Part shown: in pieces, positions 1-64,000 of the stretch
Numbering within the stretch: the first letter of the stretch is position 1
How the letters are laid out: each line of letters starts with the position of its first letter
Origin: Devosia sp. MC521
GTDB lineage: Bacteria > Pseudomonadota > Alphaproteobacteria > Rhizobiales > Devosiaceae
Assembly (NCBI RefSeq): GCF_014127105.1
Contig: NZ_CP059902.1
Coordinates: 529,001-593,000 of the forward strand
Length of the DNA stretch: 64,000 nucleotides
Direction: 5' to 3'
Notes under the pieces: model-generated
The model's input: only the letters and a program-made list of their open reading frames with translations
Told to the model about the DNA's origin: nothing
Database searches by the model: none
Program-made: the position numbers and the translations under genes

Positions 1-200
1 TCGTGCCCGAAATTGGTATTTTGGTGGATGAGCTAGCGGAAACGCACGGCTGTATTCTCGCCCGCATGTCAGGCTCAGGCGCCACCTGCTTTGCGCTCTT
101 TGGCGCCGAGGGGCAGGCGCATGAAGCCGCGGCCCAAATGGGCCGCCTGCACCCCGATTATTGGGTTGCTGCAGCGCCGCTTCTGCAGCCAAGCAGCTAA
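1..200 (+). CDS. ispE: 4-diphosphocytidyl-2-C-methyl-D-erythritol kinase, C-terminal part (partial)
   Basis: Only the last 65 or so residues are in the window; the gene begins upstream of base 1. The protein would phosphorylate CDP-methylerythritol in the cytosolic MEP pathway to isopentenyl diphosphate. The visible part carries the glycine/serine-rich ATP-loop motif ARMSGSGATCFALFG, which is the last conserved GHMP-kinase motif of IspE, followed by the usual short helical tail. It converges on the prenyl synthase gene, and ispH lies about 12 kb away. The assignment rests on this one motif and on length after it, so a different GHMP kinase is possible but less likely. Confidence 0.8.
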   Translation, partial: VPEIGILVDELAETHGCILARMSGSGATCFALFGAEGQAHEAAAQMGRLHPDYWVAAAPLLQPSS

Positions 201-242
201 TCGCCGCTTGGCTCAAATCTTTGCGGAAAACTTGATCTGCGC

Positions 243-1256
243 TTAGGCCGCGCGGCCAATCGAATGCACGACAACGTCGGCCAGAATGGTCTTCATCTCG
301 CTGTCGGGCAGGGCGTCGAGAGCCGCGATAGCCGCCTGCGCATGCGCTTGAGCTTTTTCGAGAGTCTTGGTCAGCGTGTCATAGCGATTGAAGATCGCCA
401 CAACCTGCGCCACTTCCAAATCACTCGCATCCATATTGCCCAGCGCCGACGCAATGAGCGCGCGTTCGCTTTCGGTCGCCGATTGCAGCGCCAGAATAAC
501 CGGCAGCGTCATCTTGCCTTCGCGCAGATCGTCGCCGACATTCTTTCCGAGCGAAGCGGCCTGGCCACCATAGTCCAGCGCATCGTCAACGAGCTGGAAA
601 GCGTTGCCCAACTCAAGCCCATAATGCTTGAGCGCATCACGCCCAGCCTGATCGGCACCACCAGACAATGCACCCACTTCACACGCTGCTTCAAACAGCA
701 CAGCTGTCTTGGCGCGGATCACGGCCGCATAGTCTTCCGGCGTGGTCGTCAGGTCGCCAGTCTTGGAGAGCTGGAACACTTCGCCTTCCGCCATAATCGC
801 AGAAGCCGAGGACAGCACGCCAAGCGCTTCAATATTGTTGGTTTCCACCATCATCATGAAAGCCTGCCCAAGCAGGAAGTCACCGACAAGAATGGAAGCC
901 TTATTGCCCCACACCATGCGGGCCGCAGGCTTGCCGCGACGCATGTCGCTCTCGTCCACCACGTCGTCATGCAACAGAGTTGCATTGTGCATGAACTCAA
1001 CTGCCGCAGCGAAATTCACCGCATAAGGCGTTTTCCGCCCAAACAGAATTGAGGCTGCGACCGTCAGCATGGGGCGCAAGCGTTTGCCGCCACTGTCGAT
1101 GAGGTAGCGGGCCAGCTCGGGCACCATGTCCACATGGGAGTGTGCGCGAGACAAAATCATCTCGTTAACGAGGGCCATATCGTCAGCGGTCGCGGCCATA
1201 AGCCGTTCAACCGGGTTCATCGCTGGCGCTTCTTTGGTCTGGGGCAGAACCGACAC
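243..1256 (-). CDS. ispB: polyprenyl (octaprenyl-type) diphosphate synthase
   Basis: Long-chain trans-prenyl synthase that would elongate farnesyl diphosphate with IPP to make the ubiquinone side chain. Both aspartate-rich motifs are visible: HDDVVDESD (first, with the GKPAAR basic patch after it) and LVDDALDY (second), plus the N-terminal GGKRLRPML motif that binds IPP. I chose the GTG at 1256 because it sits about 9 bases behind AAGGAC and gives 337 residues, close to the family length; an ATG at 1220 and one at 1340 are alternatives. It is divergent from the methyltransferase gene that starts at 1350. Function as the quinone-chain synthase is family knowledge; chain length cannot be read from sequence by eye. 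Confidence 0.9.
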   Translation of the reverse strand: MSVLPQTKEAPAMNPVERLMAATADDMALVNEMILSRAHSHVDMVPELARYLIDSGGKRLRPMLTVAASILFGRKTPYAVNFAAAVEFMHNATLLHDDVVDESDMRRGKPAARMVWGNKASILVGDFLLGQAFMMMVETNNIEALGVLSSASAIMAEGEVFQLSKTGDLTTTPEDYAAVIRAKTAVLFEAACEVGALSGGADQAGRDALKHYGLELGNAFQLVDDALDYGGQAASLGKNVGDDLREGKMTLPVILALQSATESERALIASALGNMDASDLEVAQVVAIFNRYDTLTKTLEKAQAHAQAAIAALDALPDSEMKTILADVVVHSIGRAA

Positions 1257-1349
1257 CGTCGTAAAGTCCTTGTCGCCTTGGTGGCAAATCGGGTTGAGAC
1301 TGTCGCGCACTCCCATATAGGATAACGCGAAGTAAGCCATCCGGATGCG

Positions 1350-2132
1350 ATGTCCCTAGACCAGCCCACCGACTTTGTAAAACATCAAACACTAACGCGC
1401 GACGCCTTTTTGGGTGGACGCCTCACTCTGTCTCAACCTCAAAAAGGCTTTAGGGCCGGGCTAGACAGCGTTTTGCTTGGCGCCTCCGTCCCTAAGCACA
1501 CCGCGCATCTGCTCGATTTGGGGGCTGGTGTCGGCACTGCCGGGCTCGTTGCCATGAGCCTCGATCGCACCCATCAACTCACTCTAGGCGAACGCGATTC
1601 GGAAATTGCCCTGATTGCGGAGGCCAATATTCGCGAAAACGGCTTTGCCGAGCGCGCTCGGGTCATCACAGCCGATATCACCTCACCCACAGCGCGCCGC
1701 GAAGCAGGATTCCCCGAAAACGCCTTTGATTGTGTTATCGCGAACCCGCCCTATTTTGACGCAGGGCGTGGCACGGCCGCATCGGGTGCCTACCGGCAAG
1801 GCGCACGACACATGGCCCATTCAGAGCTTGAACTCTGGGGCAAGGCCGCAGCCGGTGCCGCGCGGGCCTCGGGCCTCGCGATCTTTGTGTATCCAGCAAC
1901 CGGTCTTGCGGCTCTCATTGCCGCCTTCGATCAGCGCTTTGGTGCTATCGAAATTCTGCCCCTTGCGCCGCGGCCCGGCCAGCCTGCCTCACGTGTTCTT
2001 ATTCGCGGGCGCAAAGGCTCGCGCGCGCCACTCACGCTCCACGCCACGCATTATCTTCACGGCGATCAAGGCAATGAGTTTAGCCAAGAATTTTCCGCAA
2101 TCCTTATGGGGCAGGGGCCCTTCGACTGGTAA
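1350..2132 (+). CDS. TrmN6/YfiC-like SAM-dependent methyltransferase
   Basis: Class I methyltransferase of 260 residues. It has the SAM-binding motif DLGAGVG (about residues 56-62), an acidic motif II region, and the N6-adenine-type catalytic motif NPPYF (132-136), the pattern of TrmN6, which methylates N6 of A37 in tRNA1(Val). The start ATG is directly opposite the alternative longer start of the prenyl synthase, so the two promoters must overlap in about 90 bases. In related genomes a gene of this type commonly lies next to the prenyl synthase and an S49 peptidase, as here. The RNA substrate is an inference from family resemblance; a protein or other RNA N6-adenine target is possible. Confidence 0.8.
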   Translation: MSLDQPTDFVKHQTLTRDAFLGGRLTLSQPQKGFRAGLDSVLLGASVPKHTAHLLDLGAGVGTAGLVAMSLDRTHQLTLGERDSEIALIAEANIRENGFAERARVITADITSPTARREAGFPENAFDCVIANPPYFDAGRGTAASGAYRQGARHMAHSELELWGKAAAGAARASGLAIFVYPATGLAALIAAFDQRFGAIEILPLAPRPGQPASRVLIRGRKGSRAPLTLHATHYLHGDQGNEFSQEFSAILMGQGPFDW

Positions 2133-2179
2133 TCGGGCCTTGCGCACCATAAATAAGGTCGAACAGTAGGGGCACACGC

Positions 2180-3022
2180 ATGACAAAAGCAGATGATCGT
2201 AAGCGAAATTGGTTTGCGAAGTTTCTCAAGCGCAACCCAGTCGTGCCTGTCGTTCGTCTGCACGGCACCATTGCCGCCGAGTCCCGTCCCGGTCGTTTGA
2301 ACATCGCCGGCGTCGAGCCGCTCCTGCAGCGCGCCTTTACGATGAAGTCCGCGCCTGCCGTGGCCATCATCATCAATTCCCCCGGCGGATCACCGGTCCA
2401 AAGTCGCCTGATTTCCAAGCGCATCCGCGAACTGGCCGATCAGCACAAAAAGCCGGTTTTGGTTTTCGTTGAAGATATTGCCGCCTCCGGTGGCTACTTT
2501 ATCGCCGTCGCTGGCGACGAAATCTTCGTCGATCCGTCCTCCATTGTTGGCTCAATCGGGGTCATCATGTCGGGCTTTGGCTTCGTTGAAGCCATCAACA
2601 AGCTGGGCATTGAACGCCGCGTCCACACCGCTGGCCGCAACAAATCCACCCTCGATCCCTTCATGCCGCAAAAGGCAGAAGACGTTGAGCGCATCAAATG
2701 GGTGGAATTGGAAATTCATCAGGTCTTTATCGATCACGTAAAAGCCTATCGCGGCGCCAAGCTTAAGGCCGACGACGATACGCTCTTCACCGGTGAATGG
2801 TGGACCGGCTTGCGTGGTGTCGAACTGGGCCTTGTCGATGGTATTGGCGACATTTACGCAACCTTGCGCGAGCGCTTCGGCCCCAAGGTTGAGCTAAAAA
2901 TCATCGCACCCAAAAAACCGATGTTCGCCATGCCGCGCCTCGGTCTCTCCGCCGGCACGCTTGTCGACGAACTCTCCACTTCCCTAGATGACCGCGCCCA
3001 CTGGTCGCGCTTTGGACTTTAA
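2180..3022 (+). CDS. S49 family serine peptidase (SohB/SppA-like)
   Basis: Signal-peptide-peptidase-like enzyme of 280 residues with a single S49 domain. Visible landmarks are INSPGGSPVQS (about 66-75), the nucleophile motif AASGGYF with Ser about 103, the VGSIGV strand, and a KST motif with Lys about 155 that would be the general base of the Ser-Lys dyad. There is no clear N-terminal membrane helix, only a basic amphipathic start, so it may be a peripheral or cytosolic form. It is followed after 3 bases by a small membrane protein, probably cotranscribed. Role in membrane-protein or signal-peptide turnover is family knowledge. Confidence 0.88.
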   Translation: MTKADDRKRNWFAKFLKRNPVVPVVRLHGTIAAESRPGRLNIAGVEPLLQRAFTMKSAPAVAIIINSPGGSPVQSRLISKRIRELADQHKKPVLVFVEDIAASGGYFIAVAGDEIFVDPSSIVGSIGVIMSGFGFVEAINKLGIERRVHTAGRNKSTLDPFMPQKAEDVERIKWVELEIHQVFIDHVKAYRGAKLKADDDTLFTGEWWTGLRGVELGLVDGIGDIYATLRERFGPKVELKIIAPKKPMFAMPRLGLSAGTLVDELSTSLDDRAHWSRFGL

Positions 3023-3025
3023 GCC

Positions 3026-3250
3026 ATGCTCCTACGCATTCTGCTGTTCACCTTTCTGGCCGTGGTCATTTATCTCGGTGTGCGCCGCATCTGGAAGGAT
3101 TGGTCGGGCAAGATCAATGGCGACGCCGAACGCGCCAAGCAGCTTCGTCGCGAGCGCGACAAGGCCGAGCGCAGCCGTCCCGATGTGATCGAACTCGAAC
3201 AAGACCGCGACGGCACCTACCGCCCCAAAGGCAAAGACGATCAGCGGTAA
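3026..3250 (+). CDS. small single-pass membrane protein, unknown function
   Basis: A 74-residue protein with one N-terminal hydrophobic helix (about residues 2-20) followed by a highly charged Lys/Arg/Glu tail ending in KGKDDQR. I do not recognise a domain. It starts 3 bases after the S49 peptidase stop and its pattern of synonymous choice and charge is gene-like, so it is probably the second gene of that operon. By context it could be a small partner or anchor of the peptidase, but nothing in the sequence shows this. Confidence 0.65.
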   Translation: MLLRILLFTFLAVVIYLGVRRIWKDWSGKINGDAERAKQLRRERDKAERSRPDVIELEQDRDGTYRPKGKDDQR

Positions 3251-3352
3251 TTATCACTAGTGGAGCACTGCACAGTGCGCAGGCCATTGTGAGCGCTTGA
3301 CCGGCTCCCTTGCCATCAATAGTTTCCGCCGCACTAGCAGACGGACCCAGAC

Positions 3353-4276
3353 ATGACCTCTCGCCCCGCCCATTTGGACCCTAAGAACTCTTTCCAGGGA
3401 CTTATCCTGACCCTCCAGAACTTCTGGGCGTCGCATGGCTGCGTGATTTTGCAGCCATATGACATGCAGATGGGCGCTGGTACTTTCCACACGGCGACCA
3501 CCTTGCGCGCGCTCGGCCCTAAGCCGTGGAAGGCCGCTTACGTTCAGCCTTCGCGTCGTCCAACCGATGGTCGTTATGGCGAGAACCCGAACCGTCTGCA
3601 GCACTATTACCAGTTCCAGGTGATTTTGAAGCCGTCGCCGGAAAACATCCAGCAGCTCTACCTCGACTCGCTGGCTGCCATCGGCCTTGACGCTTCGGTC
3701 CACGACATTCGCTTCGTTGAAGACGATTGGGAAAGCCCAACGCTCGGCGCATGGGGCCTTGGTTGGGAATGCTGGTGCGACGGCATGGAAGTTTCCCAGT
3801 TCACCTATTTCCAGCAGGTCGCAGGCTTTGAGTGCTCCCCGGTTCCGGGCGAAATCACCTATGGTCTTGAGCGCCTCGCGATGTATGTGCAGGGCGTTGA
3901 GAACGTTTACGACCTCAACTTCAACGGCCGCGAAGGCGACGAAAAAGTCACCTATGGCGACGTTTTCCTGCAGAACGAGCAGGAGGCCTCGAAGTACAAC
4001 TTTGAAGCTGCTGACACCGACATGCTCTTCCGTCACTTTGAAGACGCAGAGCGTGAGTGCAAGGAGATCCTTGCTAAGGGCGTTGAAGGCAATCGCCAGA
4101 CCATGGCGATCCCAGCCTACGAACAGGTCGTCAAAGCCTCGCACAATTTCAACATGCTCGACGCCCGCGGCGTGATCTCGGTCACCGAGCGCCAGAGCTA
4201 CATCCTGCGCATTCGCGAATTGGCCAAGGCCTGCGGCGAAGCCTGGCTCCAAACCGCCGGCGGCGGCGCAGAGTAA
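3353..4276 (+). CDS. glyQ: glycyl-tRNA synthetase alpha subunit
   Basis: Alpha chain of the heterotetrameric bacterial GlyRS, which activates glycine and charges tRNA-Gly. The 307-residue protein starts with the family pattern [13 protein letters not shown], then [20 protein letters not shown] and [19 protein letters not shown]-type class II motifs, and an acidic Trp-rich motif 3 region. The length is normal. A good hairpin terminator follows at 4303. Its partner glyS is not adjacent; it begins 4.1 kb downstream, with a toxin-antitoxin pair, rnk and a LemA module in between. Confidence 0.97.
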
Positions 4277-4302
4277 GCGGTCGACATCGCAAGAGTTTTG
4301 AG

Positions 4303-4330
4303 AAGCCGGTGCGTCTGCATCGGCTTTTTC
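4303..4330 (+). terminator. rho-independent terminator after glyQ
   Basis: AAGCCGGTGC and GCATCGGCTT form a 10-bp stem (one G-T pair) with loop GTCT, followed directly by TTTC and TTTGC. It lies 27 bases after the glyQ stop and would separate glyQ from the toxin gene. Confidence 0.75.
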
Positions 4331-4407
4331 TTTGCATTGCCTTTATGCATTTCAAGGTATATTCTGGCGCTCTGGAAGGTTAGGCCGCACACGCTGCAGG
4401 GGCTGAC

Positions 4408-4755
4408 ATGGATGGCTATAGTGTCGTCTTTCATCCTGACTATGTTCCTGAATTTCGCGTTCTGCCCCTCGCCGTCAAGGAAGCTATCGGGGAGGCTTTC
4501 GATCTTTTGCGCGACAAGGGACCGACCTTGGGGCGCCCGCAGGTCGACACTTTGAACGGATCAAAATTTCGGAACATGAAAGAGCTCCGCGTGTTTACGC
4601 CAAAGGGAGCATGGCGCGTTGCTTTTGCGTTCGACCCAGACCAAAACGCGATCGTTCTATGCGGCGGAGATAAAGCTGGAGTGGCTTCTGCGCGTTTTTA
4701 CAAGCAGCTGATCGCCAAGGCTGATCAGCGTTACGAGTGGTGGTTATCGGCTTGA
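4408..4755 (+). CDS. higB: type II toxin, HigB/RelE (Gp49-like) family
   Basis: A 115-residue protein of the phage Gp49-like HigB toxin family, ribosome-dependent mRNA interferases. Recognisable features are the N-terminal VVFHPDYVPEF segment, the LGRPQVDTLNGSKFRNMKELR core and the basic ending strand WRVAFAFDPDQNAIVLCGGDK, all typical of this family. It is followed after 20 bases by an XRE-type DNA-binding protein, the toxin-first order usual for HigBA. The pair sits between glyQ and rnk in otherwise core surroundings. Identification rests on domain resemblance plus pairing; toxicity is inferred. Confidence 0.85.
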   Translation: MDGYSVVFHPDYVPEFRVLPLAVKEAIGEAFDLLRDKGPTLGRPQVDTLNGSKFRNMKELRVFTPKGAWRVAFAFDPDQNAIVLCGGDKAGVASARFYKQLIAKADQRYEWWLSA

Positions 4756-4775
4756 GGCCGTTGTGGAGAGGCGAG

Positions 4776-5126
4776 ATGAGCATGAAGCCCGGCGCAGTTC
4801 ACTGGAGCGATATGCGAGCCGAACTTCCTGCGGATGTGCAGGGACGTTTGAACGAGAAACGTGCGCGTCGGCTAGCCGGTGAAGCGATGGCCGAATTGCG
4901 CCGCGCGGCAGGCGTCACCCAGGCAGAAGTCGCAATCGGTGCCGCCATTCCCCAAAGCAATGTGTCGCGAACTGAAAAAGGCGACGACATGCTGCTCTCC
5001 ACGATAGGCCGCTATATGCATGCAATTGGTGGCAGTGCAGAGCTTGTTTTGCGTAACGCAGAAGGCACTGAAATCCACATTGTTCTCGATGCAGTGAGTG
5101 CCGATCTGCCCAAGCAATCCGGGTAA
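4776..5126 (+). CDS. higA: XRE-family antitoxin of the HigBA pair
   Basis: A 116-residue protein with a Cro/CI-type helix-turn-helix in the middle (AAGVTQAEVA then AIPQSNVSRTEKG), the recognition helix containing SNVSRTE, and a short C-terminal beta region. It would neutralise the upstream toxin and repress their shared promoter. I take ATG at 4776, behind GAGAGG, in preference to an ATG at 4737 that would overlap the toxin gene. An efficient terminator follows within 10 bases of the stop. Confidence 0.85.
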   Translation: MSMKPGAVHWSDMRAELPADVQGRLNEKRARRLAGEAMAELRRAAGVTQAEVAIGAAIPQSNVSRTEKGDDMLLSTIGRYMHAIGGSAELVLRNAEGTEIHIVLDAVSADLPKQSG

Positions 5127-5133
5127 AAAGAAA

Positions 5134-5160
5134 GCCGGTGCTCATCACACCGGCCTTTTC
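5134..5160. terminator. bidirectional terminator between higA and rnk
   Basis: GCCGGTG and CACCGGC form a 7-bp stem around CTCATCA, with AAAAAGAAA on the left and CTTTTCGTTTT on the right, so it could serve both converging genes. Confidence 0.75.
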
Positions 5161-5163
5161 GTT

Positions 5164-5574
5164 TTACTCAGCCGCGACAGGCGCTTCGACAGAAACCACC
5201 GTCAACAACTGCCGCTTGCCGCTGCGGTCGTGCCAGGTGATCGCCTGGCCGGTTTTAAGCCCGATCAGAGCCGCGCCCACTGGCGTCATCACCGAAATCT
5301 TGCCCTGTTCAATGTCCGCATCAGCCGGGTAGGCCAGCGTCACAGTCTGCTCTTGCCCCGAATTGGTCTGATAGGTCACGCGGCTGCCCATCTGGGCCAC
5401 CTCCGCCGAAATCTTCTTATCCTCGACTACGCGGGCGCGGTCGAGTTCGGTGAGCAAGCGCTCTGCCACGTCCGGCATGCGGTCAAGCCCAGCCAGCGCG
5501 AGTTCATAAAGCTTGGTGTGGTCAGCCTTGCTGATCACGATTGCAGGCGACAAGTCGCGACGGATTTCGGTCAT
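5164..5574 (-). CDS. rnk: Rnk/GreA-type nucleoside diphosphate kinase regulator
   Basis: A 136-residue protein with an N-terminal helical hairpin region followed by the GreA/GreB C-terminal FKBP-like domain, recognisable by VTPVGAALIGLKTGQ-like sequence near the end (MTPVGAALIGLKTGQAI). This layout, a short coiled coil plus GreA C-terminal domain, fits Rnk, which binds RNA polymerase in the secondary channel and competes with Gre factors. Full GreA would be about 158 residues with a longer coiled coil. The gene converges on higA across a shared terminator. Confidence 0.82.
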   Translation of the reverse strand: MTEIRRDLSPAIVISKADHTKLYELALAGLDRMPDVAERLLTELDRARVVEDKKISAEVAQMGSRVTYQTNSGQEQTVTLAYPADADIEQGKISVMTPVGAALIGLKTGQAITWHDRSGKRQLLTVVSVEAPVAAE

Positions 5575-5879
5575 TATGGCGACCTCCCCGAGAGCATAGT
5601 CCGGCCGCGCAAAATCCTGCGCAGCATCGGGCCGTTGAAAAAACTGAAAATGAGATGTGCCGGGAGACGAAGTGCCTAGAGCCCTAAGCAGGCTCCGGCG
5701 CGGGCATGCCTAGGGCATCTATCCTTCGACAAGGATGGTGCAGCGATGGATCGGGCTCATACTCATAGTGTTTAAGCTAGGTGTTGGGCAGAATAAGTCA
5801 AGTCCAACCGCGCCGTAGCATGTTGCAAACAGACCTGTGACCTGCCAGTCTCCGGCCAATTTTCTTGAGGAGTTCGCCC
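5575..5879. other. intergenic region between divergent rnk and lemA
   Basis: About 300 bases without a credible gene. It must contain the promoters of rnk (minus) and of the lemA operon (plus). I see a short inverted repeat CCTTCGACAAGG near 5720 but no convincing motif beyond that. Confidence 0.5.
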
Positions 5880-6434
5880 ATGGAATGGGTCTTTTTAGGC
5901 ATTGTCGCGATTGCTGCGGTCTATGCGATCACCATTTACAACAGCCTCGTTTCCAAGCGGCAAATGGTGCGCGAAGGCTGGTCGGGCATTGATGTCCAAC
6001 TCAAGCGCCGCACCGACCTCATCCCCAATCTCATGGAAACCGTAAAGGGCTATATGGCCCATGAGAAGGAAACGCTCGACGCGGTGATCAACGCCCGCGC
6101 TAAGGCCACTTCTGCCGCCGCCTCAGGCCCAGAAGCCCGCGCTCAGGCGGAAGGCGAGCTGAGCTCTGCCCTTGGTCGCCTGCTGGCCATTGCCGAGGCC
6201 TATCCGGACCTGAAAGCCAATACGACCTTCCTCGAATTCCAGTCCGCGCTGCAAAAGACCGAGGACGAAATCCAGATGGCGCGTCGCTATTACAACGGCG
6301 CTGTGCGCGATTATAACATTCAGGTCGAAAGCTTCCCGTCCAACGTCGTGGCCAACACTTTTAAGTTTGAAATGGCGGAATATTTCGAACTCGAAAACGA
6401 AGCCGAGCGCGCTGTCCCTACTGTGAAGTTCTAA
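5880..6434 (+). CDS. lemA: LemA family protein
   Basis: A 184-residue LemA-family protein: one N-terminal membrane helix (MEWVFLGIVAIAAVYAIT), a short periplasmic-side linker with NSLV..R, then a long helical bundle with the family motif RRTDLIPNL and the late YNGAVRDYN segment. I take ATG 5880 behind GAGGAG; an ATG 15 bases upstream is possible. The next gene, a DUF2207 protein, starts 6 bases after the stop. LemA and DUF2207 proteins are frequently paired in bacteria; the joint role at the membrane is not established. Confidence 0.9.
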   Translation: MEWVFLGIVAIAAVYAITIYNSLVSKRQMVREGWSGIDVQLKRRTDLIPNLMETVKGYMAHEKETLDAVINARAKATSAAASGPEARAQAEGELSSALGRLLAIAEAYPDLKANTTFLEFQSALQKTEDEIQMARRYYNGAVRDYNIQVESFPSNVVANTFKFEMAEYFELENEAERAVPTVKF

Positions 6435-6439
6435 GATCG

Positions 6440-8341
6440 ATGTCGGCCCTTCTGCGCTTTTTCTCCGCTGTCATTCTGACTGCTCTGCTGGTCATGTCCG
6501 CCTCGGCACGCGAAGAAATTCGCTCGCTTATTGCCGATGTTACCTTAGCCACCGACGGCTCCGTGCATGTCACGGAAACGCTTGTGGTCAATGCAGAAGG
6601 GCTCGACATTCGCCGCGGTATTTACCGCGATGTCCCCGTCACCATGCGCAGTGACGATGGCAGCAAAATCCGCATTGGGCTGGAGGTTGAGGCCGTCACC
6701 CGCAATGGCGCCGACGAACCATTCCGCGTTGAGCGCATGGGTGATTTCCGCCGCATCTGGATCGGCGATTCCGAGTCCTTCGTGCCGCGTGGCCTGCACA
6801 CCTACACCATCACCTACACCATGCCGCGCATGGCCCGCCCCAGCGCCGATGGTGATGAGCTTTATTGGAACGCGACGGGCAATTACTGGATTTTCCCGAT
6901 CCTCTCCGCTGAAGCGCGCGTCCGTCTGCCCGATGGCGCCATCATCCAGAATGCCGTTGGCTACACTGGCGACGCGGGCTCCAGCGAGCAAAACGTCACC
7001 ATTTCCCGTCGGGGTGATAATGCCGCGACCATTAAGTCCAATCGCGTGCTTGGGCCGGGTGAGGGGCTAACCTTTGCCATCTCGTTCCAAAAGGGTATTG
7101 TCAGCTATCCGCAAGGCACTGATGCTCTGTGGCAAAACATCTCCGACAATCGCGACGTTCTCCTCAGCATCGGCGGCGTCGTCCTGCTGCTGCTCTACAA
7201 TTTCACCGCATGGCTGCGGGTTGGGCGGGATCCGGCCAAGGGCACGATCATTCCGCTGTTCTACCCGCCCGAAGGCTTTTCGCCGGCCTTGACCCACTAT
7301 GTGAACCACTGGGGTTTTGCCGGTCAGGGTTGGAAAGCCATGACCGCTGGCATTTTTAGCCTTGGGGTCAAGGGGCTCGTGAAAATCGACAACACCAGCA
7401 AAAAGCTGGTTGTCACCAATACGGGCCGCAAGCCCGACGAAGCCCTGCCTTCAGGCGAGCAGATCCTTTTTGATTATTTCACCAAAAAGGGCACAGTGAC
7501 TTTTGATCAGGCAAACGGCTCTGAAATCGGCGAGACCAAGGGTGCTTTCGTCAACGCCATCACCCTCGAAAATCGCGATAAGTGGTTCAAGGCCAATTTC
7601 GGCTTTGCGCTCGTAAGCTATGCGCTCACCGCGCTCATGCTCGGCGCCATGGTCTTGTTCGACATTATCGAAATCGAATGGCTGGTGTTGGCTGGGGTAA
7701 TCGGCATCTTCGCCACCTTCATCAGCGCCATGCTGTTCAATGTTCTGATCAAGGGCAATTGGATCGGCCGCATCATTCTGGTGGTCTGGGGCGGAATCTT
7801 CATTGCCAATGCTGGCACTGGCTTTGCCGACATGTTCACAGATTTCCCCTTGGACAGCGCTTTTATTGCCGCAGCATCCATGGTGCTGATTTCGATCATT
7901 TTCACCATTCTCATGCGCGCGCCCACAGTTCAGGGCCGCAAGGTCATGGATCAGATCGACGGCTTCAAACTCTATCTCGAAACCGCCGAAAAGAACCGAC
8001 TCAATATTGATGCTGAGCCGCCAATGAGCGTCGAACGCTTTGAGCGCATTCTGCCCTTTGCCATTGCTTTAGGCGTAGAAAAGCCGTGGTCCGAGCATTT
8101 TGAAGCGGAAATGGCGCGGATTTCGCCCAATCCAGAGCGCGGCTCCACCTATGCTCCAGGCTGGTATTCTGGCGGCAAAAACTTCTCGTCCAGCTCCGTT
8201 TCTAACGCGATTTCCGCAGCTTCTGCGGGCATGGCTGCAGCCATGGTCGCCTCCCAACCGGTGCAGGCCAGCTCTTCCGGCTCCTCTGGCGGGGGCTTTT
8301 CTGGTGGGGGCGGTGGCGGTGGCGGTGGCGGAGGCTGGTAG
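6440..8341 (+). CDS. DUF2207 (YciQ-like) membrane protein
   Basis: A 633-residue protein with an N-terminal signal peptide (cleavage probably after ASA), a beta-rich extracytoplasmic DUF2207 domain (about 25-200, with YWIFPI and RRGIYRD segments), a membrane helix near 225-245, a helical/cytoplasmic segment, two to four further membrane helices around 390-500, and a C-terminal tail of almost pure serine and glycine ending in GW. Length and layout fit DUF2207 family proteins. The gene is 6 bases behind lemA, so one transcript is likely. Function is unknown; the low-complexity glycine tail is typical of the family. Confidence 0.88.
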   Translation: MSALLRFFSAVILTALLVMSASAREEIRSLIADVTLATDGSVHVTETLVVNAEGLDIRRGIYRDVPVTMRSDDGSKIRIGLEVEAVTRNGADEPFRVERMGDFRRIWIGDSESFVPRGLHTYTITYTMPRMARPSADGDELYWNATGNYWIFPILSAEARVRLPDGAIIQNAVGYTGDAGSSEQNVTISRRGDNAATIKSNRVLGPGEGLTFAISFQKGIVSYPQGTDALWQNISDNRDVLLSIGGVVLLLLYNFTAWLRVGRDPAKGTIIPLFYPPEGFSPALTHYVNHWGFAGQGWKAMTAGIFSLGVKGLVKIDNTSKKLVVTNTGRKPDEALPSGEQILFDYFTKKGTVTFDQANGSEIGETKGAFVNAITLENRDKWFKANFGFALVSYALTALMLGAMVLFDIIEIEWLVLAGVIGIFATFISAMLFNVLIKGNWIGRIILVVWGGIFIANAGTGFADMFTDFPLDSAFIAAASMVLISIIFTILMRAPTVQGRKVMDQIDGFKLYLETAEKNRLNIDAEPPMSVERFERILPFAIALGVEKPWSEHFEAEMARISPNPERGSTYAPGWYSGGKNFSSSSVSNAISAASAGMAAAMVASQPVQASSSGSSGGGFSGGGGGGGGGGGW

Positions 8342-8404
8342 ACAGCCCCGCTTTGCCACGATAATCAGTCCCCCTGCCTGCCTTACCAATCCCGGTTTCC
8401 GACC

Positions 8405-10429
8405 ATGCCCGAACTTCTGCTTGAAATCTTCTCCGAGGAAATTCCCGCCCGCTTCCAGCGTCGCGCGGCTGAGGACCTGAAGAAGTCTGTCACCAATGCC
8501 TTGGTTGATGCAGGACTGGTCTATGAGGGCGCGCAAGCCTTCGTAACCCCGCGTCGTCTGGCGCTCACCATTGCTGGCCTTCCGGCCCGCTCGCCCGATA
8601 CGCGCGAAGAAAAGAAGGGCCCCAAGGTCGGCGCCCCACAGCCCGCTATTGATGGTTTCCTGCGCGCAGCAGGCCTGTCGTCCATCGACGAGGCCACTGT
8701 TCAGTCGGATCCGAAAAAGGGCGATTTCTACATCGCCACTATCGAAAAGCCCGGTGCCGATTCCGTCGAGCTGCTGTCGCAGGTCCTGCCAAAGGTGATT
8801 GCTGATTTCGGTTGGGCCAAGTCCATGCGCTGGGGCTCGGGCACCTTCCAGTGGGTGCGTCCACTGCGCGCCATCACTGCCACATTCGGCACCGAAAACG
8901 ACGAACCCGTCGTTATTCCATTCTCCATCGCTGGCATTGAATCGGGCCAGACCACATTTGGTCACCGCTTCCTCGCGCCTGAAGCGATCCGCGTGCGCCG
9001 TTTTGAAGATTACGTCATGTCTCTGGAGCGCGCCAAGGTTGTGCTCGACATCGACCGCCGCAAGGACATCATCAAGACCGACGCCGATAACCTTGCATTT
9101 GCGCAGGGCCTGTCCGTCATTCACGACGAAGGCCTGCTTGAGGAAGTCGCCGGTCTTGTCGAATGGCCAAATGTCATGATGGGCTCGTTCGATCCTGCCT
9201 TCTTGAAGGTGCCGGAAGAGGTGATCATCGCCACCATCCGCGCCAATCAAAAATGCTTCTGCATTCGTGATGCATCGGGCAAGCTGGCTCCGAACTTCAT
9301 CATCACCTCCAACCAGATCCCAACCGACGGTGGCGCCACTATCGTTGCGGGCAATGAGCGCGTGATCCGCGCCCGTCTCTCCGACGCTGCCTTCTTCTAC
9401 GAAAACGATCTGGCCAATCCGCTCGAAAATGGCCTGCCGAAGCTGGAAGACATGGTCTTCCACGCCAAGCTCGGCACGCAGAAGGAAATGGTTGATCGCC
9501 TCGTTGCGCTCGCTGCCGAAATCGCGCCGCAAGTTGGTGCTGATGTCGAAGCGACCAAGCGTGCTGCGCTTCTCGCCAAGGCCGATCTCGTCACCGCCAT
9601 GGTCGGCGAATTCCCTGAACTTCAGGGCCTGATGGGCCGCTACTATGCCGCCGCTCAGGGCGAAAAGGCAGAAATCGCAACCGCGGTCGAAATGCACTAC
9701 AAGCCGGTTGGTCCATCCGACCGCGTGCCATCCGAACCGGTTTCGATTGCTGTCGCTCTGGCCGACAAGCTCAACGTGCTCTCTGGCTTCTGGTCGATTG
9801 ATGAAAAGCCAACCGGCTCGCGCGACCCGTTCGCACTGCGCCGTGCCGCCCTCGGCGTCATCCGCATCATCACCGAAAACAACCTAAAATTCCCGCTCAA
9901 GGTCGACGCCGATCTCCTCGGCTTCTTCCATGATCGCCTCAAAGTCTCGCTCCGCGATGCTGGCGCGCGCCACGATCTCGTCGACGCCGTCATCTCTGCT
10001 GACAGCAACGACATTCTGCAGATCACCCAGCGCGCTGAAGCGCTCACCGAACTGCTCTCGTCCGACGACGGCAAGAACCTGCTGGCAGGCTACAAGCGTG
10101 CCGCCAACATTCTCGCCGCCGAAGAGAAGAAGGACGGCAAGTCCTATGCTGGTGCGGTCAACGCTTCAGCCTTGAAGGGCGCCGAAGAAACAGCTCTCGC
10201 CTCGGCGGTCGAAACCGTCAGCGCCGCTGTTTCTGCCAAGGTTGCTCAGGACGATTACAAGGGCGCAATGGCTGAACTCGCCACCCTGCGCGCTCCGGTT
10301 GATGCCTTCTTTGAAGCAGTGCTCGTCAACGACGCCGATGCCTCGGTCCGCGAAAACCGCCTCAACCTTCTGGCCCGTCTGCGCGACACCATGCGTCTCG
10401 TCGCCGACTTCGGCAAAGTTGCTGGCTAA
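8405..10429 (+). CDS. glyS: glycyl-tRNA synthetase beta subunit
   Basis: Beta chain of the heterotetrameric GlyRS, 674 residues, near the normal family length. The N-terminus [18 protein letters not shown] is the family signature; WAKSMRWG, the GHRFL motif and the [12 protein letters not shown] segment of the HD-like region are all present, and the C-terminal part has the anticodon-binding helical bundle with MVFHAKLG earlier. It pairs with glyQ, which lies 4.1 kb upstream on the same strand. An inverted repeat follows it and may terminate transcription. Confidence 0.97.
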
Positions 10430-10483
10430 TTCTTAGTCGGGTTGACGGTTCCTGCCGTCAGCCCGCCATTCCCCCGGTCGTCA

Positions 10484-10504
10484 CCCTCGGGCTTGACCCG
10501 AGGG
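10484..10504. terminator. inverted repeat after glyS, possible terminator
   Basis: CCCTCGGG and CCCGAGGG form a perfect 8-bp stem around CTTGA. No T-run follows, so termination is only possible. The sequence CGTCACCCTCGGGCTTGACC is also one half of a palindromic repeat type seen elsewhere in the window (19449-19529). Confidence 0.45.
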
Positions 10505-10607
10505 CTCTGCACTTTCTCACGCTACCTTCCAACAAAAATCCTTTCCCCCGTGGCACGATGCCGTGCGGTGCGCGTTATCCCTGCGATAAAGTTCTCGGAG
10601 AATTTCA

Positions 10608-11597
10608 ATGAGTGTTGGCCTACTTGCTCTGCTCGATGACGTGGCAGCACTAGCGAAAGTTGCGGCTGCATCTCTGGATGACGTTGCCAGTCAGGCCATG
10701 AAGGCCAGCGTTAAAGCTGCTGGCGCGGTCATCGACGACGCAGCCGTCACCCCTAGCTACGTGAAGGGCTTTGAAGCCAAGCGCGAACTGCCCATCGTTG
10801 GCCGCATCGCTTGGGGCTCGCTCAAGAACAAGATGCTGTTCTTGCTGCCAGCGGCGCTCATCTTGTCTTATTTCCTGCCGTGGATGATCACCCCGCTCCT
10901 TATGATCGGCGGCGCTTACCTGTGCTATGAAGGCGCTGAAAAGGTCTTCCACATGTTCGCGCCGCATGAGGCCGAAAAGCACGAAGCTGCCATCGAGCAC
11001 ACGGCGGTTGACCCGACCTCGCTCGAAGAACAGCGCGTTGCAGGTGCGATCAAGACCGATTTCATCCTCTCGGCTGAAATCATGACCATTGTTCTGTCGG
11101 CTATTGATGTTGACAATTTCTGGTACCGAGCAGGCATTCTCGCCATCGCCGGTGCGGGCATCACGGTCGCGATCTATGGCACCGTTGCTCTGATCGTGAA
11201 GGCCGATGATTTTGGCCTGTTCCTGTCGCAGAAGGCCAAAACCCACACCGGTCGCGCCTTTGGTCGCGGTATCGTTGTGGCCATGCCCCACTTCATGCAC
11301 ATCCTGAGCATCGTCGGCACTGCAGCCATGACCTGGGTTGGCGGTAGCATCATCGTCCACGGCCTTGCTGGCTTTGGCGTTTCTGGCATTGAACACATGG
11401 TCAAGGACGCTGCTGCCTGGGGCGCTGCGCTCCTGCCATCCATCGCCGGTGTCGCCAGCTGGTTCGTGACCGCCTTCATCGACTTCTTCATCGGCCTCGC
11501 CGTCGGCGCACTGATGATCCCAGTCGTCAGCTACGTCATTAGCCCGGCCCTCAAGGCTATCAAGGGCCTCCTCCCCAACCGCACCAAAACCGCCTAA
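10608..11597 (+). CDS. DUF808 (YedI-like) inner membrane protein
   Basis: A 329-residue membrane protein that opens with the DUF808 signature GLLALLDDVAALAKVAAASLDD and has about six hydrophobic helices (around residues 85-110, 155-175, 185-205, 225-250, 270-290, 295-315). It contains the conserved YLCYEGAEKV segment. The family is widespread and its function is unknown; no partner gene is apparent here. ATG 10608 is preceded by GGAGAA. The gene is followed by a run of palindromic repeats. Confidence 0.9.
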   Translation: MSVGLLALLDDVAALAKVAAASLDDVASQAMKASVKAAGAVIDDAAVTPSYVKGFEAKRELPIVGRIAWGSLKNKMLFLLPAALILSYFLPWMITPLLMIGGAYLCYEGAEKVFHMFAPHEAEKHEAAIEHTAVDPTSLEEQRVAGAIKTDFILSAEIMTIVLSAIDVDNFWYRAGILAIAGAGITVAIYGTVALIVKADDFGLFLSQKAKTHTGRAFGRGIVVAMPHFMHILSIVGTAAMTWVGGSIIVHGLAGFGVSGIEHMVKDAAAWGAALLPSIAGVASWFVTAFIDFFIGLAVGALMIPVVSYVISPALKAIKGLLPNRTKTA

Positions 11598-11602
11598 TCT
11601 TT

Positions 11603-11730
11603 ACCTCTCCCTCATGGGGAGAGGTCGACGCCTCGCGTCGGCTGAAGGGCCAAAAATCCCCCGGGGCACTGCCCTTTCTTACCTCTCCCTGAGGGGGAGA
11701 GGTCGACCAAAGGTCGGGTGAGGGGGCCTT
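11603..11730. repeat. palindromic repeat, two units (CCTCTCCCT...GGGAGAGGTCGAC type)
   Basis: Two copies of a unit in which CCTCTCCCT pairs with GGGGAGAGG and is followed by GTCGAC and a GTCGG-GTGAGGGGGCC arm: 11603-11650 and 11680-11730. Related units recur at 19351, 21890 and 23822, always between genes, which points to a dispersed REP-like family. Confidence 0.75.
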
Positions 11731-11773
11731 GCCCCTACCTGCAGCGCACCCAATTCCCCCCCAATACCGGCCC

Positions 11774-11828
11774 CACTCCCTCCCCTTGCGGGGAGGGTAG
11801 CAAAGCTAGGCCGCAGGCGTGGGGGAAC
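11774..11828. repeat. palindromic repeat, CTCCCTCCCC...GGGGAGGG type
   Basis: CCCTCCCC and GGGGAGGG flank TTGC, followed by GCAGGCGTGGGGG. This second repeat type recurs at 19570, 22050, 22941 and 24016. It lies just beyond the rnhA stop codon. Confidence 0.65.
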
Positions 11829-11843
11829 AATCCCCCAAAAAAC

Positions 11844-12284
11844 CTAACGCTTAAACGGCGCCATGCCTTCGCGGGCCAGCTCATCGGCGCGTTCGTTGAG
11901 CGCGTGCCCTGCGTGGCCCTTCACCCAAAACCATTCGATGTCGTGGCGCTTGGTCGCCTCATCGAGTGCCTGCCAGAGTTCGACGTTCTTGACCGGCTTT
12001 TTGTCGGCGGTCTTCCAGCCGTTGCGCTTCCAGCCATGCATCCAGCTCTGCACGCCATTTTTGACGTATTGGCTGTCTGTGTGCAGTTCCACGTTGCACG
12101 GACGCTTGAGCGCATTGAGCGCTTCAATGGCGGCCGTGAGCTCCATCTTGTTGTTGGTGGTCAGCTGCTCGCCGCCCTTGAGCTCCTTGCGGTGCTCCCC
12201 GAGCTGCAAAATAGCGCCCCAGCCGCCGGGGCCGGGATTTCCCGAGCACGCACCGTCGGTATGAATAATAACTGCGTCAGACAT
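11844..12284 (-). CDS. rnhA: ribonuclease HI
   Basis: RNase HI of 146 residues, cutting the RNA strand of RNA-DNA hybrids. The four acidic catalytic residues are placed as expected: Asp in [17 protein letters not shown], Glu in [11 protein letters not shown], Asp in HTDSQYV, and the last Asp in NERADELA after WVKGHAGH. The length is typical for the bacterial enzyme. It is the last gene of a minus-strand row ispH, GNAT acetyltransferase, rnhA, with 3 bases between the acetyltransferase stop and this start, suggesting cotranscription. Confidence 0.97.
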
Positions 12285-12287
12285 GGG

Positions 12288-12806
12288 CTATGGGCGCTTC
12301 AATATATGGAATTGGCAGGGCAGGCCGTAAACGTCGACGGCTTGATGGGTCTTCTGCATGCCAATCTTTTCCAAGACGGCACGGGAAGGGGCATTGTCGA
12401 CATGGGCCATGCCGATGAAATGCTCACCCTTGTCGTTAGCAAAAAACCAGTCGCGCAGGCCAGCGGCAGCTTCCTTGGCAAACCCCTGTCCCCAGAACTC
12501 TTCGTAAAGCGTGTAGCCGATCTCGGCTTCCCCGGTGGTTGGGTAAATGCCAAAGCCTGCCCGACCCACCATCACGCCGTCTGATTTCCGCCGTACCCGC
12601 AGCTTGCCGAGCTGGCGCGTGTCAAAAAGCTCGATCCAGCTCGCGACTGCTTCTTCGCACTGGGCGCGCGTATAGGGCACGCCTCGCGTCGTCAGATAGC
12701 GTGTAGCGCGTTCCGAACCATGCAATCGAACAAGGTCATCGACCTGATCGAACCTCCAGCCTGAAAGGATCAGCCTATCGGTTTCGAACAGATCGAGGTC
12801 ACTCAT
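12288..12806 (-). CDS. GNAT N-acetyltransferase (RimJ/RimL-like)
   Basis: A 172-residue acyltransferase of the GNAT_3 (RimJ/RimL) type: [10 protein letters not shown] at the start, the [20 protein letters not shown] acetyl-CoA pyrophosphate loop, and a [19 protein letters not shown] segment at the end. It overlaps the ispH stop by 4 bases (ATGA), so translation is likely coupled to ispH. Substrate cannot be told: ribosomal protein N-termini, antibiotics or small molecules are all possible in this family. Confidence 0.88.
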
Positions 12807-13774
12807 TTTCCAGCTGCCGTTTCCAAGTTACGAAGCACTTTGGGAATGTTGAAGGCGATGTTCTCTTCCGCCGTCGTGGTGGTCTTCACCTTGACGTCGT
12901 AGCGCGCGGCGAAAGCGTCGATCACTTCTTCCACAAGGCTCTCCGGTGCCGAAGCGCCCGCGCTCACACCCAGCGATTTAATATTGCCATAGATCGACCA
13001 GTCAATCTCGCTGGCGCGATCCACCAGAACGGCATGCTTGCAGCCTGCGCGCTTGGCGACTTCCACCAGACGCTGCGAGTTCGACGAATGGGGCGAGCCC
13101 ACCACGATCATCGCTTCCACCGTTGGGGCCACAGCCTTGATCGACTCCTGCCGATTGGTGGTGGCGTAGCAAATGTCTTCCTTGTGCGGACCGTTGATCA
13201 GCGGGAAGCGGGCGCGCAGCGCCTCAACGATTTCGCGCGTATCATCGACCGACAGCGTTGTCTGCGTCACAAAGGCCAGCGTCGAAGGATCTTTCGGTTC
13301 AAAACCGCCGACATCACTGACTGTCTCGATCAGCGTCACGCTGCCCGGCGGAAGCTGGCCCATGGTGCCAACCACTTCGGGATGGCCAGCATGGCCGATG
13401 AGCACGATCTCGTGACCTTCTTCAAAGTGTCGCGTCGCTTCCACATGAACCTTCGAGACCAGCGGACAGGTCGCATCGAGGTAAAACATGTTGCGCGCTT
13501 TAGCGTCAGCCGGAACCGATTTCGGAACGCCATGCGCAGAGAATACGACCGGCGCGTCGGTTTCTGGAATCTCATCGAGTTCTTCGACGAAAATCGCGCC
13601 CTTTTCCTCAAGTCCTGCCACCACATACTTATTGTGTACGATGGCATGGCGAACATAGACCGGCGCGCCGTATTTCTGCAGCGCCAGCTCTACAATCTGA
13701 ATTGCGCGATCCACGCCCGCGCAGAAACCACGCGGAGCACAGAGGGTGATATCGAGGTGCGGCCTTTTATCCAT
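12803..13774 (-). CDS. ispH: 4-hydroxy-3-methylbut-2-enyl diphosphate reductase
   Basis: Last enzyme of the MEP pathway, a [4Fe-4S] reductase producing IPP and DMAPP. The three cluster cysteines are visible in [13 protein letters not shown] (first Cys), TCPLVSKVH and [10 protein letters not shown]. The histidines of the H-x-HNK and HSSNS motifs ([20 protein letters not shown]) are present. I use ATG 13774, which gives 323 residues; an upstream ATG at 13810 is less likely. It heads the operon with the GNAT gene and rnhA. It is divergent from the PEP-enzyme gene. Confidence 0.96.
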
Positions 13775-13873
13775 ACCCGATGAGATGCTTTCAGCGCGTT
13801 GGCAAGTCAAGTGCTGTTGCAGCCGCGGCAGGCATGCGCCATATGTGTTAGACGCGTGGCGAGGAGCCTTCTC

Positions 13874-16162
13874 TTGAGTTTGGCGCAGGAAATGTTTGCG
13901 ATTGCCCCGGCGCTGGGGAAGGCGAACCTTGGAGCTGCTCAGCTAAAATTGCTGACAGGCAAGGCGCGCTGGATTTTCCGCGTCGGTGAAGCAGGTTTTC
14001 CAACCGTCCCCACGATTGCCATCACCCGCGCCGCTTGGGATGAGCTGCAGGCCGAACGCTCCCGCCGGGATAGCCGCCTGCGGACCCATTGGGTCGCCTG
14101 CTTGTTCAAGCTGGTGGAAAAGGACGGCAAGCCCCCCGTCTTGGTCGTCCGCACCTCGGCTGTCCTCCACAATGGCGGTCTCATGCCCGCCAAAACCGGC
14201 ATTGCCGCACCCTCCGCGCCCGAAGATTCGGTAGACCCAAACCGTCCATTGGCCCGAGCCATCAAGGAAGCGTTTGAAAGCTACGGCCCGACCGGACGCG
14301 GCTGGACTGGCGCACGCTCTGATGTCGACCGCAGCCGACAGATCGTTCTTGTGCAGGCCTATGCCGAAGGCGAGATCGAACAGTTCCTCACCCGCAATGC
14401 CGCAACCGGCGTCATCGGGCCTGCCCCGGTCAACGGCCATCCCCTGCCGCGCTTGCCCGAAAGTGTCGCCGCGCTGGTTTCCCTGCTCGACGCGAAGGCG
14501 GGTCGTCACATGACCTGCGCTGTCGCCGTGCATAAGGGCCAGGTGCGCTTCTTGTCCGCCCGCCCCATTGAGGCGTCGCCAGCGGCCGAACTCACCGCGG
14601 CCGTGGATCGCGTCGAGCGCAAAGTCTGGACGCCACAAAACGCCGTCTCGCGTGTCGATCCGAGCCGCCTCGGGCTCGTGCTCCATCCGCGCATCAAACT
14701 CACCCATGATGTTGCCCCCATCGCCACCGGCTTGGGCGTAGCGCCGGGCGCTGCTAGCGGCATCATCACCTTTAATGCCGAAGACGCTGCGCGCCTGCGC
14801 GCCCGCGGCAAACATTGCATTCTCGTCGTCAACGAAACCGGCCCCGCCGACATCGAAGGCATGAAGGCTGCAACCGGCATTCTCACCGCTCGTGGGGGCA
14901 TGTCGAGCCATGCTGGCGTTATCGCCCGCATCACTGGCAAGCCATGCGTTGCGGGCCTCCGCACGCTGTCGGTCAATGTTGCCGAAATGGTCTGCCACAT
15001 TGGCGACCGCGAATTCCGCGCAGGTGATCGCCTGACTATCGATGGCACCGATGGCAAGGTCTATGTCGGCACGCTCCCGCTGGCCCAGCCACAAATTGGC
15101 GGCGCGATTGGGCGTCTCCTCGGGTGGTCCGATGCCTCCCGCACCATCGCCGTCCGCACCAATGTTGAAACTGTCGAATCCGCGCAAACGGCGTTGAGCT
15201 TTGGCGCCGAAGGCATTGGTCTGGCCCGCTCCGAACACATGTTCTTCTCGCCCGAGCGTATGGTCGCGCTGCGTCGCGTCATTCTCTCTGAAGACGAAGA
15301 CGCGCGCTCCAAGGCCATTGCCGGGCTGATCGATTACCAGACAGGCGATTATTCGGCGCTGTTTTCGGCTATGCATGGCCTGCCGGTCACGGTGCGTCTG
15401 TTTGATCCGCCGCTGCACGAATTCCTGCCGCGCACCGATGAAGAGATCGAAGAAACCGCCGCCTCACTTGGCTTCTCTGTTCGCGCCTTGCGCATGCGTC
15501 TCGAGCGCATCGCCGAGATCAACCCCATGCTGGGCCACCGTGGCGTCCGCTTGGCCATCACCTATCCTGATCTTTTGCAAATGCAGGTCCAGGCTGTTCT
15601 CGCGGGCGCACGCGCTGCCAGCGAAACTCAGGCCGAGCCAGTGCAGGTCGAGCTGATGGTGCCCTTCGTCTCGACGGCGACTGAAGTGGCCTGGGTTCGC
15701 GAACGCACCATGGCCATTCTCGAAAACTCCGGCCTCTCGCGTTCAGATCGCGTGCGCTTTTCTTTCGGGACAATGCTTGAGCTGCCACGCGCTTGCCTGC
15801 GCGCCGGGGACATCGCCTCAATGGTCGATTTCATTTCCTTTGGCACCAATGATCTGACCCAGACCACTTTCGGCATCTCCCGCGACGACGCGCCTGCCTT
15901 CTTGGCCGCTTACCAGCGCAAGGGCGTTTATGCGCGCGATCCCTTCGTCAATATCGACGAAAAGGGCGTTGGCGAAATGATCCAGATTGCCATCGAGCGG
16001 GGCAGGGCGGTCAATCCGCGCCTCAAGATCGGTATTTGCGGCGAACACGCGGGCGATCCCATCTCGCTGCAGTTCTTTGCCGGGCTCGGTGTCAATTATG
16101 TGTCCTGCTCGCCCTACCGCGTCCCAATCGCCCGTTTGGCTTTAGCGCAGACCAGCGCTTAA
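13874..16162 (+). CDS. pyruvate phosphate dikinase-like PEP-utilising protein
   Basis: A protein of 762 residues from TTG 13874 (GAGGAG is 8 bases upstream); an open frame continues up to 13799. The middle has the phosphohistidine domain with [12 protein letters not shown], and the C-terminal TIM barrel matches PPDK closely: [49 protein letters not shown] and [13 protein letters not shown]. The N-terminal nucleotide-binding part is shorter and divergent compared with the roughly 890-residue PPDK: it keeps VVRTSAV but lacks a clear glycine-rich MPGMMDT motif. It may be a PEP-dependent enzyme that no longer uses ATP/AMP in the usual way. No PPDK regulator gene is seen nearby. Confidence 0.82.
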
Positions 16163-16190
16163 CAAACACGGGTCGCCACCCCATATTGTT

Positions 16191-16218
16191 ATCTGTTACC
16201 TCTTACTGCGTAACAGAT
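16191..16218. promoter_or_regulatory. inverted repeat upstream of exported protein gene
   Basis: ATCTGTTAC and GTAACAGAT are perfect 9-base arms around a 10-base spacer. There is no T-run. It lies 29 bases after the PEP-enzyme stop and 28 bases before the GTG start at 16246, so it may be an operator for the next gene or a weak terminator. Confidence 0.45.
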
Positions 16219-16245
16219 GCTGACTATGGAAGTGGACGTGACCTC

Positions 16246-16800
16246 GTGCGACGACTGTTTGGATTTCTAGCACTTTCGTTTGGCCTTGCCTTCGCCGCAC
16301 CTGCTTATGCCCAGTCTGGCGCCTCTTGCGCTGCCATCCCGGCCAATGACCAACGCCTCGCTTGCTATGATGGCCTGTTTCGCGCCGATACCGATGCAGC
16401 AGCCGTCTCCAGCTTCACTCTACAATCCGAGCAAATGATCCCCGCGCGCCCTTCTGGCCGCGCTCATGCCGAGATCATAGTCAGCTGCGAAGCTGGCAAT
16501 TTGGGTGTGGCCTTCCGCTTTGCGGGCAACACCATGTCCTCCCTCGGCCGCGATGTCGGCATGACCTTCCAGCCCGATCTGGAACGCGCTCGCTCGCAAA
16601 CTTTGCAGGTTGATCCGACCAATACACAGGTGCTGATTAGCAATAGTGCTGACGTGCGCGCCTTTATCGATGGTTTGCGCGGCGCCCAGAACTTAACTGT
16701 TCGTGTGACCCCGGCCAGCAGTCGTTCTCTCAATGTGCGATTCAAGGTTGCAAATTTTGCTCAAGATGTTGCGCCGGTAATCGCTGGTTGCACTCAGTAA
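16246..16800 (+). CDS. exported protein, VasI/TagO-like fold possible
   Basis: A 184-residue protein with a signal peptide (RRLFGFLALSFGLAFAAPAYA, cleavage after AYA), then a short cysteine-containing segment CAAIPANDQRLACYD and a beta-rich domain ending with a last Cys. The pattern, a Cys-x-x-x-x-x-x-RL-x-CYD motif plus a C-terminal F-x-L-x-G....C region, resembles small periplasmic VasI/TagO-type proteins, but no type VI secretion genes are in the window, so this is only a fold-level suggestion. I chose GTG 16246 because it places the signal peptide at the N-terminus; the open frame runs further upstream into the previous gene. Confidence 0.6.
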   Translation: MRRLFGFLALSFGLAFAAPAYAQSGASCAAIPANDQRLACYDGLFRADTDAAAVSSFTLQSEQMIPARPSGRAHAEIIVSCEAGNLGVAFRFAGNTMSSLGRDVGMTFQPDLERARSQTLQVDPTNTQVLISNSADVRAFIDGLRGAQNLTVRVTPASSRSLNVRFKVANFAQDVAPVIAGCTQ

Positions 16801-17010
16801 CTTACGTTACCTAAACTCATCTAATCGCATGTCGGCGTTTATTTTGTCGCAGCCTACAATCGCGTGAACCATAACTTGGTCACACAATGGCCACGTCATC
16901 GTCTCTCTGCGTATTTACTCCGCGCTAACCTTAATAAGACATCATCTGGACGTCGGCAGTTTGAGTTTGGCTGCCCGTTCCAGTTTGTTGCGTAGCGTTG
17001 AGTATCATTT

Positions 17011-18063
17011 ATGGCCCTTTCCCACCGGCCTGAGGCGTCTGCACGCCCGGTCAGCGCGGTTAGCCGTGGACGTCCATTTGCCAAAGGCTTGGCCCTGAGC
17101 GCTTTTGCGTCACTGGCCTATGTCGGCTTGATTGGCGGCGCGCTTGCTCCAACCGCCGATGCGCCCAAACTGCCAAACACCGCCCCCACGATTGATGAAG
17201 AGCTCGCCAGCCTGACCTATAATGGCGTCGATCCGATCATCACCGGCTCCGTTGACCACCTCTTCCAGACCGATTTCTTCACCGGCCCCAATCGCGCGGA
17301 GAAAGTCACGCGCGTCCGTCAAGAAATCGACATGACCGCCATCAACGAAATGTTCGAAAAGGCGCGCACCGAGATTGCCTCTCTGCGCGGTACCTCCATC
17401 GATCACTCGCCCGTCAATGTCGTCGCTGAAGTCACCATGCCCGAGCCGCCCCGCGTTGCCGTCGCAGGGCTACACCCCAGCGCTGCCGCAGCACTCGATG
17501 CGATTGCTGGCATAGCGCCAAGTGTTGAAGGTGCGACCGTTCAGGGCAGCATTCCGATGCCCGAGGCCATGCCCACGCAGTTGGCCTATGCCCGCGCAAC
17601 AGCGCCAGCCACGGTCACCCAGCTTCAGGGCACGCCAATGGCCGATGTGTCTGACAAGGAAATGTGGTGCCTAGCAACGGCTGTCTATTTCGAAGCCCGT
17701 GGCGAAGTCTATCGTGGTCAGGTCGCGGTCGCGCAGGTCGTGCTCAACCGCGTTAAAGACCATCGCTACCCCAATACGATTTGCGGCGTCGTCTTCCAGA
17801 ACCAGCACAAGCGCAATGCCTGCCAGTTCTCTTTTGCCTGCGATGGTATCCCCGATACCGTCACCGAACGCCAACCTTGGGCAACGGCCGAAGAGGTCGC
17901 CCAGAAGGTTGTTTCCGGTGAACTCTATCTCACCGAAGTTGGCTCGGCGACCCACTATCACGCCAGCTATGTGCGTCCCGCTTGGGCACCGCGCATGGAA
18001 AAGCTAACGCAGATCGGCCTCCACCACTTCTATAAGTTCAAGAAGGGTTGGCTGTTCGGCTAA
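17011..18063 (+). CDS. SleB-type cell wall hydrolase
   Basis: A 350-residue protein with one membrane/signal helix near residues 27-48, a Pro/Ala-rich linker of about 150 residues, and a C-terminal Hydrolase_2 (SleB) domain. The domain shows MWCLATAVYFEARGE with the catalytic Glu, GQVAVAQVVLNRV, CQFSFACDG and the ATHYHASYV motif. It would cleave peptidoglycan glycan strands, probably as a lytic transglycosylase, on the outer face of the inner membrane. The gene overlaps the convergent hypothetical gene at 18060 by 4 bases. It is probably a growth or division remodelling enzyme rather than a spore enzyme in this group. Confidence 0.9.
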   Translation: MALSHRPEASARPVSAVSRGRPFAKGLALSAFASLAYVGLIGGALAPTADAPKLPNTAPTIDEELASLTYNGVDPIITGSVDHLFQTDFFTGPNRAEKVTRVRQEIDMTAINEMFEKARTEIASLRGTSIDHSPVNVVAEVTMPEPPRVAVAGLHPSAAAALDAIAGIAPSVEGATVQGSIPMPEAMPTQLAYARATAPATVTQLQGTPMADVSDKEMWCLATAVYFEARGEVYRGQVAVAQVVLNRVKDHRYPNTICGVVFQNQHKRNACQFSFACDGIPDTVTERQPWATAEEVAQKVVSGELYLTEVGSATHYHASYVRPAWAPRMEKLTQIGLHHFYKFKKGWLFG

Positions 18064-18563
18064 CACAGTCTGAGGGTCGCGCTCGTGATACACGTGCGCG
18101 TCCCGTCCGTCCGCACCTTGAGATCGCCATTGCGCACGGTCAGGATTGATCTCGCATTGAGCGAGTTCAGCCCAATCCAATAGCCGCTCTTCCAGCCTGC
18201 TATCGCATTGCCATCCTCCGTCACCTCGCGCACGGCAATGCCCGGATACTGGATGTGCTTTGAGGTCAGGGCGTCGCTCGAATAGGTGCCTGTGCTCGTG
18301 GTGCCAATGCTCACATAGCTTACACGTCCGCCCTCGATCTTCCGGATCGTGGTCGATTTCAGCACATCGGTGCTGACGCTCGCGTCGTAATCGATCTCGT
18401 AGTGCCGGTCGTCAAATTTCACCAGCCGGCTGGTGTCGAAGCCGGTCGGCGCGCCTTCGGGCAAAACATCAAGCACAGGACCGGGACCGGCGACGGCAAA
18501 GCCGACCGATAGAGCAATCCCAACGGCCACCCCAATCGCCACATGGCGTACCTGACTATCCAT
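18060..18563 (-). CDS. hypothetical membrane-anchored or exported protein
   Basis: A 167-residue protein that I do not recognise. It has an N-terminal hydrophobic segment (VAIGVAVGIALSVGFAVAG) that would act as signal or anchor, then a polar beta-rich domain rich in Thr/Ser/Gly with two cysteines at the extreme C-terminus (TRTCITSATLRLC), possibly a disulfide. It converges on the SleB hydrolase with a 4-base overlap. Upstream there are two TTAA-N7-(T/G)TAA elements that look like CtrA boxes (18601-18660), which would tie expression to the cell cycle. Confidence 0.6.
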   Translation of the reverse strand: MDSQVRHVAIGVAVGIALSVGFAVAGPGPVLDVLPEGAPTGFDTSRLVKFDDRHYEIDYDASVSTDVLKSTTIRKIEGGRVSYVSIGTTSTGTYSSDALTSKHIQYPGIAVREVTEDGNAIAGWKSGYWIGLNSLNARSILTVRNGDLKVRTDGTRTCITSATLRLC

Positions 18564-18600
18564 CTCCGTTCCCTCGCCTGTCTCACTTCGAAACGCATTG

Positions 18601-18660
18601 TTAACGAAGTAGTAACCATATAGGCGCGGTCGAGCGAATACTCTCTTAAAACTTAGTTAA
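18601..18660 (-). promoter_or_regulatory. putative CtrA-type boxes
   Basis: TTAA-AACTTAG-TTAA at 18646-18660 exactly fits the alphaproteobacterial CtrA full site TTAA-N7-TTAA. A second near match, TTAA-CGAAGTA-GTAAC, begins at 18601. Both lie within 100 bases upstream of the minus-strand gene at 18563. TTAA words are not rare in AT-rich spacers, so this is suggestive only. Confidence 0.45.
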
Positions 18661-18678
18661 TTTTTAGAGGTCGGAAAA

Positions 18679-19293
18679 CTAGCCGGAAATCTGGGCGCTA
18701 ATAGTTTCAAACACTTGCATGAGCTGCTTGTGCGCCTGCTGTGTCGGCCAGGGCCGGATGAGCCGTTCGAAATCATCGACTTCGAATGCCGCAAGTGTGG
18801 GTGAGCCAAAAAGTTTTTCGGCCTCGGCGGAATCAAAACCGGCGAGATAGGTCGCCTCAAAATAGGCCGCTTCCACGTCCGCCTTTTTGACCTGCTTCTT
18901 AAGCGTGGCATTCATGGTCGCCGGCAGAGAAAAGCGTAGAAAGATCGCTGACATCAGCCGATCTTCGACCGCCTTATAGTTGCCGCCCATCGCCGCTTTG
19001 AACGGCGAGATAATATCGCCCATCACATATTCGGGTGCATCATGCAGCAGGCATTGCAACTGCTGCTGCGGGCTCGCCTCCGGGTTGGCGGTCCGGAACA
19101 GCTCCAGGACCAACACCGAATGCTGGGCGACCGAAAACGGGTAATCACCGACAGTCTGTCCATTCCAGCGCGCTACCCGCGCGAGGCCATGGGCAATGTC
19201 GGAGAGTTCTACATCAAGCGGCGAAGGGTCCAAAAGATCGAGCCTGCGCCCCGACAACATCCGCTGCCAAGCGCGAACTTCCGTGCGTGCCAT
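18679..19293 (-). CDS. HD-domain phosphohydrolase (YfbR-like 5'-deoxynucleotidase type)
   Basis: A 204-residue HD-superfamily enzyme. Metal ligands are visible as His in AQHSVLVLEL, His-Asp in LLHDAPEYVMGD, and a later Asp in the VEDRLMSAIF helix. YfbR-type proteins dephosphorylate deoxynucleoside monophosphates; the HDAPE motif is the YfbR form. Starts at ATG 19293. It is a stand-alone minus-strand gene bordered upstream by palindromic repeats. The substrate is an inference from the motif. Confidence 0.82.
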   Translation of the reverse strand: MARTEVRAWQRMLSGRRLDLLDPSPLDVELSDIAHGLARVARWNGQTVGDYPFSVAQHSVLVLELFRTANPEASPQQQLQCLLHDAPEYVMGDIISPFKAAMGGNYKAVEDRLMSAIFLRFSLPATMNATLKKQVKKADVEAAYFEATYLAGFDSAEAEKLFGSPTLAAFEVDDFERLIRPWPTQQAHKQLMQVFETISAQISG

Positions 19294-19350
19294 CTCTCGC
19301 CCCCGCCCTGTGATCCGAACCGTTTCCTAGCAGAACCACTCGATTCGATC

Positions 19351-19415
19351 ACAATCTCTCTCACCGTGTCCCTGACGGGAGGAGATCGATGCGCAGCGTC
19401 GGATGAGGGGGCCTT
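19351..19415. repeat. palindromic repeat unit, first type
   Basis: A diverged copy of the 11603 type: CTCTCACCGTGTCCCTGACGGGAGGAGATCGAT-type core, followed by GCAGCGTCGGATGAGGGGGCC. It lies between the HD gene and ygfZ. Confidence 0.6.
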
Positions 19416-19448
19416 CAACTTAAGGCCGTACAAAAAGCTATATTCCCA

Positions 19449-19529
19449 CCGTCATTGCTCGGCTTGACCGGGCAATCCAGAGCAATGCCAGCTCCTACTG
19501 GATACTCCGGTCAAGCCGGAGGATGACGG
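19449..19529. repeat. long imperfect palindrome of the CGTCAT...ATGACG type
   Basis: CCGTCATTGCTCGGCTTGAC at the left is mirrored by GTCAAGCCGGAGGATGACGG at the right, with ATCCAG and CTGGAT as inner arms. Palindromes with GGCTTGACC cores ending in ATGACG are common intergenic repeats in Hyphomicrobiales. A half copy follows glyS at 10478. A CTCCCTCC-type unit follows at 19570-19612. Confidence 0.7.
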
Positions 19530-19629
19530 TTAGGCATTTCCTGCGCAACAAGCCCGACGCACCAGCCCAATCCCTCCCTCGCTTGCGGGGCAGGCTAGGT
19601 GGGGGTTCTTTCCGATGCCAAAAGCCTCC

Positions 19630-20457
19630 TCACTCCTCCGACGCCACATCCCCAAAACCATAACTCGCCCAGCCGGGCAGGCTCACCGTGACCGGCGCAC
19701 CATTGACCGTCACTGCACCGACATCACTCACCCGATCGAGCCGAACAATCGCCACAGCGCGTCCATAGACCACCTGCCCAAGCGTTCCTGCGTCACGCCC
19801 CGACGCCACCACAGCGTCGCCCGCAACTCCAGTCACACCAGACACAATCACCGGACGCCGCCGCGCCGTTCCGCGATGCTTCATGCGCGAGACAACTTCC
19901 TGCCCCACATAGCACCCTTTGACGAAGTCGATCCCGTCGAGCATGTCCATGCCGAGATCGTGAGCAAAAGCGTCATTGGCGGCAAAATCATTGCCATGCA
20001 GCAACACGCCATTGGCAATCCGCGCCGCGTGGTACGGCGTGTCGTTCTGATCCCACTCCGCAGCAGCCTCAGCTGTGTCGATCACCCGGAACCCAATCTG
20101 GATCGTTCCAAACCGGTCGCCGTGGCACACCGCACCATCCACAGCATCGGCCGAAAACCCAACGCTATGTGAGGCGCGCAAATCCGAAATCTCCAAATTC
20201 GCCCGCAGCTTATACATGCGCATGCGCTTGAAAAAATCGTCGCCGACGCTCTCATGCACGTCCACCCAGATGCCATCTTCGGCCCAGCCTGCCAGCCCCT
20301 CCGCCAAAATCTTGCCCTGCGGCGAGAGTAGGGCGAACCAAGCCGCCGAACCCGCCTCGCTTGGAATATGCCCCGTCAGCACATCATTGAGGAGGCGATG
20401 CGCGTCCGGGCCTGAAAAACGAAAAACGGCACGATCTGCGCGGTGATGAATTGTCAT
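19630..20457 (-). CDS. ygfZ: YgfZ/GcvT-like folate-binding protein
   Basis: A 275-residue protein of the YgfZ/CAF17 family, which uses tetrahydrofolate to help assemble or repair iron-sulfur enzymes. The family signature KGCYVGQEVVSRM is present, with its conserved Cys, after the FVKG turn; the N-terminal half has the GcvT-like core with LLNDVLTGHI. The start ATG 20457 sits behind GGAGGCAAGGGATC, an excellent ribosome site, so the longer open frame to 20574 is not used. It is divergent from pyrC. Confidence 0.92.
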   Translation of the reverse strand: MTIHHRADRAVFRFSGPDAHRLLNDVLTGHIPSEAGSAAWFALLSPQGKILAEGLAGWAEDGIWVDVHESVGDDFFKRMRMYKLRANLEISDLRASHSVGFSADAVDGAVCHGDRFGTIQIGFRVIDTAEAAAEWDQNDTPYHAARIANGVLLHGNDFAANDAFAHDLGMDMLDGIDFVKGCYVGQEVVSRMKHRGTARRRPVIVSGVTGVAGDAVVASGRDAGTLGQVVYGRAVAIVRLDRVSDVGAVTVNGAPVTVSLPGWASYGFGDVASEE

Positions 20458-20530
20458 GATCCCTTGCCTCCGGGAGCGGGGGTCGCATATGTCAGCTAAC
20501 GGCTGACCACATAAATATGGGACTTGAGAC

Positions 20531-21859
20531 ATGGCGCAGTACGACACGATTTTCAAGAACGCGACTGTGGTCAATCACGATGGTGAGGGACAGGCAGACA
20601 TCGCCGTCAAAAACGGTCGCATTGTCGCCATCGGCACCATCTCGGGCGACGCGGCAGAAACCGTCGACTGCAAGGGCCTCCATATTCTCCCCGGCGTTAT
20701 CGACACGCAGGTTCACTTCCGTGAGCCAGGCCTTACCCATAAGGAAGATCTGGAAACCGGCTCGCGCGCCGCGGTCATGGGTGGCGTCACCGGCGTGTTC
20801 GAAATGCCGAACACCAATCCGCTGACCATCTCCAAGGAAACCTTTGACGCCAAGATCGCGGCGGGCACCAATCGCATGCACTGCGATTTCGCCTTCTACA
20901 TTGGTGGCACCCACGAGAACGTCGGCGAACTCGCCACTCTCGAAAAGCTCCCCGGCTGCGCCGGCATCAAGGTCTTCATGGGCTCCTCCACCGGCTCCCT
21001 ACTCGTACAGGACGATGATGGCGTTGAAGCCATTTTGCGCGCGATTTCCCGCCGCGCCGCCTTCCACTCGGAAGACGAATATATGCTCGAAGAGCGCAAG
21101 CATCTTCGCGTGGAAGGCGATCCGTCCTCCCACCCCGTCTGGCGCTCGCCAGAAGTGGCGATGAGCTGCACCACGCGCCTCGTCAATATTGCCCGCAAGG
21201 TGGGCAAGCGCATCCACGTGCTGCACATCTCGACCAAGGAAGAAATGGTCTACCTAGCCGACCACAAGGATGTGGCCAGCGTCGAAGCAACCCCGCACCA
21301 TCTCACCTTGGACGAAACCGCTTACACTAAGCTCGGCACCTATGTGCAGATGAACCCGCCAATCCGTGACGCGGAACACCGCGCGGGCATTTGGGCAGGC
21401 GTTGAAAACGGGGTTGTCGACGTGCTCGGCTCCGACCACGCCCCGCACACGCGCGAAGAAAAAGATCACGCTTACCCGGCCAGCCACTCCGGCATGACCG
21501 GCGTTCAGACCCTGGTCCCAACCATGCTCGACCACGTCAACAACGGTAAGCTGAGCCTCCAGCGTTTTGTCGACCTCACCAGCCACGGCCCGAACCGCCT
21601 GTTCGGCATTGCTAACAAGGGCCGCATTGCGGTGGGTTATGATGCTGACTTCACCATCGTCGACATGAAGCGCCGCGAGACCATCACTAACGAATGGATC
21701 GCCTCCCGCGTTGGCTGGACACCCTATGATGGCGTCTCCGTCACCGGCTGGCCGGTCGGCACCATCGTGCGCGGTCACAAGGTGATGTGGCAGGGTGAAC
21801 TCACCACCCCCTCAATCGGCCAACCCATGCGCTTCCTCGAAGCGCTTCCACAGCGCTAA
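20531..21859 (+). CDS. pyrC: dihydroorotase
   Basis: A 442-residue amidohydrolase of pyrimidine synthesis, closing carbamoyl-aspartate to dihydroorotate. Visible metal and substrate motifs are DTQVHFREPGLTHKED (HxH), GVTGVFEMPNTNPLT, HVLHIS, ATPHHLTLDE and GSDHAPHTREEKD with the catalytic Asp. The length fits the roughly 440-residue dihydroorotase clade with a single chain. The start is 73 bases from the divergent ygfZ gene. Palindromic repeats follow the stop. Confidence 0.93.
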   Translation: MAQYDTIFKNATVVNHDGEGQADIAVKNGRIVAIGTISGDAAETVDCKGLHILPGVIDTQVHFREPGLTHKEDLETGSRAAVMGGVTGVFEMPNTNPLTISKETFDAKIAAGTNRMHCDFAFYIGGTHENVGELATLEKLPGCAGIKVFMGSSTGSLLVQDDDGVEAILRAISRRAAFHSEDEYMLEERKHLRVEGDPSSHPVWRSPEVAMSCTTRLVNIARKVGKRIHVLHISTKEEMVYLADHKDVASVEATPHHLTLDETAYTKLGTYVQMNPPIRDAEHRAGIWAGVENGVVDVLGSDHAPHTREEKDHAYPASHSGMTGVQTLVPTMLDHVNNGKLSLQRFVDLTSHGPNRLFGIANKGRIAVGYDADFTIVDMKRRETITNEWIASRVGWTPYDGVSVTGWPVGTIVRGHKVMWQGELTTPSIGQPMRFLEALPQR

Positions 21860-21889
21860 GCACCTCTCTTCTCCGTGCGCAGGCACCTC

Positions 21890-22086
21890 CTACCTCGGCC
21901 CTACGGGGAGAGGTCGACGCACAGCGTCGGGTGAGGGGGCCTTCTCCTCCCCCTTGCGGCGTAGACCTCACTACTCCTCCCCCGCTCGCGGGGGAGGCTG
22001 GGTGGGGGCTCGTCCCTACTCGCTCCCACTTGCAGAGTACCCCTTCTTCTCCCTCCCCCTCGAGGGGAGGGCCGGGGTGGGGGCTT
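21890..22086. repeat. palindromic repeat cluster, three units
   Basis: Contains a CCTACGGGGAGAGGTCGACGC unit with GCGTCGGGTGAGGGGGCC (21890-21945), a CTCCCCCGCTCGCGGGGGAG unit (21975-22010) and a CTCCCTCCCCCTCGAGGGGAGGG unit (22049-22086). About 70 bases from 21940 are almost identical to 23872-23941. Confidence 0.75.
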
Positions 22087-22112
22087 TTCTTACCGCGCTC
22101 CGACCGAAAAAA

Positions 22113-22664
22113 TCAGCCGCCCCCAACCATAAATTCCACGAGGTTGCCGTCCTCGTCGATCACCACGCGCCATCCCGTCCAGCCCCCAAAATCGACAGCG
22201 CTCTCGTATTCCTGCGGTGACAGCACGCGATAAGCGTCAACCGTCACGCGCGGCGTTGCCTGCGAAAAGTCGACATGCTGGAGATAGGGCCAGACATAGA
22301 GATTGGTCGTCACGCTGCTGGGGATAATGGCAAAGGGTAGGTCGAGCAGATCGCGCATCATACCCAAAATTTGCCGTCCGCCGTCGTCCTTAGAATTCTC
22401 GCGAAGGGCAACCTCCACATCCTTGGACAGCGAAGGAAACTGAGCAGGCGTTTTCTGCGCCGCCACGACTCCCGCAATCTGCTTTGGGTCGCCGCTGACG
22501 GCGGCGCGGATCAGCGAATCCCGCTTATGCTGCACCGCATCAGGGAGCCAGGAAACATCCTCACTCACATGCATCTCGGGAATAAACGCGACATATGTAC
22601 TTTGCGCTGGCGAGGGCGTTACCATCGCTATCGAACTCGCTAGGGCAACAACGAGTATACGCAT
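22113..22664 (-). CDS. hypothetical exported protein
   Basis: A 183-residue protein I cannot assign. It starts with a clear signal peptide (MRILVVALASSIAMVTPSPAQS, cleavage after PAQ or AQS). The mature part alternates helical and strand segments and has no cysteine; the end is VVIDEDGNLVEFMVGGG, which resembles a small beta-hairpin terminus. It is a stand-alone minus-strand gene. A 19-base perfect palindrome (22775-22793) lies about 110 bases upstream and may be an operator. Confidence 0.65.
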   Translation of the reverse strand: MRILVVALASSIAMVTPSPAQSTYVAFIPEMHVSEDVSWLPDAVQHKRDSLIRAAVSGDPKQIAGVVAAQKTPAQFPSLSKDVEVALRENSKDDGGRQILGMMRDLLDLPFAIIPSSVTTNLYVWPYLQHVDFSQATPRVTVDAYRVLSPQEYESAVDFGGWTGWRVVIDEDGNLVEFMVGGG

Positions 22665-22774
22665 GATTTTCTCGTCCGTTCGAGGTTAGATGAGATGATC
22701 ATTACATACTGATTTAAACAAACAGTCCGTGCAGTGTGTACAAGTTTCGATATTAATTTATCAGAAGTATTTCG

Positions 22775-22793
22775 GAATACTGATTCAGTATTC
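22775..22793. promoter_or_regulatory. 19-base palindrome in AT-rich promoter region
   Basis: GAATACTGA-T-TCAGTATTC is a perfect inverted repeat with a single central base, in an AT-rich stretch 111 bases upstream of the minus-strand gene at 22664. The size and symmetry suit a dimeric repressor site. Nothing else is seen in 22665-22862. Confidence 0.5.
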
Positions 22794-22866
22794 TTGCGCA
22801 ATCGACTTTATGGATTGCTGCAATATTGACTAGCGTTACTTTCGCCGCTGCGGCGAATGAGCGACT

Positions 22867-22978
22867 TCTCCTCCCCCGCTCGCGGGGGAGGCCGGGTGGG
22901 GGCTCTTCCCTACTCGCTCTCCCCTGCAGGGAGCCTCTCTTCTCCCTCCCCTTGAGGGGAGGGCCGGGGTGGGGGTGC
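22867..22978. repeat. palindromic repeat cluster, two units
   Basis: CTCCTCCCCCGCTCGCGGGG and the arm GAGGCCGGGTGGGGGC (22867-22903), followed by TCCCTCCCCTTGAGGGGAGG with GGCCGGGGTGGGGG (22940-22978). Same families as in 21890-22086. Confidence 0.7.
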
Positions 22979-23035
22979 TCTCATACAGTCCCACCTCCGA
23001 GCTCTAGGCTGGGCAGCAGCCTCGCCTAGGCCACC

Positions 23036-23674
23036 CTATCCCCCAAGCCCCACATTCGTCTCGCCCCGCACATAAGTCCCCACACCAGCGTCACCACTCT
23101 GCACGAACCGCGCCAGCAGTAGCCCCGATGGCGTTTGCTTCTGCTCCACCAGCTCAAATCCGCGCGGCGCGCTGGTGTCGCCAAAGAGCTTACGCCCCTG
23201 CCCAACGATCACCGGCGCAATAGTCAGTCGCATCTCATCAACGAGGTTCGCCGCCACCAGCGAGCGCCCAAGGCGTCCACTGCCGTGGATCTGTAGTTCG
23301 CCCTCGCCACTTTGCTTCAGCTCCGCCACAGCCGCCTCAACATTGCCCGCCAAAACGGTCGCTGGCCCCCAGTTAGTCTCGATCCCCGGAGACGACGCCA
23401 CATACTTCGGCAGCGTGTTGAGCCGCTTGGCGTTGAGATCATTGGTGTCGGTTATCGTTGGCCACACCGCGCCGAACTCCTGATAGGTCCGTCGCCCGAA
23501 GAGAAACCCTGTGGCCGATGCGGCCCAAGTCTCAATCGCCCGCTCAAATGCGGCGTCGACAAAGGGAACGAGCCAACCGCCGCGCTCGAACTCGTCCGTG
23601 CGATCTTCGTCTGGCGAGCCCGGCCCCTGATAGACACCATCGAGCGAAAGAAAGTTCAAAAGCACAATGCGCAT
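23036..23674 (-). CDS. dihydrofolate reductase-like (RibD C-terminal domain) protein
   Basis: A 212-residue protein of the RibD C-terminal/DHFR-like fold: N-terminal MRIVLLNFLSLDGVYQGPGS, then FGRRTYQEFGAVWP, and the C-terminal IHGSGRLGRSLVAANLVDE and APVIVGQGRKLFGD motifs that bind NADPH. Stand-alone members of this family in soil bacteria are generally called dihydrofolate reductase family proteins and their substrates are mostly unknown. I use ATG 23674 rather than 23704, since it starts the first strand exactly. Flanked on both sides by palindromic repeats. Confidence 0.88.
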   Translation of the reverse strand: MRIVLLNFLSLDGVYQGPGSPDEDRTDEFERGGWLVPFVDAAFERAIETWAASATGFLFGRRTYQEFGAVWPTITDTNDLNAKRLNTLPKYVASSPGIETNWGPATVLAGNVEAAVAELKQSGEGELQIHGSGRLGRSLVAANLVDEMRLTIAPVIVGQGRKLFGDTSAPRGFELVEQKQTPSGLLLARFVQSGDAGVGTYVRGETNVGLGG

Positions 23675-23821
23675 GCTCGGCTCCCATAGTGACAACAAGA
23701 GCAACGCTAATGCGCAGTTTTCCTGAGGAATAGAGAGGATTGTCTCTGGCTCGGGAAGCTGCCCTCTAAACTGCCATCACACCGCGAAATATTGTTGCCC
23801 CTAAGCGGCCACGCACGCCCT

Positions 23822-24052
23822 TTACCTCGCCCCTAGGGGGAGAGGTCGACGCGCAGCGTCGGGTGAGGGGGCCTTCTCCGCCCCCTTGCGGCGTAGACCT
23901 CTCTACTCCTCCCCCGCTCGCGGGGGAGGTCGGGTGGGGGCTTTTCTGCCTTTTTATTGCGCGTGCGCCGGGGGAACCTCTCTTCTCCCGCCCCCCTTGC
24001 ACACTGGCCCCTTATTCTCCCTCCCCCTTGAGGGGAGGGCCGGGGTGGGGGG
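23822..24052. repeat. palindromic repeat cluster, four units
   Basis: Contains a CCTCGCCCCTAGGGGGAGAG-GTCGACGC unit, a near-copy of the 70-base block at 21940, a CTCCCCCGCTCGCGGGGGAG unit and a CTCCCTCCCCCTTGAGGGGAGGG unit. Open frames through it are GC-rich artefacts. Nothing is recognised from 24053 to 24297. Confidence 0.75.
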
Positions 24053-24297
24053 TACCTACCTCCGCCATGGGGTATCGCCGCATCGGGCGAAGTCGCCCTC
24101 CGCTCTTCCCCCCACGCCCCAAAACACGCTATACTCCGCCCCATCCCCCAAACAGCAAAACGCCGCGCCGGTTCTCACCCGCGCGACGGTCCTACACGTC
24201 TGAAATCACTGAATCTTTGCGCCCAAAAGCGCCACAATATGCCTACGCCGCGCCCCTCAGGACGCCCATAAGTGCCAGCCAAAAGCCACAAATAGGC

Positions 24298-24576
24298 CTA
24301 TTGCAGCACGCGCTCGAGATTGTATTCGCCATTGCGCAAGCGGTTCGGCAATTGCTCGACCAAAACCGCAGCAGCATCGTCGCCATGCAGTTTCACAAAT
24401 GTCGCGAGAGCGGCGAAAAGCGAGGCATGTGCCAGAGCGATGGTTTCAACACCATCTTCTTCAGCGCTGTTCCAAGCCTCGGCCAGATACTCCAAAGCGA
24501 TCTGACTTTCCGCTTGGTTGCGGTCGAAAGTGTTGGTGTCGGCCGATGGGGCGAAAATTGACTTCGGAGTGCTCAT
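24298..24576 (-). CDS. small hypothetical protein
   Basis: A 92-residue acidic, helical protein (MSTPKSIFAPSADTNTFDRN at the start) with ALEYLAEAWNSAEEDG and FAALATFVKLHGDDAAAVLVEQL helices. I do not recognise a family; it looks like a soluble helical hairpin. The ATG at 24576 is preferred to one 51 bases upstream because the extra residues look unstructured. It lies on the same strand as, and 84 bases after, the TIGR02301 gene, and could be a third gene of that transcript. Confidence 0.6.
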   Translation of the reverse strand: MSTPKSIFAPSADTNTFDRNQAESQIALEYLAEAWNSAEEDGVETIALAHASLFAALATFVKLHGDDAAAVLVEQLPNRLRNGEYNLERVLQ

Positions 24577-24660
24577 GCTCGCGCTATAACACGAGTTTTC
24601 GCCCATGGCGCGTAAGATGTGACCCAAGGGTTAACACGATATAAGGAATTGTAAATTTCC

Positions 24661-25068
24661 TCACTCAGCGTAACGGGTATGGATGTCCCGTGCAATTCGT
24701 TCAGCCTCAACGGTTAAGCGCGAATGCGCTTCGCGCGACGAGGCCGTGCACTGCTTGTGGGTGCGCGAATATGCCGTAACCCCGTTATTAAATGCACCTG
24801 CCAGGCGCTGCCGCCGATCATCATCGGGCTCATCCAGCTCGATCAGCTCCGACATTTGCAGTCGCCAGTCTTCGCTGCCAATTTTGCAAAGCGGGGCAAG
24901 GTAATAGAGTGATCCCATCACCTCGGACAGGCGCTCCATTTGCCGCTGATAGGGTGGATCAATGGCCAGAACCGGTGTGGCAAAGCCGAACACTGCCAAG
25001 GCGGCCAAGGCGAAAGTCCTTGGGCTTTTCGGAACAAAAACAGGTCTGGTACGGGGCAAACTGCGCAT
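24661..25068 (-). CDS. TIGR02301 family exported protein
   Basis: A 135-residue protein with a signal peptide (core LAALAVFGFATPVLA) and a mature helical domain with the family pattern PPYQRQMERLSEVMGSLYYL, LC, and the RRQRLAGAFNNGV and AYSRTHKQCT segments, two conserved cysteines. The family is restricted to alphaproteobacteria and has no assigned function. It begins 8 bases after the NUDIX gene stop and is therefore probably in the same operon. Confidence 0.85.
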   Translation of the reverse strand: MRSLPRTRPVFVPKSPRTFALAALAVFGFATPVLAIDPPYQRQMERLSEVMGSLYYLAPLCKIGSEDWRLQMSELIELDEPDDDRRQRLAGAFNNGVTAYSRTHKQCTASSREAHSRLTVEAERIARDIHTRYAE

Positions 25069-25076
25069 GCCCTACC

Positions 25077-25478
25077 TTACCAAACCTGGCCCAAATTTCT
25101 AAAACATTCTTGTATGATTCCATTGAGCCCAGCCGTTGTGCGCAGCGCCAGCATCATTCCGGGATCGGCCCATTTGTAGTCCGTCACCTCGTCCGAGGGC
25201 GTGATGGTTCCGGAGAAGTCGACCGTGGTGAAAATCGCCAGGCGATAGGCTTCATTCTGCCCCAAGTGCTGCGTCATCACATGGCGCGGAAATCGTATGG
25301 TCACGCCAAGTTCTTCTTGCAGCTCGCGAATTGCACATTGCTCAATAGTTTCATTGGGGTCGAGGCGCCCCCCGGGAAAAGTCCACAGGTGCTGAGAGGG
25401 CGCATGGGCGCGCTTGATCAGCAGGACTTTGCCGCCGCGCACGAGGGCTACGCTGGCTGCGTTTGGACGATCGTTCAT
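25077..25478 (-). CDS. NUDIX hydrolase
   Basis: A 133-residue NUDIX enzyme. The box G-x5-E-x7-REL-x-EELG is complete (GGRLDPNETIEQCAIRELQE then ELGV), which binds the divalent metals for diphosphate hydrolysis. The N-terminus SVALVRGGKVLLIKRAH is the usual first strand pair. Substrate cannot be told; ADP-ribose or damaged nucleotides are the common possibilities. It is divergent from the SRAP gene at 25546 and leads the TIGR02301 gene. Confidence 0.9.
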   Translation of the reverse strand: MNDRPNAASVALVRGGKVLLIKRAHAPSQHLWTFPGGRLDPNETIEQCAIRELQEELGVTIRFPRHVMTQHLGQNEAYRLAIFTTVDFSGTITPSDEVTDYKWADPGMMLALRTTAGLNGIIQECFRNLGQVW

Positions 25479-25545
25479 GTGAGAAAAGACCAGATTTGCG
25501 ATTTCTTGCGAGAGACACTAACTCAAGCAGGTAAAGGAGACCCTC

Positions 25546-26301
25546 ATGTGCGGACGATACGCCTCTACCCTGCCGCCTGAAATGATGGCTGAACTGTTCA
25601 AACTACTGAACAGTATCGAGACTGTACCGCGCTACAACATCGCACCAACACAGCCCGTTGTTTCTATTTGGGAAGCGGGTGGTCGTCGTGAGGGACATTT
25701 TGCCCGCTGGGGGCTGGTACCCGGCTGGGTCAAAGACCCGCGTGAGTTTTCTTTGTTGGTGAATGCGCGGGCTGAAGGCATTGCCGATAAGCCCGCTTTT
25801 CGCGATCCGCTCAAGCATGGCCGCTGTATCGTTCCGGCCTCTGGCTATTACGAGTGGCACACCGGTCCGGATAAGAAAAAGCAGCCCTACTACATTACGC
25901 GCACAGATGGCCAACCGCTTGCTCTTGCGGGGCTTTTTGCCACTTGGTCAGGACCCAATGGCGAAGAGATTGATAGTGTCGCGACCATCACCGTCCCGGC
26001 AAATCCGCAGCTCGCAGAGATCCACCATCGCATGCCCGCGATCCTTTTGGATGAAGCCCAGCAGGACCTTTGGTTGAACACGCGCGAAGTGCGGGCGGGT
26101 GAAGCCACACAAATGTTATCCCCGCTCGCAGATGGTCTGCTAAAATTCCATCCGGTGTCGACCCGCGTAAATTCGGCGCGCGATGATGATCCGGGGCTAA
26201 TTGAACCGATCACGCTGACCGAGCCTGAGCCTCCAGCGCCGCGCTCCCGCAAAAAAGCTGCGGGCGGCGGCGGTGGTTCGGGGCAGATGGACTTGTTCTA
26301 G
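25546..26301 (+). CDS. SRAP (YedK/HMCES) abasic-site shielding protein
   Basis: A 251-residue SOS-response-associated peptidase domain protein. Family knowledge: it cross-links through Cys2 to abasic sites in single-stranded DNA. Cys2 (MCGRYAS), the NARAEG segment, GYYEWH with its Glu, and the HHRMPAIL active-site His are all present. The C-terminus is a short basic, glycine-rich tail ending in QMDLF, which may be a sliding-clamp-type peptide (Q-x-x-L-F). No SOS box was seen upstream. This is the housekeeping copy; a second, divergent SRAP gene lies at 41204. Confidence 0.93.
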   Translation: MCGRYASTLPPEMMAELFKLLNSIETVPRYNIAPTQPVVSIWEAGGRREGHFARWGLVPGWVKDPREFSLLVNARAEGIADKPAFRDPLKHGRCIVPASGYYEWHTGPDKKKQPYYITRTDGQPLALAGLFATWSGPNGEEIDSVATITVPANPQLAEIHHRMPAILLDEAQQDLWLNTREVRAGEATQMLSPLADGLLKFHPVSTRVNSARDDDPGLIEPITLTEPEPPAPRSRKKAAGGGGGSGQMDLF

Positions 26302-26862
26302 TTACAAGATCCCATAATAGCCCAGTGCATCGATGATGCTGTCCTCTTCATATTTGAAGTGGCTCAGCAGCAGTTTTTCAAAGGCGCGGAACACTTCAAC
26401 CGCGTCATCGAAATGAGCGCGTGTTGGCTCATCCGAGAGGCTCATGATCTTGGTGATCATCAGCTCAAGCAGATGGTGCACGGTCACATGCTCGGCTTCC
26501 AAGCGCTCCACCACAGCCTTCAAAGCTGGGCTGCGGGTCGCCAGCGCCGGAAAAAGCGCTTGATCTTCAATGGTGTGGTGCTTGTGAATGAGGTGGCAAT
26601 ACTGCCCACAAACATTCCCAAAGCGCCTATAGTTTGCCGTGATGGGCAAGCTATCGACTGCATCACGCACTTCAGAAGCCGCGACCTCGCCCGCGGAAGC
26701 ACGCTCGATCAATTGCCCCAGCGTGCTCAGGTGCTGGCGCAAATAATCATGAATATCGCGCAAGTGGTTCCCCGCTTCCCGCTGGTCAGGCGTCACGCCT
26801 TCAATAACGGGAACAGGAGGACGCGTTGCGTCGTCGAGGAATTGGATATCTTTGAGTAACAT
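26302..26862 (-). CDS. hemerythrin-domain protein
   Basis: A 186-residue protein with a four-helix hemerythrin HHE domain. Putative iron ligands are His in LRDIHDYLRQH, in HLIHKHHTIEDQALFP (His plus Glu), in AEHVTVHHLL, and in SHFKYEEDSII. Such proteins bind a di-iron centre and sense or bind oxygen or nitric oxide, but the role here is open. It is on the minus strand, 80 bases downstream of the acyltransferase gene. Confidence 0.87.
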   Translation of the reverse strand: MLLKDIQFLDDATRPPVPVIEGVTPDQREAGNHLRDIHDYLRQHLSTLGQLIERASAGEVAASEVRDAVDSLPITANYRRFGNVCGQYCHLIHKHHTIEDQALFPALATRSPALKAVVERLEAEHVTVHHLLELMITKIMSLSDEPTRAHFDDAVEVFRAFEKLLLSHFKYEEDSIIDALGYYGIL

Positions 26863-26942
26863 TGCTCAGATGTGCAGTCCGCTAAGACCATATTCAAGAA
26901 CAAACATTTCCCATACCAAGGCACATCAAAGTCACTGGTGCC

Positions 26943-27458
26943 TCACAAGCGACGGATGAGCTTGGCGGGAACGCCGCCAACCAGCGTATCTTCTGCCACT
27001 GCCTCTGTCACCACCGACCCGGCGGCCACCACAGCCCCGGCACCAATGCTAACCCCCGGTAAGATCGTTACATTTGCTCCGATCCACACGCCGTCGCCAA
27101 CGCTTATGGGGAGCGGCGTAACCACGCCGCAGCGCTTTTCGGCCGAGCCTATGGCGTGCTGTGCTGTGATAAAACTCGTGCCATGCCCAACCGTCACCCG
27201 TTCGCCAATGCTCACCTGTCCGGTAAGATCAAAATAACACCGTCGCGTCACATAGCTATCGGCGCCGATGGACAGCTTAGTCCCCAAGATGGCGACCTGT
27301 GTCTCAAGCCGAACATTGCGCCCGAGCTTGACCCCGACGGCACGCCAAAGCCACCGGCGAAACGGATAACCCATGGCTCCATCAGGGAAAAAATTGGCAA
27401 TGCAGTTCAGCGCCCAAATCCCGGCACGCCGCAAATGTCGCCCAACCACACCTGCCAA
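26943..27458 (-). CDS. hexapeptide-repeat acyltransferase
   Basis: A 171-residue protein built of left-handed beta-helix repeats (pattern [LIV]-G-x-x-x), for example RNVRLETQVAILG, VSIGERVTVGHG, ISVGDGVWIGANVTILPGVS and the C-terminal VVTEAVAEDTLVGGVPAK loop that closes the active site. It resembles maltose/colanic-acid O-acetyltransferases and would move an acetyl group from acetyl-CoA to a sugar. The start is TTG 27458, 4 bases behind GAGGGGGC. A flat hydrophobic N-terminal helix suggests membrane proximity. Confidence 0.87.
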   Translation of the reverse strand: MAGVVGRHLRRAGIWALNCIANFFPDGAMGYPFRRWLWRAVGVKLGRNVRLETQVAILGTKLSIGADSYVTRRCYFDLTGQVSIGERVTVGHGTSFITAQHAIGSAEKRCGVVTPLPISVGDGVWIGANVTILPGVSIGAGAVVAAGSVVTEAVAEDTLVGGVPAKLIRRL

Positions 27459-27531
27459 TCGAGCCCCCTCAACCGCCTCATCAATTGCTCCCGCAATATC
27501 TGGCGCAGCGCAAGCGGATTGTGGGCAAGGT

Positions 27532-28947
27532 CTAACCCAGCATCTTGCCCGGGTTCAAAATTCCATTGGGGTCCAAGGCAGTCTTAATCGCCCGCATCAT
27601 CTCCAGCGCCACCGGGTCTTTCACCTGCTTGAGCAGATCAACCTTGAGCTGACCAATCCCATGCTCTGCCGAAACAGAGCCCCCGTGGCGCAACACCACC
27701 TCATAGATGATCCCATGCATGGCCTCATCATATTGGGCCATAAAGGCTTTCGGATCTGCGCCGACAGGCATTGAGAAGTTGAAGTGAATATTGCCATCGC
27801 CAAGATGGCCAAACGGTACAGGGCGAATGCCGGGCGCAAATTTCTCAGCAGCAGCAATGCCTTCGCGGATCAGCGCTGGAACGGCAGCAATCGGCACCGA
27901 AACGTCATGCTTGATCGAAGCGCCTTCCTTGGATTGGCACTCGCTCATCTGCTCGCGGAAATCCCACATGCGATTGCGATCTGCCAGCGAGGTGGCGAGC
28001 GCCGCGTCGGAAATCATCTCGCGCTCAAACGCGGCCTCCAGCGCCGACTGCAGCGCCCCCGGTTCCGTTCCGGCCATGCGGGTGACTTCCACCAGCGCAT
28101 ACCAAGGCGAATGGCTCGCTGTTGGGTCTGCATCCAACATCCCGTGACGCATTTGGATCTCAAGCCCGATATGGGGGATCAGCTCAAAGGCATTGAGGCG
28201 ACTACCCAGCCGCTCGCGCATCAGTTGGAACAGCACCAAGGCCGCTTCCGGATCGGCGACATTGACCAGCGCCGTTTCGTGGTCTTCCGGCTTTGGGAAA
28301 ATCTTGAGGCTGGCGGCCGTGATAATGCCCAGCGTCCCTTCAGCACCAACCACCAAATCCTTTAAGTCATAGCCGGTATTGTCTTTTTTGAGCGCATTCA
28401 GGCCCTGATAGAGTCGCCCATCCGCCAGCACCGCTTCAACGCCCATCGTCAATTCGCGCGCATTGCCATAAGCCAAAACATTGACACCGCCCGCATTGGA
28501 CGAGAGCACGCCACCGATCCGCGCCGAGCCTTGTGAGGCCAGCCAGAGCGGAAACATGGAGCTCACCGCGTCGGCGGCCTCATGGGCATTTTCGAGAATG
28601 ACACCGCTTTCAGCCACCATCACGCCCGCAGCAGTATCCACCGACCGGATGCGATTGAGCTTGGCAGTAGAGAGGATAACCTCGTGCCCATAAAGCGGCA
28701 CCTGCGCCCCCACGAGGCCGGTGTTTCCCCCCTGCGGGATAATCGCCACGCGGTTCTCATTGGCCCAGCGCAAAATGGCTTGCACAGCCGCCACGTCCGG
28801 CGGAATGACCACAGCTGCCGCGCTCTGGTGGAAACGCTTGCGCGGCTCCTTGAGATAGGCCCCCATGTCGTTCGTGTCAGTGATAACGGCATCACTCGAA
28901 ACAAGGGCAGACAATTGGGCGGAAATTTCACGAGCGCTGAGGGTCAA
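27532..28947 (-). CDS. FAD-linked oxidase, GlcD/D-2-hydroxyglutarate dehydrogenase type
   Basis: A 471-residue flavoprotein. The N-terminal FAD_binding_4 domain shows PQGGNTGLVGAQVP; the C-terminal FAD-oxidase domain shows FGHLGDGNIHFNFS with metal-binding His and the closing SAEHGIGQLK motif. This clade oxidises D-2-hydroxy acids such as D-2-hydroxyglutarate or D-lactate. I take TTG 28947 behind AAAGAGG, which gives the normal family length; the frame stays open to 29106 but without family sequence. It is divergent from the phosphatase gene at 29065. Confidence 0.9.
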   Translation of the reverse strand: MTLSAREISAQLSALVSSDAVITDTNDMGAYLKEPRKRFHQSAAAVVIPPDVAAVQAILRWANENRVAIIPQGGNTGLVGAQVPLYGHEVILSTAKLNRIRSVDTAAGVMVAESGVILENAHEAADAVSSMFPLWLASQGSARIGGVLSSNAGGVNVLAYGNARELTMGVEAVLADGRLYQGLNALKKDNTGYDLKDLVVGAEGTLGIITAASLKIFPKPEDHETALVNVADPEAALVLFQLMRERLGSRLNAFELIPHIGLEIQMRHGMLDADPTASHSPWYALVEVTRMAGTEPGALQSALEAAFEREMISDAALATSLADRNRMWDFREQMSECQSKEGASIKHDVSVPIAAVPALIREGIAAAEKFAPGIRPVPFGHLGDGNIHFNFSMPVGADPKAFMAQYDEAMHGIIYEVVLRHGGSVSAEHGIGQLKVDLLKQVKDPVALEMMRAIKTALDPNGILNPGKMLG

Positions 28948-29064
28948 TTGGGCCTCTTTTGTGGACCGTTCTGGGGTTCGGTGAACTTGCCCCTTACAGC
29001 AAGCATGTGCCACAACCTTGCATACGACTCCAGATAAGGACACGCATCTAAAGCGTGATTTGCC

Positions 29065-29706
29065 ATGACCGCCCCGAATTGGCCGGATTTCTACTTCGCC
29101 CGCCATGGTGAAACTTCGTGGAACCGCGAGCGCCGCTATCAGGGCAGCCGCGACATTCCACTCAACGAAACCGGCAAGTTGCAGGCTAATGCCAATGGCA
29201 TTCTGCTGCGCGACATGTTGGAGCGCGATGGGGTCGATCCGACCCAGGTTCAGTGGTTCGCCTCCCCCTTAGGCCGTGCCTCGGAAACCATGGATCGCAT
29301 GCGCGCCGCTTTTGATGTCGCCCTGCCGCCAGTCATCCATGATAAGCGTTTGATTGAAATATCCTTTGGCGCTTTCGAAGGCTTGCTGCATGACGACGTC
29401 GCGCAGAAGTTTGCCGCCTATGCGCCGGGTGAGCGCGACGCCAGCTATTGGGAGTTCCGCCCTGAAAACGGCGAGAACTACGACGATGTTGCAGCCCGCC
29501 TGCTCGACTTCGCCAATGACGTCACACCGCATGCTATCGTCGTCGCCCATGGTGGCGTGCTGCGGGTTCTGCGTCATCTCATCGCCGGAGCCGACCGCAA
29601 GGAAGTGCTCAATTGGCCCCCTCCGCAGGGCGTAATCGCCCACTTCGCGGGCGGCAAAATGGAGCTGTTCTCGGCTGAGGACACTTGGTCCGCCGTCGAC
29701 ATCTAA
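29065..29706 (+). CDS. histidine phosphatase (phosphoglycerate mutase-like)
   Basis: A 213-residue protein of the histidine phosphatase superfamily: the phospho-His motif FARHGETSWNRERRYQG at the start and the second catalytic His in VVAHGGVLRVL. Substrate is unknown; small-molecule phosphatases (cobalamin or nucleotide pathways) and phosphoglycerate mutases share these motifs. Lacking the mutase-specific insertion, it is more likely a phosphatase. It is followed by aroC after 108 bases. Confidence 0.9.
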   Translation: MTAPNWPDFYFARHGETSWNRERRYQGSRDIPLNETGKLQANANGILLRDMLERDGVDPTQVQWFASPLGRASETMDRMRAAFDVALPPVIHDKRLIEISFGAFEGLLHDDVAQKFAAYAPGERDASYWEFRPENGENYDDVAARLLDFANDVTPHAIVVAHGGVLRVLRHLIAGADRKEVLNWPPPQGVIAHFAGGKMELFSAEDTWSAVDI

Positions 29707-29814
29707 GCCTATTTGACTGTTCAAACGCGCGGCGGGCCGAACGCCTGGCGCGCGCTTTGCCCTTGCCCTCTGGCCTAGCCCTGCCTAGAACAGCCCTGAC
29801 CACGGGGACTACGC

Positions 29815-30930
29815 ATGTCGTTCAACACTTTCGGCCACCTTTTCCGTTTCACCACTTGGGGCGAAAGCCACGGACCCGCTTTGGGCGTGGTGGTCGATGG
29901 TTGTCCGCCCGGCATCACCCTGACACCGGAAATCATCCAGCGCGATCTGGACCGCCGTAAGCCCGGCCAATCCAAGTTCACCACCCAGCGCCGCGAGGCC
30001 GATGAGGTGAAAATCCTTTCGGGCGTTTTCGAAGACGAACGCACCGACGGGCCGCGCACCACTGGCACGTCGATCTCGCTGATGATCGAAAACACCGATC
30101 AGCGCTCGAAAGACTATGGCGACATCCGCGACAAATATCGTCCGGGCCATGCTGACTATACCTACGACCAGAAATACGGCATTCGCGATTACCGCGGTGG
30201 TGGCCGCACGTCCGCGCGCGAAACCGCAGCGCGTGTTGCCGCTGGCGCTGTCGCCCGTCAGGTCCTGCAGGGCATTACCATCCGCGCCAGCCTCGTCCAG
30301 ATCGGCCCGCACAAGATCGACTACAACAATTTCGATTGGGCACAGGTCGACCAGAACCCCTTCTTCTGCGCCGACGCTAAGGCTGCCACCTTCTGGGCTG
30401 AATATCTTGATGGTCTGCGCAAGGACGGCAATTCCGTCGGCGCCGTCATTGAAGTTGTCGCCGAAGGCGTTCCCGCCGGCTGGGGGGCCCCAATCTACGG
30501 CAAGCTCTCCGCCGACCTCGCCTCGGCCATGATGAGCATCAATGCTGTAAAAGCCGTCGAAATCGGCGATGGTTTTGATGCTGCATCCCTCACCGGCGTT
30601 GAAAACGCTGATCAAATGCGCGCTGGAGAGGGTAAGCCTTACTTCCTCTCCAACCACGCTGGCGGCATTTTGGGCGGCATTTCCAACGGCGACCCGATCG
30701 TTTGCCGCTTTGCCGTGAAACCGACGTCCTCGATCCTGACCCCACGCCAGACGGTCAACACGCAGAACGAAAACACCGACATCATCACCAAGGGCCGGCA
30801 TGACCCTTGCGTTGGCATTCGTGCTGTCCCAGTGGGCGAAGCGATGATGGCTCTAGTTCTCGCTGACCACATGCTCCGCCACCGTGGCCAGACCGGCCGC
30901 GAAGGCGCTGTCGGTTTTGACCGCAATTAA
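29815..30930 (+). CDS. aroC: chorismate synthase
   Basis: Final shikimate-pathway enzyme, FMN-dependent, making chorismate from EPSP. The 371-residue protein has signatures [18 protein letters not shown], the RPGHADYTY segment and [16 protein letters not shown], and a C-terminal [17 protein letters not shown]. Length and motifs are complete. Its stop overlaps the end of the convergent MBL-fold gene by 4 bases. Confidence 0.97.
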
Positions 30931-31832
30931 GCGGGCGACAGCCTCGTTCCAAAGAGAGTGTGGCGCGCTTTAATCGCGCCGCGCTCCGCCAAATATTCGA
31001 CATGGGCAGCAATGGTCATACGTGCCGCCATCCGCACTTTCGGCGGCTGCGTGGGATAGATTTGGGCCACCACTTGCCTGATTGTCCGAGCCCCACCTCC
31101 AACGGCCGCAACCACTTGGCTATTGCGCATTTCACGATGCGCTTTGAGGGCACGAGCATAGTCCGGCCCGTTTTCAATCTCGCCGCCATGCGCTGGCAAA
31201 TAGCGGCGATAGGGCAGGGCGATCATCTTATCGAGCGAGCTAAAATAATCCGTCATCGACCCGTCGGGCGTCGACACCAAGGTTGAATTCCAACCCATGA
31301 CATGATCGCCCGTGAGAACAGTATCTGTGCCCGCAATGCCAAAGGCCAAATGATTGGCGCAGTGGCCCGGCGTGGTGTGCACCACGATCTCGACATCACC
31401 GGCCATGACCCGCTCACCATCATGCAGAACGCGGTCTGGGACGAGAGTGAAATGGCCAGACTGTGCAATTGGGTTCACTTCAAATCGCCGGAGCGGACGC
31501 GAAAGCCGATGGGGTCCATTCGACCATAGCGGTGCGCCCAAACGCTGACGCCAATAGGGAGCGGCAGCGCTGTGATCGCGGTGGGTGTGGGTCAGTATAA
31601 TTGCGTCTACGGAACGTCCTGCGATCGCGCGCTCCAGCGCTTGATAATGCGCCGCGTCCTCTGGTCCTGGATCGACCAAAGCCAGTCTTTCTTTGCCAAT
31701 CAAGAAACTATTAGTGCCGGTAAATGTGTATGCGGAAGCGTTCGGTGCAGTAACTCTGGTAACGCTTGGGTGTACAACTATCGAACGACCGGTATCGGCG
31801 CTAAATTGGGTGTTAAAAGCTAAGGCTTGCAT
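30927..31832 (-). CDS. MBL-fold metallo-hydrolase
   Basis: A 301-residue metallo-beta-lactamase-fold protein with the metal motif [11 protein letters not shown], a second ligand in TTPGHCANH and an Asp ligand in TGDHVMGW, followed by a C-terminal winged-helix-like tail ([17 protein letters not shown]). The layout, with a helical C-terminal domain, is that of the LACTB2/beta-lactamase-like endoribonuclease family, but glyoxalase-type members share it. Converges on aroC and is divergent from bioY. Confidence 0.87.
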
Positions 31833-31920
31833 CGGATCACACTAGGCCGTTTATATCGATTTCTCTGTTTTTGCAGATATTCTGTGCACGCGAATGCCAC
31901 CGTGAAGTGGAAGTTACGGC

Positions 31921-32565
31921 ATGACAGCTCTAATGCCTACCGTGAAAAATGGCGTGGTTTTCAATACCTTGCTCGGGGCTGTGCTGCCGCCTGGCCAAGG
32001 CGCGCGATGGGCCTTTTCGCTAGCCGCGATTTTGGTCGGCGCTGTTCTGATCGCGCTATCAGCCAGAATGAGTGTTTTCGCGTGGCCCGTTCCGGTGACG
32101 TTACAGAGTTTCGCCGTCGCTCTTCTGGCCGCTGTGGGGGGCGCCAGAATTGGCGTTGCGACCGTCGCGGTCTATCTGCTCGCAGGCGCATTGGGCGTGC
32201 CTGTTTTCGCCGGGGGAGGATCGCTCAACTATATGAACGGGCCAACGAGCGGCTTTCTCATCGGCTTTCTGGCGCAGGCTGCCATCGTCGGTTATGTCGC
32301 TGATCGTGGTGCCACCCAGCGTCCATTTCTGCTCTTCACCGGAATGATGCTGGGCAATTTGCTGATGTTTGTCTTTGGCTTTGCATGGCTCGTCATTATG
32401 TCTGGCGCGCAATGGGTCGATCAGACCAATGTATTCGCGTCCGCTTTCAGCAAAGCCGTGCAGCCGTTCATCATTTGGGACGTGCTCAAGATGGCGCTGG
32501 CGGCCCTCTGCGCAAGCGGCGTCTGGGCGCTGTTCATTGCACCAAGCGGCGAACCAAGCCTCTAA
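31921..32565 (+). CDS. bioY: biotin transporter BioY
   Basis: S-component of the biotin ECF transporter, 214 residues with about six membrane helices. It has the family segments PVPVTLQSFAVALLAA and LAGALGVPVFAGG with the GPTSGFLIGF motif. No bioM/bioN genes are adjacent, so it may use distant energising components or act alone. The start is behind GGAAG. It overlaps the convergent hypothetical gene by 4 bases. I see no perfect BioR palindrome upstream. Confidence 0.95.
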   Translation: MTALMPTVKNGVVFNTLLGAVLPPGQGARWAFSLAAILVGAVLIALSARMSVFAWPVPVTLQSFAVALLAAVGGARIGVATVAVYLLAGALGVPVFAGGGSLNYMNGPTSGFLIGFLAQAAIVGYVADRGATQRPFLLFTGMMLGNLLMFVFGFAWLVIMSGAQWVDQTNVFASAFSKAVQPFIIWDVLKMALAALCASGVWALFIAPSGEPSL

Positions 32566-33065
32566 ACGATGTCGAGACTGCGTGACTTGCGCAGCACCGA
32601 AGCCGAACGCAAGACCTCGCCCAGTTGCTTAAAGTGTATCGCACTCAAGAGGCTCAGCAAGGCTACCGCACTCATCAGTGTCAGGCCAATCTCTCCGCCA
32701 GCACTACTCGCCAGCGGCACGAGAGCCGCGAGTAAGGCGATCAAAGTGGCAGCGACTAGACGCCGGCGCACGAAATTGGTGAGCCGACCAGTGCTGAGCT
32801 GACCTTCGGTTTCAATGGCGTAGACGACCCAACCGTCGATCAATTTCTTGACGACATAGATGGCATTGGGATCGACTACAGAGCGCCGAAAGAGCGGGTC
32901 GATGGCGCTGTCCACTCTCACATTACGGAGCACTGCATTATCTTCGAGGGTGACACTTTCGTAGACCACAAAGCCTTCGTGCTGCACGGGTTCGTTATGC
33001 GCCTGAATGCCGGAATATATGAACTCGACGCCTGTGCGCTCATCAATATTCGGAAAATAGTACAT
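32562..33065 (-). CDS. hypothetical protein with two membrane helices
   Basis: A 167-residue protein without recognised domain. The N-terminal 90 residues are soluble (MYYFPNIDERTGVEFIYSG at the start), and two hydrophobic helices follow (around residues 105-125 and 128-145) with a short polar tail. It ends 4 bases inside the bioY 3' end. Unknown function; the soluble part reads like a small beta-sandwich. Confidence 0.6.
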   Translation of the reverse strand: MYYFPNIDERTGVEFIYSGIQAHNEPVQHEGFVVYESVTLEDNAVLRNVRVDSAIDPLFRRSVVDPNAIYVVKKLIDGWVVYAIETEGQLSTGRLTNFVRRRLVAATLIALLAALVPLASSAGGEIGLTLMSAVALLSLLSAIHFKQLGEVLRSASVLRKSRSLDIV

Positions 33066-33601
33066 GACAATACCTCATCCCAATGGCGCCACCTTAGCGA
33101 GCGAAGGTTGATCAAAGTATTTTTCGGCTGACCGCATTTGCGCGCGGCACGTAAGAGAAAATTCACCATCACTATGCGCGTGCGCAGCGTCATTCTCCGT
33201 TGGCAATTCTGCGTGCGGCGACGCTGAATAAACATGTACCGATCTCATCCGCTCATGCTGCCCGTAGGCCGCCAGGCATGCCCGTGACCTACTCCGCTCG
33301 CCCAAAGTTATTGGGTCTCGCAACAGGACCCGCAAATCGAAGCGATTGATTTCCCAAGGGTTCTAGGGGAGTGAAGCCCAAGAAGCAGCTCTAACAAGTC
33401 CGCTCTTGGCGCCGAACACCCGTGTAGCTGGTCGTGGCGATAGCGGGTGGCTAAGGCTTCCGCTGCAGGCGAAACGCTACGACCCGAACTTTGCGCGTTA
33501 GAGACTTAGTATCTGGGCGCGATCAAGTCGTTGAGAACTTTTCATCACCGATTTCATGATGTTGCGAAGCACAAATAACTCGTGTAGACACCACCTCACG
33601 T
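33066..33601. other. long spacer before tRNA-Gln, no gene seen
   Basis: About 536 bases without a credible coding frame on either strand. Codon use in the open frames is irregular, and I see no conserved RNA other than the tRNA that follows. It must contain the tRNA promoter and that of the gene at 33065. Confidence 0.5.
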
Positions 33602-33676
33602 TGGGGTGTCGCCAAGTGGTAAGGCACCGGTTTTTGGTACCGGCATTCCTAGGTTCGAATCCTAGCACCCCAGCCA
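33602..33676 (+). tRNA. tRNA-Gln (anticodon TTG), CCA encoded
   Basis: Acceptor TGGGGTG pairs with CACCCCA; discriminator G is followed by encoded CCA. The D-arm is CGCCAAGTGGTAAGGC, the anticodon arm CCGGT-TTTTGGT-ACCGG reads anticodon TTG for glutamine, and the T-arm has CCTAG-GTTCGAAT-CCTAG. All stems are complete. It marks the boundary between core genes to the left and the accessory island to the right; tRNA 3' ends are frequent integration targets, though I found no second copy of its end in the window. Confidence 0.95.
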
Positions 33677-33972
33677 CTCTCCATGCATCAGTAAATTCAA
33701 TGACTTAGCTGCCCGTCGTGGCACGTCATCGTAGCACCCGGTCGTAGCAAGGCGATCTGTAGAAAACTTGCCGTCCATCCTCCTGGGAACCATTTCCTTG
33801 GCAAAGGAATCACCAAGGCAGCGATGTGCACCGGACATCGGAAGTTGGGCCATGTCTCCGCTTCGAGACATGCCCGGCAAAATAGCCAGCTGACTGGAAA
33901 GGTCGGGGTGGGGGTGAGTGCAGCAATCGTGACGGTCCAAAACTGGCTCGACCCAGCTAGGAATTCTCCGAG

Positions 33973-34980
33973 TCATGCCCCCGATCGCATCTTGGCAAGC
34001 CATTCTTTCAGTTTAGGGCGATCAGCTGCTTCAATCGGATATGCCCGTGCCGTGCGGATTCTATCCGCGCCGGGCGAAAACGTCGATGTTGTGACAATCA
34101 GACCGGACTCTGCTTTTTCCCATTCGACATCGGTGTAGACCGACTTCACCAGCACCATGTCGATTTTTGCTTTTTGCCGCTTGCATTGCACGATGATCAG
34201 CGGCGGATCACTGGCAGCAGCATCCTTCGGGAATACCCGAAGGTCCACACCCTCGTCCCCGCGGCCAGGACCCATTTCAACCTTGTAGCCTTCGCGCTCG
34301 AAGAATTCGCCCGCCAAGCCCTCGAATTTCCGCCAGTGCATCTGATCTATTTCGTCGAAATTGCGATCGAGAAAATCGATGAAACGCTGATCGAGAAATT
34401 TGCCGTGTTGTGTTTCGAGCTTTTCGCTCGCAAACAAGTCCTTGAGTGTGACTTCGTCTTTCCATTCCACGTTCCGCACGCGTCCCAACGCGGAGCGATG
34501 CATGTCGTTGTTGACGCCAGAGATGATCTCCATAGCCATATCGAGGCCGTCACTGCCGTAGTTGTGGGCAACCGCAGTCAGTAAAGGGCCGGGATCAAGG
34601 GAGGCGCCATAGGGCACTTCGAGCACTTTCGCCTCGGCGATCTGCTTGCTGACCACTTCTACATAGAGCCGTTCGACCCCATGCAGGATTTCCAACTGTG
34701 CAGGATCGCTCTTATAGCGATGGAACAGCTGGATCGTGGTCGGGATGATGCTCGGAGACTCGATGTTGCCCAGCCGATACAGAAGCTGCGCTGCGGCCTC
34801 TTCTATTTCCACTGAATCGGTACGCCCCCCGGCCTTGCCTGCCGCGAGAAAGTCATCGCCAATCTGGCTGCCTGCTAGGAATTCGATGACCTCTTCCTCG
34901 GTAAGCACGACACCGGCTTTGAACGCAGCGATTTCGAGAAACGTATCGATCATCGACTGCCGAGAAAGCCAGATGCCCAT
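33973..34980 (-). CDS. Mrr-like restriction endonuclease
   Basis: A 335-residue protein with a C-terminal Mrr-cat type PD-(D/E)xK domain: FEGLAGEFFEREGYKVE, then GRGDEGVDLRVF with Asp about 246 and IIVQCKRQK with the Q-x-K active site (Gln265, Lys267), followed by GLIVTTSTFSPGA. Mrr cuts modified foreign DNA. The N-terminal 200 residues are helical and do not resemble the usual Mrr winged helix; they may be a different sensor domain. ATG 34980 is preceded by GAGGAG. It is the first gene of the accessory island and lies 0.7 kb from the nuclease/ATPase operon on the same strand. Confidence 0.85.
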   Translation of the reverse strand: MGIWLSRQSMIDTFLEIAAFKAGVVLTEEEVIEFLAGSQIGDDFLAAGKAGGRTDSVEIEEAAAQLLYRLGNIESPSIIPTTIQLFHRYKSDPAQLEILHGVERLYVEVVSKQIAEAKVLEVPYGASLDPGPLLTAVAHNYGSDGLDMAMEIISGVNNDMHRSALGRVRNVEWKDEVTLKDLFASEKLETQHGKFLDQRFIDFLDRNFDEIDQMHWRKFEGLAGEFFEREGYKVEMGPGRGDEGVDLRVFPKDAAASDPPLIIVQCKRQKAKIDMVLVKSVYTDVEWEKAESGLIVTTSTFSPGADRIRTARAYPIEAADRPKLKEWLAKMRSGA

Positions 34981-35692
34981 AGAAAATCATCTCCTCAAGA
35001 TGTCGGTACGAGGTCGATGTCAACTACGCCCTTTGGTCAGCATATTAACTCGTCCGCAATTACCTTGTCACTCGAAGAGGAAGCGCTTGTTTCGCATTTT
35101 GTACAGCGAGAAACGGCTAGAACCCGACGTAAGCGCCCCAGCAACAAGGGAGTTCGCGCTAACACAGCGCTCAGCCGCCGCCGTCTTATTCACCTCCGCC
35201 ATCCAACTGGGTGTACTAGTATCTTAAGTCCTCAGGACTTTAATGGCCGTGAAGCCCAAGAGTTATTATACGGCTTCGACCGGGTCGATCCGACGCTTGT
35301 GGGCTGGGATCCGAGGAGCTGCATCAGCAGCCTATAGGATCTGCCCCGCGAGCTCGCGCTCTATGCGGGGGCCTGGGAGTCGCGCTATGTTCGAAGTGCA
35401 AGCTACTGTGCTTCGGCGGCTATTCCTCGTAGGCGATCATGAACAACCACACTGCTTTCCCCCGCCCAGTCGATATGTGTGAAGTACAGCAGTGTTGAAA
35501 ATGGGTGGCAGTCGTAGCGCGTATCGCCTCCCATGAAGCCAGATGGACAGAACCCGGGGTTTCTGTCGATGTATGGCAGTTGCCGGAAATGACTTCCGAG
35601 ATGGGACAACGCAGGATCCAAAGAGAATTCGATAACGACGCCCGCATGAGGAAGCCATGGACGCGAAGGAGACGGACAGTAAGCCAAGAAGC
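34981..35692. other. spacer without recognised gene
   Basis: About 700 bases between the Mrr gene and the nuclease gene. Short open frames in both directions have no recognisable domain. AAGTCC-TCA-GGACTT near 35226 is a small hairpin. It may be decayed mobile DNA. Confidence 0.45.
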
Positions 35693-36748
35693 TCAGCCGA
35701 AGAGGTCCGGCATACGGCCTTTGACCAAATCCGGATTACCCATCAAAATCAAACCATCTCGACCAATGCTGCGATCAGATCGCCGGTTGGGGTCTGAAAC
35801 TTCATTGGCCTCAAACGGTGGATCACGGAGTGTCAGCAGAAACTCAATCGCCCCATTCTCGTCTTTGATACTCTGCAACTTTCGATAGATGGCCTTATGA
35901 ATTCCGAACTTCCAACCCGGCATGAACTCGATGCCGAGGTAATCGACGTCAATTTCAGTGACAAATCGCTGGAATAGCGGATCTAACACCACTGCGTAGG
36001 ACTGGTGAATGAGACGTAGTACACTGATCTGATAGTCATACGTTTCGCTGCTTGGCGGGTCTGTCACCTGTCCAAACGTGCCACTCTGGTCAAAAGCAAA
36101 CACGCACGCCGTGCGTGTCTCCGGCGCAACTCCATTGACAGTGGCAATCTGGCAAACTTGGCGCAGCGCCTTGTTGCGCGCGCTATTGACCACATTTTGG
36201 GTGACGCCATTGGTACCAAAGTTCGCGCGCCCCTTGCTTTCAATAACGTGATACAGACCATCACTCGTTATGGCGATGAAGTCTGGCTCTGACTTTTTTC
36301 CCACCTTCACGGAATGTCGGAAATGCTTAGGCATCGCTTTAGGTGGATATGTGAATTTAGGATCAGGGGCACCCAGCGTTCCCGTCCAATTTTCGAGCGG
36401 CGCAAAAACCACTGAGTTAAGATGATTAAGAGCGAACCAACGGGTCAGGGTCTCACCTAGTTTGAAGGCGTCGGATGCACGGTGCGAGGCCGTCAACCGC
36501 ATAAATCCCACCGTTGGCCTAAGGTCTGCGGTTAGAAGGCTGAAGATTGTAACAACACCGCGAAGCGACCACCAAAAGGCTCCCGTCAGCGGCGACATCC
36601 TGTGGTGGCTTGGTCCTAGAGCGATGAGGGAGCGGGCCAGTGATAGCCGCGTTGCGCCAATCGACTTTATCCCGTTCGTACTCGAGTAAATGCCAGTGAA
36701 GCCGGCGCAGGTGATCTTCTTGTGTGCGATGGAAACCTCCAAAGCCAT
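35693..36748 (-). CDS. putative PD-(D/E)xK nuclease-like protein paired with SMC-like ATPase
   Basis: A 351-residue protein with no named family that I recognise. Between residues 150 and 175 it reads SEPDFIAIT, then YHVIESKGR: an Asp (156), a following strand and Glu-x-Lys (170-172), the spacing and hydrophobic pattern of a PD-(D/E)xK nuclease core; the ALRQVCQIATVNG segment behind it fits the following helix. The N-terminal 80 residues are rich in hydrophobic residues and could belong to an overlong start. It begins 42 bases after the stop of the large ATPase gene, so the two probably form one operon. A DNA-cutting effector role is an inference. Confidence 0.6.
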   Translation of the reverse strand: MALEVSIAHKKITCAGFTGIYSSTNGIKSIGATRLSLARSLIALGPSHHRMSPLTGAFWWSLRGVVTIFSLLTADLRPTVGFMRLTASHRASDAFKLGETLTRWFALNHLNSVVFAPLENWTGTLGAPDPKFTYPPKAMPKHFRHSVKVGKKSEPDFIAITSDGLYHVIESKGRANFGTNGVTQNVVNSARNKALRQVCQIATVNGVAPETRTACVFAFDQSGTFGQVTDPPSSETYDYQISVLRLIHQSYAVVLDPLFQRFVTEIDVDYLGIEFMPGWKFGIHKAIYRKLQSIKDENGAIEFLLTLRDPPFEANEVSDPNRRSDRSIGRDGLILMGNPDLVKGRMPDLFG

Positions 36749-36790
36749 ACTAAAGTAAGGCCGCAGCTAGTTTAGCTTAACGTCAGATGC

Positions 36791-39700
36791 TTAGAATATG
36801 GTCCCATGCACTTTCCACAAGTCGTCGACAATAGATACGCCGGCGACTACGCTGCCCAATCCTGGAAATTGCACAAATTCGCCTTCACCAGTCTGTCCAA
36901 CATTCTCTAAATAGTAGACCGATGAACTTCCTGGCATCTGTTTCCCGAGCCGTTTGAGATATGCGAAGTGTTCCGACGCGTGAACGTCTTGTCGCGTTAC
37001 GACAGCCAGAATTCGTCCCTCCAACTGGGAGATTTCAGGCGGCCGTCCAAGCAGCACATGTCCGTTGTGCGGAGCTACCGGGAAGGCGCTATCGCCTGCG
37101 ACGACCGCCGCAGCCGTGACCTGGGAGAGGATGGCAGACGTCGTCGCGGGGATCGCTTCGTCTTGGGATTTTACAGGTATGGTCTCGTCGAACAATACAC
37201 CGACGATCTTGTTCAGCGTTGCGCTGCTTGCCTGAACAAAGTGTGTATGTGGCACTCGCGAATTGGTCGATGGCATGCTTTCCAAGGCAATCCGCGAAGG
37301 ATCTGCCTTGTCCATGCCCACTCGTCGCGCATAGGTCTTTCCAGGAGTTTGAACAACCGCGAAGTCGCCGTTGCGGACCTCAGCGGTCAGCGAAACGATC
37401 AACGTCTGTCCGGGAAACGCCACCAGTCCCAACGTTGGGGCTCGAAGCGTGAAAAGCGAAACGTTACCCATGCCCGCAAGATCGAACTTATCCTTTGCGT
37501 CCTCGACGCTTGTGAGCGGTGCCCCGCCCTCGTGAGCGGCAAGACGTCCAATAACAGATAAAGGCGCTATGGAAAAAGTGACGACGTCCGGTGGGGCAGG
37601 ACCTCTGGTAACTTCCGCCACGGCTTGATCTGGCGGCAAGCGGCCCATGAACCTGGCATAGGCAAGCCAGCAAGCGTCAATCGCGGCAAAGACAGCCTCG
37701 TAGCCTTGGCGTACGACCTCCGCATCGAACGGTGTGAGTTGATCTGCCTTACCGTGGTGAGCTTTATTGATCGCATCTCGAAAAGGTGCTCCGGCCTTCA
37801 GTTGAGGTAGATCAATCAGCTTCCGGAAAGGCTCTTCATTGAAAGGCCGTTCGCCTCGGTTACGCGCATTGGCGATCTTGCTAAGGAGATCATTCAACGT
37901 CGGATCTTTCAGGGTCGCAGGATCGGACGCAAGGAGATCCCAAAGCTTGATCTCAATGCGAACACGGACCGGGTGAACGAATGCCCGTGCAAGGGTAACA
38001 TCGTTCACGTTGGTCGTCTGCCAGTGCTCGCAGCGCTGGCGGGCTTCATCCGCGACCGGCGCAAGACTTACGGTACATTTCGATGTCGAGATCGCAGAGA
38101 ACTCCCACACCTCAGTACGTTGGGCTTGCCCGGCGATAGCATTCGCAGAGACAAACGCTTCAATGGCGGGGATGAAACCAAAATCATTGCTCAAGACGAG
38201 CGGGTTCATTTCCGCCGCAATAAGGTGCGGGACGGTCGCTGCAAGATTAGCGACGTTGCCCGGATCGAGCAAATCCTGCGGGTCATCCATCAAAATAGTA
38301 GAAATCCCCCCGGATCTCGCCCACACCTGCTGCCATAGCGCCATCACAAAGGCCGTTAGGTAAGCTCGCAGAGCCGAGGCATTCATCACATGATGCGCCT
38401 CTACCAAATGCTTGCCATGAGCCGCTAACAATGTGAGGCCATCGCTCTTAGCGGGATCCAAACCAGCGTAGGCTGGCGCCTGCAGAAACTGCGCCTTGTA
38501 CATCCGCTGCGACCAAGCGGTCGCCTGTGAATCGAGACTGAGAATAAGTCCGGAGACTTGATCATGAACAAGGGCTGGAAAACGTTTGAACGGCTCAACC
38601 GCCTTCGCAGCTCGATTGAGCTTTTCGAGACGATCACAAGCCGACTTCCACTTCATGCACGTTAGCTTGATCTGGGCTAGTTGACGGCGTACGCTGGCGA
38701 AAACAGTCGCCGCGTCAAGATAAGCCTTGAGAACGCTCAGCTGACCCGCCACCGAACGCTGGTTGGCTTGGATACCTGTCTCTGGCACCTCTGAGCGTAT
38801 AACGCCCGTGACGGCCGACTTTGCAAAATCAGCATAGGCGGCGCGATACTTCGACAGGTTGATAGCGCGGCGGACCTTCTTGATGGCGTTTCGTAGGCCT
38901 TCGTTGTCGGGAATCTCTGTCGGTATCGCTGCATCCGGCAGCGGCGCTCGCGTAGGTGCGTTCGCCCAGGCGAGGCGACACAGTTGGGCAATGCCCGGAG
39001 CCATGCTGCGAAGGGCATAAGGGAAATCTGGTTGATCGAATATCTCTTCTGATAGTGCAGTTATATAAATGGTCGAAAGATCATCCGGCACGTTGTCAGA
39101 CACAAAAGGTTGCAAACCTGCAGGCAGTAGCCCACGGAGCGCACGCATGGCGTCTCGCTCCCATTCTGATGCAGTCTTGATGAGCGCGGCATCCGCTTTT
39201 CGTGCCTGTTCTAAGGCGTCCGCTACAGGCTGGTTGAGCAACGCGTCCGTGGCAATCGCCCCGGGTTGGGTGAGGTCTCGATCGCAGACCGGACACACGG
39301 AAAAGGCGTGTCCGGGATGCACCGTTTCATGCCATTTAGCCACGAGACCGTACAAACGCAGCCGATCCGAGCGATCGGCGTCAGACAGACGGACGACCAG
39401 TTTTTTAGCCTCACTCTCGACGCCTTCCAACACGGTTTCAGCGGCGCTAAGATCTGCTTCCTGAAGTTCACCAAGCTTCGCGACCAGCTGAATCGATGGT
39501 AATGCCCTCAAGGCGGCACCGCTGAAGCAATTTTGAGCCGCTGTCAGTGCGTCACTAAACCTCTTAATCTCCGCATCCGTTGTCAGCGGCGGCAATGTCC
39601 CTAGGATCAGCGCTGCCTCTTCGGTAGCTTTGTCCTCTACTGCTTTCAGACGCTTTTCAGCTTCTTGGAGACCGGTCTCCCAAGCCTTAGGGTTGCTTTC

Positions 39701-40747
39701 GTTAGGGAGGACGACGCAATCAAGATCCGGCAAATCTTCGTATTCCTTCAGAAGATCGTCGAGGGTCTGCTTTTGCGCCTCAGCCGCGGCCTCGGTGGCA
39801 TTTTTTTCCTGCTTTGCCAACTTTGGATACTTGTCTGTTAGGCGGTCGTGCAGACGCTGGCTACGCTTTCCGAAGTGCGCTAGAGGACGCAAACCGGTCA
39901 GCGTCGAGACAGCCTGTGACAGTGTGGTCTTGTCGTCGAAACGGGTTGCAGCGGCAATCCCGGGCATTAGTGTACCGACCTGAAGCGCTAAGTCTGGCAA
40001 ACCCAACTTCTCCAAACCTGTGGTAATCGTCTTGAACGCTTTTTTTCCGTCCCGCTCTAGGCGGCGCTCAACCGCGACTTCCCGCCCATCGATCAGGGAT
40101 CGGAAAGAAAGCCGGACCCATGTATCGACTTTTGGCACGCCATCGACTGCCACCAGTTCTTGTTCTGTCGGAACCGGAACGATTGGCGGGATTTCGAAGC
40201 TGATCTTCTCTGCTTCGTCGTCGTCACTCGCGACTTGCACCGCGATGGATTCGTGCAACGGAGCCGGCAGCCCCTGCGAACGGTGTCCCAATCCCGTCAG
40301 GCACCAACAAACCGCACTCGCTAGAGAGGTCTTGCCTGCTCCATTAAACCCTCGAAACAGGGTCGTGGGCGCTGAAAGCTCGAGCTGGAAAGGCTTTGGA
40401 TCTGCGCCTTCTTCGGCACAATGCCGGTGCAAGCCGCGAAAGCGGTGTGCCTCAATCTTCACGAGCTTCCATTTCTGCGGAATTTGCGCAGTGTCATCTG
40501 AAGCGACTACGACCTTGGGCACGATATCCAGTGATGAGAGTACTCGATCGACCTCGCCGTCTTGAATCGAAGTGTCCTTATCGGGATTCCAATAGGCTTT
40601 GCGGTCTTGGTTGTAGAAAGCGAGTATGGCGCGGCTGTCATTCAATGGTAGGGAGAATTCTTCTCCACCAGCAATTTGTAAGGCCGTTCCCCCGATTAGA
40701 TCTCGAACTACTTCATCGAGAGTCAATTCTGCAATATTGCGCGGCAA
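36791..40747 (-). CDS. large SMC/Rad50-like ATPase with hook motif and tandem S24 (LexA/UmuD)-like C-terminal domains
   Basis: About 1,318 residues from TTG 40747 (GGGGG 5 bases upstream; the frame is open to 40816). Walker A is GFNGAGKTS (133-141), a central charged coiled-coil region carries the zinc-hook motif CPVC (485-488), and Walker B is TILMDDP (817-823) with a following signature LSNDFGF: an SMC/Rad50 ATPase split around a hook. After an AHHGKAD helical segment come two S24-like units. The first (about 1085-1190) has GLVAFPGQTLIV, VRNGDFAVV and NKIVGVLFD but lost the Ser and Lys. The second has AGDSAFPVAPHNGHVLL (Ser1220, codon 37088-37090) and FAYLKRL (Lys1265), the Ser-Lys dyad pattern of LexA and UmuD. 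I know no family with this layout. It precedes the PD-(D/E)xK-like gene in one operon. Confidence 0.8.
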   Translation of the reverse strand: MPRNIAELTLDEVVRDLIGGTALQIAGGEEFSLPLNDSRAILAFYNQDRKAYWNPDKDTSIQDGEVDRVLSSLDIVPKVVVASDDTAQIPQKWKLVKIEAHRFRGLHRHCAEEGADPKPFQLELSAPTTLFRGFNGAGKTSLASAVCWCLTGLGHRSQGLPAPLHESIAVQVASDDDEAEKISFEIPPIVPVPTEQELVAVDGVPKVDTWVRLSFRSLIDGREVAVERRLERDGKKAFKTITTGLEKLGLPDLALQVGTLMPGIAAATRFDDKTTLSQAVSTLTGLRPLAHFGKRSQRLHDRLTDKYPKLAKQEKNATEAAAEAQKQTLDDLLKEYEDLPDLDCVVLPNESNPKAWETGLQEAEKRLKAVEDKATEEAALILGTLPPLTTDAEIKRFSDALTAAQNCFSGAALRALPSIQLVAKLGELQEADLSAAETVLEGVESEAKKLVVRLSDADRSDRLRLYGLVAKWHETVHPGHAFSVCPVCDRDLTQPGAIATDALLNQPVADALEQARKADAALIKTASEWERDAMRALRGLLPAGLQPFVSDNVPDDLSTIYITALSEEIFDQPDFPYALRSMAPGIAQLCRLAWANAPTRAPLPDAAIPTEIPDNEGLRNAIKKVRRAINLSKYRAAYADFAKSAVTGVIRSEVPETGIQANQRSVAGQLSVLKAYLDAATVFASVRRQLAQIKLTCMKWKSACDRLEKLNRAAKAVEPFKRFPALVHDQVSGLILSLDSQATAWSQRMYKAQFLQAPAYAGLDPAKSDGLTLLAAHGKHLVEAHHVMNASALRAYLTAFVMALWQQVWARSGGISTILMDDPQDLLDPGNVANLAATVPHLIAAEMNPLVLSNDFGFIPAIEAFVSANAIAGQAQRTEVWEFSAISTSKCTVSLAPVADEARQRCEHWQTTNVNDVTLARAFVHPVRVRIEIKLWDLLASDPATLKDPTLNDLLSKIANARNRGERPFNEEPFRKLIDLPQLKAGAPFRDAINKAHHGKADQLTPFDAEVVRQGYEAVFAAIDACWLAYARFMGRLPPDQAVAEVTRGPAPPDVVTFSIAPLSVIGRLAAHEGGAPLTSVEDAKDKFDLAGMGNVSLFTLRAPTLGLVAFPGQTLIVSLTAEVRNGDFAVVQTPGKTYARRVGMDKADPSRIALESMPSTNSRVPHTHFVQASSATLNKIVGVLFDETIPVKSQDEAIPATTSAILSQVTAAAVVAGDSAFPVAPHNGHVLLGRPPEISQLEGRILAVVTRQDVHASEHFAYLKRLGKQMPGSSSVYYLENVGQTGEGEFVQFPGLGSVVAGVSIVDDLWKVHGTIF

Positions 40748-40816
40748 TGTCGCCCCCAGATTTGCTGCAGGGCAATCTGAACATTGTATGCTGACGATAA
40801 CAAGTGTTCTTGGCAA

Positions 40817-41203
40817 GATCGTCTAGAACCGCGCCTGGCCTGAATATGACCTGATCTCACAATGTCGTGGCCTTTTGGTTCGTGTTGCGCAAAACCGCAA
40901 ATGTCGCCTTTGCGAGGATAAGCTAGTTAGGCTCCAAATCCGCCGATCTCAAATTGACAGCCAAACTTTCGCTTGTGAGCGGGCACCGCCAAAAGCTGCA
41001 GGAGCCTTTCGGCCCCTCACTTGCCGGGCGTGGTTCGCTGCTGAATAGAACCCACGACGCCGTTGGTGATTTAGTTTGTCGTCGATATCCACGGTTGGTC
41101 ATGGTCAGATTTTGGGAAAGGGCCCTCGCGCCGGCTCGTGGTATGGAGATTTGAAGCGCGAACTGGTGTTGAACCTTCAGTCAAGTCGATGTTCTATGCG
41201 CCG
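40817..41203. other. divergent promoter region, no gene seen
   Basis: About 390 bases between the ATPase gene (minus) and the second SRAP gene (plus). It contains single GTTC and GAAC words but no GTTC-N7-GTTC SOS box that I could find. No coding frame is convincing. Confidence 0.5.
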
Positions 41204-41968
41204 ATGTGCAATCTCTACAGCCATACGAGCAATCGATCCGCTATCACCGCGATGGTGCCGGACTTGAAGCGTGCTTCTCCGAGCGTAGGTAACCTCGAAC
41301 CACAGGCGGGCATATTCCCTGATTATTTGGCACCTATAGTGCGCTGCGGGGCTCAGGGGCGGGAGTTGGCTATGGCTCGCTGGGGTATGCCTACTAGCCA
41401 GTATGCGTTGCTGCAGGCCGCTAAGAAGCGCGCTGAGAAGTTGGCTGCCAAAGGCGCAGAAGTCGATTTCTCTGAACTGTTGAAGGCGGAGCCTGATGGA
41501 GGCACGACCAACGTCAGGAACATCTACGATCCCCTTAAGAATACGTGGAACCGCCATTGGGCGCGGTGGATGGGGGAGGCAAATCGGTGTGTCGTTCCGT
41601 TCACGAGTTTCTCGGAGTTCGATAGCCGAGTTGGGAGCGATGGCCGGAAAATTGGCGATACCTGGTTCGCGTTAAATCCGAGCCGTTCGCTGGCTTTCTT
41701 CGCTGGTATCTGGACCGGCGGTTGGTCTGGGGTTCGGAAATTGAAAACTGGTGTTGAAGTGGACTTGGATCTGTTCGCCTTTCTCACGTGCGAGCCCAAT
41801 GACATCGTTGGTGCGGTTCACCCGAAAGCCATGCCGGTTATCCTCACCGAAGTAGAGGAGATCGAAATGTGGCTAACGGCTCCCAAAGAGGTTGCGATCC
41901 AGCTCCAGCGCCCATTGCCTAACGGTGTGTTGGAAGTTGTATCGGTCGGCCAGAAAGCTGATCCGTAG
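41204..41968 (+). CDS. second, divergent SRAP (HMCES/YedK-like) protein
   Basis: A 254-residue SRAP-domain protein. Start is placed at ATG 41204 so that Cys becomes residue 2 (MCNLYSH), as needed for the abasic-site cross-link. Other landmarks are PDYLAPIV, MARWGMPT, NVRNIYD, CVVPFTSFSEFD with the active Glu, and IVGAVHPKAMPVILT with the active His. It differs clearly from the copy at 25546 (MCGRYAS). It converges, with 1 base between stops, on the SOS-controlled zinc-ribbon gene, so a DNA-damage role in this accessory island is likely. Confidence 0.85.
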   Translation: MCNLYSHTSNRSAITAMVPDLKRASPSVGNLEPQAGIFPDYLAPIVRCGAQGRELAMARWGMPTSQYALLQAAKKRAEKLAAKGAEVDFSELLKAEPDGGTTNVRNIYDPLKNTWNRHWARWMGEANRCVVPFTSFSEFDSRVGSDGRKIGDTWFALNPSRSLAFFAGIWTGGWSGVRKLKTGVEVDLDLFAFLTCEPNDIVGAVHPKAMPVILTEVEEIEMWLTAPKEVAIQLQRPLPNGVLEVVSVGQKADP

Positions 41969-41969
41969 G

Positions 41970-42293
41970 CTAATCAGCCATGCCAGGTCCGAACATTTCC
42001 CATTTCCAGAGCTGACGTCTGCCCGCAGGCCTGCGAAGACGCAAAGTGCCGTAGTCAAACTTCGTCGGGATGTGGAAGCGGACGGTCATGCGACCAGACG
42101 CTTTACAAAACCCGCAACGGGTAGGGGGATCGTAAACTTTGAGATCGGGGTCCCAGACATTGAGCATATCAGCAGCGAGCAGTGCAGTTTCGCGTTTGCA
42201 GCAGCCGCACCGGTAGATAATTACCCGTCCTTCTTCAGCCGCATGCTTGAGGCGATAAGCTTCAAGCTGGCGGCGGCTTGGCGTCATCGTCAT
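41970..42293 (-). CDS. small zinc-ribbon-like protein
   Basis: A 107-residue basic protein with two CxxC knuckles (YRCGCCKRE, with an extra Cys, and TRCGFCKASG) spaced about 31 residues apart: a zinc ribbon. The N-terminus is a basic helix (RRQLEAYRLKHAAEEGR), suited to nucleic-acid binding. No family name is known to me. Its ATG overlaps the stop of the small HTH gene upstream (ATGA), so both are translated from one SOS-controlled message. Confidence 0.75.
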   Translation of the reverse strand: MTMTPSRRQLEAYRLKHAAEEGRVIIYRCGCCKRETALLAADMLNVWDPDLKVYDPPTRCGFCKASGRMTVRFHIPTKFDYGTLRLRRPAGRRQLWKWEMFGPGMAD

Positions 42294-42451
42294 TGTTTTT
42301 TGGGACGCATTGCTTCTAGGGCCTCTTTGACCTTAATGGCGGGGTAGCCGGTAAGGTGGGCGATGTCGTCGGCGTCGAGGCCCGTCGCGAAAAGTCGCCG
42401 GATCTGCGCGGCTGGGGAAACTTTGATAGCGATGCCCATTTTGAACTCCAT
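42290..42451 (-). CDS. small helix-turn-helix protein behind an SOS box
   Basis: A 53-residue protein starting MEFKMGIAIKVSPAAQIRR. The rest, FATGLDADDIAHLTGYP then IKVKEALEAM, has the length and pattern of a single helix-turn-helix (short helix, DADDIA turn, recognition helix). It begins 6 bases downstream of a GAAC-N7-GAAC box and ends overlapping the ATG of the zinc-ribbon gene, so the coding frame is supported by context on both sides. It may be a regulator or a DNA-binding adaptor of the pair. Confidence 0.7.
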   Translation of the reverse strand: MEFKMGIAIKVSPAAQIRRLFATGLDADDIAHLTGYPAIKVKEALEAMRPKKQ

Positions 42452-42456
42452 ATTGA

Positions 42457-42471
42457 GAACAAAATAAGAAC
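42457..42471 (-). promoter_or_regulatory. putative LexA/SOS box, GAAC-N7-GAAC
   Basis: GAAC-AAAATAA-GAAC (on the minus strand GTTC-TTATTTT-GTTC) is exactly the direct-repeat SOS box GTTC-N7-GTTC of alphaproteobacteria. It ends 6 bases from the start codon of the small HTH gene at 42451, a position where bound LexA would block the promoter or initiation. Confidence 0.75.
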
Positions 42472-42908
42472 ATTGCTATTCTAAAGTCAATCAGACTTGG
42501 GAGTTGAATGCCCAAGGAAGTTCATTCCGAAAAAATTCCGCGCGTTGGGGTGTGGAAGGAGGATAGGGGAGGGTTTCGGTGTGGGCCCATAATGCATGCC
42601 ACTGGTCGGTCTCCATATTTTCTAGGACTTCGCCGGCTTTTGTCGCCGCTTAAGCAGGAGGCTACAGAAAAAATCTGACTGCAAACACGATGGCACGTGC
42701 GTTCGTCGACTATATGTGGCGAGGTTAGGTGGTTTGCTTTTTACGCCGTATCGAAACTTGTCTCTGCTCCAAGATCAACAAAGATGAAAATGTCGAGATT
42801 TCTCGGCTGGAATCCGTGGAGGGTCACCCATTCCTAGGTTTCGGCTTAGAGAGCCCGGCGCCGCCTTAGAACGAGCAACTGCCTCAAAACAATTAATATG
42901 AATATATC
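42472..42908. other. spacer, no gene seen
   Basis: About 440 bases upstream of the SOS-controlled pair. No convincing frame on either strand; base composition becomes AT-rich towards the repeat cluster. Confidence 0.45.
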
Positions 42909-43021
42909 TGTCAACTTAATGTCAACTTAGCGTAAACTTTTCGCAACCAAGGGGTGATGCCAACGTACCGCTAAGTTGCGCAAAGTTGGCTTAGGATGGC
43001 GGTAGGTTGACGTAAAGTTGG
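42909..43021. repeat. cluster of CAACTT/AAGTTG repeats at the island edge
   Basis: At least five short related words: GTCAACTTAATGTCAACTTA (42909-42930), GCGTAAACTTTT, CGCTAAGTTGCGCAAAGTTG (42969-42988) and GGTTGACGTAAAGTTGG (43005-43021). CAACTTAGCG (42923-42932) and CGCTAAGTTG (42969-42978) are a perfect 10-base inverted repeat. The array looks like protein-binding iterons or the end of a mobile element, and it stops at the start of the truncated enolase gene. Confidence 0.55.
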
Positions 43022-43039
43022 TGGGATACCCGCACCAGC

Positions 43040-43597
43040 GTGACCGATGCCGTTCGCCTCTGCCGTGGCGTCGAAGATTACCGCCCGCTCTTCATTGAAG
43101 ATCCCCTTCGCATTGAAAATCCGGAATCTTATCGACGCCTGCGCCAGCAGACGGCAGTGCCGATCGCTGCAGGCGAGCAGTTGGGGACCAAGTGGCAGTT
43201 CCGTTCTCTTATCGAGGAAGAACTCATCGATTACGCACGTATCGATATGTGCATTGCAGCGGGCTTCACTGAATCCCGTAAGATCGCTGGTTGGGCAGAA
43301 ACCCACTACATCGACATTGCGGTTCACAACCCAATCGGCCCAATCTCGACCGCGGCGTGTCTACATCTAAACGTGGCGACGCCAAATATGCTGGTGCAGG
43401 AGCTTCCTCGCCGTCCTGGCGAGTGTCTGGGTGACGTCATTGTCAGCAAGCATCGCTGGGAAGACGGTTGGCTCTACGTTTCGGATGAGCCTGGGCTAGG
43501 GCTGGACGTGGATTGGGAAGGGCTCGCTCGATATCCATTCAAGCACGAGAGCCTGCCGATCTTTTACCGCGAAGATGGTGCTCTCACGAACTGGTAA
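43040..43597 (+). pseudogene. enolase-superfamily sugar-acid dehydratase, 5'-truncated
   Basis: The C-terminal 185 residues of a mandelate racemase/muconate lactonizing enzyme family protein, like galactonate or gluconate dehydratases. Visible are LFIEDPLRIENPESY (metal Glu), PIAAGEQLGTKWQF (metal Glu), RIDMCIAAGFTES and HNPIGPISTAACLHL. The N-terminal capping domain and the first half of the barrel are missing; upstream of about 43036 the sequence no longer resembles the family. It keeps a strong native terminator, so it is the remnant of a real chromosomal gene cut at the island border. Confidence 0.82.
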
Positions 43598-43601
43598 GTT
43601 C

Positions 43602-43632
43602 AAAATGGGGCAGGAAACTGCCCCATTTTTTC
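43602..43632 (+). terminator. strong rho-independent terminator
   Basis: TGGGGCAG and CTGCCCCA pair around GAAA and are followed by six T. It directly follows the truncated dehydratase stop. The stretch 43633-43947 beyond it holds nothing recognisable. Confidence 0.85.
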
Positions 43633-44015
43633 AGCGAAATGGACGTTAGTGAGATAGGGCCACTACCTGAGTGGAGACCTAGAACGAGCGGCGCCACTGA
43701 CACAATCGGACCTACAGCTCGTCCGATAGCTTGAATGCCGGTCGTTAGTTTCATCGATGCTCCTTACACCGTGTTGACCACCAGCCATTGTCACGGCGGA
43801 GGCTACCGGGGGCGCCACAGATCTCGCAGATATGTGCAGAAAGATGTTCTGCTGCGCAGATGATTTGGTCGCCAACTTCGGGAAGGTCTCCATGCCAGTA
43901 GATGCGCAAAGAACCATACTTTTCCTTGATTGTTCGGCATCAGCACCTGTGTCTCAGAAATGGGTTTGCGATTTAAGGAGAGTTCTGGTCTCGTCTGAGT
44001 GACGAAAGACCCAGA

Positions 44016-44390
44016 ATGACGACGAAAACAACGAAGACGAAATCATCCGCAGAGCAGGTTGTGAAGGACATTCGCCGCGCGACACGACGACACTTTTCGG
44101 CCGAGGACAAGATCCGGATCGTGCTCGACGGATTGCGTGGCGAGGACAGCATTGCTGAGCTGTGCCGACGTGAAGGCATCGCCCAGAGCGTCTATTACTC
44201 TTGGTCAAAGGAGTTCATGGAAGCTGGCAAGCGACGTTTGGCTGGTGACACAACTCGTGCCGCCACCAATGATGAGGTTCGGGATTTACGCAGGGAAGCA
44301 AGCGCGCTCAAGGAATGCGTTGCGGATCTGACGCTCGAGAACCGCCTGCTTAAAAAAAGCATGATCGGGGATGGGGAGGATATCGAATGA
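44016..44390 (+). CDS. IS3-family transposase OrfA
   Basis: A 124-residue DNA-binding subunit: a helix-turn-helix (RIVLDGLRGEDSIAELCRRE then GIAQSVYYSWSKEF) and a C-terminal leucine-zipper-like helix (EASALKECVADLTLENRLLK). It overlaps OrfB by 4 bases (ATGA), the arrangement that lets the two be joined by frameshift or read as a coupled pair. Complete. Confidence 0.9.
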   Translation: MTTKTTKTKSSAEQVVKDIRRATRRHFSAEDKIRIVLDGLRGEDSIAELCRREGIAQSVYYSWSKEFMEAGKRRLAGDTTRAATNDEVRDLRREASALKECVADLTLENRLLKKSMIGDGEDIE

Positions 44391-45367
44391 GATATCCCGC
44401 ATCTGAAAAGCTCGAGATTATCCGGCTGGTTGAGCAATCGCATCTCCCCACCAAACAGACGCTGGACCGGTTGGGTATTCCGCGGCGAACCTTTTATCGT
44501 TGGTACGATCGCTACTTGAACGGTGGCCCTGAGGCGCTGGAGGATCAATCCTCGGCACCAAGCCGGGTCTGGAACCGTATCCCGACCGGTATCCAAGACC
44601 AAGTCATCGAGATGGCTCTGGAGCACTCCGAGCTGAGCCCGCGCGAACTGGCGGTTCGCTTCACCGATGAGAGGGGCTATTTTATCTCAGAAGCCAGCGT
44701 TTACAGGCTTCTCAAGGCCCATGATCTCATCACCAGCCCCGCTTACGTAGTGATCAAGGCGGCCAATGAGTTCCACACCAAGACCAGCCGTCCCAACCAG
44801 ATGTGGCAGACCGATTTTACCTATTTCAAGATCATCGGCTGGGGCTGGATGTATCTCTCCACGGTGCTGGACGACTATTCCCGCTACATCATTGCCTGGA
44901 AACTGTGCACGACCATGCGGGCTCAGGATGTCACCGACACTCTGGACTTGGCATTAGCAGCTTCAGGCTGCGATCAGGCGCGTGTGCAGCATCGGCCGCG
45001 CTTGCTGAGTGACAATGGACCCAGTTACATCGCCCAGGAGCTTGCCGACTATATCGCAGCCAATGACATGGATCATGTCCGAGGCGCTCCGCTTCATCCC
45101 CAGACACAGGGCAAGATCGAGCGCTGGCACCAGACGCTGAAAAACCGGATCCTTCTAGAGAACTACTTCCTGCCCGGTGACCTCGAAAGCCAGATCGAGG
45201 CCTTCATTGAGCACTACAATCATAAGCGCTATCACGAGAGCCTCGACAATGTGACACCCGCAGATGCCTACTTCGGCAGAGCACCTGCCATCATCAAAAG
45301 GCGTGAAAACATCAAGCGCAAAACAATCCAGCATCGACGCTTGATGCACCATAGGCTTGCAGCATAA
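44387..45367 (+). CDS. IS3-family transposase OrfB (DDE integrase)
   Basis: A 326-residue DDE transposase with an N-terminal helix-turn-helix (LPTKQTLDRLGIPRRTFYRW) and an rve core: first Asp in WQTDFTYFKI, second in LLSDNGPSYI, Glu in GKIERWHQTLKN. The family tail YNHKRYHESL and TPADAYFGR is complete. With OrfA intact and no stop in either frame the element may still be active. Confidence 0.92.
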   Translation: MRYPASEKLEIIRLVEQSHLPTKQTLDRLGIPRRTFYRWYDRYLNGGPEALEDQSSAPSRVWNRIPTGIQDQVIEMALEHSELSPRELAVRFTDERGYFISEASVYRLLKAHDLITSPAYVVIKAANEFHTKTSRPNQMWQTDFTYFKIIGWGWMYLSTVLDDYSRYIIAWKLCTTMRAQDVTDTLDLALAASGCDQARVQHRPRLLSDNGPSYIAQELADYIAANDMDHVRGAPLHPQTQGKIERWHQTLKNRILLENYFLPGDLESQIEAFIEHYNHKRYHESLDNVTPADAYFGRAPAIIKRRENIKRKTIQHRRLMHHRLAA

Positions 45368-45422
45368 CATCAACCGAACGACGAGCAGTGCTCTCCGCTA
45401 ATCAAGGCGCAGATCTGAGCCA

Positions 45423-45809
45423 AAGCATCTGACGACGGACAAACTCCAGACGCAGAGCAAGATTAAAGCCTTCCCCATCTTGTGCTGTGGCAGGCGTACG
45501 CCAATCTGCCTTTTCGCCCGTCCGGTTCGACAAATGCCGTTATCGGACATCCGCCCAGAATTCCGGGCAGGGGCATCTCGCCACTTATCCAGGCGCGCTA
45601 TGCCCCTGTTAACCATAAAAAATTTGCCGCTGAAAAAATTGCGCCGCCACCCTTGCGGAACAAAAGACGAACCCCTAGCTTGACAATCGCAAGGCCCAAT
45701 CCCGGGTCTTTCACGCTCGGTTGGTCGCCTCGGATAAGAGAGCGGCTACCGGTTCCGTTGGCGCGGTTCCGGCAGCCTGACCACCCGTAGCCTGTCTGAG
45801 AGGTTACAA
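45423..45809. other. spacer upstream of the three-gene unit, no gene seen
   Basis: About 390 bases. A TTGACA word at 45680-45685 could be a -35 element, but no good -10 follows at the right distance. The frames on either strand look non-coding. The near-palindrome GCCCAGAATTCCGGGC lies near 45553. Confidence 0.4.
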
Positions 45810-47024
45810 ATGGCTGAGACCAATGTCGGCGCTTCGGCGTCCGCGGGCAAGCATGCCCGCACATCCTTCCACACTCTTGATCACACCCAGAAAGGCCTCG
45901 ATATCGAGGGCCTCGCCCGGCACTGGGCCGTCGACTATGACGTCCAGATCCGCATCATGGGCTCGGTCTTCGATACCGGTTCGGCCGCGATCGGCGATAT
46001 CATCGCCGAATTGCCCGGTCACCCGGCCCCGGCCGCCGCTGTCATGGCGCTGGTCGATGCGGGCTTTTTGAAGCGCGAACCGGGCCCGATCACGCCTCAT
46101 ACCCGGATCAGCCTGCCGCTGGTCGACCGCCCGGAGCCGCTGGTGCTGGAGGCGCCCGCGGGCGGTGGTGCGCCACCGGCGGGCAAGAAGGGCAAAAAGG
46201 TTGCGCCCCTTCCCGAAACCGTCGCTGAGATCGAAAGCCGCCGCGTCGCGCCCATTGTGAGCGTGGTCAAACTCGAAGATCTGCTCGATCTGCCGCGTTT
46301 CGAGGGCCCGGCGGTCTATCTCGGTCTCAAGGGCAAAATCCTTTATCCGGGCCGGACGGACAAAGGCTGGCCGCGCATCGCCGCACCCCATCTCAAGGGC
46401 TATGACAAGGTTGCGGTCCTGCGCGATGCATCGGGGCAGCTGACCCCGCGCCTCGCGGCCGTCGCCGAGCGCATTCTGGGCCTCCACGCCCAGGCCCTGC
46501 GCGGCTATCGCCTGGCCGGGTCTTTGCCCATCGGCTCGCCGGTCGGGCGCGAGGAATATATCGCGGCCCGGCTCTTTGTGGCCGAAGGTTTGATCCTGGC
46601 CCAGCGTCTGGGCTTTGGCCTTGCCGGGGTCAGCGACCAGGATTTCATGACCGGCGCCCGGGGCCCGCTCGACCAGTGCCTGGATGTCGATGCCATCCCG
46701 GAGGGGGATGAATACCACCTCTATGCCTGTGGCGTTGAGGCGCGCGCTGTGGTCAGTGACGGCGACTGGATCGTGTTGCCCGGCAGCGAAGTGCGCAAGA
46801 AACTCACGCCCACGGTTGGCGCCGTGGTCAACAGTCTGCGTCAGGAATGGCTGTTCTCCGGGGTCCTCAAGGACGAGGGCGCACGCTATCGCCTGACCGA
46901 GCCGGTGGTGTTCAACACCGGTACGGCAGCGGCCAATTTCGTGCTCGGCAGCAAGGGCCCGAACCTGGCGGCCTGGAGCGGTGACGGCTCTTCGCCCCTC
47001 GAGCGCATGCCGCAGACGCCCTGA
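45810..47024 (+). CDS. GIY-YIG-like nuclease domain protein with DUF4357
   Basis: A 404-residue protein. The middle (about 168-250) reads AVYLGLKGKILYPGRTDKGW, then RIAAPHL and VAERILG, the order of the tyrosines, Arg and Glu in a GIY-YIG nuclease, though the first motif is degenerate. The C-terminal 80 residues match DUF4357: VLPGSEVRKKLTP, LRQEWLFSGVL and GTAAANFVLGSKGPNLAAWS. The N-terminal 130 residues are unassigned and end in a Gly/Pro/Lys linker. It is the first gene of a three-gene row, 73 bases before the AAA+ gene. Nuclease activity is uncertain because of the degenerate motif. Confidence 0.72.
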   Translation: MAETNVGASASAGKHARTSFHTLDHTQKGLDIEGLARHWAVDYDVQIRIMGSVFDTGSAAIGDIIAELPGHPAPAAAVMALVDAGFLKREPGPITPHTRISLPLVDRPEPLVLEAPAGGGAPPAGKKGKKVAPLPETVAEIESRRVAPIVSVVKLEDLLDLPRFEGPAVYLGLKGKILYPGRTDKGWPRIAAPHLKGYDKVAVLRDASGQLTPRLAAVAERILGLHAQALRGYRLAGSLPIGSPVGREEYIAARLFVAEGLILAQRLGFGLAGVSDQDFMTGARGPLDQCLDVDAIPEGDEYHLYACGVEARAVVSDGDWIVLPGSEVRKKLTPTVGAVVNSLRQEWLFSGVLKDEGARYRLTEPVVFNTGTAAANFVLGSKGPNLAAWSGDGSSPLERMPQTP

Positions 47025-47061
47025 GGCGCCCGCTTCGCCCTTTCCTTTTCCCCTTTGCACG

Positions 47062-47086
47062 CGGACCTCCCCAGGCGGGAGGTCCG
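47062..47086 (+). promoter_or_regulatory. hairpin directly before the Shine-Dalgarno of the AAA+ gene
   Basis: CGGACCTCCC and GGGAGGTCCG are perfect 10-base arms around CAGGC, ending one base before AAGGAG. There is no T-run. It could attenuate, protect the message, or gate translation of the gene at 47098. Confidence 0.5.
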
Positions 47087-47097
47087 AAGGAGCACTC

Positions 47098-48996
47098 ATG
47101 ACCCTTTCCCGCATCTCCATGCCCAAGTCGGATGACGAGCCCACGCCCAACAGTACCGAAATCCTCTCCCGGCTGGCCCTCGACCAGTTGATCACCAAGA
47201 CCCTCGACGCGCGCCTTAAGGAAGAGAACCCACTCCTCGTGCTGATCGCGGTCAAGAGCCCCAGCTGGGCGCGGGCGCTTCGCGAACAGTTGACCCGCCG
47301 CTATCCCCAGACCTGCGTCCGCAGTTACAAAGGCGACAAACGCTCGGCGTCCAGCCAGGAAGAGGACCATTTGCTCCTCGCGCTCAATGACGGTCAGTCC
47401 GGGATCGGGGTCAGCACCGATATCGTGGCCCAGGTCCCCGAGGCGCTGCGCAACAGCGCCGATTTTACCCTGTATTTTGCCGGCCTCAGCCCGGTGAGCC
47501 TGCGCAAGGCCATTGGTCTTGTGACCGGCCAGCCGGTCCGGCGCCTGCCCAAGCTCCGTCTCGATGGGCTGGACCTGGCCGATCTTGCCGCAGCCATTCG
47601 TCCTGGCTCGACGCCGGCGCAGTGCATCAAGCGCCTCCAGCTCACGCTTGAGCGCAAGGCCAGTGATCTGGGCGTGCCCGATGATGCGGTGCCGGTGAGC
47701 GCATTGCCCTTGAGCCCGGAGGTGCGCGCCTGGTCCGAAGAGGTGCTGACCAGCCTGCGCCTGCTGGAAGAGGGCAAGATCTCCATGCGCCGCTCGCCCT
47801 TTTCGGTGCTGGCCGGTCCCACCGGTAGTGGCAAATCAAAACTCGCCGAAGCCATTGCCAAGGCGGCCGGCTGGCAGTTGATTCAAACCAGTGCCCAGGA
47901 CTGGTTTGATCGCAGCGACGGCTTTTTGGGCGGCGTGGCTCGCCAGACCAACAGCTTCTTTCAGAGCCTCGAAAACAACCCAAAAACGATCGGATTCGTG
48001 GACGAAATTGAAGCCATCCCAGATCGGGCGACCATGGATGAGCGCAATCGGGAATGGTGGACCACGATCGTGACCGGCATTTTGGTGCAGGTCGACCGGC
48101 TGCGTCGTTCGCCCACGCCGGCTTTACTGATTGGCGCGACCAATTACCCTGAGCGAGTGGACTCCGCTTTACTGCGTCATGGGCGTCTCGGCCGCCTCGT
48201 TCGCGTTGAACCGCCCCGGGATCTGGCGGCTATCACCGACATCTTCCGCTATTATCTCAAAGAGGACTTGCGCGACGACGAGCTCCTTCGTCTCGTCCAT
48301 ATGAGCATGGCTTTTGGCCACCCGACCCCGGCTTCGGTCGAGAACTGGGTGGGCGCTGCACGCGTCGCGGCCATGGCGGCGGGGCGGTCCCTGACCCTGC
48401 TCGATCTCGAAACCGCGATCGGCGGCACGGATGATCGTCCCCACGCGGAACGCTATCGTGTTGCCATCCATGAGGCAGGTCACGCGGTGATTGCGGCGCA
48501 TCTTGATGTGCCGATTTCTTCGGTGTCGATCATTGGCCAGCCCGGCTCTGCCGGCAGCATGCTCGCAGAGATCCGCACCACCGATCTCGACCGTCACAGC
48601 CTCGAGCATCTGGTGACAGTTGCACTGGCCGGGCGCGCCGCCGACCAGATCCTGCTTGGCTTGAGCGACGCGGCGGCAACCAGTGATCTCAAACTGGCGA
48701 CGCGCCTTCTCTTCAATGCGCATTTCGTGTGGGGTCTCTACGATCACCTCACGGCGATCGAGGGCGACACCAAGGGTCCGCTTGTGCTCGACCCTGAGGC
48801 GCGGGGCGTCATCGACGCTAAGCTGCAGGAACTGCTGGTCCGGGCGCAGTCGCTGGTGGGTGAGCATCGGGAGTCCATCGAGCGGCTGGCGGATGCGCTT
48901 TTGCGGGCCCGGGTTATTTCGGGGACCGCGGTGCGCGATCTGGTGCTGAAGTCGCGGGTCTGGGGCCCCGCGCCGCGCGAAAGGGCAAAGCCGTGA
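47098..48996 (+). CDS. soluble FtsH-like AAA+ ATPase with M41 peptidase motif
   Basis: A 632-residue protein from ATG 47098 (AAGGAG 5 bases upstream). It has an N-terminal region of about 220 residues without membrane helices, then an AAA+ module with Walker A GPTGSGKS (240-247), Walker B FVDE (Asp302, Glu303), the second-region LIGATNYPERVDSALLRHGR, and a C-terminal M41-type domain with HEAGH (458-462) and the later SDLKLATRLL with a candidate third ligand Asp. FtsH is membrane-anchored; this one is not, as in bacterial CDC48/FtsH-like proteins on mobile DNA. It overlaps the recombinase start by 4 bases (GTGA), so it is translationally coupled to it. Confidence 0.85.
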   Translation: MTLSRISMPKSDDEPTPNSTEILSRLALDQLITKTLDARLKEENPLLVLIAVKSPSWARALREQLTRRYPQTCVRSYKGDKRSASSQEEDHLLLALNDGQSGIGVSTDIVAQVPEALRNSADFTLYFAGLSPVSLRKAIGLVTGQPVRRLPKLRLDGLDLADLAAAIRPGSTPAQCIKRLQLTLERKASDLGVPDDAVPVSALPLSPEVRAWSEEVLTSLRLLEEGKISMRRSPFSVLAGPTGSGKSKLAEAIAKAAGWQLIQTSAQDWFDRSDGFLGGVARQTNSFFQSLENNPKTIGFVDEIEAIPDRATMDERNREWWTTIVTGILVQVDRLRRSPTPALLIGATNYPERVDSALLRHGRLGRLVRVEPPRDLAAITDIFRYYLKEDLRDDELLRLVHMSMAFGHPTPASVENWVGAARVAAMAAGRSLTLLDLETAIGGTDDRPHAERYRVAIHEAGHAVIAAHLDVPISSVSIIGQPGSAGSMLAEIRTTDLDRHSLEHLVTVALAGRAADQILLGLSDAAATSDLKLATRLLFNAHFVWGLYDHLTAIEGDTKGPLVLDPEARGVIDAKLQELLVRAQSLVGEHRESIERLADALLRARVISGTAVRDLVLKSRVWGPAPRERAKP

Positions 48997-49880
48997 TCGA
49001 TCTCCAGCAGATCATGGAAAAGCTCGAAGGGGCGTATTCCGACTACACGCTGCGCGGCTATCGCACGGACATGCAGCAATTTTTACGATGGTGCGAAGCG
49101 GCTGGTCACGAACCTCTGCCGGCAGCACCGGCCACGATCGTGGCCTATGTCAAAGGGGAGGGGGAGCGCTTGCTCCCCTCTACCATCAGGCGGCGCCTGT
49201 GCGGCATTGGCCGGATCCATCGCCTCATGCGCTACGATGATCCGACGCGCGATGAGGAGGTACAACTTGCGCTGCGTCGGGTTCGCCGCCAGAAGCCCGG
49301 GCGCCCGAGACAGGCACTGGGCGTTACCGCGAAATTGCGGGATCAATTGATCGCGGTCTGTTCCGACGACCTGATCGGGTTCCGCGATGAGATCCTTGTG
49401 CGCGTGGGTTTTGATACTCTCTGTCGTCGGGGAGAGCTGGTCGCTCTTCGTGCGCAGGATCTGTTTGAGAATGAGCGCGGCAATCTCTCAATTCTGGTGC
49501 GGCGGGCCAAGAATGATCAGACCGGGCAGGGGCGCATTGCGCCGCTTTCGTCAGCAACCTCCGATCGCGTTCGCGCCTGGTTGGCTCAAACTGGAATTGA
49601 GACCGGTCCTCTCCTTCGACCTGTATATGGAGAGCATCTGAAACGGCTCTACCTGGAGCCGGTGACAATTTCGCGCGTGCTCAAAAAGCTGGCGGGACGA
49701 GCACATGCCGCGGCGTCAACAAGACAGGGCGTGTCGGGACATTCACTGCGGGTGGGGGCTGCCCAGCAGCTGACGCTGGATGGACACAGCCCCTTGCAGA
49801 TCATGCGGGCGGGTGGGTGGCGCTCCATGGCCGTTGTCGCGCGCTACATTGAGAACGTCGATCTCGATTTGTGGAGTTAA
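48993..49880 (+). CDS. tyrosine recombinase
   Basis: A 295-residue XerC/D-like site-specific recombinase with an N-terminal SAM-like core-binding domain (LRGYRTDMQQFLRWCEAAG) and a catalytic domain with Arg146 in CRRGELVAL, His250-x-x-Arg253 in HSLRVGAA, Trp276 in AGGWRSM (where many have His) and nucleophile Tyr285 in VARYIENV. GTG 48993 overlaps the AAA+ stop. The catalytic set is complete, so it should be active. The pairing with an ATPase-protease and a GIY-YIG protein is unusual. Confidence 0.92.
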   Translation: MIDLQQIMEKLEGAYSDYTLRGYRTDMQQFLRWCEAAGHEPLPAAPATIVAYVKGEGERLLPSTIRRRLCGIGRIHRLMRYDDPTRDEEVQLALRRVRRQKPGRPRQALGVTAKLRDQLIAVCSDDLIGFRDEILVRVGFDTLCRRGELVALRAQDLFENERGNLSILVRRAKNDQTGQGRIAPLSSATSDRVRAWLAQTGIETGPLLRPVYGEHLKRLYLEPVTISRVLKKLAGRAHAAASTRQGVSGHSLRVGAAQQLTLDGHSPLQIMRAGGWRSMAVVARYIENVDLDLWS

Positions 49881-49976
49881 AACAAAAGGTCTCGTGTAAA
49901 ATGTGCGCCAATTGCCTTTTCCGCACCTGTTTGTAGATAGGCCGGGGGCCCGCTGGGGTATTGTGCGCAAGATTCC

Positions 49977-50591
49977 ATGAGCACCGATGGACCGGCAGAG
50001 CTACCGTTACCTCTTGCGCCCGCCCAGATGAACGGTCAACCACCTGGAGTGATTGCAAGCTGCGCAGCCGGTCCACTGTCCGAAAAGGGCGCACTCGCGG
50101 TTCAGAAAGCACTCGAGTCAAGCAATAGGGAGGCGGCGACGCCCTCAACTGAGGCAGCGGTGGTCGAGTGGCTGCCTCAGAATAATCGGAATGGTATCGC
50201 AGTGGCGGTAAGCAAGTCTCAAGATAGTCTCCTGGCGTCACTGGCGGGTACCGCCCAGGCAGATGGTTATACAAACGTCGACAGCTCTGAAGTGTTTGAA
50301 GCCAGCCCAGGGCAGACGTGGAAGTTTGTCGCCAGGGTTCAGGCGGATCTAACAACTGGAGGCACCGCTACAGCAAACGTGGCGGTGCTCGGTCCTAATG
50401 ATAGGTAACTAGGCGAACTTGGTAGTGGGGCGAAGATTCAGCAGGGGGAGAGCGCCTCCGACTACGTTGTCACAGGCAAAGTGCCCAGTGGAGCCGTTCG
50501 GCTTCGTCCGTACCTGCAAGTCCGTTATCCTGAAGGTGCCCGGGTAGACGATACTTTGTCCTTCAGCGGTACTTTCGGCCAAACTGAGTAG
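49977..50591 (+). pseudogene. carbohydrate-binding-like domain protein interrupted by an in-frame stop
   Basis: The first 143 residues (to TAA 50406-50408) and the next 60 codons are in the same frame and read as one continuous beta-rich domain: EVFEASPGQTWKFVARVQAD, NVAVLGPNDR, stop, LGELGSGAKIQQGESASDYV, then LRPYLQVRYPEGARVDDTLSF. The pattern resembles carbohydrate-binding modules of the CBM4/9 or Concanavalin-like type. The single ochre codon suggests decay or readthrough. The 5' end is probably also lost at the junction after the recombinase. Confidence 0.6.
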
Positions 50592-50937
50592 CGTCGCCCG
50601 GAGCTCTCGCAATCAAACGGAACACTGGTATCTCTGCTCCACGGGCGAAGAGTGCCTGATGCTCCGTGCGTGATCCGGGTCAGCCATGTTAGACCGGTGG
50701 CCTTCTGAAATGAGCTATGGATCTTGCCTCAGTGCCCCATCAGGCGCGGGTGCTCAGTTGCGGATACTATTGAGTTGAAAGCTCGTACAAAGTTTGGCAG
50801 ATAGATGTAGACAGTTTGGGTAAAAACCGCGCCTTCGGTCTAAGTACTGCTGCCGAGCGTCCGCAGCAACGGAGCCGGTACATTGTAAGAACTAAGTTAA
50901 CTAGCGCTGTGAAGTTAAGTTAAATTTGGAGTTCGTA
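50592..50937. other. promoter region of the polysaccharide genes
   Basis: About 345 bases without a gene. Close to the start at 50938 are three AAGTTAA words (50895-50923), AT-rich, which may be a regulator or promoter element. GGAG lies 7 bases before ATG 50938. Confidence 0.4.
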
Positions 50938-51912
50938 ATGGGTCAAAAATCGGCAATCGTCCTTGGCGGTGGTGGTTTCATCGGTAGTCACTTGGTCAAG
51001 CGCCTAAAGCGGGAAGGCTTTTGGGTTCGTGCCGTGGACCTTAAATATCCCGAGTTCAGCGACAGCGAAGCCGACGACATGGTAATCGGCGACCTAAGAG
51101 ACGCAGAATTCTGTTCGTCAATTATCGACCGCAAATTCGATGAAGTATACCAGCTCGCTGCGGATATGGGTGGTGCGGGCTACATCTTCACTGGCGAGCA
51201 CGACGCCGACATTATGCACAATTCCGCCACCATTAATCTAAACATCGCGGACAAAGCACACAAGCGAAACATAAAAAAAGTCTTCTATTCGTCTTCCGCT
51301 TGTATGTATCCCGCATACAACCAAGAGGATCCTGACAATCCGAACTGCGCTGAATCATCCGCTTATCCGGCGGCGCCTGACAGCGAGTACGGGTGGGAAA
51401 AGCTTTTCTCGGAGCGGTTATTTCTAGCATACAATCGCAATCACGGAATGAGCAATCGCGTAGCACGTTACCACAATATATTCGGCCCCGAAGGCACGTG
51501 GCGCGGCGGTAAAGAGAAAGCACCGGCCGCTGTGTGTCGCAAAGTCGCTATGGCAGCCAACAACGGCGAGATCGAGATCTGGGGAGATGGTAATCAAACA
51601 CGCTCCTTCTTGTACATCGACGAGTGCCTGGAAGGCACGCTTCGCTTGACACGGTCCGAATTTGAAGGGCCGGTAAATGTCGGTTCTGACGAGATGGTGA
51701 CGATTAACCAGCTCGTTGACTATGTCGCTGACATTGCTGGTAAGACCCTGCACAAAAACCACATTGCCGGTCCGACGGGCGTGCGTGGGCGCAATTCCGA
51801 TAATCGCTTGATTCAGGAAAGGCTAGGCTGGCAGCCGTCGCAGTCGCTGCGCGATGGGCTTGAGCGTACCTACGAGTGGATCGAGCAACAGGTTCGCCGC
51901 AACACTGCCTGA
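50938..51912 (+). CDS. GDP-mannose 3,5-epimerase-like NAD-dependent epimerase
   Basis: A 324-residue extended SDR. It has the NAD motif GGGGFIGSH (10-18), AADMGGAGYI, the SSSACMYP segment with Cys122, YGWEK (Tyr151, Lys155), and HNIFGPEGTWRGGKEKAPAA followed by WGDGNQTRSFLYIDECLEG. All of these are marks of GDP-mannose 3,5-epimerase, which makes GDP-L-galactose/GDP-L-gulose; the Cys is the acid/base of that family. It would supply L-galactose-type sugars to the polysaccharide. Start ATG 50938 is behind GGAG. Confidence 0.85.
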   Translation: MGQKSAIVLGGGGFIGSHLVKRLKREGFWVRAVDLKYPEFSDSEADDMVIGDLRDAEFCSSIIDRKFDEVYQLAADMGGAGYIFTGEHDADIMHNSATINLNIADKAHKRNIKKVFYSSSACMYPAYNQEDPDNPNCAESSAYPAAPDSEYGWEKLFSERLFLAYNRNHGMSNRVARYHNIFGPEGTWRGGKEKAPAAVCRKVAMAANNGEIEIWGDGNQTRSFLYIDECLEGTLRLTRSEFEGPVNVGSDEMVTINQLVDYVADIAGKTLHKNHIAGPTGVRGRNSDNRLIQERLGWQPSQSLRDGLERTYEWIEQQVRRNTA

Positions 51913-51977
51913 CGACGGCTCAACCGGAAACTGGCTCGCCAGGTTCCGCCTCACTGTAGAAGGAGCGATCAGGCATT

Positions 51978-53216
51978 ATGAAGATTATCGTACACGACTT
52001 TTCTGGACACGCCTTTACGTCACAACTTGCGCGCGCTTTGGCCGGAAGGGGGCACGACGTACTATATGCTTCATTTGGTGGTTTTCAGACACCAAAAGGG
52101 AAGACTACTCGGCGCGATGGCGATCCAGAAACCTTCCGGGCTAGAGAACTGGTCCTGCCAGAGGCATTCGACAAAGATAATTTGCTCCGCCGCCGACGTC
52201 AGCAGATCGCGTACGCTAGAGCTATTTCGGGTTTGGTGCAGGAAGAAAAGCCGGACGTGGTACTTTCGGCCAACGCTCCGTTGGAAGTTGCTCAGGCGAT
52301 CTACCGCGCTTCCCGCAGCGTCGGATCAGCTTACGTGTTTTGGGTTCAAGACATATATTCGGAGGCGATCGAGAGAATACTATCAAAGAGGAGCCGAATT
52401 GTTGGCTATGTAGCAGGAATATATTACCGCTTTATGGAAAGGGCTCTGTTGGCCAACAGTGACGCCGCGGTGGTTATTGCCGAGGAGTTCCGCTCCGTAT
52501 TTCAGAATGCGCCATGGAGCCTCGATGTATCCCGCGTCAACGTTATTGAGAACTGGGGTATAATAGCCGATGTGCCTTTACTACCCAGGGACAACGACTG
52601 GGCTAAGATCAACATGCCCGGGGACCGGCCGCGCATCGTTTACTCTGGCACGCTGGCCCGGAAGCACAATCCGAATCTACTCCTAGAGTTGGCGCGAAAG
52701 CTTGATGCTGACATATACGTGTTTTCAGAGGGGTCTGCTCCTACTGCATTAGCCGCCCAAGCCGCCCAGGAAGGACTAGCTAACCTGCACGTGCGACCCT
52801 GGGTGCCGGTCGAAGAGCTGCCAAGCATGCTGGCGGGTGCCGATGTGCTCTTTGCGCTTATTGAGCCTGATGCCGGCATATTCTCAGTCCCGTCGAAGGT
52901 GCTTAGCTATCTATCAGCAGGCCGCGCGATTCTTGCCGCTATCCCCGGGCACAACTTGGCCGCTCGCAATGTATTGCGTGAGAAAGCCGGACTGGTCAGC
53001 GAGCCAGGTGACTTAGAAGCGCTTGTAACCAACGCGAGTCGACTACTTGAGGACGTTGCGCTTCGCAAACGCATGGGGGAAAATGGCCGCCGCTTCGCCG
53101 AGCGCGCCTTCGACATAGACAACATTGCGGATCGCTTCGAAGGCCTTCTAGGCAGCTCCTGCGGCGTACGACCAGTGCAGGAGCAACGATCAAGGGTGAA
53201 GGTAGTGGCGCCATGA
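51978..53216 (+). CDS. glycosyltransferase family 4
   Basis: A 412-residue GT-B enzyme. The N-terminal domain shows HAFTSQLARALAGRGHDV and the FWVQDIYSEAI acceptor segment; the C-terminal domain has the sugar-nucleotide site VYSGTLARKHNPNLLLELA, LHVRPWVPVEELPSMLAGAD, then FSVPSKVLSYLSAGRAILA. This is the GT4 pattern of WbuB/WcaL-like transferases that add a sugar to a lipid carrier. It overlaps the next gene by 4 bases. Confidence 0.9.
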   Translation: MKIIVHDFSGHAFTSQLARALAGRGHDVLYASFGGFQTPKGKTTRRDGDPETFRARELVLPEAFDKDNLLRRRRQQIAYARAISGLVQEEKPDVVLSANAPLEVAQAIYRASRSVGSAYVFWVQDIYSEAIERILSKRSRIVGYVAGIYYRFMERALLANSDAAVVIAEEFRSVFQNAPWSLDVSRVNVIENWGIIADVPLLPRDNDWAKINMPGDRPRIVYSGTLARKHNPNLLLELARKLDADIYVFSEGSAPTALAAQAAQEGLANLHVRPWVPVEELPSMLAGADVLFALIEPDAGIFSVPSKVLSYLSAGRAILAAIPGHNLAARNVLREKAGLVSEPGDLEALVTNASRLLEDVALRKRMGENGRRFAERAFDIDNIADRFEGLLGSSCGVRPVQEQRSRVKVVAP

Positions 53217-54331
53217 AGGCGCTCCTCATTGGACACTACGGCGGACGGAATTTTGGAGACGAACTCATGCTTGCGGGGTTAGTGCGGCTTCTGAAGCGCC
53301 GAGGACCCCTAGAAATTCGTATTCAGACCCCGGACGGCGCCGTATCGGCCGGGTTGCGGCAGCTGGGCGTCGAAATGGGCTACAGCAAGTCACCTATGCA
53401 GGTGCTGAATGGTATAATGTGGGCAGATACGGTCGTGCTGGGTGGCGGTACGATTTTTCATGATGCGTATCCGGACCGGCGCTATCGCCGCTACTGGGTA
53501 AATTTGGTGCTGTTTTCAGGTATTTTCGTGCTCGCCCGACTGATGAGAAGGCGTGTGTCGCTGGTTGGCATTGGTGTCGGCCCTCTGCGCCGCCGCCGAA
53601 CCAAAGTGCTGACGGCTCTGCTTAAGTGGTCGGCGCATGATATCAGTGTGCGGGATAGACAATCGTTTGACGACCTGGAGTCTCTTCCCGGTTCTAGTGA
53701 CAAGATAGAAATAACTGATGATCTTTCAGCGTTCGCCGACTTCGAATTGCACCACTTTTCTGGTCAAGACTCGCGCACCGTTGGGGTGAGTTTGGTGCCG
53801 CCAGATGCTGTGACGGCGAATAACGCAGCTGACGTCGAGGTGCTGTATGAGGCGATCGCCGACAGTCTCGGGAAGTCTTTGGCATCGGGCACTTTTAGTC
53901 GTGTTGTATTCTTCAGTGCAAATGTCGGAAGTGAAAGTGACACGCAAGTGGCTGACCGACTGATATCCCGGATCGCAGGTTATGCGCGTCAGGTCCGGCA
54001 TGTCTCCTTTGACGGAGATCCTGCTAATTTTCTACGTGAGTTGAGCTGCTGCAGTCTGGTGATCGCTGCTCGCTATCATGTCGCAATCGCCAGCACCACA
54101 CTACGGATACCTACCTTGTGGCTGGCCTATCAGCGAAAGGTAATGGATGCGGCGCCAACTTACGGCGTTGCGACTCAGGATATCTTCGAACTAGGAAAAC
54201 TCAGGCTAGGTAGCCCGCAGTGCACAGCGTTTCTAGCCAGAATAACAGGCGCGGCAGAAGAGCGGATCGGGTCGTACGATCAAGACCGCCCCCTCAGAGA
54301 TCCCACCAGCGCAATGGTTGGTTTGAGCTGA
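53213..54331 (+). CDS. polysaccharide pyruvyl transferase family protein
   Basis: A 372-residue protein of the CsaB/WcaK pyruvyl transferase family. It has LIGHYGGRNFGDELMLAG at the start, VLGGGTIFHD, the SLVGIGVGPLRR segment and AARYHVAIAS with the conserved His. These enzymes move a pyruvate ketal from PEP to a sugar in exopolysaccharide, giving negative charge. ATG overlaps the GT4 stop by 4 bases, so it is coupled to it. Confidence 0.88.
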   Translation: MKALLIGHYGGRNFGDELMLAGLVRLLKRRGPLEIRIQTPDGAVSAGLRQLGVEMGYSKSPMQVLNGIMWADTVVLGGGTIFHDAYPDRRYRRYWVNLVLFSGIFVLARLMRRRVSLVGIGVGPLRRRRTKVLTALLKWSAHDISVRDRQSFDDLESLPGSSDKIEITDDLSAFADFELHHFSGQDSRTVGVSLVPPDAVTANNAADVEVLYEAIADSLGKSLASGTFSRVVFFSANVGSESDTQVADRLISRIAGYARQVRHVSFDGDPANFLRELSCCSLVIAARYHVAIASTTLRIPTLWLAYQRKVMDAAPTYGVATQDIFELGKLRLGSPQCTAFLARITGAAEERIGSYDQDRPLRDPTSAMVGLS

Positions 54332-54438
54332 GTCGGCAGAGCGCCTGCAGATCTGCTCGGACGTCCCGCATGATCGTGTCCCTCGGCGTGGTGTAACTGA
54401 GGCAGGGCCTCCACGCATATCCGGCTTGGCCGGGTTGG

Positions 54439-54628
54439 TCAGCGTGCGGGGACTGCCGGCAGGCTGACGAGGGGATCATCGCTCAAAGGGGCGACGGATT
54501 CCAGCGTCATGTAACGGGCGCGCTGTACCGCCCACTCATCGTTCTGGTCGAGCAGGATGGCGCCGACGAGCCGGACGATGGCATCCTCGTTGGGGAAGAT
54601 GCCCACCACCTCTGTCCGCCGCTTCCCC
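54439..54628 (-). pseudogene. IS256-family transposase, C-terminal fragment
   Basis: About 60 residues of an IS256 (Mutator-type) transposase C-terminus: [35 protein letters not shown] and PLVSLPAV. The upstream sequence is cut precisely where the IS66 left end (GTAAGC at 54629) begins, so the rest was lost or displaced there. Confidence 0.8.
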
Positions 54629-54655
54629 GTAAGCATTCGGTGAGGGCCGCAGAAG

Positions 54656-54880
54656 TCAGGGTCGCCTATGCTCACGGATGAGGTCGCGCAAGCACTCGAT
54701 GCCGTATGGGGTGAAGGCCATTACGCCGTCTTTGTCGTCCAGGCTGAAGACCCAGATGACGCCATCCTCGGGCTCCATCTCGATGGCGATTTCCAAAAGC
54801 CAGTCAACGTCCTCACCGAGTTCAACGGCAACACGGTCGATGGTTTTGACGGAGCTTTCTTTGTTGAGCTGCGTAGTCAT
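54656..54880 (-). CDS. small acidic protein, IS66 passenger
   Basis: A 74-residue acidic protein ([20 protein letters not shown] and [20 protein letters not shown]) that I do not assign to a family. It lies 12 bases after the pRiA4b ORF-3 gene and ends 27 bases inside the IS66 left end, so it is carried by the element. The regular frame and its place in the transcript support it as a gene. Confidence 0.65.
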
Positions 54881-54892
54881 GGGTGACCCGGG

Positions 54893-55498
54893 TCAGTTGA
54901 TGCGGTTCCTGGACTTCTCGAATCCCGCCTTGCCCTGGGCCCGGCGCCTGGCCAGTTTGGCGAGGCGCGCGGTGATTGCATCCAGATCGATATCGGTCGG
55001 ATCGAAGGGGTGGCCATACCAGGTCATGACACTGGCGTGCTCAGGGTGTTTTGGGTCGGCCGTTGCGCCGAGGAACTCTTCGAAGCCCGGAAGGCCGCCA
55101 ACATCTTCTGGTGGGCCCCGCCGGGCGCCCTCGATGAAGCGTGGATAATCAACGACCGGGTCTGCAACGACAACGTCCTCGACGACGACGCTATGGCGCC
55201 AGTCGTCGCCAAAGTCATAGGTGTAGGTGAAGCGGGTCTCGCCGCGGGCGAGGATGGCACCGAGCCGGGCGTTACGAGCACTGCGCATCTCGTCACCCCA
55301 TTCTGGGTCGGGATAGCCATAGCGGCGGTCGCCGATCTCGAACTGGAAGAGATGATAGTCTTCAAACAGCATGACGGCCTGGATGACGTCGTGAATGGTC
55401 TTGAGGCTGCTGGTGAGCGGCACCTCGACACGCCGCCAGATGGCGGGCTGCACATCGTCGAGCTGGATGTGGAGCCGGGCAATGCGGTCGCTGTTCAC
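54893..55498 (-). CDS. plasmid pRiA4b ORF-3 family protein, IS66 passenger
   Basis: A 201-residue protein of the pRiA4b ORF-3 (PF07929-type) family: LHIQLDDVQPAIWRRVEVPL, TIHDVIQAVMLFEDYHLFQF, then YTYDFGDDWRHSVVVE and LPGFEEFL. Function is unknown. I place the start at GTG 55498, behind AGGAAG, overlapping the tnpC stop as GTGA; the longer frame to 55603 would run inside tnpC. The coupling suggests it is expressed with the transposase and belongs to the element. Confidence 0.82.
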   Translation of the reverse strand: MNSDRIARLHIQLDDVQPAIWRRVEVPLTSSLKTIHDVIQAVMLFEDYHLFQFEIGDRRYGYPDPEWGDEMRSARNARLGAILARGETRFTYTYDFGDDWRHSVVVEDVVVADPVVDYPRFIEGARRGPPEDVGGLPGFEEFLGATADPKHPEHASVMTWYGHPFDPTDIDLDAITARLAKLARRRAQGKAGFEKSRNRIN

Positions 55499-57147
55499 GC
55501 GATCTTCCTGATCTGATGCTGGGCCGCCCAGTTCCAGGGCAACAGGTCGTCCAGCTGATGACTGGGATGGTCGGCAATACGGGCCAGAACATCGGCCAGC
55601 CAAGCTTGCGGATCAATATCATTGAGCTTGGCGGTGACGATGAGGCTGTACATGAAGGCGGCACGCTGCCCGCCACGGTCGGAGCCGGCGAATAGCCAGG
55701 CTTTCCTTCCAAGTGCGATGCCTCTCAGAGCCCGCTCGGCGGCATTGTTGGTCAGACAGACCCTGCCATCCTGAAGGAACTGGGTGAATGCGGGCCAGCG
55801 CTTGAGCATGTAGTCCATGGCCTTAGCCAAATCGTCGTGCCGCGACAGTCCAGAGCGGTGCTGGAGCATCAGGGCTTCGAGTTCGTCCTCCAATGGCGCG
55901 CTCAGCTCGCGCCTGATCGTCAACCGCTCGGGTGATGACTGGCCATTAATGGACCGCTCGACCTCAAACAGGCGATCCATGCGCTGCACGATCTCAAGGG
56001 CAAGCGGCGAGATCGGCGCCGGCTTCTTGCCGTCAGCCCTGCGCCGGGCGCTTGCCTCAATATCGGCCAGCACGAAGAAGGCGCGGCGCGCATGGCTCCA
56101 GCATCCCGCCTCGGTGATCAGCCCGGGTTGTCGGCCAGCTTCATAGAGCCGAGCATAACCGCCATAGGCGTCGGCCTGCAGAATCCCGGACCAGTCAGCC
56201 AGGTGCTGTCGTGGATGTTCGCCGGCGCGGTTGGGCGAATAGTAGAACAGCGCCGCCGGCGGGGCTGGACCACCATAGGGTCGATCGTCACGGACATAGG
56301 TCCAGATCCTGCCTGTTGCCGTCTTGCCTTTAGCCAGGACCGGCACGGTCGTATCGTCCCCGTGCAGCCGTTCGGCACCCATGACATGGACGGAAAGCCG
56401 ATGGTGCAAGGGCTCGAGCACGGCCGCGGCTGCACCCACCTGGTCGGCCAGGGTCGACAGGCTCAGCGGTACGCCTTCGCGGCCATAGCGCTCGACCTGC
56501 CGGTTGAGCGGCTGATGTTGCCCGTACTTCTCGAACACCATCATCGCCAGCAAGCTTGGACCGGCCCAGCCGCGGGCCACTACATGGAACGGCGCCGGTG
56601 GCTGGCTGATCTTCTCGCAGTCCCGGCAGGCGACCTTCTCACGTACCGTCTGAATGACCTTCCACTGGCGCGGGATCACCTCGAGCGTCTCGGTGACGTC
56701 TTCGCCGACCCGGCTCAACCGGGTTCCTCCGCAGGCTGGACAGGCGCAGGGCGCAGCAATGACACGACGCTCGCGCGGCAGATGCTCGGGGAAGGGCTGG
56801 CGTGATGGCCGGCGGCGTTCAAAGCCAGGGGCGTCAGCGACTTTGCGGGCTGCAACCTGGGCCACTGCCTCATCCTGGCTGGCCGTGGCTTCCAGTTCCT
56901 CGAGCTGCAGCTCGAGCTGGTCCAGCAAACGCTGGCTGCGCTCGGACTTGCTGCCGAAAAGCTGATGCTTGAGCTTCTCGATCTGCAGCTTGAGATGGGC
57001 GATCAGGGCTTGGTCATCGGACTGTCGCGCTTGAGCGCCCAGCAGCGCGACCTCGGCTTGGTCGGCTCGCAAGGTGGCAGCCGCAAGGGCTGCCTTGAGG
57101 GCTTCCACGTCATTGGGAATGGGCGAAACGCTGGCTTGCATGACCAT
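55495..57147 (-). CDS. tnpC: IS66-family transposase TnpC
   Basis: A 550-residue IS66 transposase. It has an N-terminal leucine-zipper region (LIAHLKLQIEKLKHQLFGSK), a zinc-binding CACPACGGTRL with the later CRDCEK, and the DDE domain with HGDDTTVPVLA and LQADAYGGYARLYEAG, ending LTNNAAERALRGIALGRKAW and the tail SLIVTAKLNDIDPQAWLADV. Complete. The start is ATG 57147 or 57141. Confidence 0.93.
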   Translation of the reverse strand: MVMQASVSPIPNDVEALKAALAAATLRADQAEVALLGAQARQSDDQALIAHLKLQIEKLKHQLFGSKSERSQRLLDQLELQLEELEATASQDEAVAQVAARKVADAPGFERRRPSRQPFPEHLPRERRVIAAPCACPACGGTRLSRVGEDVTETLEVIPRQWKVIQTVREKVACRDCEKISQPPAPFHVVARGWAGPSLLAMMVFEKYGQHQPLNRQVERYGREGVPLSLSTLADQVGAAAAVLEPLHHRLSVHVMGAERLHGDDTTVPVLAKGKTATGRIWTYVRDDRPYGGPAPPAALFYYSPNRAGEHPRQHLADWSGILQADAYGGYARLYEAGRQPGLITEAGCWSHARRAFFVLADIEASARRRADGKKPAPISPLALEIVQRMDRLFEVERSINGQSSPERLTIRRELSAPLEDELEALMLQHRSGLSRHDDLAKAMDYMLKRWPAFTQFLQDGRVCLTNNAAERALRGIALGRKAWLFAGSDRGGQRAAFMYSLIVTAKLNDIDPQAWLADVLARIADHPSHQLDDLLPWNWAAQHQIRKIA

Positions 57148-57212
57148 GATGGAATCATAGCCATCGCCAGGCGTGAAGCCAAAAATGCTCCCATTGCCGA
57201 AGAAAATACGAA

Positions 57213-57560
57213 CTATCCCGCCCGCGTCGGGCGCCAGCTCTGTTGCGGATTGCGCCAGTCGATCCCTTCGAGCAAATAGCCCATCTGGCCGCCCGTCAAA
57301 TGGACGACGCCGCCAACCGTGGAGGGCCAGATGAAGCGGCCCCGCTCCAGGCGCTTTGCATAGAGCGACAGACCCACACCGTCGTGCCAGAGCGCCTTGA
57401 TCAGCGACCCGTTGCGTCCTCGAAACACGAATACGTCCCCGGCAAACGGGTCCCGCCCCAGCCCTTCCTGGATCAGGCGCGCCAATCCGCCCATCCCCTT
57501 GCGCATATCGGTATGGCCGCTGGCCAGCCATACGCGGACATCGGAGCGAACCGGGATCAT
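57213..57560 (-). CDS. tnpB: IS66 accessory protein TnpB
   Basis: A 115-residue IS66 Orf2: MIPVRSDVRVWLASGHTDMR, then MGGLARLIQEGLGRDPF, FVFRGRNGSLIKALWHDGVG and LYAKRLERGRFIWP. It is required with TnpA and TnpC for transposition in this family. ATG 57560 overlaps the tnpA stop by 4 bases. Confidence 0.93.
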   Translation of the reverse strand: MIPVRSDVRVWLASGHTDMRKGMGGLARLIQEGLGRDPFAGDVFVFRGRNGSLIKALWHDGVGLSLYAKRLERGRFIWPSTVGGVVHLTGGQMGYLLEGIDWRNPQQSWRPTRAG

Positions 57561-57811
57561 CGCAGTGCCCGCAGCACCGTCAGGACCAACCGCGCGGGCG
57601 CCGTGGCGGCAATGCTCGCGGGCACGAACTTGGCATCGGACTGCTGCACGTCGCGGCGCCACTTGTAGATCAGGCTCGTCGACACATCGAACTGCCGTGC
57701 AACTTCGGCAATCACCGCACCTGGCACGAACGACGCCAGCACGATCTCTTCACGCTCCGCCTGGCTCCAGCGGCGTCGACGCTCCGAGCCCGAAATAACC
57801 GTCATGTGCAT
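57557..57811 (-). CDS. tnpA: IS66 accessory protein TnpA
   Basis: An 84-residue helix-turn-helix protein: RRRRWSQAEREEIVLASFVP, then AEVARQFDVSTSLIYKWRRD. This is the standard IS66 Orf1, related to IS3 OrfA-type DNA-binding proteins. A 9-base-arm hairpin (57816-57849) lies directly upstream, between the gene and the right end. Confidence 0.93.
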   Translation of the reverse strand: MHMTVISGSERRRRWSQAEREEIVLASFVPGAVIAEVARQFDVSTSLIYKWRRDVQQSDAKFVPASIAATAPARLVLTVLRALR

Positions 57812-57815
57812 TATG

Positions 57816-57849
57816 CTGCGCTCTTATGTGCGTACTTATGAGCGCAGCA
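57816..57849. promoter_or_regulatory. hairpin between IS66 right end and tnpA
   Basis: GCTGCGCTC and GAGCGCAGC are perfect 9-base arms around a 16-base loop, 5 bases upstream of the tnpA start. It may control expression from read-through transcripts. Confidence 0.5.
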
Positions 57850-57898
57850 TCAGCGCCAAGAACCATCATCGCAAGGCGGCCCCCGCCGGAGGCTTACG

Positions 57899-58356
57899 CT
57901 AAAAAAGGGGATGCGGACCAAAGTCTTGGCCGCTCTCGTGGTGGTTTCTCGACCAAGATCCACCTCCGCAGCAACGCTCTCGGCCTCCCTGTCGCGGTCA
58001 CGCTGAGCGGCGGACAGGTCTCCGACGTGAAAGGCTACGTGCCGATCATGGACCAGCCCGGTCCGAGACTCCGCGTGCTGCTCGCCGACAAGGGATACGA
58101 CGCCGACTTCATCCTGGCTGACCTGGAGGCCCGCGGCGTGGCCGCTGTCATCCCGGCCAAACGAAACCGCAAGGTTCAGCCCGTTATCGACGGCCATATC
58201 TATGCCTTGAGAAACCTCGTCGAGCGATGCTTCTCAAAGCTCAAGCACAGCCGCCGCTTAGCCACGCGATACGACAAAACCGCCGATAGCTTCCTCGGCT
58301 TCGTTCTCGTCGCGTCGATCCGGTTGTGGGTCAGACACTTTGTCCACACGACCTAG
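57899..58356 (+). pseudogene. IS5-family transposase, C-terminal fragment
   Basis: About 150 residues of an IS5-family DDE transposase from the IS66 right end onward: KKGDADQSLGRSRGGFSTKI, LADKGYDADFILADLEARG with the second Asp, AVIPAKRNRK, and NLVERCFSKLKHSRRLATRY with the Glu, ending RHFVHTT. The N-terminal part with the first Asp is absent; the sequence is cut at GCTTAC, the IS66 end. Confidence 0.85.
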
Positions 58357-58361
58357 TAAGC

Positions 58362-59648
58362 TCAATTATTCTTGAGCGTCTCGATTGCGGCCCAAACGAT
58401 TATACCATTATAGATAAACACAGCGCTCGCTGCTGTGATGGCGACCGCAAACGGCCCAAAGAGAAGTCCTGCAAAGTAAGCCGCAATGGTGGCCGGCAGA
58501 ACTGTAAGCCATATGATCTTCGCTAATTGCCAATTGCGCGGACCCAGGCTAACAACAAGTCCAAAATTGGAGCCCACGGCCGTACTGGTTTGCCCGAGAG
58601 TCAGTATTAGCAACAGCGGCGCCGCGGCAATATAATGTGAGCCATACAGCCCAAGTAGCAGCTGGTTTCCGAACGAGAATATTGAAAGTACCACAACTGC
58701 GAAAATAAGCCCAGTAACGACGCCGATTCGCAACTCGCCCAGAGCGGAATGCCAATCCCGCCGCGCCATGGCCAGTGAGATCTTTGCCGCTTGAACAGGA
58801 ATGATAAAGCGTTGGCTGAGGGAAGCCAAAGGTGCCAGACGACTCGCCACTGAATACAGGCCAGCAATCTCGAGCGAGAAAAGCAGGCCGACGACGAAGA
58901 TGTCGAAGCGATCCAGTAACTGACCGCCCGTGTTGTTAGCCATCATCGCGAAAGAGCGATTACGCCAGCGCCTGAACGGCCGCAACGGCGCCGGTCGCAT
59001 GGGCCAGCACCGCAATCTGCGGACAAGCATGGTGATGGAGATGAACTCCACTACTGTTAACAGCAATGCACAGCTGACAATAAGCCGATCTACGAATGCC
59101 GGCATAATGATCACGGCAACCACGCAAGCTACTGTCCAGACAACGTCGCGCGGCAGCAGTGACAACCGAATCTGCCCCGACGAGCGAGCGATGAATTCGC
59201 GCAGCGTGCCTATTGCCATACCGGGAAGCAGCCACAAGGCTCCAATGGCCATCGCTCCCAAGTTAGCTGAGACGCCAAGTATTTCATTGAGCTTTGCGGC
59301 GCCAAAAAGAGTTAACCCCACGATCAGGGTGGCGAACGTAGTCGCGGTGACACTGTAACGGACAAAAATATCTCTCAGCCGAGAGCTAGTCCTATCCATT
59401 GCGCCAGGTAGGATGGCTTGTGCTGCCGGGGCCGTCCCCAATGTACATGGGATTGCTAGGATTTGGGCCAGCGCCAAACTTGTTGCAAATTCGCCAAATT
59501 CAGCCGCGCTGGAGAAGCGGGCCGCAACTAGGAAGAAGGTCAAAAAAGCAACGCGACCAAGTATGACAAGTAGGGCAGAGCTGCCAAACATTTTGACAAC
59601 TTTAGTAGAAACACTGCCACCCTGCGCCAGTGCGGCCTTCATCAGCAT
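58362..59648 (-). CDS. polysaccharide flippase (Wzx/MATE-like)
   Basis: A 428-residue membrane protein with about 12 hydrophobic helices, of the oligosaccharide flippase type: LVILGRVAFLTFFLVAARF with FSSAAEFGEFA near the start, and the mid-protein motif GGQLLDRFDIFVVGLL. It would flip lipid-linked repeat units across the inner membrane. Its start overlaps the end of the truncated glycosyltransferase gene by 7 bases. The 3' end lies 5 bases from the IS5 remnant. Confidence 0.85.
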   Translation of the reverse strand: MLMKAALAQGGSVSTKVVKMFGSSALLVILGRVAFLTFFLVAARFSSAAEFGEFATSLALAQILAIPCTLGTAPAAQAILPGAMDRTSSRLRDIFVRYSVTATTFATLIVGLTLFGAAKLNEILGVSANLGAMAIGALWLLPGMAIGTLREFIARSSGQIRLSLLPRDVVWTVACVVAVIIMPAFVDRLIVSCALLLTVVEFISITMLVRRLRCWPMRPAPLRPFRRWRNRSFAMMANNTGGQLLDRFDIFVVGLLFSLEIAGLYSVASRLAPLASLSQRFIIPVQAAKISLAMARRDWHSALGELRIGVVTGLIFAVVVLSIFSFGNQLLLGLYGSHYIAAAPLLLILTLGQTSTAVGSNFGLVVSLGPRNWQLAKIIWLTVLPATIAAYFAGLLFGPFAVAITAASAVFIYNGIIVWAAIETLKNN

Positions 59649-60106
59649 AGTGCTGCCAAATAGGCGTCTATACGCACCTTGGTGGATTTAAAATACTCGC
59701 TGGCTAAGAACCTCAACCGACCGGGTGAAATGTCGGAATGCAACTGCCAGACAGGCCGCGACCGCGTGTGCCGCCCTGTAAGTAGGCCGCAAGAGTGGTG
59801 AGCGCTCACGGCCTGTATGACTGAGATACCTTCATCCCAGTACAGCTGTGCTATCTGAAAAACCTCGCGAAGTATGCGGGAGATCGTTCCAAAGGATGCA
59901 GGGATATACTTCCGGAGCCTACCCATTTTAGTCCTGACAACGCGCAAACTAGCGTGCTCCAGCCGCTCCGAAGTGGCTAACGCATCGTTAGGTAACACCA
60001 GCACTTGCGCCCGGCCGCAAGCTTTGTGGGGCGGCGCAATATTCAGACAGAAGGAGTGCGGCCCGCCCCAAGTCGTTGATGGGAGTGGGACAAGCACAAA
60101 CCTCAT
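59642..60106 (-). pseudogene. glycosyltransferase family 4, N-terminal domain only
   Basis: A 154-residue protein starting MRFVLVPLPSTTWGGPHSFC, which is the usual GT4 N-terminal domain with the GG-P-H turn, then VRTKMGRLRKYIPASFGTIS and WQLHSDISPGR. The C-terminal nucleotide-binding domain (about 200 residues) is missing; the frame ends 7 bases inside the flippase gene. A deletion up to the flippase start best explains this. The longer open frame to 60319 is not needed. Confidence 0.65.
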
Positions 60107-60538
60107 TGCTCCAGAACCGTGCGGATATTTTTTCGGACGACCTTCGGCACGGCAAGTGATGAAAGAGCTTAGTGCCGTCGCCGCCGCACACAAAATTGCG
60201 GAGTAAACTACTCCCTTTATGGTGCTAGGAGACCTCGGAAGTCTCAACTCAATCACTTGGATGCTGTCACGAGGTGGAGGCAAGGGTGGTGATACTCGGT
60301 GATTAAGAGGCGCGGGCATTTGCCGATAGTTGGTTTAACATTCGATATCTGAAAGGAACAAGTCGGCGGCGCGAATCCCAATCCAGTCCGTGGGCGAGTC
60401 GAGCTTAGCCAAGCGTAGGGCCGACGGCGTTCAGCTTGCAGATTTCAATCAGCGAGGTGATGAGTGCCCCATTGTTAGTGGTCCTCTCCCACTCCGCTGT
60501 AGGGGGCGCCAATTGCGGATTAGTTAGGCTTCCATTAT
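60107..60538 (-). other. spacer with IS66 transposase remnant
   Basis: Mostly non-coding. On the minus strand about 60409-60500 encodes NGALITSLIEICKLNAVGPT, which matches the TnpC tail (SLIVTAKLNDIDPQ), so a second IS66 once ended here. The rest holds nothing recognisable. Confidence 0.5.
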
Positions 60539-61306
60539 ATGCTTCTACAGGTTAATGCAACTACGCGGGGCCGGACCTGCAGTCATGTTGCAACAAGTAT
60601 CGCCTCGGGCGACGAGAAGATAATAGTCCAACCCCAGTCTGGGATACCGCTCCTCTTGAAACGGGGGAAGCCAGTAGTGAGACATCCACTCAGGACCAGA
60701 AGGATTTCCTTAGGGGTAAAGCGGCTATTTGACATTGTTGTTAGCACGACTCTGCTCGTCTTGCTTTTGCCTGTGTTGATTGCTGCGTCGGTCGCTGTGC
60801 GTGCAACATCCCCGGGACCGATATTCTTTAGTCAGACCCGCCATGGCCTGCTGAGTAAACCCATTACTGTTTTGAAATTCCGTACCCTTTATTATGACCG
60901 ATCTGATGCCGCCGGTGTAGTTCAAGCCCTTCCTGGGGATAGCCGGATTACTCCCGTGGGGCGCTTCCTTCGAAGGACGTCTATCGATGAGCTGCCGCAG
61001 CTTATCAACGTTCTGCGAGGTGACATGAGCTTGGTCGGACCTCGTCCGCACCCGTTCGACATGATCGCCGCCGGCGTCCCCTATGAGCGACTTGTTCCGT
61101 ACTACCGGCTTCGTCATCTTGCTAGGCCGGGGTTGACGGGTTGGGCACAGGCGAACGGGTTACGCGGGCCTACTGTGGACCCCGCATTAGCCAAGGCTCG
61201 GATAGACCATGACATCGCCTACGTGCAGAACTACTCGGTGTGGCTGGACATGAGGGCGCTGTGGCTAACTGCTACCCGTGAAATCTGGCGGATGGCCGGT
61301 GGCTAA
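60539..61306 (+). CDS. undecaprenyl-phosphate sugar phosphotransferase (initiating sugar transferase)
   Basis: A 255-residue WcaJ/WbaP/PglC-type initiating transferase that loads the first sugar-phosphate on undecaprenyl phosphate. After a basic N-terminus comes [19 protein letters not shown], one membrane helix, then [18 protein letters not shown], the active-site segment [25 protein letters not shown] and [13 protein letters not shown]. Only one membrane segment is present, so it is the short PglC-like form. It would start the repeat-unit synthesis. Confidence 0.92.
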
Positions 61307-61389
61307 CCACAGATAGTCAACCACATAGGTGGCTCGGGAAATCTGTACAGGACGAAGTGCATTTTGCCAAGATGGCTGCGAACAGGAGC

Positions 61390-62045
61390 AACCATTACGA
61401 GGCACTCCGACGCAACCATTCTCTGCCGTTCTAAGCGGAAGGTGGCGCTTGCTGCGGTTAGGGTGAAGGTGGCCTTTAAGGAATTGGTGCAGCAGTTTGA
61501 TGTGCGTACCAACCAGATCGCGTAGTGGCGCAAACAGCTTCTGGATGGCGCGCCGCGGATGTATTTGGTGGTGAGGCGCGGCCGCAAACTTCGCCCTTGG
61601 CGGTGGATGTCAAGACCGTGCGTGCCAGGTCAGCCATCTAAACGCTTTTGCGCGGGTTCGCGAACCTGGGATCAGCCGGGGCAGCGTCTATTTCCTGCCA
61701 AGCTCCATGCTGCCCCGATGACTCTGGCCCTAATGCGCCAGATCGATGAGCTGCATCTGGATTATCCGCATGCAGGCGACCGTATGTTACCTGAACTGCT
61801 GGCAGAGAAGGCTTTCATGTGGCAGGTTGCACTTCTCGACGCGGATTGGCGTCGGGGCAATTTACCGCATGCCCGGTACCTCCAGCCCCGCACAAGATCA
61901 CAAGCATACCCCTACCTGCTTTGCAGGTAGGGGGGGGACGCGTCCCAACCATGGTCTGGCACAACAATAGACACCACAATATCCCATGCGGCTCAGGTTC
62001 GTTATCTGGCACGGCTGTTGACTGGTTCAGCCGTTGGGTTCTGTG
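61390..62045 (+). pseudogene. decayed IS3-family element
   Basis: OrfA remnant: RNHSLPF-stop-AEKVALAA then FKELVQQFDVRTNQIA-stop-WRKQLLDGA, the normal OrfA N-terminus with two stops. OrfB remnant: LALMRQIDELHLDYPHAGDR, then AYPYLL, TRPNHGLAQQ and TAVDWFSRWVL in different frames, corresponding to the LMRRIDELHLEYPFAG and VVDWFSR segments of intact IS3 OrfB. Several frameshifts make it non-functional. Confidence 0.75.
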
Positions 62046-62276
62046 ATCTGCTGCCATGGACCCGACGTGATCGGAACGGCGCTGTCGTTTAATGGCACGT
62101 CTTACCCGATCAACATCAGCTTTTTCCGGCTTTGAAAATGCTTACGACGACAATGCAGTCCTCGTTGGCACTGTAGGGCACAACGGCTTGAAACTGGGTC
62201 CGTACTGTCGGCTTATCTGAGCGGGCGTCAGTGCGCGAGGAGAGAAGTAATGTTGGATCAGGCAGGGCACAAGACG

Positions 62277-63563
62277 CTACTGCTGGATGCGCGGTGGTGA
62301 CCATTCTGCACCAAATCGGCCGCCGAGATGATTGACTGTGATCCTCGCGGCCGAGGGCTTGGTTGTTTCTTGTTGAGGACTGGGAGCGGCCAGAAACAAT
62401 AGTACCGCTACAGATAACTGTGTGCCGATATTGATATAGACCGGCTCGATCGCAAAAAGGACGAACGATGCGCCAATAAAGGCCGGGCCGATTTTTGGTC
62501 GCCATGCGACGAAGTCATTGGTGCTTGCAGAACTTAGATTGGGTGTGCGCAAACCTTTGTAGACGCAAATAAGGAGTGCGGGGAGGAGCAAGGCGCTGCC
62601 AATGATCCCTACGTCAAGCAGCATGTTGATAAACCCTGAATGCGCATTCAATGCCACTTCGTTGGTCGTGAAGGTTGTTTCCCTGGTGCGCAGCCCATAC
62701 CCTACCACTGGGTTGCGCCAGAATAGGTCGATGGCTCGTTCCCAGTACTCTGTTCTTCCGGTTAGCCCTGACTCGGTACCTCGCGTAAGGTCGTCAAGAA
62801 GGAGCACCCGCTGTTCGATCCATGCCCACAAAGGCCCTCGGAGCATGTGGTCAATCAAGAAAATGAACGATGCGGCGAACGCCATCGCGCTCAACAAGCC
62901 GACCTTGAGCACAAGATTTCGGGTTGAGAACAATAGGAGGGCGAAGAAAAGGGCGGACGCGACAAGTGTCCCTCGCGATTGGCAAAACAAAATTACACCG
63001 ACCCCTAGCAGGGTAGTGGCAATTCGGGTCCGGCGCCTCCCAAACATGCCAAATGCCATAGCGACAAAGGCTAACTTGGCTAGGTCATTGGGAGGGATGA
63101 ACCCCAAGCTTCGCAAGCGGACGCCAAGAACAACGTACAGAACGGCAATAAACGCGAAAATGCCTACAGAGAAAAGCGCGAGGTGGCGCTCCATATCCCT
63201 GCCGGACCTCCAAAGCCTAACCATTGCGCTGAATACGGCAAGGTGAATGCAGCTAAAAAGAGCGGAATCTACAGGTGAAACGGAGAGAGGTGCCGACAGA
63301 AGTGTGTAACCGCAGAACAGCAGAAACAATCGGTGATGCGCTTGAATGGATGAAAAGCGCAGGGAGTTCAGGTAGCTACCACGCCAGAACAAAAATGCTG
63401 TTCCACAGAAAGCAAGGACCCCCGCCGCCTGATAAACCACAGGCGAACTAGAGTTTAGCGATACAAGTTGCTCCCAACTTCTGATACCTGTGTACGGCAT
63501 GAACATTAGGCAATTCCATGCAAGAAGGGCAAGCATCACAACCGGCGTGGCACTGACTTTCAT
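62277..63563 (-). CDS. O-antigen polymerase/ligase family membrane protein
   Basis: A 428-residue protein with about 11 hydrophobic helices of the Wzy/WaaL (O-antigen ligase) type. The family periplasmic-loop pattern is visible as TGRTEYWERAIDLFWRNPVV then GYGLRTRETTF and LNAHSGFINMLLDVGIIG, with the Arg and His residues in their usual places. It would join repeat units or ligate the finished chain. AAGGTGGAAAG lies before ATG 63563. The non-coding stretch 62046-62276 beyond its stop shows nothing. Confidence 0.87.
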   Translation of the reverse strand: MKVSATPVVMLALLAWNCLMFMPYTGIRSWEQLVSLNSSSPVVYQAAGVLAFCGTAFLFWRGSYLNSLRFSSIQAHHRLFLLFCGYTLLSAPLSVSPVDSALFSCIHLAVFSAMVRLWRSGRDMERHLALFSVGIFAFIAVLYVVLGVRLRSLGFIPPNDLAKLAFVAMAFGMFGRRRTRIATTLLGVGVILFCQSRGTLVASALFFALLLFSTRNLVLKVGLLSAMAFAASFIFLIDHMLRGPLWAWIEQRVLLLDDLTRGTESGLTGRTEYWERAIDLFWRNPVVGYGLRTRETTFTTNEVALNAHSGFINMLLDVGIIGSALLLPALLICVYKGLRTPNLSSASTNDFVAWRPKIGPAFIGASFVLFAIEPVYINIGTQLSVAVLLFLAAPSPQQETTKPSAARITVNHLGGRFGAEWSPPRIQQ

Positions 63564-63603
63564 GCGAACTTTCCACCTTCGAGGGCTACACTTTTTGCCC
63601 TTT

Positions 63604-63858
63604 TCAGGCTGCTAAAATCCAACTACCAGCTAATCCCCCGCCATGCATCAGCATGGCGCACCGTGCCCCCGCTATTTTTCCAAGTCTGCTCCATGTCTTC
63701 AACCTTGCGTCGTACCCCAACGTTGACTTGGAGGGCTCATTGTCGGGGTTGGAGAGACGCGATCTCAAGTGGCGCAGGAGATCTTCCAAGTCGTCGTAAA
63801 CGTCGGCTGGCGCGGCTCGGCCGGTGACGGTAATAAAGGCGAGGGCGGATTGGCTCAT
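63604..63858 (-). CDS. small hypothetical protein in the polysaccharide locus
   Basis: An 84-residue protein (MSQSALAFITVTGRAAPADV at the start) with a charged middle (VYDDLEDLLRHLRSRL) and a short hydrophobic C-terminus. No family recognised. It sits 18 bases after the glycosyltransferase stop and 40 bases before the polymerase gene on the same strand, so it could be real, but the frame may also be a remnant. Confidence 0.4.
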   Translation of the reverse strand: MSQSALAFITVTGRAAPADVYDDLEDLLRHLRSRLSNPDNEPSKSTLGYDARLKTWSRLGKIAGARCAMLMHGGGLAGSWILAA

Positions 63859-63876
63859 CTTGATCGCGCTCGCGAG

Positions 63877-64000
63877 TCAAGGGCGTACCGGTAGGCATGC
63901 AGATGGGCATCTACAGGGTCCTCTTTCCGAGCTAGCACAAATTCGCGGGCGGCGCGGCCGAATGCGTGCCGGTTCACGAGCACTTGACGGATGGCTAAGG
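63877..64000 (-). CDS. glycosyltransferase C-terminus (partial)
   Basis: The last 40 residues of a gene that starts beyond the window: LAIRQVLVNRHAFGRAAREF, then VLARKEDPVDAHLHAYRYAL. The pattern R-x-x-x-G-x-AAREFV is the usual end helix of a GT-B glycosyltransferase. It fits the polysaccharide context but the evidence is a short tail. Confidence 0.55.
   Translation of the reverse strand, partial: LSHPSSAREPARIRPRRPRICASSERGPCRCPSACLPVRP

What the first reader, a model, noticed from the sequence alone, without database searches (positions are those of the whole stretch)
36791..40747. SMC/Rad50-like ATPase fused to two LexA/UmuD-like (S24) domains
The protein joins Walker A (GFNGAGKTS), a CPVC hook, Walker B (TILMDDP) and two C-terminal units resembling S24 self-cleaving domains. 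The first lost its Ser and Lys; the second keeps GDS (Ser1220) and LKRL (Lys1265), about 45 residues apart against 37 in LexA/UmuD. I know of no defined family with this layout. If the dyad works, the ATPase could be released or inactivated by RecA-stimulated self-cleavage, linking DNA damage to a DNA-loop-sensing ATPase, as a defence or repair switch. The motifs are seen; the activity is inference.
Basis: partly seen in the sequence, partly recalled or inferred. Interest (0 to 1): 0.88.

Follow-up and report, generated by a model that had tools for sequence, protein, structure and literature searches.

The report
Rad50-like ATPase with LexA-like tail
A gene found mostly on bacterial plasmids joins a DNA-break-sensor-type ATPase and a possible RNA-cutting centre to two LexA-like domains, one dead and one with its catalytic pair intact, so it may be a defence toxin tied to the cell's DNA-damage machinery.

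Summary
The ORF (36791-40747, minus) encodes Walker A, a CPVC hook, Walker B and two S24-like C-terminal domains. Profile comparison supports both S24 assignments (hhalign Prob 96 and 94; 0 of 100 column shuffles reach either score). In 17 aligned C-termini (22-91% identical to the window's) Ser1220 and Lys1265 are invariant; in the first domain the Ser position is T/S/N/A and the Lys is never kept.

New here: between ATPase and S24 domains Arg928-x3-Glu932 and His998 are also invariant (17 of 17). They match in order and position the catalytic triad of RloC, a Rad50-like zinc-hook anticodon nuclease activated by DNA breaks. Homology of that region is suggestive, not proven.

Against LexA-type self-cleavage: 28 of 31 control S24 proteins have Ala/Cys-Gly 34-36 residues before the Ser. 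The first S24 domain keeps the Ala but never the Gly (0 of 17); the second has such a site in 1 of 17.

Best reading: a mobile, RloC-like DNA-break-sensing RNase toxin with an added LexA-derived control module. Structure prediction failed (pLDDT 33 and 30). New variant of a known kind.

The parts
36791..40747 (-). Gene for the 1318-aa Rad50-like ATPase / RloC-like region / tandem S24 protein (TTG start; longest frame to 40816)
40325..40351 (-). Walker A GFNGAGKTS (residues 133-141)
   Evidence: G133, N135, G136, G138, K139 invariant in 15 of 15
39284..39295 (-). CPVC zinc-hook motif (residues 485-488)
   Evidence: C485 and C488 invariant in 15 of 15
38279..38299 (-). Walker B TILMDDP (residues 817-823), DDPQ in all 15 members
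37754..37966 (-). RloC-like set: Arg928-x3-Glu932 to Asn994, His997, His998
   Evidence: R928, E932, H998 invariant in 17 of 17; positions relative to RloC-like proteins
37202..37570 (-). S24-1: LexA-like domain with Thr1105 and Arg1141 at the Ser and Lys positions; GRLAA (A1070-A1071) at the LexA cleavage-site place, without the Gly
36794..37195 (-). S24-2: Ser1220-Lys1265 dyad intact, spacing 45
35693..36748 (-). Downstream 351-aa protein, PD-(D/E)xK-like motif by eye, weak NERD match (E 0.026, below cut-off); beside the ATPase gene in one other locus only (L004)
33602..33676 (+). tRNA-Gln at the edge of a stretch (about 33.7-41.2 kb) that has no DNA match in 12 of 12 sampled genus mates

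Best explanation
It is a single-gene, mobile defence (or plasmid-conflict) toxin of the ABC-ATPase plus RNase kind. A Rad50-like ATPase with a zinc hook senses DNA ends or abnormal DNA and, as in RloC, switches on a RNase centre made of Arg928, Glu932 and His998 that cuts tRNA or other RNA and stops growth. The two C-terminal LexA-derived domains are an added control module: S24-1 is a pseudo-protease whose cleavage-site region lacks the usual Gly; S24-2 keeps a Ser-Lys dyad that licenses or ends the RNase by proteolysis at a site not yet known, possibly helped by RecA filaments. Shown here: domain order, conservation of both polar sets, S24 homology, absence of the usual Gly, plasmid and accessory location. 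Inferred: RNase activity, proteolysis, DNA-end sensing, RecA, defence.
For:: R928, E932, H998, S1220, P1223, K1265, R1266 invariant in all 17 C-termini; in the 160-residue middle region only R, E, L and H are invariant. DDP-to-Arg distance 97-107 in 15 members against 104-124 in 11 RloC-like AAA_13 proteins; R-x3-E in 15 of 15 and 11 of 11; hook CxxC 15 of 15; with Walker B included, the default hhalign alignment with RloC-like proteins (Prob 87) runs through R-x3-E; global mode also puts the His in register. PMC2610378 (passages): RloC triad Arg-x3-Glu-x36-52-His, each residue needed; zinc-hook mutations alter activity. PMC3874168 (abstract and section 18): DNA breaks and linear DNA activate RloC. 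S24 homology. SbcD- or SbcC-like genes within about 7 kb in 7 of 22 loci; plasmids, defence-type neighbours, accessory location.
Against: The middle region alone does not match RloC C-termini significantly (hhalign Prob 0.2 and 0.5 in two tries, 1 of 100 shuffles as high or higher). No RNase or HEPN family was among the Pfam families that more than one member matched, and its PDB search gave 4 unrelated rows. In a third alignment mode (-mact 0.01) the His fell out of register. Glu-His spacing is 64-71, outside RloC's published 36-52. The place of the ABC signature reads N-x-S, not SEGE. Three of 14 AAA_13 proteins scanned showed no triad and were left out. No proteolytic site is conserved. SbcD/SbcC-like genes were not found in 15 of 22 loci or in the window stretch.
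Confidence: 0.45

Rival explanations
1. One reading: RecA filaments stimulate S24-2 to cut the same chain, LexA-style, releasing or inactivating the ATPase (with its RNase-like region).
For: Invariant Ser-Lys dyad. Ala-Ala 34-36 residues before the dead Ser position in 13 of 17, with A1071 invariant in a domain that otherwise drifts. Four of 17 have an [AC]G 28-31 residues before that position.
Against: The Gly after that Ala is absent in 17 of 17; an [AC]G 34-36 residues before Ser1220 occurs in 1 of 17, against 28 of 31 control S24 proteins. No exact LexA box upstream of 18 genes.
Confidence: 0.2
2. A Lamassu-like sensor with a protease effector: the ATPase is the sensor and S24-2 cuts cellular or phage proteins in trans; the R-E-H set is structural.
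For: All 15 members match a PADLOC LmuB model, best 7.9e-19; predicted protease subunits are among Lamassu effectors (PMC10586767 passages).
Against: No gene annotated as LmuA or LmuC in the annotated loci, though many neighbours are unnamed; LmuB is about 650 aa; does not explain the invariant R-E-H.
Confidence: 0.12
3. The S24 pair is only a dimerisation or RecA-docking scaffold; neither protease nor RNase is active, and the protein is a DNA-repair or plasmid-maintenance ATPase akin to SbcC.
For: S24-1 is dead and no cleavage site is conserved; SbcD/SbcC-like neighbours in 7 of 22 loci.
Against: Seventeen of 17 keep two separate polar sets, some at 22-24% identity.
Confidence: 0.13

Closest known systems
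RloC (Rad50-like zinc-hook anticodon nuclease; PrrC relative)
   Same: ABC ATPase with CxxC hook, DDP Walker B, then R-x3-E and a [S/H]-H at matching positions
   Different: 1318 aa against 725-797 aa in the 11 RloC-like proteins used; Glu-His spacing 64-71; no SEGE signature; extra N-terminal region and two S24 domains; no significant match of the RNase region alone
LexA / UmuD / phage repressors (peptidase S24)
   Same: S24-1 keeps LexA-like spacing and GRxAA; S24-2 keeps the GDS...LKR dyad
   Different: Tandem, C-terminal on an ATPase, no DNA-binding domain found by Pfam, one copy dead, usual Gly of the cleavage site absent
Lamassu LmuB
   Same: Best PADLOC match of the ATPase part
   Different: No gene annotated as LmuA/LmuC nearby, extra domains, about twice the length
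SbcC/Rad50
   Same: ATPase and hook; Rad50 chains lead the PDB matches of the full profile
   Different: R-E-H region and S24 tail; an SbcD-like gene nearby only in some loci

Membership tests
RloC | Rad50-like ABC ATPase with CxxC zinc hook | tested here: met
   C485/C488 15 of 15; Rad50 PDB matches
RloC | Arg-x3-Glu-x36-52-His triad with that spacing | tested here: not met
   Residues present in 15 of 15 but Glu-His spacing 64-71; published range in PMC2610378 passage
RloC | AAA_13 (PF13166) profile match | tested here: not met
   1 of 15 members, at E 0.17
RloC | Anticodon nuclease activity | not testable with these tools
   needs a tRNA assay
HEPN superfamily | R-x4-6-H motif and HEPN fold | tested here: inconclusive
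   An Arg with six residues between it and His997 in 8 of 17 rows (counted by eye), His998 in 17 of 17; no profile hit; no usable model
Peptidase S24, second domain | S24 homology with Ser-Lys dyad | tested here: met
   hhalign Prob 94; S1220, K1265 17 of 17; but no S24 chain found in the PDB by hmmsearch
Peptidase S24, second domain | Ala/Cys-Gly cleavage site about 35 residues before Ser | tested here: not met
   window: none; family 1 of 17 at 34-36; controls 28 of 31
Peptidase S24, first domain | S24 homology | tested here: met
Peptidase S24, first domain | catalytic Ser and Lys | tested here: not met
   Lys 0 of 17, Ser 3 of 17
Lamassu | LmuB with LmuA effector gene beside it | tested here: inconclusive
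   no gene so annotated in the annotated loci; neighbours were not scanned with LmuA models

The most novel reading that the evidence does not exclude
A DNA-break-activated RNase toxin governed by a duplicated LexA-like module in which substrate-like and catalytic functions have been split between two domains of one chain: a pseudo-protease with a locked cleavage loop beside an active Ser-Lys protease of changed specificity. It would wire an anticodon-nuclease-type toxin directly to the SOS machinery at the protein level.
Probability: 0.25. Interest if true: 0.85.

Novelty: new variant of a known kind. Interest (0 to 1): 0.62.

Why it matters
RloC is known to be switched on by DNA breaks. In the two RloC papers searched, RecA is not mentioned and LexA and SOS occur only in the reference lists. 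This family fuses RloC-like parts and LexA-like parts in one polypeptide, keeps both polar sets across a wide sequence range, and sits on plasmids. It gives named residues (R928, E932, H998, S1220, K1265, C485) for a direct test of whether LexA-type domains can control a toxin without the canonical Ala-Gly cut.

Tried and rejected
AlphaFold2 of residues 890-1318 (3 rows) gave pLDDT 33 and of 1060-1318 (3 rows) pLDDT 30: not used, and no fold search was run. A canonical HEPN R-x4-6-H (Arg990 to His997) was not relied on: that Arg is in 8 of 17 rows. The downstream PD-(D/E)xK-like gene as obligatory partner was dropped: outside the own genome it is beside the ATPase gene only in L004 among the loci then held. 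Phage origin: no match in 50,697 phage records; the 33 viral-contig hits were short stretches of ATPase motifs, from a capped candidate list, and three further viral scans found no relative. Most genome matches are generic ABC motifs and were not counted as members. LexA-box regulation of the gene: no exact box in 18 upstream stretches. A first tRNA search reached only 24 bases past the tRNA and could not test the island; it was redone with a longer query. The motif scan (18 of 37 Walker proteins match: 15 family members, 3 RloC-like) used a pattern fitted to the family and missed some known members, so it was not relied on.
Full report
Observation. The start at 40747 is a TTG; the longer frame begins at 40816.

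Family. tblastn finds 26 plasmid records, 14 with a place covering at least 80% of the query, none in 50,697 phage records, and three genome contigs at 81-87% in the best segment. In a draw of 385 genomes of the class, 4 including the own genome have a match, one of them partial with a stop. Profile searches of 398 and 297 genomes return many generic ABC hits; those covering about half the model or more are, besides the own genome, G475 and G490 (positions 4-602) in the first and G475, G789 and G944 (411-1309) in the second. Searches from two distant members return 23 and 22 plasmid records, all among the 26. The named carriers are Alphaproteobacteria except one Pseudomonas veronii plasmid. 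The six genus mates listed have no match or a best E of 2.7e-5 or weaker.

S24 domains. I aligned 17 C-termini (A2). Left out: the near-identical L002, the broken or degenerate L003, L016, L019, L020, and fragments L023, L024, L053 (L053 is in A5). Invariant in 17 of 17: Arg928, Glu932, Leu935, His998, Ala1071, Val1118, Leu1155, Ser1220, Pro1223, Lys1265, Arg1266, Gly1287, Gly1315. The S24-1 profile finds only LexA and UmuD chains in the PDB (16 of 16 rows at E up to 1); in HMMER's alignment with 1jhf A1070-A1071 fall on Ala-Ala of LexA and Arg1141 on the Lys of its VKRL. The S24-2 profile finds no S24 chain there, but hhalign against 31 S24 proteins fetched from genomes gives Prob 94 with Ser on Ser and Lys on Lys; S24-1 gives Prob 96; no shuffle of 100 reaches either score. 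The 31 are from 32 fetched loci; one without the expected Ser motif was dropped. The two domains match each other (Prob 95).

Cleavage site. Of the 31 control S24 proteins, 29 have [AC]G 25-50 residues before the Ser, 28 of them at 34-36. In S24-1 the place reads Ala-Ala (Ser-Ala in L008) and the next residue is never Gly (0 of 17); four of 17 have an [AC]G a few residues further on, 28-31 before the Ser position. Upstream of Ser1220 an [AC]G at 20-50 residues occurs in 3 of 17 (distances 25, 36, 23). A Glu (E1197), 23 residues before Ser1220 in the window protein, is invariant in 18 of 18, role unknown. That a changed Gly blocks LexA cleavage (lexA3, G85D) is recalled, from no call. So the Ser-Lys pair is under selection, but LexA-type self-cleavage is not what the sequences show.

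Middle region. Between Walker B and S24-1 the only invariant residues of a 160-residue stretch are R928, E932, L935 and H998, with N994 and H997 nearly so. RloC's mutationally supported triad is Arg-x3-Glu-x36-52-His, often with Ser before the His (PMC2610378, passages seen). I fetched AAA_13 proteins, scanned 14 and used 11; L109, L113 and L117 showed no usable triad and were left out. Walker B DDP to Arg is 104-124 residues in the 11 and 97-107 in 15 family members; Glu to His is 36-54 and 64-71. Before the His stands Ser in 10 of 11 and His in 1; in the family His in 14 of 15. An Asn four before the His is in 7 of 11 and 14 of 15. Profile comparison of this region alone is not significant (Prob 0.5, 1 of 100 shuffles as high or higher). 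With Walker B included, the default alignment runs through R-x3-E, the global one also brings the His into register, and the -mact 0.01 one does not. I regard an RloC-like RNase centre as the most likely meaning, not as shown.

Context. SbcD- or SbcC-like genes lie within about 7 kb in 7 of 22 loci (L002, L010, L015, L016, L017, L019, L020; in L015 and L016 SbcD only), not in window 25-60 kb; L155-L157 were not scanned, and flanks differ in length. Other neighbours include a SLATT gene and a reverse transcriptase (L008), a Shedu nuclease (L011), an abortive-infection gene (L014) and AbiEii genes (L017, L020, L155). In the window an Mrr-type restriction endonuclease (PF04471, E 1e-23) lies between the gene and a tRNA-Gln. 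In 12 sampled genus mates DNA matches cover parts of window 29800-32550 and the tRNA (33559-33692 at most), and resume at about 41200; nothing between about 33.7 and 41.2 kb, where this gene lies, is matched in any of the 12. That fits an island next to the tRNA. No repeat of the tRNA's 3' end was found in the window.

Broken copies. L156 (IS630 at residue 1109), L003 (frame leaves the family at 1150) and L016 (frameshift at 1160/1162) are open up to a break inside S24-1; L155 breaks near 1160 with an IS21 but has other lesions (residues 73-385 missing). L019 and L020 are broken elsewhere. Independence of these events is uncertain. If the upstream part is made, a truncated ATPase plus R-E-H region is tolerated, which would fit S24-2 being needed for activity rather than for restraint. 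This is a lead only.

Literature. Searches for S24/LexA together with RloC, HEPN, SMC-like ATPases or defence listed no paper whose title or abstract start describes this fusion. Find-searches in the main texts of PMC3710099, PMC10853773, PMC12839542 and PMC10586767 give 0 hits for LexA and S24. In the RloC papers PMC3874168 and PMC2610378 RecA has 0 hits and LexA and SOS occur only in references; PMC3978071 names RloC only in a reference. The library holds open-licence papers only, so absence there is weak.

Verdict. Observation confirmed; interpretation partly supported; new variant of a known kind (ABC-ATPase RNase toxins of the RloC type), with a LexA-derived tandem module whose biochemical job is open.

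Noticed in passing
window 41160-41174: GAAC-N7-GAAC, the alphaproteobacterial LexA-box pattern as I recall it, just before the probable start of an SRAP (SOS-associated peptidase) gene at 41138-41968; a 70% identical stretch of this gene's region lies elsewhere in the own genome.
   Followed up: partly
window 33973-34980: Mrr-type restriction endonuclease gene near the tRNA-Gln, in the same accessory stretch.
   Followed up: partly
window 35693-36748: Protein with PDF...ESKG (PD-(D/E)xK-like by eye); relatives below 60% identity (29-30% in the listed rows) on 107 plasmid records, 94 of them Agrobacterium.
   Followed up: partly
L016, L017, L155, L156, L157: A DUF1403 gene and an ScpB-like gene lie side by side near the ATPase gene or its remnant.
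   Followed up: no
L003, L016, L155, L156: Broken copies of the gene break within S24-1 (residues 1109 to about 1160).
   Followed up: partly
L011 16772-19840; L016 4252-7810: S8 peptidase gene next to a gene for an ATP-binding protein, near the ATPase gene in two plasmids.
   Followed up: no
window 43040-43597 and 43931-45441: A 185-aa ORF that looks like the 3' part of an enolase-superfamily gene (by eye), near an IS-type element with at least four other long copies (80-100% identical) in the own genome.
   Followed up: partly
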